Under the pieces are notes generated by a model. That model had not been told where the DNA came from, made no database searches, and worked only from the letters and a program-made list of their open reading frames with translations. Both the position numbers and the translations under genes were made by a program. A stretch of DNA of 33,543 nucleotides from Pigoraptor vietnamica (taxonomy: Eukaryota > Opisthokonta > Filasterea), in the NCBI GenBank assembly GCA_943704525.1, contig CALSCQ010002200.1, positions 1 through 33,543 of the forward strand. The letters run 5' to 3'. Below are positions 1 to 33,543 of this stretch, one piece after another (within the stretch, counting starts at the first letter, position 1; every line of letters starts with the position of its first letter).

Positions 1-31
1 CCCCACCCCCCCCCCCCCCCCACCCCCAACC
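1..31. repeat. C-rich low-complexity tract at window edge
   Basis: An almost pure C run with two interrupting A residues. On the minus strand it is a G-rich tract inside an intron of the UBC9 gene. A similar C-rich tract closes the window at its right end, so both edges may be assembly breaks. Confidence 0.7.
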
Positions 32-80
32 CTCCTTTCTCCCGATGCATCAGACGACCACCCCTCCTGCAGCCACGCAC

Positions 81-898
81 CTGCTTGACTGTCACTGCGG
101 GCCGCCAGTCCTTCTCGGCATCGAGCAGGGAGAGGCACACAGTGCCCGAGGGAAATATGTTCGGGTGGAACAGCGGCGGGTCAAACTTGCCTGCGAGTGT
201 GCGATACATACGCAATGAGCGCTGCCATTGGAGCATTCCTCGAGACGCATCCTATCACAGCGCGCACACATGGGCAAACACGAGACGCGCACACGGACAA
301 AACGTGCGCACACGCAGATAATGTAATTTCCCGCACACAAGGTGGCGCAGAACGACCACAACTCGCACAAACACTATAACTCACACTTGGGAGGAAGCGC
401 CGGATAGTCGTCGGTGAAGATCATGATAAGCTTGAACACGCCGCCCTCCCAAAGAGTCTGCACATGAGCACTCGGTTGTTAATGGGCTCGGGCGTTACTG
501 AAATGGCTCCGTTGAACAGCTCCTCACCGTCACTCTCACTCACCCCCTTTTTGCCGGGAATGCCGCACTCCCACTCCTTGAGGTTCATCGAGCCATCCGC
601 AAGTGTCTTTGGCTTCGCATAAAAACCCTGGCGCCCAAATTACGGTCCATTAGAAGCCGGCAGACGACAGCATGCGTCAACGCCACCCAGCAGTGTAACA
701 AGCGCCAGCAGTCGTGGAAGTAACCACGAAAACAGTCCCAAAGTGGTCCAACTCCGTCCCTCAGACGCCGCGCGCCACTGCTCCCCTTACTTCTTACAAC
801 TCAACCACAAGCAGCCGAACCAGTCAACCCACAAAGGGATGGTCCTTGCGCCAGTTCTTGCGCTCTTCCGACAGCCGCGTAAGCGCAATTCCCGCCAT
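81..898 (-). CDS. UBC9: SUMO-conjugating enzyme E2 UBC9, 3'-partial
   Basis: SUMO E2: accepts SUMO from the E1 and passes it to substrate lysines, mainly in the nucleus. Seen: four spliced exons on the minus strand, 898-833, 627-544, 457-385 and 190-81, joined by GT...AG introns with consistent phase, giving 111 residues. The N-terminus reads [16 protein letters not shown], matching the family start. Other family blocks are [23 protein letters not shown] and the HPN motif at 83-85. The catalytic Cys falls at residue 93 in GTVCLSLL, the same number as in human UBC9. The donor after residue 111 (GTGCGT, at 80) leads off the window, so about 47 C-terminal residues of a 158-residue protein are missing. 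An in-frame ATG at 1063 would add 55 residues, but the ATG at 898 fits the family. It is divergent from RPB2. Confidence 0.93.
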
Positions 899-1421
899 GG
901 CAACACCAATAAAAACAGCGAACGCCGCAAGTAACGAAATGCGCGCAAAATCGTCTGGTGTAGGGGCACTTTGAACAAACGACGAACGCGACTGACGCTT
1001 TTCGCGCGCAGCTCGGAAGTGAAACAGCTCACGTGCAGCGCCACTTCTACCGAGTTCTCGCACATTTCCCGTTGATCACGTGATATGAGGGATCCGTCTT
1101 CGCGCTTACAAACAGCTGAGGGCATCGTTCCGTCATCCCCGCGGCAAGTGCTCCCTTTGGGCCCTCCATCGACTCATCTGTGGCCGCCCGCCCCGCCATC
1201 CGCGACATCCACGCTGTGCACTCGCTTGTATTCGAAGTACGCCGTTCGAACACGTCTATCTGTCGCACGTTCGGACGATTCGCAGTTGCGTTGCGTTGGC
1301 GGTTGTCCTTGCCCCGGCGGGCCGTTAGGCCGCGCCATTCGCACGCGCGTGTGTAGTTGGTGTCGCGAAGTCGGAGCTCGCGCGGGGTGTGGGCGCCGAC
1401 GCCGCCCCGCTTGCCGCGAGA
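899..1421. promoter_or_regulatory. Shared upstream region between UBC9 and RPB2
   Basis: These 523 bp separate the divergent starts of UBC9 (minus) and RPB2 (plus) and probably hold both promoters. The only clear site is the 10-bp palindrome at 1075-1084. I see no convincing TATA box or coding exon. Confidence 0.5.
1075..1084. promoter_or_regulatory. ATCACGTGAT palindrome (CACGTG E-box core)
   Basis: A perfect 10-bp palindrome around CACGTG, a core typically bound by bHLH-type factors. It lies 177 bp from the UBC9 ATG and 338 bp from the RPB2 ATG. A second ACGTG core occurs near 1030. Binding is inferred from the motif only. Confidence 0.35.
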
Positions 1422-4400
1422 ATGATGGACGAGGAGATGGTCGACGGGGAGGAGGACATTATCACGCAGGAGGACTGCTGGACGATCATTTCGTCGTATT
1501 TTGAGGAGAAGGGCCTCGTGAACCAGCAGCTCGAGTCGTTCAACGAATTTGTCGGCACAACGCTGCAGGAGATCATGGACGAGACGCCCGAGCTCGAGCT
1601 GAGCGCAGAGTCGCAGCACCACCGCGCGAACGAGCAGGCGCCGGTGAGTGGCGTGTGCGCGTGTGCGTCGCTTTGCAATGAATCCGATTATATGCTTCTG
1701 ATGCACAAGCTGTGTTTGGCACCGTTTTGCTGTGGCTGTGTCGTGCCGTTCTCTTTTCAATTGGTCATGCGATTGTTGACACGTTCGCATGTGCACATGC
1801 ACAGAACCGTTATCGCGTCAAGTTCCGGGACGTGTACATCGCCCCGCCCAACGCCACCGATGTGCATGGCACCAAGGGGCTCCTGATGCCCAACGAGGCT
1901 CGCCTCCGCAACATGACGTGAGTTGTGTGCGCGGCCCTCGCCCCCCTTGTGTCTGCGAGTGGTTAACGCGAGGGGATGAGCTCACGCTGGTGTTGGGCTG
2001 GGCAGGTATGCCGCGACCATGTTCGTGGACGTGCGCGTCACGACGATCCATCCCTCGGAAGAGGACGTGCCCCTGGCGGAGGGCGAGAAGGATCCGAATG
2101 CGGAGGAGACGCTGTACAGTTCGATGGTGCTCGGGCGCATTCCAATCATGCTGCGGTCGCAGTACTGCAACCTCAGGCGGGACGCGTCCGACAACACGCT
2201 GACGGACTTTAAGGAGTGCCCGTACGACCAGGGCGGGTACTTTGTGATCAACGGCTCGGAGAAGGTGCTCATTGCGCAGGAGAAGATGTGCAACAACCAG
2301 GTCTACGTGTTCCAGAAGAAGCAGCCGTCCAAGTACGCGTTTGTCTCGGAGATCAGGTGCGTGCAAGGGCCATGAGTGCGAAAGGGCGAAGGTGTGGTGC
2401 TGCCGCGCAGTGCGCTCAATGTGCCCTGTGTGTGCAGGTCCACGCTGGAGAAGGGCACGCGGCCTGCGAGCACGCTCTACGTGAAGATGCTGAACCACCG
2501 CGCCAAGGGGGCGTCGGGTCGCGTGATTGAGGTGACGCTGCCGTACATTCGCATGGACGTCCCGATTGTCGTCGTTTTTCGCGCGCTTGGGTTTGTGGCG
2601 GATCGCGACATTCTCGAGCACATTATCTACGACTTCCGCGACAACGAGATGACCGAGCTGCTGAAGCCGTCGCTCGAGGACGCCTTCGTGATTCAAGAGG
2701 AGACGGTGGCGCTCGACTTTATCGGCAAGCGCGGCACGACAGTCGGCGTCACGCGCGAGAAGCGCATCCGCTATGCGAAGGAGATTCTGCAGAAGGAGAT
2801 GCTGCCGCACGTGGGCATTGGGGACGGGTGCGAGACGCGGAAGGCGTACTTTCTCGGGTACATGGCGCACCGCCTGCTGCTCGCGGCGCTCGGCCGTCGC
2901 GAGTTTGACGACCGCGACCACTACGGCAACAAGCGCATGGACCTCGCGGGCCCGCTGATGGCCGGGCTGTTCCGCGTGCTGTTCAAGAAGCTGACGAAGG
3001 ACCTCAAGCAGCAGCTGCAGAAGGCCGTCGACAAGGGCAAGGAGTTCAACCTCCCGCGCGCGCTCACGTCGCAGACGATCACGAACGGCCTGCGGTACTC
3101 GCTGGCGACGGGCAACTGGGGCGACCAGGCTAAGGCGCACGAGACGCGCGCGGGCGTGTCCCAGGTGCTCAACCGCCTGACGTTTGCGTCGACGCTGTCG
3201 CACTTGCGGCGGCTCAACTCGCCGATCGGTCGCGAGGGCAAGCTGGCCAAGCCGCGCCAGCTGCACAACACGCAGTGGGGCATGATGTGCCCCGCAGAGA
3301 CGCCCGAGGGACAGGCGTGCGGCCTCGTCAAGAACCTCGCGCTCATGGTACACATTAGCGTCGGCACCGTCAGCGCGCCGCTGCTGGACGCCCTCGAGGA
3401 ATGGGGCACGGAAAACCTTGACGAGATCTCGGCGCCCTCGTCGATTGTGAACGCGACCAAGGTGTTCCTCAACGGGTGCTGGGTGGGAATCCACAGCGAC
3501 GGCGAGGAGCTGCTTGCGAACCTGCGGTCGATTCGCCGCGAAATGGACATTAGCGCCGAGGTGTCGATTGTGCGCGACATTCGCGAGAAGGAGCTCCGCC
3601 TGTTTACGGACGCCGGGCGCTGCTGCCGGCCGCTCTTTGTCGTCGAGAACCAGCGGCTACTTTTGCGGAAGGGGGACGTTCAGCGCCTGAAGGACTCGCA
3701 CCTCTTGCGGGAGACGGGCGAGGCGCGCTTTGGCTGGACGCAGCTTGTCCAGACGGGCGCCGTCGAGCTCGTGTCCACGGAGGAAGAGGAGACGGCCATG
3801 ATCGGTGGGTAATCGCATGCCTTGCGATGCGTGTGCTTTGTACTGTGAGGCTGCTGTGAACATTGATGGAATGCAATCACTCTACACCGGAGCTCACGTG
3901 CCCGCCCTGTTCTCACAGCCATGACGCCCGAGGACCTCGCTTCTGCGCGACGCGAGGGCGATCGCGCATACTGCACGACGTACACGCACTGCGAGATCCA
4001 CCCGGCGATGATCCTGGGCGTGTGCGCGTCCATTGTGCCGTTCCCTGACCACAACCAGTCGCCGCGCAACACGTACCAGTCTGCGATGGGCAAGCAGGCG
4101 ATGGGCGTCTACATCACCAACTACCAGTACCGCATGGACACGATGGCGCACGTGCTCTTCTATCCGCAGAAGCCCCTCGCCCCGACGCGCTCGATGGAGT
4201 ACCTGCACTTTCGCGAGCTGCCCGCGGGCATCAACGCCGTCGTCGCGATCGCGTGCTACTCTGGGTACAACCAGGAGGACTCTGTGATCCTCAACCGCTC
4301 GTCGATCGACCGCGGCTTCATGCGCTCGACCTTTTATCGCTCGTACCGCGACGAGGAGCGCCGGCGCATCGGCCAGGAGGAGGAGATTGAGAAGCCGACG

Positions 4401-5774
4401 CGCGAGCACGTGACGAACATGCGCCACGGCTCGTACGACAAGCTCGACGACGATGGTCTCATTGCGCCTGGTGTGTGTCGGCTGTGCGCAGTTTGGTACA
4501 ACATGTACTGCAAGTTCCGTTTGCATGCGTGCGCTCGTTCACTTGGGGGATATCACGTGCTCATTCATCTCTCCTGCCTTGGCTGCGTGCAGGCACCCGT
4601 GTGAGCGGAGATGACGCCATCATTGGCAAGACGACGTCGGTGCCTGCGGAGGACAACGAGCTCGAGGGCCGCGTGAAGCGCTTCCGCAAGCGCGACAGCT
4701 CGACGTTCCTGCGTCACTCTGAGAACGGGATCGTGGACCAGGTGATGCTGACGAAGAACCAGGAGGGCAACATGTTCGTCAAGGTGCGCGTGCGGGCCGT
4801 GCGCATCCCTCAGATTGGCGACAAGTTTGCGTCGCGCCACGGGCAGAAGGGCACGTGCGGGATCACGTACCGGCAGGAGGACATGCCGTTCACCGCGGAG
4901 GGCCTCACGCCCGACATTATCATCAACCCGCACGCCATTCCCTCGCGCATGACGATTGGCCACCTCATCGAGTGCCTGCAGTCGAAGGTCGCCACGATGT
5001 CGGGCAAGGTCGGCGACGCCTCGCCCTTCAACTCTGACGTCACGGTCGAGCGCATCTCGGAGCTGCTCAAGGGGTACGGGTACCACCTCCGCGGCAACGA
5101 GGTCATGTACAACGGACACACCGGCCGCAAGATCAACACGCAGATCTTCCTCGGACCCACGTACTACCAGCGCCTCAAGCACATGGTCGACGACAAGATT
5201 CACGCGCGCGCGCGCGGCCCGCTCACGATGCTCACGCGGCAGCCCGTCGAGGTTCGTGGCACATCGTTTGCGGTGTTTGTTTTTCTTTTTTGCTGTGTTC
5301 CTGTTGTTTGGTGTTGATGCGTCGGTCGCATGCGTCTGAATTGGCCCCTTGGCGCGGGTCGCAGGGTCGCTCGCGCGACGGAGGCCTTCGCTTTGGTGAG
5401 ATGGAGCGCGACTGCATGATTGCGCACGGCGCGGCGCAGTTTCTCCGCGAGCGCCTCTTTGAGCAGTCGGACGCGTACCGCGTGCACGTGTGCGACCTGT
5501 GCGGCCTCATCTGCATTGCGGACATTACGAAGAACCGGTTCTCGTGCAAGAGCTGCCAGAACACGACGCAGGTGCGCACGGATTGCGCGCGACTGGCGAA
5601 TTTCCCGTCATTGTGTTGGTGTTCAATGCTCACTCGCACGCGCTGCTGCAGGTCTCGCAAGTGTTCATTCCGTACGCGTGCAAGCTGCTCTTCCAAGAGC
5701 TCATGGCGATGAGCATCGCGCCCCGCATGATGGTCCTTCCCCCGAAGCGCCGTGAGTCTGCGGGCCACCACTGA
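1422..5774 (+). CDS. RPB2: DNA-directed RNA polymerase II second-largest subunit RPB2
   Basis: Second-largest catalytic subunit of RNA polymerase II, forming the active-site cleft with RPB1. Eight exons: 1422-1643, 1806 less one (1805)-1917, 2006-2356, 2438-3804, 3919-4470, 4593-5251, 5365-5571 and 5652-5774. The splice phases agree throughout, and the protein is 1197 residues, a usual length (human about 1174, yeast 1224). Family blocks seen are [11 protein letters not shown] near 105-113, NQEDSV with the acidic pair E804/D805, GQKGTCG at 952-958, and [14 protein letters not shown] near 1092-1105. The C-terminal zinc site is C1131, C1134, C1149 and C1152. It is RPB2 rather than RPA2 or RPC2: MMDEEM with an acidic N-terminus followed by [18 protein letters not shown] is the Pol II version. 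The short tail after [11 protein letters not shown] ends in HH. Start chosen at the first ATG of MMDEEM; frame upstream has no other ATG. Confidence 0.97.
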
Positions 5775-6089
5775 GGGATGTTAGGCGCGGCCTCTTGAGA
5801 GAGAGAGGTGCAGGCCACTTGCAGGCGCCGCGTGGACGGCCTTGTTCCGTGTGTGACCGTGCGCGCGCGCGGTGTGTCCGCTGTGTCGGCCAGGGCGGCC
5901 GCGTGGACCTTGTACAGTGCCCAACTGTCCGAAACGAATGAACGGCAGTGTGGGCAGCTTTCGTGGCATTTTGGCGCGTGTTACGTAGGGCGCGTGAGTC
6001 CCGCCAATCCCATCGCGAATTGGGTGCCAAATGAAAACAGCACACAACGCGCATCGCACGCGCAACTGCACCTACGCACGCAGCCACGA
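5775..6089. promoter_or_regulatory. Spacer between RPB2 and lysAC
   Basis: These 315 bp separate the RPB2 stop from the lysAC ATG. They contain a short GA run at 5797-5808 and GC-alternating sequence near 5859. No coding exon with an aspartokinase KFGGTS-type motif is visible here. The spacer presumably carries the RPB2 3' end and the lysAC promoter. Confidence 0.4.
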
Positions 6090-8948
6090 ATGGCCGCCGT
6101 CGCTCTCCTTGCGCGCGCAACGGACGCGTGGGAGGCGCGCCAGTGGACCGCGTTCGCGCGGGCCGTCGCGGCCACGTGGGATGGCGATGATCCCCCGCAG
6201 CGAATCGCAGTGTTTGTGCATGCCCCGCCCGCACTTCTCGCAGCGGCGGCCGCCGTGGTCGAGGCCGCCGTCGGCGCGGACGACGTCGCCGTTGAGCGCG
6301 CGCTCGCAGCGCTGTCTGATTCCGTGCGCGTGGCGGCGTGCAGGCTGGGCCATGCCAGCGCGGGCGCGGTGAGCGACACCCTTGCGCGGATGCACCGGGT
6401 GGGCCGCGGGGCGCACATGGTCTGCGCTTCCATTGGGACGGTGGCTGCCATTGTCCGCGCAGAGCTCGCAGCGGCCGTCGCGCAGTCGCTCGCTGTGCTT
6501 GTGGCCGCGCGCCTCGTCACCGATGGCATCACAGCGGCAGCACACCCCGCGCCCCCCGAGCTCTCGCTGCGTCCCCGCGCCGCCAACGGTCGCATCGACG
6601 CGGATGTCCGCCTCTCTGTGTCGCAGTCGTTTTCAAAGTCTGCGGGCGCCCTTGCGAGCCCTTCGGCCGGCGGGCGCGCTGCCGTTGTGTACGCTGTGGT
6701 ACCCGACGGCGCAGGCGAAGGCAGCGGCCCTCCGCGCATGCCCGCCGGCGAGGAGGTCGCGGCGTATTTTGCCGCGTGCGTGGACGCGCGACGGCTTGAA
6801 ATATGGGGCGACTGCGCTGGCCTGTTCACGGCGCGCGAGCCGTCGGCCTTTCCGCGCACGAGCCGCCTGCTCCGGCGCCTCGACCACCGCGAGGCCATGG
6901 AGGTTGCGGCGGCGGGGACAGACGTCGTGCACCCCGCGTGCGTCGACACGGCGCTGAGTGCGCACATCCCCATTCGCATTGCGGGCATTGGCGCGGCGTC
7001 GCGCGACAACGGCACGCTGATTGTGGACAGGGGCGCGGCGGGGGCTGTCGGCGGCGCGGCGGGGCCGAGAGCCGTGCGGGTGCAGCGGGGCATCACGCTC
7101 GTGTCGATGGAGACGCTGGACATGTGGCGCACCGCGGGCTTCCTCAGCCGCCTCTTTGCCTGCTTTGAGCGCGCGCGCGTCAGCATCGACCTCATCTCGA
7201 CGTCAGAGACGAACGTGACGGCGAGCGTGGACTCGGCCCACGTGGACCCTCGCCGATTTGCCGACCTGCTGCGCGACCTCAGCCATCACTGCGGCGTCTC
7301 GGTCATCGAGCCGTGCGCGGTCGTCGCCGTTATCGGACTGGGCGTGGGCGCGTGCGCCGCCGCACTTGACGTGGCGGCGCAGGTGGGCGCGCCCGTCTAT
7401 CTCGTGAGCAAGAGCGCGAGCGACGTGAGCCTGTCGCTTGTCGTCGACGAGGCACGCGCCACTCAGCTCGAGGCGGCGCTGCACGAGGCCCTCTTCGGGG
7501 ACATTCCGGGCGCAGTGGATGCGTTCGGTCCCACGCACGCCGAACTCGAGGACGCGGTGGGGGGCGGGCGCACGGGCGCGCGTTCGGCCGCTGTGTTTGC
7601 AGCCCGGTGGTGGCAAGCCGGTGATGTTGTGCGGATGGCGCCCCCTGCCGCGCCCCTCTACGTGTACCACGTCCCGACGCTGATTGCTTCGGCGGACCGC
7701 CTGACGTCGCGGCTGCGCAGCGTTTCGCGCTTCTTCTTTGCGATCAAGGCGAATCCCAACCGCGAACTCATGCGCATACTCAAGGACAGGTGGGGCTGCG
7801 TGCAGTTCCTGTGCGAGCGGCGGGTGTTTGCCATGCGCATAGTCGCGCTTTGCTTCAAACGGCGCGTCTCCTGTTGAAAAATTGCCTCTGTTGCCTTGGC
7901 GCGCTCGCTGACACTTGCTACCGGACGCAGGGGCTTTGGCTTTGAGTGCGTGTCGCCCGGCGAACTGCAGATCGCGCTCTCGGTGCTTGGGCCGCCGTCG
8001 CCCATATCGTCGTCGCGCATTCTGTACACGCCCAACTTCGCTAGCCGCGCCGACTACGACGAGGCGTTCGAGCTGGGCTGTCACGTGACCGTGGACGGCC
8101 TCTTTCCCCTCGAGCGCTGGCCCGCGTGCTTTGCGAACCGCGCGATCATCTTGCGCGTCGACACGGGCGGGGGCCGCGGCCACCACGCCAAGGTCGTCAC
8201 GGCGGGCGGCGTGTCCAAATTCGGCATCCCCGTCGCGCAGATGGCACGCTGCGCAGAGCTGTGCCGCGCGGCGCGTGCGGTCGTGGTGGGCCTGCACGCG
8301 CACGTCGGCTCCGGCATCACGACGGAGCCAGGCACGTGGGGCGAGTCGCTGTCGGTCCTCCGCGCCATCGCCCGCGAGCACTTTGGCGGGGCTGTGCGCA
8401 TCTTCAATGTGGGCGGCGGTCTCGGCGTCCCCGACCGTCCGTCGGCCGAGCGCCTGGATCTCGACGCGGTCGAAGCCGGCCTGCAGGGCGCGCGGGGCGC
8501 GGGGGCGGAGGCGGAGGGGTGGGAGGTGTGGATGGAGCCGGGGCGGTACCTTGTGGCCGAGTGCGGCGTGCTCCTCTCCCGCGTGACGCAGACGAAGGAC
8601 AAGGGGGACGGCGGGCGGCGCTTTGTCGGCGTCACCGCTGGGATGCACGCGCTCGTCCGGCCTGCGCTGTACGACGCCCACCACGAGGTCGTGAATGCGT
8701 CGCGCGTGGACGCGAACGGCGAATACCCGCCGCAGCCGATGGCCGTGTACGATGTCGTGGGCCCCATATGCGAGAGCGGGGATGTCCTCGCGCACAAGCG
8801 GCTGCTGCCGGCGGCGACCACGGAGGGCGACGTCCTTGTGATCGAGTGCGTGGGCGCCTATGGCCGGTCCATGGCGTCCACGTACAACGCAAGACCCCTC
8901 CCCGACGAGGTGCTCGTGGGCCTGTCGCCCGTCAAGCCGTCGCGTTAG
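6090..8948 (+). CDS. lysAC: Aspartokinase-like/diaminopimelate decarboxylase fusion (LysAC type)
   Basis: The C-terminal half should be the PLP enzyme that decarboxylates meso-diaminopimelate to lysine, the last step of the DAP pathway. Two exons, 6090-7789 and 7931-8948, give 905 residues, close to the bacterial Xanthomonas/Xylella fusion. Residues 1-330 resemble an aspartokinase domain (IWGDCAGLFTA near 238-248; REAMEVAAAGTDVVHP). Residues 335-405 and 409-470 are two ACT domains with the strongly conserved stretch SIDLISTSETNVT. The decarboxylase follows: PLP Lys553 in FFFAIKANPN, GFGFECVSPGE after the intron, HVGSG at 691-695, GGG at 728-730, EPGRY at 769-773 and CESGD at 847-851. Odd: the kinase ATP-site motif KFGGTS is absent, and the GGSDTSA block is replaced around 219-224 (A-G-E-E-V-A). 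Aspartokinase activity is therefore doubtful, while the decarboxylase looks intact. The first in-frame ATG is at 6090. Confidence 0.92.
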
Positions 8949-9227
8949 CTGTTCTAGCATGATGAATGTATTTGTCAGTTGGAGAGACAGGGCATACTGA
9001 CGTTACAGCCGTCTGCCGACAGAGCTTAGTTCAAAGGGACGGCTGCCTGAGTCAAAGACCGAAATTTTACTCAGCGTCTGAGCGTTATGCTCAGCGAACC
9101 GCGCAGTCATTCTCATTGGGCTCCCGGGACCGCAGTTGCGGCTGTCCGTCATTCCTACGTGCACGGTAGCTCAATGCTGCGTCCGGCGCCGGCATGGGCT
9201 CCGATAGTCGGGCTGCTGCCGTGCCCG
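8949..9227. other. Non-coding spacer after lysAC
   Basis: No supported gene. A short hairpin (stem CTGAGC/GCTCAG, 5-nt loop) lies at 9078-9094. No tRNA-like arms were found. The stretch probably contains the 3' ends of lysAC and of the minus-strand reading frame that ends at 9228. Confidence 0.4.
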
Positions 9228-9461
9228 CTACTGCGCAGCAGCGTGCTGGTCCTGGTACTTTGAGTCCATGGTGTGGAGGCCCTTGCCCACGGCATTAAGC
9301 TCGTCCTTGGCACGAGCCCACTCCGCCCCGTTGCCGTGAAGTACAGCACGGCGCGTGTGCTCTGCGGCATGCAACACGGGCTCCGCGTATTTGCCGTACG
9401 CGCTGGGCTCGCCTCCCTGTCGCACTTGCTCGGAGCGATAACCACCCAGTTGCTCCGACAT
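9228..9461 (-). CDS. Small hypothetical protein, 77 residues
   Basis: Not recognised. The frame starts MSEQLGGYRSEQ and ends DSKYQDQHAAAQ. It is hydrophilic, rich in Ala, Gln, Glu and His, with no signal peptide, membrane segment or Cys motif. The same minus-strand frame is open further upstream (to 9512), separated from the acidic frame at 9516-9992 by one TAA. The two could therefore be parts of one gene, split by a nonsense codon or by a small unrecognised intron. It could also be chance; the composition looks protein-like, but no family supports it. Confidence 0.3.
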   Translation of the reverse strand: MSEQLGGYRSEQVRQGGEPSAYGKYAEPVLHAAEHTRRAVLHGNGAEWARAKDELNAVGKGLHTMDSKYQDQHAAAQ

Positions 9462-9515
9462 TGTGCGTGTCGACCTGGCGCAGACTCGTGCCCCCAGCCA
9501 CTTGCGAATCATGCA

Positions 9516-9992
9516 TTACGCCGCGCGGGGCGCCGCCGGTAGATGACATGGCTGTAGCCGTTGATATGATAGGGAAGGGGCCGTCTCGCGCTTGCTCAGT
9601 GGGGATGGTCGAAGCCGGTGAAGCCGACAGACGCTTGATTCAGTGATAAAGACGGGAGTCTGACGGCAGTCTGCATGCCCTTCGTCGCTTGCTCGATCAA
9701 AGTGGTCACACTCGCTCCACGGGTTGCGGAGTTCGGAAGGGAGTTGGGAGTCAGAGCAATTCCTCTGCCTCCCAATCACGCTGTCGTCCGACTCGACGTC
9801 AGCCAGAGTAACCTGCCCCCCTTCTTCTTCTACGTCGCCCTCGGGTACAAACTCTGCGTCGGAGTCGGGTGTGTCGTCGCAGTCGTCTCCAGTAATGAAG
9901 CCCTGGTCGTCCGTGTTTGCAACGGAAACTCTGACGGACAGTTCTTCGTCGGCCGGGCCGCCAACGTCATTGAGTGCATACACAGGCCCCAT
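9516..9992 (-). CDS. Acidic hypothetical protein, 158 residues
   Basis: Not recognised. It begins MGPVYALNDVGG and is strongly acidic over about residues 12-70 (DDCDDTPDSDAEFVPEGD, then DVEEEGG and DVESDDS). Asp codons are almost all GAC, as in the firm genes of the window, which favours coding. The C-terminal third is basic and low in complexity and may be untranslated or intronic. It is divergent from the plus-strand frame at 10085, with 92 bp between the ATGs. The antisense plus frame over the same DNA is Val/Phe-rich and is probably its shadow, but the opposite choice cannot be excluded. Confidence 0.33.
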   Translation of the reverse strand: MGPVYALNDVGGPADEELSVRVSVANTDDQGFITGDDCDDTPDSDAEFVPEGDVEEEGGQVTLADVESDDSVIGRQRNCSDSQLPSELRNPWSECDHFDRASDEGHADCRQTPVFITESSVCRLHRLRPSPLSKRETAPSLSYQRLQPCHLPAAPRAA

Positions 9993-10084
9993 ATACACAA
10001 GTCCCGCCCACGCCGTCTTTCAGTCGACTGGAAAGTCTTGACTTATTCGACTTTTCCTTCTACTGGCGTCACACGAACGCGCAC

Positions 10085-11510
10085 ATGGAAGTGACGAGAG
10101 GGAACCGGCCCACTGTCGAAATCCGCGTGCTGCAGCCCGACCCCTTTTCCGTCTTTATCTACAACGTTAACGACACAGGAGGCACCTGTTTCTATCGTTA
10201 CGTGCCGCTGTCAAACGGTACCTACGGACCTATCAATGTCGCCCTTCCCGCGCAGCTGCCGTCGTCTGTCGTCGCACTCATCTGTGCACCGGTCTGCGCC
10301 GCGGTGCTTGCGGACATCATGGTCGAGCACAGCGCTGGAGTCGAGGTCGTAATCGATGGCGGACTATCAGTCGATGCGTTCGATGCAAACTTCGTCGCAA
10401 GCGTTCAGGACGTTGTGGACGCGCGACAGCGACTTACGCCACCGCCCGCGTTTCCCGACTTCTATTTCGCTTTTGGTGTCAGTAATCCGCTTACACATCC
10501 GCTCTATCTCAAGCGGGAGCCGACGGGGAGCCGACCCCACCATTGCGTAATTCCTGCCGTTCCGAATACGCCAATCGCCCCATACCTCGCCAGCCTCGCG
10601 GCCCTGTCTGCGGGGTTTCAGTTAGTGGGAGCTTCGAGTGCGCCGGGCGGAGGCGGCAGTGCGTCGGGCGGAGGTGGGACGGTGGTGGCGGCGTATTGTC
10701 GTGTGGCTTCGCTGACACTTCACGTTTCGTTTCCGTCGCGCCGCATCGGATTGCCTTCGAGGTGTTGGACTACTTCAGCAATGTGTTTGAGGATCCCGCC
10801 GAGTTTTTCGCCACGGAGCAGGACGCGGATTCGCAGGGTTACTGGCCCTTCCTCGTGCTCGTGAACCGCGCGTTCGCCGTTTTATTGAACTGCTGGATGG
10901 TCGCGGCGGATTCGGACGCGCTTACGGAGACAGAGCGCGTTTGCTGCTTCCTATGCCTCGCTGTCTTTCGCGCTTATCGGTGGAAGGACCTCGATCCGGA
11001 GTCGCTGTTCAATCTCGATCACATGCTGCGGTGCCTGGAGGCCACTTTGTGTGACAGGATGGATCGCGAGAACACAACGGGAACGGCTGAGAATGCAGTG
11101 GTAGGTCTTACCTAGCGCGGAGGCAGTCAATTTGAGCTGGTTTAACGTGTGCGGTGTTCCAATTCGTGCATTTCTCGGTTATCATGCCCCTTCCTTACCA
11201 GGCTCATTGAGATCGATGCGGAGATTGGACGACTTGAGTCAGTCTCGCATCGCAAAAGGGCAATGTGAGTTGGTGTGTGCGTTTTGGAGTATGCAAAACT
11301 GCTTATACATCCATGCATTGTGTGCACGGGACAAGAAGCAGCGCAGTGAGGCACCGGCTGTGCCTGCGCAATGGGAGGATGCGCGGGGGCGATTGGCGTT
11401 GGGGGCCGCGGGGGGTGTTTGCGCTGCTGGAGATGTGGACGGACGGGGGCAGCCCGAAGGAGCTGATTGTGGCGGCGTGCGTGCATTTCGCTGTGAATAG
11501 AGCGGTGTGA
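10085..11510 (+). CDS. Hypothetical protein, unknown family, tentative 4-exon model
   Basis: Not recognised. Two protein-like stretches, in frames one base apart, lie in order. The first (from 10085) starts MEVTRGNRPTVEIRVLQPD. The second (to 11100) contains FEVLDYFSNVFEDPAEFF and CFLCLAVFRAYRWKDLDP. A GT...AG intron at 10547-10659 would join them. Further exons 11212-11264 and 11336-11510 keep phase and end KELIVAACVHFAVNRAV. The total is 1131 nt, 376 residues. The weak points are the first intron (its boundaries remove a plausible peptide and a Gly-rich run, so a frameshift near 10730 is an alternative) and the acceptor TTGAG at 11211. There is no signal peptide; moderately hydrophobic helices are likely in the second half. 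Function unknown. Confidence 0.38.
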
Positions 11511-11847
11511 TAACCAAGTCCTACTCTCGAGTCAACGTGTACTATTCAGCGCCTTTACTCACAAGAGGCGTCCTATGAGGGTCGCATACACCTCGACGTA
11601 CGCCGGCTCTGCGTCGCCGCAATTACATCGTCCACGGGTTGTGGTTCTCTCCCCCCGGCCCTTTTTTTTAACGTCCTTTGGCTACCTCGTCTTCTATTCG
11701 CCACTACGCCCATTTGAGTTTAGCGTTTCCGCTCGTTTGTCCTTGCGCGTCTTATTCTTATGGTCCACATCAGTGATGAAACGAATTAAGCCTGGTGACA
11801 ATAAAGAGACTACTACTGAGCAAGTTGTTGACCCACTGAGGGGTGCT

Positions 11848-11904
11848 ATGGTGCAGCCGCAAGTCACAACGTGACTCAGCGATGGTGCAGTCGCAAGTCA
11901 CAAC
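11848..11904 (+). repeat. Two-copy direct repeat, 23-nt unit
   Basis: A 23-nt unit at 11848-11870 recurs at 11882-11904 with one mismatch, a period of 34 nt. The shared core is GCAAGTCACAAC. It reads as a small local duplication with no obvious function. Confidence 0.7.
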
Positions 11905-11982
11905 ATCGAGGGACGTCTCTTTCAGTGATGGCAAAATGGGCCTCTGAGTCGCTCCGGCGACCGTCAGGGGGCCAAGATCGGC

Positions 11983-12012
11983 CGGGCCGGCCGGCCGATG
12001 CCGACCGGCCCG
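11983..12012. repeat. GC-rich inverted repeat, 13-bp stem, 4-nt loop
   Basis: The arms 11983-11995 and 12000-12012 pair over 13 positions with one C-A mismatch and a CGAT loop. It lies about 440 bp upstream of the PACS start and is flanked by more GGCCGG copies. It could act as a DNA cruciform or RNA hairpin; the role is unknown. Confidence 0.6.
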
Positions 12013-12451
12013 AACTGGCCGGTCACCGGCGTTCGTGGCATTATGCCGACTCGAAGACTGATGCTTGTCCTCCAGCGAGCGGAACGGCCGACGTGGTACA
12101 AATGTTGGGGGAAATGTGTGTTGCCATACAACGCAACCCCGGCGGCCCGGGCTTCATTCAGTGTCAGCCCGTTAACTGCTCGCTGCCTGGTAACATGCGG
12201 GCATGATTCCATATTTGGGACTGACGTCGACGTGACGGCCACCTTTTTTTTTTTGCTTCGTTCCCGCCCAACGGCACGCGATTCACAGAAGAGCCTTGGA
12301 CGGCCCTTCGAGCGCGGCCAATTCTTTGGTGTCACTCTGTGTAGCAGCGTCGCGTGTAATGGAGATCCCTCTTGTGCGTTTGTAGCGCGGCACCGCGCGC
12401 AAAGGCTTCGACTGCGGTCTTACGCGGACCCCTGGGCATCCCGCCCTTACA

Positions 12452-15400
12452 ATGGACGCCGCACACGCAGACGCCCCACGCGCAGAGGCCCATGCGGAGG
12501 GCGCCACCACTCCCACGGCCCCGCGTGGCGGCTCCCCTCTTGCTACATTGAACGCGGGCGGGAACAGCGGCGCACATGGCGGCACACAAGCGCAGGGCGG
12601 GCGCGCACAGCAGCTCTTCGCCAAATGGGACAACGCAAACAGGAGCTCGCTCGTGGCGCCGGGCATCTGCATCATCCGCATTTCGTCGCTGACGCTTGTG
12701 AGCGCACCGCCGGACTGCGATGGCGTGTACATTGCGGCGTCCATGCGCGGCGGGCTGCGGCGATTTGTGCGGTCTCACGAAATTGCGCTCCCGGCCGCGC
12801 CAAAGGCCACGGCGGCCCCTGCGAATGCCGCGGGTGCGCAGACACCGCAGGGAAGCGTCCGTCTCGACGTGGATATCACGTTCACGGTTCAGTATCCGCA
12901 CATTCTGAAGACGCCCGGGAGCATCATCTCGCTCACGCTGCGCCGGCGAAAGCACTACAAAGGGCAGCGCATTCTCGGCTACAAGGTGCTTGCCATGGCA
13001 AACATTTCGATGGCCGAGGTCGTCGAGTGCCCCGTGGAGCGTGCAGAGATCGCCTTCCACCCGCCCAAGGTCACCGGTCGCATTGCGGGCGCGCGCTCGC
13101 AGGCGCCGAACGAGGCCGAACCCCCCGTCGCCTTTGCGCGAGTGGACGTCGTGACGCAGCTGAAGGAGGTGCAGCGGCGAAGGGGTCGCAGGAGAGGACG
13201 AGACGCCGCCGGCAGTGCCTCGGCCACATCGACAGACGCCGCCGGGCAGCAGACGGGCGCGCGCGCTGCGCAGAACGAGGGGGAGGAGGGCGCCGCGGCG
13301 GCCGCGTCGGCGTCACACGTGCCAATGTCGACGAGTCCCGCCGCTGCTGCAGCGCTCGGCGGACTGGCGAGTGACACGGGGTCGCTTTCGGACACGAGTG
13401 GCGGTACCGAGACGGAGGACGACACGCCGGCGGCCGCGCGCGTGGGCTCTGCGGGCGCGTCGCAGGGGGCGCGCTCGAGCACTGGCCACGACACGGAAGA
13501 GGGGCTGTCGGGGGACGAATTGGGGAAGGGCAAAGCGGGTGCTGCGTCGCGGGGAAAGCTGCTCGAGATGGGGCGGCTGCAGCGGACGGCGCTGAGCCGC
13601 AAGCTGAGCTCATTTATCCGGCGCTTCAAGGCCGACGACGACAGCGACGACGACGGTGCGGTGTCTGGACACGAGCACGCGCACGGCAGCAAGAAGGAGT
13701 CGTTCGACGTGCTCGCACGCAACATGTTCAAGCCGGTCGTGACGTTTGGCGGCGCGAGTACTCGCCTCTTTCGCGAGACGTTCAAGCTCGGCAGCAAGCC
13801 CGGCGACGCGACGCCCGATGCGGACGCCGCGTACGAGAGCACGGCTGAGGTGGACGACGCGGCATTTGCGCGGGCGGAGGAGGAAGACATGCTCTCCGCG
13901 CAGGGCACCGTCCCCGAAGACGAGGACTACGACGTCGACATGGACGAGGGGTCGGTCGGGGACACGGAGGACGACAACTCGCTCGAGCGCGAGTCGTATG
14001 TGGGGGACGGCGACGACGACAGCGCGCGTGGGGGCATCGTGAGCCCGCGCCCACTCCTGCGGCCATTCTACGAGTCGCGGCAGCTCAGCGACATTAGCCT
14101 AGTGCATGATTCCGCCCAGCACCTCGCACTCGCGGCGTCTGGCGGTGCTTTGGACGAGCGCGCGTCGCCTGCGGCCGTGTCGCCCCGCAAGCAATCGGCG
14201 GCCGCCAGTCCGTCGGAGGGATCGCTGCACAGCGGCCTCGTGCACGCGAACATTGCGTCGCGCGTGTCGGATGTCCTGCAGCACCACCAGCTGCACGCGC
14301 CCGGCGCGCCCGCGTGCGTCGTTGTCGTCGGCACGGGCGAGACCGGAGGGCTTCGCCTCGTGCGCGAGCTGGAGACGTCCCGTCACTTACTGTGTCCCGC
14401 GTGCGCGCACCACGGCGGCGCCACCCAACCGCAGGGCGACAGGCAGGGCCCGGCCGTGCCACTGCACCGCTGCACTGTCGGAGTGCAGACATCCGCCGAT
14501 TGTGCGGTGGTTTTGTCGGCCATTGTGTCCTTCTTTTCGTCAGGGTGCGTAAAAAGTTGGCGGGTGTGCTGTCTCTCGCGCGCTCATATGCATGTGTGCG
14601 TGTGCGTGTGTGTCACGGAGGTGGTCCTCGTTTCTGTCCAATTCTGATTGGATATGGGTCGGCCAAACAGCGAGAGCGCGTGCCCGCCGCGTCCCGTGAA
14701 GATCGCCATTGCCGGGGGCGACGACCTCGTGAACGACGTGCTGCGGGCCTTTGTCGACCAGATGGCCAAGCGGCCCACGGACTGGCTGGCCGCGTCGCCC
14801 TTCTTCGTCATCCCAGTCGGTGCGTACGCAGCGCAGGCGCATGCTGCACACAAGCGCATTGGTGCACGCACGCACGAGTGGTTTTTTTTATGTCCCCTTA
14901 TCGTCTGCTAACCGCGCGTATGTCGCGCAGGCAAGCGCCAGAAGCAGATCGCGTCCCACATCGCCGACGGCGACTCTACGTACCGCGCCATGTTCTTTGA
15001 CCAGGCCTGGCGTGACGCCTTCTGTGACGGGGATGCAAGTGAGTGTCTGTTCGTCCATTCGTTGCATCTGAGTGCGTTTGTATGCGGATTGACAAAGTTC
15101 TCTGTTCAGACGCCTCTGCGTCGTCCGCGGATGCACGAGGACGCGTGACACGGTACATGGGCGAAGCGGCCGGCAGCGTGGTGCTCGAAATCGGCGAGGT
15201 CCTTCTCACGCACGCTGTCGTAGCCAAGGGATCTGTCGAGGCGCACGGCTCTGACCCACTGCAGAAGTCCATCCCCTTCTTGCGGGTGCGTACACTCGGC
15301 CATGCGATTGAGAACCGTTGCCCGCGAACACACACGCGCGCGCACACACAGAGAGCGTTAATCGGTTCTCTTACCTCCCCCGCCCGCAGGAGGTTCGCAT

Positions 15401-16655
15401 CGGCACGCCGTGGGAAGACGCGTCTACTCCGGCCCCAAGCGTCGCGGTACCTGCAGCGCCAGGAACAGACGCCCATAAGTCAGCGGACGCCCACAAGTCT
15501 GCCGACGAAAGCCAAATTGCGCCTCACGCAGCCCACGTGCCTCCACCCTCCAATACCGCCGCACACCCTCTAGCGGCCCCTCCGAAAGACGGTCCGGAGG
15601 CGCAGGCGGCGGTGACGCCCGGAAGTCCCCGCCAGGGCTCCTCCACGAGCACCGCGCCAAACACGACCCCCAACACATCCGCCAACGCGGCGTCCGCCAC
15701 GCCGGGGCGCGGACGCGTGCTGCTGTCGCTCGGCGGCACTTCGCGCAACGGCGGTGGGGGAATGTTCGGGCCGTCGAACGACAGCAGTGCTGGGTGTGTC
15801 GACATGCAGCTCAATTACTGGCAGGGGCGGCTGAAGAAGGACGGGGCCGAGGAATCGCGAAGGGTGCGTGCCAATTGCTCTGTGGGACTCACCGGTGTCG
15901 AATGTTAAACCCGTCCCTCTCCTCTTCGGCAGGTGTCGGTGAAGGGCGCGCTCCGACTGATCCAGCTCCAGCGGCGATGGAAGGGCGAAGCGGCGCCCAA
16001 GCAGCTGGTGCACCAGACGTCCGTGGGCAACACGGCACACGCGGACACGCACGGAGCAGCCGCAGCGCCCGGTGCCGGTGCTGTGCAGGCGGGCGCACAG
16101 CCAGCAGAGTCGCGCGGGTCTGCCGCCTCGAGCACCTCGCACGGCCCAGCAGGTGCGCCTGCGCCGCAGAGTGCCCTTGGGCGGATGACGCTCACGTACC
16201 AGCTGAGGGAGAAGCGACTTGCGAAGATTGGCCGGCTGGGGCGCAAGGGCAACGACAGCAAGGCCGGCGTGACGACGGCGGTGGACCGATTGATTTGCCT
16301 CGTGGCAGAGAAGAAGGCGCCGGACGTGTCGGGTGGGTATAGACCCAGCGCACTGTTTGTGTGCGGGGCGCGGTGGTTGATGGCGATTCCAATGTCTGTC
16401 TGTCGTGTTGTGATGCGAAGGACCCTGTGCCCACCGGTTTCCCTCTCCCCCGCCCTGCGATAGCCTAACACCGCTGCACGTGACCTGCCTGCAGTGTATA
16501 TTGACGGCGTCGAGTGGAAGTCTGTCCTCTTTCTGTCTGTGTCGGCGCAGTGGCCAAAGGGCGCCAAGGTGTTCCGCGTGGCTACCTTCGCTCCGTCGCT
16601 TGCTTTTGGGGCCGTCCACCCGCGCCCTGCGTCCGTCACGCTCGACTCTGACTGA
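12452..16655 (+). CDS. PACS: PACS (phosphofurin acidic cluster sorting) family protein
   Basis: Cytosolic adaptor family that, in animals, binds acidic clusters on membrane cargo such as furin for endosome/TGN sorting. Seven exons: 12452-14544, 14671-14819, 14931-15038, 15110-15285, 15390-15863, 15933-16332 and 16495-16655, giving 1186 residues. The N-terminal cargo-binding region, about residues 55-200, has QLFAKWDN, ITFTVQYPHILK, LRRRKHYKGQRILGYK and ISMAEV, all matching PACS1/2. The middle (210-600) is low-complexity, with acidic Asp/Glu runs near 395-402 and 490-515 and SFIRRFKADDD, which resembles the vertebrate LLKRFK block. The C-terminal PACS domain runs from about 600 to the end: PRPVKIAIAGGDD, DWLAASPFFVIPVG, QLNYWQG, AVDRLICLVAEKK and IDGVEWKSVLFLSVSAQW. 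The first ATG with this frame is used. All splice phases fit. It is longer than human PACS1 (about 963). Confidence 0.93.
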
Positions 16656-17260
16656 TAATGTAATGGGGGGCATTCGAGTGTAAACTGCTAGCCCGGCCCC
16701 ATGTAACACCCGTGTTTGTGGCGCTGTCGTTTGTACACGCCAGTGTCACTTTCGGAGAAGTGCTGTTGTGCGTACATGGCTCATGCAGCGTGATTCCCAA
16801 CAGAGCATTCAATCCGTGTCTTAAAAACAGCACGAAGCCTATATTCGCGCCCGTCGGTCAGTTGAACAGTCGAGAGCGTGTTGTTCTGTACCTTACTTTT
16901 CCACGAGGCGCTTCAAAGGGGCACCATTCTGTTACACTCAACCACGAAGAATAATTCCACCCTACCCTCCTTCTCCGGCGCCTCTTCCATCGACTGCGCA
17001 GAGACGAACACCATCTCGAGAGACACGCACGTGGACCATGACGACAGGGAATAGCACGTGGCGTGCAGAAGTGCAGAGCGGAAAGTCCCTATGGCAACGT
17101 CAGCTGTTTCCGTGTTTCAGTTGAAAATGTGCGCCATGATGTCATGGTTCCAAATAAGGATATGGCATGAATGTACTATTTTGGGAATGCTGATGCTGTG
17201 GGTCGAATAATTTGCATCTCAATACATTTTACATACATAATGGATGGAGGAAATAAATAT

Positions 17261-17272
17261 TAGAATATTCTA
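17261..17272. promoter_or_regulatory. Palindrome TAGAATATTCTA, heat-shock-element-like
   Basis: A perfect 12-bp palindrome containing GAA-nn-TTC, the two-unit core of a heat shock element, 473 bp upstream of the MVP ATG. Only one inverted pair is present; functional elements usually have three or more units, so chance in AT-rich DNA is possible. Confidence 0.3.
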
Positions 17273-17370
17273 TATTTATCCACTGTTGACCGGACAGCTC
17301 CTTTTTTAGTATCGGAGGTGATCCGCAACACACCCACACGAAAACAGCCGTAAACACTGGTCACTGCAAG

Positions 17371-17437
<67 letters not shown>

Positions 17438-17490
17438 GCACACACACACACACACACGCGCGCGCGCGCGGCACACACGCACGCACATTC
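17371..17490. repeat. (CA)n/(CG)n microsatellite upstream of MVP
   Basis: Pure CA from 17375 to 17433 (about 29 units), a short CACGCACG break, more CA to 17457, then alternating CG to about 17470 and further CA-rich sequence. Alternating purine-pyrimidine DNA of this kind can adopt Z-form. Confidence 0.9.
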
Positions 17491-17563
17491 CACACACACT
17501 CGCACACACACTCTGTGTCGTCACGGTTGGCCACCTTTGCGTAATGGGCGTCAATGTTCCAAA

Positions 17564-17571
17564 TATAAAAG
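17564..17571 (+). promoter_or_regulatory. TATA box (TATAAAAG) of MVP
   Basis: A perfect TATAAAAG, 174 bp upstream of the MVP ATG, in GC-rich surroundings where such a motif is unlikely by chance. Transcription would be expected to start about 25-35 bp downstream. Confidence 0.5.
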
Positions 17572-17744
17572 CGCAGCGCTTTACACTCGATCACAGACGC
17601 CGAAAAGCAACGACTGCCGCAGCGATCGCGGGTGTTAATTCGGTCAAAACCAAAGAGAGGCATCGGCTAAAGAGCCCGTGCCACGAAACGGAAACACAAG
17701 CCACCGCGCAGTGAGAGCCGCCGCCAGGGCGTCGTGAAGCCAAG

Positions 17745-20700
17745 ATGTCGGCCGATAAGGAGAAGACGTCGCAGAACCTCTACCGGATCCCCCCGTACTT
17801 CTACCTGCACGTCCTCGACCAGAACCGCAACATCACGCGCGTCGAGGTCGGTCCCAAGACGTTCATCCGTCAGGACCACGAGAAAGTCATCTATGGCCCC
17901 GAAAAGATGATCACGGTGCCCCCGCGCAGCTACTGCATCGTGGAGAACCCCGTGCTCGTCGACGCCAAGGGCGAGATTGTCTTTGAGGACAGCGGCCAGG
18001 CCAAGCTCCGCCACGGCGACCAGGAGATCCGCCTCGCGCGGGACCCCTTTGCGCTGTACCCCGGCGAGAACCTCGTCGGCAAGGTGACGGCGCTGTCGGT
18101 CGTTCCCGCCAACTCGGCCTTCCGCCTGCGCGCCATCCGCGACTTTGAGGAGGGGACCAAGAAGTTCTACGCCGGCGACGAGTGGCTCTTCGAGGGCCCC
18201 GGCACGTACATTCCCAAGGTCGAGGTCGAGGTCGTCGAGACGATCCGCGCGACCATTATCAAGAACAACACTGCGCTGCGGCTCCGTGCGCGCAAGGTGC
18301 GTCCGCTGTTTGCGCAGTCGTGCATGTCTTTGTGTGAGTAGGTCCGCATTTGTGCTTGCCGCGTCCTCACATTCTCCGTGTGCTGTTGTTGCAGGACTGC
18401 ATTGACCGCGAGGGCAACCCGCGCGTGACGGGCGAGGAGTGGACCGTGAAGCGCGTCGGCGCGTACCTCCCCGGTGCGTACGAGGAGGTTGTCGAGAGCG
18501 TGCAGGCCTACGTCCTCACCGACAAGAAGGCGCTCCACATGCGCGCCCTCCGCACGTTCACGGACGACTTTGACAACCCTCGCAAGGTCAGTGCTTGCGC
18601 TGGGCCGCACGCGGTGGTAGTCGCGGCTTGCTGTGCATGGGCTGTGCGCGTGTGCCGTGCGAATGCTCACAGCGGTGCCGATTTCTGCTGCAGAACGGCG
18701 AGGAGTGGCTGATCACCCTTACGGACATCGAGTCGCACATTCCCTCGGTGTACGAGGAAGTCGTCGGCGTCGTCAACATTACAACCCTGACGAACCGCCA
18801 GTACGCCGTCATCCTCGACCCTGTGGGCGCGGACGGCAAGGTCCAGGTGCGTGCTTGTCTTGCCAGCCGTGCACGTTGCGCGTGATTGCGACTGCGAGCG
18901 TGCGTGTGTGTGCGCGCGTGTAGAGCCCCGCTGGGCCGTATTAATTGTTGCCCCTTCTTTTTCGAGCAGCTTGGCCAGAAGAAGCTCATCCGGGGCGAGG
19001 CGTCGTTCTTCCTCCAGCCCGGCGAGCGCCTTGAGGCTGGCATCCAGAATGTCTACGTCCTCGGCGACGACGAGGGTCTTATTCTCCGTGAGTACCCAGT
19101 CGTCATCACCTTAGGCCAACCGATACCACCACACATACACGCACACCACCACCACCTTCGAACGTACGCCTTGTCCACTTTGCCTACTTGACTGTTCGAA
19201 CCCTTTGCCTACTTGATTGTTCGATGACCTTGGCTGTTCCTTCCGTCCCTGACGTGACCTTCGCCCGCCCTTGACGTAGGTGCCATCGACACTTTTGACG
19301 AGGAGGTGTCTGGCAAGAAGGTCCGGCGCAACGCCGGCGACCGCTGGATGATCCGCGGCCCGATGGAGTACGTTCCCGCCGTGCAGTCCGAGGTCGTGCA
19401 GAAGCGCAAGGCCATCCCGCTCGACGAGAACGAAGGCATTTACGTCCGCGACATCAAGACGGGCAAGGTCCGCGCCGTCTGTGGCGTCACGTACATGCTC
19501 AACGAGAACGAGGAGCTCTGGGTCAAGGACCTGCCCCCGGCCGTCGAGGCTCTCCTCGCCGCGGGTGCGTATTCTGTCCGGCCCTCGCGTGTCCCGAGTG
19601 CATGCGTAGTGGGATGCCCTCGTCTGGTGCCTGTGTTGCCGTGCGCATGTCCCGCATGCTTGTGTTTGAGTGAATGCTGACAGCTTCTTGCGTGTGTTGC
19701 CGTGCAGGGAAGGACCCCCTTGCTGACCGTGGCGATCGCGCGGCGCCCACGGTCGCCAAGCCCCGCGACAAGACGAGCGTGGTGACGTACCGCGTCCCCC
19801 ACAACGCCGGCGTGCAGATTTACGATTACAAGGAGAAGAAGGCGCGCGTCATTTTCGGCCCCGAGCTCGTCATGCTGGGCCCGGACGAGCAGTTCACGCA
19901 GATCTCGCTCTCGGGCGACAAGCCGAAGCGCCCCAATGTGATCAAGACGCTGTGCCTGCTGCTCGGCCCGGACTTCTGCACGGACATCATCACGATCGAG
20001 ACGGCCGACCACGCGCGCCTCCAGCTGCAGCTCTCGTACAACTGGTGCGCACGCGTCCCTCTTGTCGTGCGTGCTTGCGCTCAGTGTTGCGCCGTCTGCA
20101 ATGCTGCTTGTGCCGCTTTTACGCTTCTCACGCCGGTCGCCATTGATCTCTCTAACCGCTCTCGTTCCATTTTTTGGCGCGCAGGCACTTTGAGGTGGAC
20201 AAGAGCAACATGAGCGAGGCCGCGAAGGTGTTCTCCGTGCCCGACTTTGTTGGCGACGCGTGCAAGGCGATTGCCTCGCGCGTCCGCGGCGCCGTCGCGA
20301 GCGTCCAGTTTGACGACTTCCACAAGAACTCGGCCAAGATTATCCGCGCGTCCGTCTTTGGCGTCGACGAGAAGGGCAAGGTCCGCGACAAGTTCCTCTT
20401 CCCCGCGAACAACCTCTGCATCACGTCGATCGACATTCAGAGCGTCGAGCCCGTCGACCAGCGCACGCGCGACGCCCTCCAGAAGTCGGTCCAGCTCGCC
20501 ATTGAGATTACGACCAACTCGCAGGAGGCGAACGCGCGCCACGAGGCGCAGCGCCTCGAGCAGGAGGCCAAGGGTCGCCTCGAGAGGTGCGTTGTCGCTG
20601 TTGACTGTGTTCGGCGGCTGTGACTTTGGTCTTTATTGCCATCAACCGCGTTGTAAGTTTGTTGTGTTGAACTGTGTTGTCGTCGGCTGCGTCTGCACGA

Positions 20701-21387
20701 GTCATGGGGTGTGTCTGACCCCTTTTTTCCCTCTGTAACGCAGGCAGAAGATCACGGACGAGGCCGAGGCCGAGAAGGCGCGCCAGGACCTCCTCCTCCT
20801 GCAGGCCAACAGCGCCGCCGTCGAGTCGACCGGTCAGGCGAAGGCCGAGGCGCAGTCGCGTGCGGAGGCTGCGCGCATCGAGGGCGAGGCCGCGGTTCAC
20901 CAGGCCAAGCTCAAGGCGGAGGCCCTTCGCATCGAGGCCGAGTCGGAGCTCGACCGCCTGACGCACGCCCGCGAGGCAGAGAACAGGTGCGTGTTGAGTG
21001 TGTGTGCGTGTGTGCGCGCTTGTGTGCGTGCGTGCGTGTGCGTGTGTGTGTGTGTGCGTTGCCTGCGCAGGTATGCTGCCGTACTATATGCACGTTCTGA
21101 CGCGCATGTGTGCTTGGGGCGACAGGTTCATCAAGGAGCAGAACGACCTCGAGATCGAGAAGACGCAGAAGCTCGCCGAGATCGAGACGCACAAGTTCCG
21201 CGACTTTGTGGCTGCCATTGGTCCGGACACGATCCGCGCGATCGCCGTCGCCGGTCCCGAGATGCAGGTCAAGCTGCTCCAGGGCCTGGGCCTCAAGAGC
21301 ACGCTCATCACGGACGGCAAGTCGCCCATCAACCTCTTCAACACGGCCAACGGGCTCATTGGGGGCGCGTCGCCGCTGCAGGAGTGA
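17745..21387 (+). CDS. MVP: Major vault protein
   Basis: Shell protein of the vault, a large cytoplasmic ribonucleoprotein barrel built of about 78 copies. Nine exons: 17745-18296, 18395-18586, 18694-18846, 18970-19087, 19280-19564, 19708-20044, 20185-20586, 20744-20986 and 21126-21387, giving 847 residues. The N-terminal start [18 protein letters not shown] is typical. Vault repeats fill residues up to about 530 ([64 protein letters not shown]). The shoulder (about 546-680) contains [20 protein letters not shown] and [14 protein letters not shown]. The Glu/Ala/Lys-rich cap helix follows ([20 protein letters not shown]). The protein ends shortly after [14 protein letters not shown], so it lacks most of the longer C-terminal tail of human MVP (893). 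It converges with NPRL3, with 236 bp between stops. Confidence 0.97.
19178..19227 (+). repeat. 25-nt tandem duplication in MVP intron 4
   Basis: Two adjacent 25-nt copies (19178-19202 and 19203-19227) sharing TTTGCCTACTTGA and TGTTCGA, with a few differences at the ends. They lie inside the intron 19088-19279. A GTTCGAAC in the first copy looks like a tRNA T-arm, but no tRNA can be built around it. Confidence 0.65.
20987..21060 (+). repeat. GT-rich low-complexity tract in MVP intron 8
   Basis: The 5' half of the intron 20987-21125 is almost entirely GTGTG and GTGCG units. It supplies many extra GTGCGT and GTGTGT hexamers next to the true donor, so splice choice may be loose here. The acceptor used ends at 21125; another AG at 21070 would change the frame. 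Confidence 0.7.
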
Positions 21388-21623
21388 GGGGCCTCCGCGA
21401 CTTTTTTTTATGCTATCTTTCGTGTCCTAATTTTTTCTTTTCTTTCCCCATCGCGACGGTGCAGCGGTCTTTGGTGACGCTGAATACACGCAATGCTGCC
21501 TGGACACTCGTGCTCGCCCTTACTCCCAACTACCGAAGAGTTGTGTGCGGGAAACAAAAGGCTCCTCGCATTCGCACATGTGTAGCCCTAAGCGAAAGGC
21601 TCAGACAGGAGACAGAACGTTCA
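21388..21623. other. Convergent 3' spacer between MVP and NPRL3
   Basis: These 236 bp between two stop codons contain T-rich runs just after the MVP stop (near 21402-21445). They presumably hold both 3' untranslated regions and polyadenylation signals; no canonical AATAAA is evident. Confidence 0.4.
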
Positions 21624-23599
21624 TTACTCGTGCACGCAAGTCACGACGACGTCGCGAAACGCAGTCAGCACGAGGACAATGTCGCTCCGCGCGAGGTTTT
21701 CCCTCCACATAATCTCCTCCATGCAATGGCGCCCATCGAGGTACGGCACGAGCCGCAGCAGCAGCGCGAGGTCCCGCTTGTTCGACGCAGCGCGCGACTG
21801 CAGCACGTGTGCGAGTGCCGCGGGCGACAGGACGGAGGCGGCGATAGCCATTGGGTCCACGGTCACGTCGCCGTTTGCAGACAGCCTGCGGCGCTCCCCG
21901 GCACCCTGCGCGTGGGCCTGTGCGTCCCCGCCCGCGTTGCCGTGTGGCCGTCCACTCGCATCGTCCGAAGCACCGGCCGCGGCATTCGTCGAAGTGGAGG
22001 CGTGCGATTCCGGGGGCACGACGAGCAGGGCGTACGTGTTGAGCGGGAGGAGGAGGCCGCGCCGCAGCAGCCAGAGAACGACGTGCACCATTTCGAGCTG
22101 GTCGTCGGGGCGGAGGGGCGCCAGGTGCTCGCCGAGCTGCCGCGGGAACGAGAACTCTGCGAGCGTCGTCGGGAGCGTGCGGCTCTTGAACGTCGCGTCG
22201 AAGGCGGCCATCATGTTGGATCGCGTGTCGAGGTCCGCCGCCGGCGACACGGCAAACAGGCTCGTCTTGGAAATCGTGTTGATCACCGATGCAAGGCCCC
22301 AGAGCACAAGGTGCGCGGCGAGCGGCAGCAGCTGCGCGAGCGAGATCCCGCTCTCGAGCGACACGTCCTGCAGGCTGCGCAGCGGGTTCGCCAGCTGGAT
22401 GACGCGGCGCAGCAGGGGCGAGGCGTCGACGGGCAGCTTTCGGAGGGCGTCCCCTTGCTCGTCTAATAGCAGGAGTGTGTGGTACGGGCGAATTGAAGGC
22501 ACGGGCACGGAAAGCCCGCGGGACGGCGACGGAGACGCGCTCGCACGCAGTCCGACCGCAACCCACCCGTTGATGCGCACGTGCACCGCCGACGCACCGC
22601 CACCGCCTCGCGCGAGCCCCTCGTAGACGTCCCTCAAGTGCCTCGCGAGTGCGCTCTTCGACAGCGCCTCGGCCACCGCGGCGGCGCGAATGGTCTCGGG
22701 ATCGCTGCCCGAGGGCGCCGACGACGTGCGCGCAGGCGCGGCGGACGCCTGTGCCGGCTGCTGCTGTTGAGTGCCAAACGTCGATTGCTGCAGGGTCGAG
22801 CGCGTTTCCCCGAGTGCGCTGGCGAGTGCGGCGTCGTGTATGCGCGTGATCAGGGCGACCTCCTGCGCCAGAAAGCCGCAGCGGAGCTCCTCGTGTTTGA
22901 TGGCAGACGCGAGTTGCTCGGCGAAGACTAGGAAGGGCGCGGTCGACGGCGCCCTGTGGGAAGTGAGGTGTTGCGTTTGAGAACAGACGCACGGCTGCGT
23001 GCTCGTGTGAGCGTGAATGTGCTCACGGGAGTGCAGCATTATGCGCGTGTGTGAGTGTGTGAGTGTGCGTATGAGTGTGTTCGCACAAGCAACGGGGCAC
23101 TCAACAGCCGCGCATGCACACAGTACGCAGTCGCAGTCAGCAATGCCCACCCAAAGGCGCCTCTCTTCAGCACAAACACGACATTGAACATCTCCATCGT
23201 CCAGTGGCCCTCCTTCTCCCGCTCCCCGACAGCCTGCGCCGCGGGCGACAACACCGGCGGGGGTTCCGCGCGCGGCACGTCGCGCACCTGCTCCCTCGGC
23301 CCTTCCCGCACCGAATCACGCCCGGGCTCCTTCTTCGCGGCTGCCACGCCCAGCAGCGTGGGGTGCCCAACAAAGGCAAGGTCATCCACGACGAGCTCAA
23401 AGGGGCGACCGCACAGCGCCGATTTGGGACACAGGACCTCCGCAAGCAACGGCTCCTCGTAACCGTACGCGAGACACACGCCGGTGTCGGAAGCGGAGGA
23501 CGACGACCCCCCGCGCGTGCGTGCGTGCGCGACAGGATAGCGAAAGACGAGGCGATACCCTCGACTCCCCTTGGCCAAGAGCAGCACACCGGCGAGCAT
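21624..23599 (-). CDS. NPRL3: GATOR1 subunit NPRL3 (nitrogen permease regulator 3-like)
   Basis: Component of GATOR1 (with NPRL2 and DEPDC5), which restrains TORC1 when amino acids are scarce. Two exons on the minus strand, 23599-23151 and 22953-21624, give 592 residues (human 569). The N-terminal start [20 protein letters not shown] matches the family SGSRG...LFRYP block. [18 protein letters not shown] and [10 protein letters not shown] form the longin-type domain. After the intron come [64 protein letters not shown] and, near the end, [14 protein letters not shown]. Linkers near residues 75-120 and 440-480 are low-complexity. The donor GTGGGC leaves phase 2, which the acceptor at 22954 restores. 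The ATG at 23599 is chosen because the upstream in-frame codon at 23620 is GTG. Confidence 0.95.
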
Positions 23600-24015
23600 T
23601 CTCACACGCGGCGACGGCACACGGCCGCCGTCGCCACACTCGCGCGCTTAGAGCATTAAAGAGCGCTCAACGAGGGGACGAAACAAAGTGATGCACTCAG
23701 CAGCGGACTTTCCAAGAAGGACACGAAGACGAATTGAGGCGACGAATGCTGCGTTTCGTCTGTCTCCCAACGCACGCCGCACAGTGGAAGCAAGAGGGAG
23801 CAAGGCAGGGAAGGACCCGTTGGAGCCGTGCGCTGCTGGCACACACAGACACAGCGGGGTACACGCACAGGTGATCCATCTCCACGTTACCTCGTCACAA
23901 CGCAAGACACGCACTCATGAAGCCCAACTGTCAAGGGCGAAAAGTCAGCGTCCTCTCTCTCTTTGAAGCTTCCGTTTGACTCTCGTTGCGTGCTTACTTG
24001 GACTGTGCACAGGAG
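23600..24015. promoter_or_regulatory. Shared upstream region of NPRL3 and INO80C
   Basis: These 416 bp separate the divergent starts and probably contain both promoters. No TATA box, long palindrome or extra exon is recognised. Confidence 0.4.
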
Positions 24016-24926
24016 ATGCCTCCCAAACGCAGCGCCAAAAAGCCCCAGCCGAAGGGGGTGAGTGGGTCTGCGGGCGTCGCTTGTACTCAGAAACCCTTCG
24101 TGCGTCAGTGCTCTTTCGGTGTTTTTTGCGTCCTGAATCTCTTTCGACGACACCGCAGGACGACGCTTCGTCCGAAGCGCAAGCCGACGGCGCTTCCTCG
24201 CAGCTTTCGTTCAAAAATGCGGCACATTCGGTGTGTGTTTATTATTGCGCGCATCCCCTCTCGAAACTGATGTGTGCGCCCGCAACCGCCTGTCCCTTTC
24301 TGCCTTTGTGGCGGCAGTGAGATCGTCTGTGCGTTGGCTCTTCTCATTTTCTTACGCTCGTTTTTGCGCCGCGTTCGCAGTCCATCGGAAAGAGCGTGCG
24401 ATGGAGGACGCTCAAGCAAATTACGACCGCTCTGCGCGCGACGCCCTTTCCGCCGGACACAGTGACATGTGCGTTGCCTACCGTGAAAAACGCTCGTGCG
24501 CTTGTGTACATTGGGTGGTCCCTTTTCGCGCGTGTCTGCGTCGTCGTCTTTCATGCCACGGCTCACAGCGACACCGGCCGCAGACACGTCCATTGACGCG
24601 CCGCCGTCGCTCAAGCCCCAGCGCAAGTACTGCGACATATCTGGGCTGCCGGTGCGTTTGTGCTGGCGTTTGTGCGGCGTCTTTTGGGGGTTTTTGGGTA
24701 CCGAGTTTGGCTGAATGTTCAAGGACCCATGTGTTCAGCGCACGCGCGTGTGGACGCTCGCGCTCAAGTCGTCTGCTGTGTTTGTTCGCAGGCGCCGTAC
24801 ACGGACCCCCACACAAAGCTGCGCTTCCACTGCACGAAGGAGTATCGGCGCATCAAGACACTGCCGCCCGATGTCGTCGCAGAGTACCTTGCCGCGCGGA
24901 GTGCAGAGGGACACGGACAGCGATGA
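24016..24926 (+). CDS. INO80C: INO80 complex subunit C / Ies6-like protein (YL1_C domain)
   Basis: Subunit of the INO80 nucleosome-remodelling complex; with Arp5 it couples ATP hydrolysis to nucleosome sliding in yeast. Five small exons: 24016-24057, 24159-24230, 24381-24468, 24569-24651 and 24792-24926, giving 139 residues. Short exons hide it from simple frame inspection. The basic N-terminus is MPPKRSAKKPQPKG. SFKNAAHSSIGKSVRWRTLK matches the family 'FKN...W+SLKQIL' block near residues 32-53. The YL1_C signature follows at about 84-120: KYCDISGLPAPYTDP, then TKLRFHCTKEYRRIKTLP. The first exon rests only on ATG context, a GTGAGT donor and phase, so it is the least certain. Length is slightly below human INO80C (about 190). 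Confidence 0.88.
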
Positions 24927-25632
24927 AGCCGCCGCGGGCCAAAGCGCACGGCGACCGAGTGCGTGCGCACTTACTCCTTTCTCAGAATCGTGCTACAGCC
25001 ATTTCGCGTTCCGCAGTGGGCACTTCCAGCACGTCGCCACACCACACGTGCATGTTGGTGCATAGGCGCTTTTGTGCGAGACTGCTCGCGAAGAGACGCA
25101 ATTAACGCACACATTTTTGTTACCGAATCCGTTTTTTGCACACTGTGCGCGCATAATGTCTGCAGTGCCGCGCCGTCCATCCACCGCACAAGCTCCTCCG
25201 CTGAGGCTGCTGCACGTGCCTCGCCCAGCTGCGGCGCCATTCAGCCGATCAAGACGGGCGAACCAGTCGAGCTGAGCACATGCAAGGGCGCTTATAAGCG
25301 CCCTTGGCACATGCCAAAAACATGTCCAGACTCGGTCACGTGCGGCGTTGGCACCTCCCTGACTGTGACACTTGACTAAGATTCACTCTGAAACAGAAGA
25401 ACGCCTCATTCCGCGCACTCACCCGCCCCTCTGCGCTATTCTTCAAGCAGCCGTTGGCAGTGCGACCCTTTCTCTCTGTGGGTGTGTGGGAGAAGGGTCG
25501 TTCTTCGCGCTTGTAAATGGCGTCGGTTTGACTGCCCCGCCTCTCCAAATTGCCCTGCGGCTGAAACGCCCACGGAATGGCACGCGCACACTGAAAGCGA
25601 CGCCGCCCACGTGCTTGTATTGAGCTCACGCA
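24927..25632. promoter_or_regulatory. Non-coding region upstream of the L-domain receptor
   Basis: These 706 bp have no supported gene. They contain the 24-bp palindrome at 25283-25306, with nearby copies of CACATG on either side. The right part should hold the receptor promoter. Confidence 0.45.
25283..25306. promoter_or_regulatory. Perfect 24-bp palindrome
   Basis: Each 12-nt arm reads CAAGGGCGCTTA with no loop, and the centre is CTTATAAG. Directly outside lie GCACATG on the left and CACATGCC on the right as a short direct repeat. It sits 327 bp upstream of the receptor ATG. It could be a dimeric-factor site, a cruciform or, through the central TATAA, a core promoter element. Confidence 0.7.
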
Positions 25633-28600
25633 ATGGCGCGGAGGAGTCCCGCGGCGCTGGCGAGGGGTGCTCACACGGGCGTTGTGGTCGCCGTCCTCTT
25701 GCTTGTTGCGGTTGTCGAGGGTGTCGGTGAGTCGCACGCGTGCCTGTCGACGTGCGTGCGCACACGTGCACGTGCTGACGTGCTTTACTTCGAACTCGCG
25801 TTAACGCACTCTTTCTCTCCACCACAAAGACGCTCTCGAGGTCGTGTGCGGTGGCGGCGACGTGCGGCGGCTGTCGGTCGGGTGCACTCGCGTCAGTGGC
25901 ACGCTTGTCGTCGCAAACCTCACGTCCTCCTCGCTTCCATCGCCTATCACGTCCGTCGTCGCTATCGACGGCGATCTCCGCGTCGAGTTTAATGACGGCC
26001 TCCAATCGCTCGATGGATTCGAGCGCGTCGCGAGCGTCGGGGGTTCGGTCGTTGTGCGCGGCAACGGGGCCCTAACTTCCCTTGCCGGCCTCGCCTCCAT
26101 CGCCAGCGTCGGCGGCGCAGTTACGATCACGGACAACCCTTCGGTCGTGTCGCTGGATGGCCTTCTCGGGCGCGTTGCGGGCGTGCTGACCGGTCCGGTC
26201 ACCATAGCGAACAACACGGCGCTTGCGTCGGCGGTGTCGGTGATCGGAAACGCCTCGTCCATAACTCACAACATCACGGTCGCCCACAACCCCTCGCTCG
26301 CCGCGCTGTCGGGATTTCGGAGGGTCGTGTACGTTGGCGGCGGCGTCCGCTTGCTCAACATGCCATCCCTCGCGGCGGTGGATGGCTTTGGCGCCCTTGC
26401 TGTCGTTGACGGGGACGTCGAGTTCGCGAACCTCCCCTCGCTTTCCGCCCTCCCTCCGTTCCCGTCGCTTCAGGTGCTCAGCTTCAACGGCTCGCTGCTG
26501 ATATCGGAGACGGGCGTCGTGGAATTGAACGCTTTCATGGACGTCGTCGTCGAGCTGGGCGACGTGGACGTGAATTCAAACCCGTTGCTCGTTCGCGTCG
26601 ACGGCCTGAGGTTTCTTCGAACGCTCGGCAACACCGTGCGCATCGCGAACAACCCCGCCCTCCGCACTATTGCGGGCGTCATGAATGGCTATCGCGATGA
26701 CTTTGGCTCCGCGATTCCACGACGCCTCGCCACCGGGCAGGGCGTGGCGATCATCGCATGCAGCAACCTCGCCACCATCGACGCGTTTGCGGGGCTGTCG
26801 TCCGCAACCGTCGTCATCCTGACGGCGCTCGAGTCGCTGTCGCGCGTGAGTCCGTTCACGTCCCTCAAGCGGCTGAGCTTTGGGCTGCTCCTGTCGATTC
26901 TTGGGCGGGACGCGGCGAGCGAGTTGGACCTCGGCGGGGTCTTCCCAGCCCTGGAGTTTCTCGATCAGCTGTTGGTGGCGGACGTGTTCGCGCGAGTGCT
27001 TTCGTTCCCGAAGCTGTCGGTTGTCACCGGGGCCATCGGCATACTGGGCTCGCCCACCCTCGTGGAGATTGCGCCGTTTCCCGCGCTGTGGACGTTGCGT
27101 CAGATATACGTCTTCAACAACACGGCACTCCGCCGCATCGGAGGCTTCCCGAACCTCACGGAAATCGAGAGCTCGATCAACGTGTGGGGCAACGGGAACG
27201 CGCAGTCGCCGCTCGAGGACGTCTCGCTCTCGTTCCCGCGCCTCAAGAAGTGCAGCGGGATTTCCATTCTCGACAACTGGGGACCCTACGAGCTGTCCGG
27301 TTTTCCCGCCCTCACTCAGAACACGGGCGACCTGCGCATCACCAACAACGTGCTCCTGGAGCGCGTGGGCGGCTTTGCGTCGCTCGTCGAGTGTGGCGCC
27401 GTGTCGATCACCGACAGCCCGTCCCTTGTCGCCATCGAGGGATTCCCGGTCGTGCGGAGGGCCGCGTCGTTCTACTTTGGGCGGCTCGTGAACCTCACCG
27501 CCATCGCGGCGTTTCCCGTGGTCAAGACTGTGGAAGGGTCCCTCTTCCTCGATGGTCTCCCGCAGCTTGTTAACGTCAGCGCGTTCAACGTGGGTGTGCC
27601 GTGTCAGGCAGAGCTCGGTTCGCCTTCTTCGCACGTCTGTGTGCATGTTGTATTCCCGCCCCCACCTCCCCTGGCAGTGCGCCAATGTCTTCGCCGCCCT
27701 TCCTTGCCCTCCCCCTGATTTTCACACTCTACGTCCTCTCTTGTTCACCGCAACCCTCCGGTACGTGCCGCAGGGACCTGACGTGGGCGGCAACCTGCAA
27801 GTCTTCGGTTGCCACATGCTCGAGTCTCTGCCGTGGCTTGACGGGACGATCGTGCGCACCTCGTTCCTCTTTTCGACCAACCTCGCCCTCGCGGAGCTGC
27901 CGGCCATCAATGTTGGCGGCGAGTCGCTCGTGAACCGCCTGCTAATAAGCGACATGCCGCATCTCGCCAGCCTCACGCCGCTGCGGTCGGCCAACCTGTA
28001 TTCGCTGGCGGACGTCCAAATCTTCAACATGAACAATCTCACGTCACTCGCTGGGCTCGAGACCGTCCGCCACATCGCGAACAAGCTCTCTATGGCGAAC
28101 TGCCGAATCCTAACGGACCTCTCGGCGCTGGACGGCCTCGAGCGAGTGTACGGCGACCTCGCGATCGCGACGACCGGCCTGTGGCACCTCAACGCCTTCC
28201 GCGGCCTTGTCGAGGTCACCGGGAACATCGACATTTCGGACAACTCGGACCTCGTCTCGCTGCAAGGCTTTGACGCGCTGCGGAACGTGTCCGGATCCGT
28301 GTCCATACGCTACAACCCGTCGCTGAACGTCATCGACGGCATCGCGGCCCTCGCGTCCATCGGAGGGTCCCTCGAAATCAACGACAACGCCGCGCTGAAT
28401 GCCGTCGTCGGGTTCGCGTCGCTGCACAGCGTGGGCTCGTTCTCACTCGTGCGATGTCCGTGCACGGTCGCGTCCGGCTTTGCGAGCCTCGAGTACGTCA
28501 ACAGGACGCTGGAAGTGACGCGCACCATGCTGCGGTCGCTGTCGTCCTTCGCGTCGGTGGTGAGCGCCGGCGAGGTCATCGTGCGAGAGAACGGGCGCCT

Positions 28601-31600
28601 GGTCGCGGCCGAGCTGACGGGGCTCGTGACGGTCGAGGGTGCGCTCACGCTGGACCACAACCCGTCGATTGTGGAAGTCGGCGACGGACACTTTGCGCGC
28701 CTGGAAACGGCCGGCTCGCTCACGATGTCTTCTCTGCTGTCTCTCCGTCGTCTCTCTGGGTTTGGGGCGCTGCGGCATGTGCGCGGGGACGTCGTCGCGC
28801 TGAACAACCCGGCGCTGTCCAAGATCACCGGCTTCAACAGCCTCGCGCGCGTGGACGGCGCGGTCGTCATACGGGGCAACATGATTCTCGACGGCCTCAC
28901 GATGACTATCTTGTCGCTGGGGTCGCTCGAAGTGGCTGACAACAGCAACGCAGAGTATCTGAACCTCATCGTCGTGGACAACATCGCCGGCCACGTGATC
29001 GTGGAGGGTAACCTCGCCCTCAAGCGCGTGCGGCTGTCGGCGCGCACGCTGGGCGGCACACTCACCTTCCGTTACAACGACGTCTACCTCTCGAACGATC
29101 CCGACAACGGCGACCTTTCGTGGCAGTTCGGCGAAGTCCACGGCGTCACAGTCACCGGCAACAGGCAGCTCACGTCACTCACGCTTTCTGGCATCGGCAC
29201 GCTCTCCGGGTCGCTCGAGATTACCGACAACAAGTCGCTCGAGGCGCTGTTCCTGCCCGCCATCCTCAAGGACATCACGAACGTCGTGATCGACGCAAAC
29301 GCAGCGCTATGGTCGATCTCGTACGAAATCCCGTACATCACGACCCTCTCGCGCCTGGGCACGAGCCCCGACAACCTCGCGTCGAAATTTCTCGGCGCGC
29401 CCTTCGACGTCTCCAACGTATTTCGCGTTGTGGGCGACACGCTCCGCCGGGCGGACATTGCGCAGTGGCCCCGGCAGGTCGGGAGTGACTGGCACTTGAA
29501 TGCGCCGAATCTGGTGGAGCCCGTGGTGGCACCGAACCTCACGTCTATTGGCGGAGATCTTTTCGTCACAGCGCCCCTCGACACCGTCGCGTTTCCGGCG
29601 CTGGTCACGGTCAGCGGCTCGTTCTACATGTTCAACTGCAACGTGGCGGGTTCCTCGGGCTGGTCCGACTTCCCCTTGCTGCGCTCCGTGGGATCGTCGC
29701 TCGCCATCATCGACTCGAACGTCGAGTCAATTGCCGGGTTCAATTCCCTGGTGACCGTCGGCGGCTTTCTCGCGATCACGGACAACGTTCGCCTCGTGGG
29801 CGTCGATGGCATGCAGCAACTGCGCACGATCGGCACGGCCGGCCAGTCCTTCGACCTTTACCACAGCACGTACGCGGCGGCGATCGCGGATAATCCCGTG
29901 CTGCAGCGTGTCGGTGGGTTCCGGTCCGTCACCGCCGTCTACGGCCCCATTCTCGTCAAGGGCAACGAGATGCTCTGCGCGCGCGAGGTCGACCTCACGC
30001 TCGTCGCTCCGCCGGGAAGCCGCGTGGTCGACAACGCCGACAGTAGCACGTGCGGTGCGTCTCTTGAGCCTGTGCCCTCCTTTGTGTGTGTGTCCGACAG
30101 CAACACGTGTGGTGCGTCTCTTAAACCAATGCTCTCTTTTGTGTTTGTGTGCGTGCGAGTTTTTGTCCGACAGCAACGCATGTGGTGCGTGCACTTTTGT
30201 CCTTCTTCCTACGGCCTCAATCCCTCGCCCGTGCATGGCTTTCTCACTCGTCTGTTGTGCCCTTTCCGTGGTCGCTGGTCGCTGCCCATTCGAAAACGAT
30301 TGCCGTTCTTGACCGATCCACCCGTGCCTCCCTCTCGCGATCACAGTGTGCCAGGGCCGCACCGTCCACTCCGACGTGGACGTCTGGGAGTTGCGCAACT
30401 GCGCGTCGGTCGTCGGCTCGCTCTCCGTTGGCCCTAACGTCACCACCGTTGCCCCCATGGCCGCCCTCAAGACCGTCTCCGGGGACCTCGTTTTCGATGG
30501 CGTGGGCGTTGTTGACGGGGGTGCGCCGCGGTTCCCCGCGCTAGCGAACGTCGGCGGCGACGTTGTGGTCACCTCTACGCACATTGCGTCGCTGTCGTTG
30601 CCACAGCTGTCCGTCGTCAACGGCTCGGTGGTCGTGCAGGGAAACGTGTCCTCTGTGAGCGCCCCATTGCTGGCGTCGGTCTTAGGCGACGTCGTACTCG
30701 GCGGTGCACTGACGACGCTTGGGTTCGACGCGCTCTCCATCATCAAAGGGTCGCTATATCTGTCGGGCCTCACGGCGCTGTCGAGCGCAGGAAACGACCA
30801 ATTTCCGTCGCTGACGTGGGTGGGGGGGCACGTGGTCGTCGCGAACTGCGCCGCGCTGGTCTCGTTTGGGGCCATGCGGGCCCTTGTGCACGTCGGCGGA
30901 AACTTTACAGTCGCGAACAACACGGCCCTCACGACTGTCCAAGTCGCCGAGAACGTGCAGACGCTCGTCGGCACGCTGACGCTTTCGAACTGTGGCTCGC
31001 TCGCGCGCATTGACGCCCTCGTCCCCAGTGCCTTGTCAATCGGTGGGCTGACGATGGAGGACCTCCCGCAGCTCTCGGCGATCCATCGCCTGTTGGTCTC
31101 GCTGCAGCACGTCGCGGGGTCGGTGCTGCTCGACCGGGTGGGGCAGCGCACGCCCATACCCGTCGCTCTTCCCAACCTCGCCGAGGTGACCGGCGACGTG
31201 ACGCTCGTCCAGTCGGCCATCTCTTCGCTAGCGGGCTTTGCGTCTCTGGCACGCATTGGCGGCTCGTTCTCAGTCGTCGCGTGCAACCTTGTCAACGTGA
31301 CAGGACCGCGCGTCGGCGTCGGTGTCGTCGACGCAGCGCCGTCGGCGGAGCTGTGGGGCGTGGGCGGCGACCTTGTCTTTTCGAACAACTCGGTGCTAGA
31401 GGGCCTCGCGTTCCCCCACTTGGGATTCGTCGGCGGCGTGATGGAGATCTCCGGCAACCCTAGTCTGACGCGAACGGCCTTCCCCTCGCTGTCGGTCGTC
31501 AACACGTCCCTGCGCATCGAGAACAACGCGCGAATGGCGACGCTCGCGGGGTGGTCGGGGCTATCGCGCATCGGTGACGCCATCGAGCCGTCGGGATGGG

Positions 31601-32880
31601 ATCCGTCCGCTTCGTCGACGTCCTCGCCGAGTCCTGGGGCAGTGACAGTGGCGCTTGTCATCTTTAACAACCCCTTGCTGACGTCGATTGACGCGCTGGG
31701 GTCTGTGGTTTATATTGGTGGTCACGTGGCCATTTCGAACAACACGGCGCTGTGCCCGAGGACAATCGACCTCGCCGCGACCGTCGTCGGCGGGTTCAGC
31801 GTGTCGATATCGAATAACTCACCGGGACCCTGCGGTGGGCAGTGTGCGCTGGGAGAGAGGGAGGGGGATGAGGGGATGTCGAGACCACTTCTATGTTGTT
31901 GCTCCGCATTTCTGTACGTGTTTTTTTTATTTGTTTGTTTTTCCCTTCGTTTCTTCCTTTCATTCGCTTTGGCCCACAAATGTCTTGCCGCGATTGGCCG
32001 CAGTTATTTAGCTAACGATCCGCTTTTGCCTCTTCTCTTCTGTCGAGCAGTGTGCCGGCAGAAGGTCGCCCGTGCGCGCCAGGCCGGGCTCTCGTACCAA
32101 GGGTGTGCGATCGTCGACGGCGACCTCATCGTCTCCCAGTGGCTGCTGGATGGCGAGGGGTACCCGGCGAACCTCACGACCATCACGGGCTCGCTCACGC
32201 TGACCGGCCTCACGGGATCTTCGAAGAATTGGCTCGCCGTCTTTGCGGCCCTGCGCGTCATCGGAGGCGACCTCAATGTCATCGAGAACGGGTTCGACGC
32301 GGGCGTGTCGAGCGTCCCTGAAGCGAACGTGACGTCGGTCCGCGTGGGTGGGGGCCTTAAGGTGGCCAACAACACGCGCCTCCTTGCGCTGGACGGCTTC
32401 CGCATCTCCGGCACGCTCCGCTTCGCCAGCCTGACCCTCAACACGGTGCTGTCCACGTTCCCTGCGCTCCAGGGCGTGACGACCATAGGCCCACCTCCCG
32501 CTACAACAGGGGGCCAGTACGCACAGCCGGCGATTGAGATTATCGGCAACCCCGCGCTGTCGTCGCTGCAGGGTTTTCGCCGCGTGTCGAACGTGACAGG
32601 GAGCGTCGACATCCGGAACAACCCGACGCTGTGTTTCGCGAAGACGGTCGGTTGGCAGATTGTTGTGTCGGACTATTTGCCCGCGAACGTCGTCGTGCAG
32701 AGCAACGCCGTGGATTGCGGTGGGTGTGCGTGTGCGCTGGGGTTGGGAGTTATTCTGCTGTGGCGACCGATTTATGGCGCAGTGGACACTGTGGAAGTGC
32801 ATCAAATGATATCTAATTGCCATTCCTGCTCAACACACACACCACACACCCGTGCACACACACTCACACACACACACACA

Positions 32881-32928
<48 letters not shown>

Positions 32929-33324
32929 TTCGTGCGCAATCCGCGAGCAGCTTCGTGCAGCTCGGCATGTGCGGCCATTGCGGGCTGCTGGGGGGCGCTC
33001 TCCACCGACTGCGTGGCGTGCCCCATCGCAAAGTACGGCGCCCTTTGCATGCCCTCTGTGGGGGACGAGTCGGAGGGGTCAACGAACAACTCGGCCGCGA
33101 TTGCCGGTGGCGTCGTGGGGGGTGTCGTCCTTCTCGCCATTCTCTGCGGGTGCATTGTTCTCTTCATCAGACGTGAGCAAGTGCGACTGGCCGTCGAGAA
33201 GGAGTACGTGGCGCGCGTCGATCGCCTCGTTGCGATTTTTGGCGTGGACAGGCGGGACGGCAGTGCGCTTTCTGCCGCGTCGAAGCAGATGGGCGACCTT
33301 TTGACGATGGTGGGTTGCTATTGA
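25633..33324 (+). CDS. Large receptor L-domain (EGFR ectodomain-like) membrane protein
   Basis: Probable cell-surface receptor, 2221 residues, exons 25633-25726, 25830-27589, 27774-30054, 30347-31834, 32051-32719 and 32951-33324. Residues 1-31 form a signal peptide (basic start, then VVVAVLLLVAVVEGV). Residues 32-2097 are dozens of short beta-helix-like repeats of the type 'L..L.GF..L..VGG.L.I..N', as in Receptor L domains, with many N-x-S/T sites. Three arrays each open with a Cys pair (VCGGGDVRRLSVGC at 37; VCQGR at 1379; VCRQK at 1875) and close with LC...C (C1378, C1874, C2097). Residues 2100-2130 are a Cys cluster with GCWGALSTDCVAC, resembling the EGFR domain IV block GCWG.x.x.DCV.C. 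One transmembrane helix spans about 2146-2170, followed by RR and a 51-residue basic tail. No kinase is in the window. A GTGGGT donor at 33310 could extend it beyond the edge. Confidence 0.85.
30038..30190 (+). repeat. Threefold repeat of an exon end/splice donor
   Basis: The last exon-3 bases plus the donor (CGACAG...ACGTGCG then GTGCGTCTCTT) begin at 30038. Near-copies start at 30095 and 30168, the latter diverging after GTGCGT. The second and third copies lie inside the intron 30055-30346 and keep both the Cys-codon-like end and the donor. Confidence 0.75.
32855..32925 (+). repeat. (CA)n microsatellite in receptor intron 5
   Basis: A mostly pure CA repeat with a few interruptions (for example CACTCA and CATACA) inside the intron 32720-32950. 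Read in the coding frame it gives Thr-His repeats without a stop. Confidence 0.9.
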
Positions 33325-33543
33325 GACGTGGATGTTTGTTATTTTCCGGTGCGTGTGCGTCTTTCAAGCAATAGTACTCTTGGGAGCTGTGCTCGCGTGT
33401 GGCGTGTCAACGTGTGTGCGCAGTTTTTCCCGAGGTGCGATCTGCGTGCGTGGTTGTTTTCTGCGTGCGTGATTGTGTGCACCACCGGAGGCGGCCAAGT
33501 GCGTGCAACTGCAACTGCCCCCCCTCCCCCCCCCTCTCCTCCG
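33325..33543. other. Downstream end of window, possible intron start
   Basis: No supported exon. The sequence is GT-rich and ends in a C/T-rich tract (about 33518-33540) of the kind that precedes acceptors or breaks assemblies. It may be 3' UTR or an intron of the receptor gene. Confidence 0.35.

Follow-up and report, generated by a model that had tools for sequence, protein, structure and literature searches.

A LysAC-type gene with a degenerate aspartokinase half in Pigoraptor vietnamica, a candidate diaminopimelate salvage enzyme

The LysAC-type gene and its genomic setting

The window analyzed here, i.e., the whole stretch of 33,543 nucleotides of contig CALSCQ010002200.1 from Pigoraptor vietnamica, contains a LysAC-type gene (6090..8948, + strand) that encodes a protein of 905 amino acids. 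It consists of exon 1 (6090-7789), a single 141 bp GT-AG intron (GTGGGG...CGCAG; 7790..7930, +), and exon 2 (7931-8948). According to the splice reading and the alignment, the joined exons yield an uninterrupted RGFGFECVSPGEL, the same as in bacterial LysAC. The original prediction had ended the gene at 7600; the stretch 6090-7600 does hold the kinase, the ACT domains, and the linker, but the real gene continues through the intron to 8948. The LysAC order that it proposed, aspartokinase - ACT - ACT - diaminopimelate (DAP) decarboxylase, was recovered in one chain by domain searches and alignment. The linker to the decarboxylase (residues 473-520; 7506..7649, +) shows in the alignment the FGPT...WW pattern of bacterial LysAC and keeps two of its three near-invariant columns, defined throughout as those conserved in at least 95% of 78 bacterial LysACs.

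The neighbor gene encodes an RPB2-type RNA polymerase subunit (2376 or earlier..5774, +), identified by Pfam Rpb2 domains in the open reading frames 2376-3809 and 4475-5314 and by the reading of its C-terminal frames. Its stop codon (5772-5774) is followed by 315 bp up to the ATG of the LysAC-type gene. Since RPB2 adjoins, the gene was assigned to a eukaryotic nuclear contig.

The LysAC model NF006515 matches the protein from residue 223 on with 661 bits, below its curated cut-off of 802, and the best-segment identity to bacterial loci is 37-46% (80 loci kept). A long branch carries the protein, placed between a Xanthomonas-like group and all other sequences with a split support of 77; because this is a long branch in an unrooted tree of the top-80 sample, we do not name a bacterial donor. 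A phage collection yielded 18 records that match the decarboxylase exon, all below 60% identity; among the eight listed, two were annotated as DAP decarboxylase and six had no annotation. No relative was found in the viral contigs searched. All readings on this gene refer to a single host genome.

The aspartokinase half and the ACT domains

The kinase N-lobe (residues 1-220; 6090..6749, +) is degenerate, keeping 9 of the 33 near-invariant bacterial columns. The three motif losses noticed in the original prediction were all found in place: LARATD (residues 7-12; 6108..6125, +) occupies the position of KFGGTS, HAPPALL (residues 44-50) that of SALSGVT, and PAGEEV (residues 218-223; 6741..6758, +) that of GGSDTS. 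The protein does not carry the motif set KFGGTS, SA..GVT, GE, and GRGGSD of the lysine-sensitive aspartokinase class. The C-lobe (residues 221-325; 6750..7064, +) is partly kept, with 22 of 34 columns and a Pfam AA_kinase match of 46.6 bits over residues 90-298. It retains the equivalent of D222 of E. coli aspartokinase III (AKIII), and the ATP-site residues T221 and K257 are replaced by G and D.

Overall, 4 of 18 AKIII kinase-site positions are identical in the P. vietnamica protein. In the 79-row alignment, the equivalents of K8, S39, T45, E119, R198, S201, D202, T221, and K257 (AKIII numbers) are all altered, the E119 change being alignment-dependent and positions 198 and 257 being variable among some bacteria. 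The residues K8, G10, G11, S39, E119, and D202 are present in all 78 bacterial LysACs compared, and the loss of the kinase site exceeds ordinary variation. Moreover, residues 1-182 do not contain any lysine. This pattern strongly supports the proposal that this half is a pseudokinase, predicted to be catalytically dead. The separate intact aspartokinase whose search had been recommended also exists, since two enzymes with intact motifs are encoded at other loci of the same genome.

The origin of the N-lobe was examined with two tests. Its profile score is 3.0 bits, and 33 of 1752 reported shuffles score at least as high, whereas its end-to-end similarity to real N-lobes is equaled by none of 400 shuffles (z 4.8 versus a maximum of 2.1 in the controls, which were 56 segments and one reversed copy). 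By the profile test alone, residues 1-220 might have no relation to a kinase N-lobe, but the end-to-end test makes this less likely. An AF2 model of the kinase-ACT half built with the bacterial alignment was good and matched aspartokinases; without the alignment the mean pLDDT was 40. Because confidence was low throughout this alignment-free model, including its ACT domains, the AF2 model and its aspartokinase matches were not counted as independent, and structure prediction was dropped as a proof of the fold.

The two ACT domains (residues 326-472; 7065..7505, +) are matched by Pfam ACT_9 in two stretches (47.3 bits) and keep 21 of 29 near-invariant columns, six of the eight altered ones lying in ACT2. 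The ACT segment that the original prediction considered intact, SIDLISTSETNVT, is present at residues 365-377. It lies within the ACT1 lysine-site stretch (residues 345-381; 7122..7232, +), where 10 of the 12 effector-site positions, including F324, S345, and E346, carry the AKIII residue or the commonest bacterial one. As for the other two, I366 is the second commonest residue (24 of 78 bacterial LysACs), and T348 is neither. The kept ACT1 pocket would allow lysine sensing. Nevertheless, the ACT region may be decaying too, since it evolves faster than LysA and has lost those eight columns: the terminal branch lengths drop along the protein from 10.0 (a bound) in the N-lobe to 2.36 in the C-lobe, 1.34 in ACT, and 0.73 in LysA.

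A strong rival explanation is simple decay of the N-terminal half, under which the kinase and ACT parts would be neutral leftovers on a useful decarboxylase, folding harmlessly and sensing nothing. The stepwise rise in rate from LysA towards the N-lobe, the nearly vanished profile similarity of the N-lobe, and the drift of ACT2 are what such decay would produce. The GC3 values point in the same direction, being 0.79 in the N-lobe and 0.88-0.89 in ACT and LysA exon 2, with the linker and the LysA start also at 0.79. However, the N-lobe remains open over 220 codons, near the bacterial length (zero stops occur in 4% of shuffles), and it retains end-to-end similarity to real N-lobes, while the lysine site retains 10 of its 12 positions. 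Balancing this evidence, we regard neutral decay as a possible but somewhat doubtful account.

The decarboxylase half and the lysine genes of the genome

The start of the DAP decarboxylase (7650..7789, +), delimited by the splice reading and the alignment, contains, within AIKANPN, K553 (7746-7748), which we take to be the PLP lysine. The remaining part (7931..8948, +) contains HAHVGSGI, GGGLGVP, EPGRYLVAE, RPALY, CESGD (8769-8783), and GAYG...YN. Thus, the PLP lysine is accompanied by EPGR, RPALY, and CESGD, presumably the DAP-site motifs, the combination of a DAP decarboxylase. The claim that the decarboxylase signatures are intact holds, as 75 of 79 near-invariant columns are kept. This half scores 99 bits with PF02784 and 86 bits with PF00278, and its mean identity to bacteria is 0.49, versus 0.53 for bacteria among themselves. 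The DAP decarboxylase model TIGR01048 gives 285.1 bits (E 6.9e-85), narrowly below the curated cut-off of 297.9, and the best-scoring 16 solved sequences are every one named DAP decarboxylase.

The profile PF02784 finds a single locus in the genome, the LysAC-type gene. The idea that this gene is the sole alanine-racemase-fold decarboxylase of the genome was dropped, since PF00278 matches a second, divergent decarboxylase-like gene at C1333, with CCFAGD in place of CESGD. The single PF02784 match means that no ordinary ornithine decarboxylase was found, although spermidine-synthase-type matches exist in the genome. This would fit a decarboxylase half whose substrate is now ornithine, lysine, or a D-amino acid instead of DAP, for instance to supply polyamine synthesis. 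Such a switch appears unlikely, given that EPGR, RPALY, and CESGD are kept, that the solved chains nearest to it are DAP decarboxylases, and that the divergent gene at C1333 also exists.

Exon-wise profile searches of the assembly of 1395 contigs gave no match for DHDPS (DapA), DapB_C, or DapF, and the DapL model gave only three weak matches, the best at 33.6 bits against a cut-off of 364.7. For the aminoadipate route, searches on either side of its two middle steps detected homocitrate synthase, aminoadipate reductase, and saccharopine dehydrogenase, the last of which may also belong to lysine breakdown. Judging from these genes, the aminoadipate route appears to be the way in which P. vietnamica synthesizes lysine. 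The failure of the searches to detect DapA, DapB, and DapF, together with the presence of aminoadipate-route genes, is an observation that goes beyond the original prediction.

Proposed role and related systems

The reading of the N-terminal half depends on the gene start. A wrong start or an assembly error could mimic a degenerate N-lobe if the true N-lobe exon lay elsewhere, or if translation began at the inner ATG (residue 217) and the preceding frame were untranslated. In this sense, the profile similarity of residues 1-220 barely exceeds composition, and the upstream stretch, which looks untranslated, is open just as these residues are. Against this, all six frames of the window were scanned for F[GA]G[TS], GGSD, GGRDT, KFGG, and SA.GE. 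There were three matches, FGGS at 26316 and, on the minus strand, SA.GE twice, none of them in the setting of a kinase, so neither the upstream KFGGTS exon for which a check had been proposed nor motifs concealed by a frameshift were found in the window. In addition, only 315 bp separate the end of RPB2 from the ATG, the GC pattern by codon position begins at 6090 and is absent from 5808-6089, and the N-lobe keeps its end-to-end similarity to real N-lobes. Hence, we consider an artefact quite improbable. An active kinase half, working through unusual residues or phosphorylating another substrate, is very improbable despite the kept D222 equivalent and C-lobe columns, considering the nine altered site residues and the lysine-free residues 1-182.

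We favor, with a probability of roughly one half (0.52), the reading that this gene encodes a eukaryotic LysAC with a dead kinase domain, a working meso-DAP decarboxylase used for DAP salvage, and lysine control through ACT1. The likely role shifts from biosynthesis to salvage because DapA, DapB, and DapF were not found and aminoadipate-pathway genes are present. The protein is thus probably a DAP decarboxylase for bacterial DAP salvage that bears a pseudokinase-ACT part. The aspartokinase half would be a heavily diverged amino-acid-kinase domain, the C-terminal half would make lysine out of DAP that comes from bacterial peptidoglycan, and the ACT1 site, being largely kept, would bind lysine and damp the attached decarboxylase, or at least hold the oligomer. 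We infer from sequence the decarboxylase activity, the salvage role, the binding of lysine, and the transmission of its signal to the decarboxylase. More tentatively, a LysAC of bacterial origin might have lost its kinase after the upstream DAP pathway was lost or never acquired, with the pseudokinase-ACT part retained to sense lysine and thereby limit how much DAP of digested bacteria is consumed by a host otherwise relying on the aminoadipate route. Taken together, the original observation is confirmed and its interpretation is partly supported.

The protein resembles bacterial LysAC (NF006515; Xanthomonas, Legionella, Rhodothermus, and others) in the order of its domains, in the linker, in ACT1, and in the signatures of the decarboxylase, and differs from it by the intron, the lost kinase site, the score below the family cut-off, and a genome where DapA, DapB, and DapF were not found. 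It also shares most of the ACT1 lysine site and the C-lobe and ACT sequence with AKIII (2j0w, 2j0x), but not the catalytic residues. According to an excerpt of PMC7971027, the choanoflagellate Salpingoeca rosetta is likewise a unicellular eukaryote with a LysAC-type gene, a transfer candidate by one test but not passing a second filter; dapF and asd are also reported for it. Trypanosomatids, as the available part of PMC3846528 describes them, likewise hold just the end of the DAP pathway (the last one or two steps), and DAP can replace lysine in their growth media. That text mentions no kinase or ACT part, and regular trypanosomatids depend on external lysine or DAP, whereas the P. vietnamica genome has aminoadipate-route genes.

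The original prediction knew of no description of such an arrangement. No report of a kinase-dead LysAC was indeed found in the titles and abstract beginnings of the open-licence papers that the searches matched, the text of PMC8503589 contains neither aspartokinase, aspartate kinase, LysAC, nor LysC, and we found no LysAC for which control of the DAP decarboxylase by its fused ACT has been shown. The same logic is known, however, for NAGS. As excerpts of PMC3236213 and PMC5146650 state, NAGS-K is a bifunctional amino-acid-kinase fusion in some bacteria, and the kinase domains of vertebrate and other NAGS are non-functional and bear a site for arginine, with the motif ELF(T/S)xxGxGT (PMC3236213), through which the fused enzyme is controlled. 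The likeness is one of logic, a dead amino-acid-kinase domain by which a fused enzyme senses an amino acid, and not of membership: in NAGS the fused enzyme is an acetyltransferase, the effector site lies inside the kinase domain rather than in ACT, and the pathway is another.

Whatever its regulation, the name "bifunctional LysAC" should not by itself be read as establishing that a eukaryote has aspartokinase activity or a DAP pathway. If our reading is right, NAGS would have a counterpart in this gene: here, too, a bifunctional fusion with an amino-acid kinase would have given up the kinase activity, while the domain persisted to sense an effector on behalf of the enzyme joined to it. One protist would then have two sources of lysine, de novo synthesis by the aminoadipate route and the salvage of a bacterial wall component.

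A LysAC-type gene on a nuclear contig

The window, contig C909 of the 32.5 Mb genome, has a G+C content of 0.63. On it lies an RPB2-type gene for an RNA polymerase subunit, whose stop codon, by frame reading, ends at 5774 on the forward strand; thus, we take the contig as eukaryotic and nuclear. On the same strand, an open frame runs from the ATG at 6090 to 7789 (exon 1), followed by an intron of 141 bp, bounded by GT and AG, between 7789 and 7931, and by a second open frame from 7931 to the TAG at 8946-8948 (exon 2). The spliced product has 905 aa and its junction, ILKDRGFGFECVSPGEL, aligns gap-free with bacterial LysAC. Among NCBIfam models, NF006515 (bifunctional aspartate kinase/DAP decarboxylase) scores best, with 661 bits, below its cut-off of 802 bits and matching only from residue 223, and TIGR01048 (lysA) yields 285.1 bits, under its cut-off of 297.9. 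In Pfam, residues 90-298 match AA_kinase at 46.6 bits; ACT_9 matches two stretches, and the two decarboxylase domains are also detected. In a tblastn search of plasmid records, the protein matched, from residue 224 onwards, a LysAC of Xanthomonas sacchari and one of Legionella adelaidensis with 38-40% identity.

The contig also contains a 731-aa ORF bearing the C2 domain that PACS sorting proteins have at their N-terminus (12452-14647) and two long consecutive ORFs of 961 and 992 aa (27552-33324), both of which carry a Receptor L domain close to the end and which look like a duplicated surface-protein pair.

Degeneration of the aspartokinase half

A scan of genome contigs, using as query an alignment of the window protein with the two plasmid-encoded LysACs, retrieved at least 535 relatives, from which the best 80 were kept, i.e., the top of a list rather than all LysACs. 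The two scan patterns sit in the C-lobe and ACT1, and thus retrieval did not depend on the kinase motifs that the window protein lacks. The comparison set of 78 bacterial LysACs comprised the 76 of these 80 loci with a protein of at least 840 aa and the two plasmid genes.

The original prediction of a degenerate aspartokinase half joined to a retained decarboxylase is borne out by this comparison. Among near-invariant columns (identical residue in at least 95% of the 78 LysACs), the window protein retains 9/33 in the N-lobe (residues 1-220), 22/34 in the C-lobe (221-325), 21/29 in the ACT region, 2/3 in the linker, and 75/79 in the decarboxylase. Its mean identity to the bacteria, versus that of the bacteria among themselves (190 pairs from 20 of them), is 0.18 versus 0.43 in the N-lobe, 0.39 versus 0.60 in the C-lobe, 0.39 versus 0.57 in ACT, and 0.49 versus 0.53 in LysA. 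Branch lengths were compared on a single fixed tree that included 44 bacterial proteins, each of the remaining 34 sharing 70% identity or more with one of those included. The terminal branch of the window protein is 10.0 for the N-lobe (taken as the program's bound), 2.36 for the C-lobe, 1.34 for ACT, and 0.73 for LysA, the longest bacterial terminal branches being 0.90, 0.68, 0.56, and 0.61, respectively; hence, all parts have evolved faster than their bacterial counterparts, LysA only slightly.

To number the kinase site, positions of E. coli aspartokinase III (AKIII) were transferred via the Rhodothermus LysAC onto a 79-row alignment. Of 18 positions, 13 are changed (K8, G10, G11, S39, T45, E119, F184, R198, S201, D202, T221, R232, and K257), although the E119 call depends on the alignment, since a three-row alignment places a glutamate (E125) there and the 79-row alignment an alanine. 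Only T12, A40, D222, and V258 are identical, whereas Y227 is replaced by F, the commonest residue in bacterial LysACs. The changes at 198, 232, and 257 carry less weight because these positions vary among the bacteria (R in 72/78, R in 52/78, and K in 60/78). We take K8, G10, G11, T12, S39, and D202 to be kinase-site residues; K8 and D202 are kept in 78/78 bacterial LysACs, including those with motif variants. Three of the bacterial LysACs (L078, L081, and L106) carry minor kinase-motif variants, KFGGRS, KFGGGS, and GRGGGDTS. PMC3195717 lists R198 and S201 (aspartate), T221 and R232 (ATP), and D222, Y227, K257, and V258 (catalytic site) as key residues, and PMC5481828 has aspartate contacted by A40, T45, E119, F184, R198, and S201. 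Residues 1-182 contain no lysine, so that a shifted catalytic lysine within the N-lobe is unlikely. The predicted loss of catalytic residues thus stands, and kinase activity is almost certainly lost (probability about 0.95).

Residues 1-220 might instead be foreign sequence, as a profile of 78 bacterial N-lobes gives them only 3.0 bits (equalled by 33 of 1752 reported shuffles, 2000 made; no better for 1-70, 71-150, or 151-220), versus 83 bits for the C-lobe and 144 for ACT. Against this, in end-to-end alignment to 44 bacterial N-lobes the mean global score was equalled by 0/400 shuffles and the best by 1/400, the mean local score by 3/400 and the best local score by 59/400. In a control with 60 shuffles per segment, the real N-lobe had a z of 4.8, versus a maximum of 2.1 among 28 LysA and 28 C-lobe/ACT segments and 0.9 for the reversed N-lobe. 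At 216 aa, the N-lobe is similar in length to those of the bacteria sampled for this comparison, which span 200 to about 210 aa. Its G+C at the three codon positions is 0.80, 0.62, and 0.79, and that of stretch 5808-6089 is 0.65, 0.59, and 0.68; GC3 is 0.88 in ACT and 0.89 in LysA exon 2, whereas the linker and the beginning of LysA have 0.79, the same as the N-lobe. Both the N-lobe and the upstream stretch are stop-free, as are 4% and 6% of their shuffles. An AF2 model with 41 bacterial rows reached pLDDT 82.9 and pTM 0.82 (weak at 163-178), and its 50 listed PDB matches are all aspartokinases or regulatory parts thereof; without an alignment the mean pLDDT is 40, with ACT likewise low, so the model is no independent proof of the fold. 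On these mixed results, we take residues 1-220 as a strongly diverged N-lobe.

Amino-acid kinases and lysine routes in the genome

Profile searches covered six frames, each exon separately, in the incomplete assembly of 1395 contigs. AA_kinase matched nine places. The separate intact aspartokinase that had been suggested as a check was found twice, as motif-bearing frames: C1363 reads as a Hom3-like aspartokinase (QKFGGTSVG, GRGYTDFTAA), and C489 as an aspartokinase (QFGGTSVANAG, NGSDYSAS, WTDVDGVYSADPR, GAKILHP) followed by a homoserine-dehydrogenase-like frame. These two (L009 and L013) are of differing type. From their frames, C1011 looks like an N-acetylglutamate kinase, C474 and C694 like glutamate 5-kinases, and C1315 is isopentenyl-phosphate-kinase-like.

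Eukaryotic lysine pathways were reportedly studied by Torruella et al. in 2009. In this genome, DHDPS (PF00701), DapB_C (PF05173), and DapF (PF01678) had no match, these models detecting 14/14, 11/14, and 9/14 control genomes, respectively; the DapL model TIGR03542 gave three weak matches, and one semialdehyde dehydrogenase locus was read as aspartate-semialdehyde dehydrogenase. Homocitrate synthase (TIGR02146, cut-off 413.6) matched three exons at C789, with about 420 bits summed by hand, and aminoadipate reductase (TIGR03443, cut-off 1030) matched at C842 in pieces spread, with gaps, over model positions 2-1364, with about 1224 bits summed by hand; in both cases only the sum passes, and no piece alone. 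The saccharopine dehydrogenase C-terminal domain, found at C955 and C278, can also fit lysine breakdown. As judged from these three enzymes, the aminoadipate route is therefore likely, and the DAP route is not likely, which would leave threonine and methionine as the only products that require aspartokinase.

At C1333:54765-54899 lie exons of another decarboxylase-like gene of the alanine-racemase fold (L137), a divergent one with CCFAGD in place of the CESGD of DAP decarboxylases and 33.9 bits for PF00278. PF02784 found no ordinary ornithine decarboxylase in this genome, and PF01564 gave spermidine-synthase-type matches at C1195.

A possible role in DAP salvage

The window protein is likely to have DAP decarboxylase activity. 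Since DapA, DapB, and DapF were not found, this enzyme would have no endogenous substrate by known routes, and DAP from bacterial peptidoglycan would be the obvious source; we give such a salvage role an even chance. The decay of a kinase that formerly fed the DAP route would then have gone unchecked, in line with the loss of the kinase site. According to PMC3846528, trypanosomatids have only the last DAP-pathway gene, or the last two in one species, and regular trypanosomatids can replace lysine in media by DAP. A lysAC gene has been reported for S. rosetta; one index marks it as a candidate for transfer, but it did not pass a second filter (PMC7971027). Oomycete aspartate kinases have been described as nearer to the bifunctional bacterial enzymes that combine the two activities (PMC2705460). 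Searches of open-licence papers (titles and abstract starts) found no report of a kinase-dead LysAC.

Regarding the effector site, 10/12 positions agree with AKIII or with the commonest bacterial residue in the 79-row alignment; I366 (AKIII V339) is the second commonest (24/78), and T348 (AKIII S321) is neither. The positions other than F324, S345, and E346 are taken as lysine-site residues too. These three are identical between AKIII and the window protein and, as stated in PMC3195717, touch the effector lysine of aspartokinase. Lysine control is a tentative proposal, slightly less probable than the salvage role. For this one genome and the best-80 bacterial sample, the ACT1 lysine site may have been retained through lysine feedback on salvage, or by slower decay alone. 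In vertebrate and other N-acetylglutamate synthases, as described in PMC3236213 and PMC5146650, the kinase domain is non-functional and the arginine site within it regulates the fused acetyltransferase; by analogy, this family shows that such a change can be kept.
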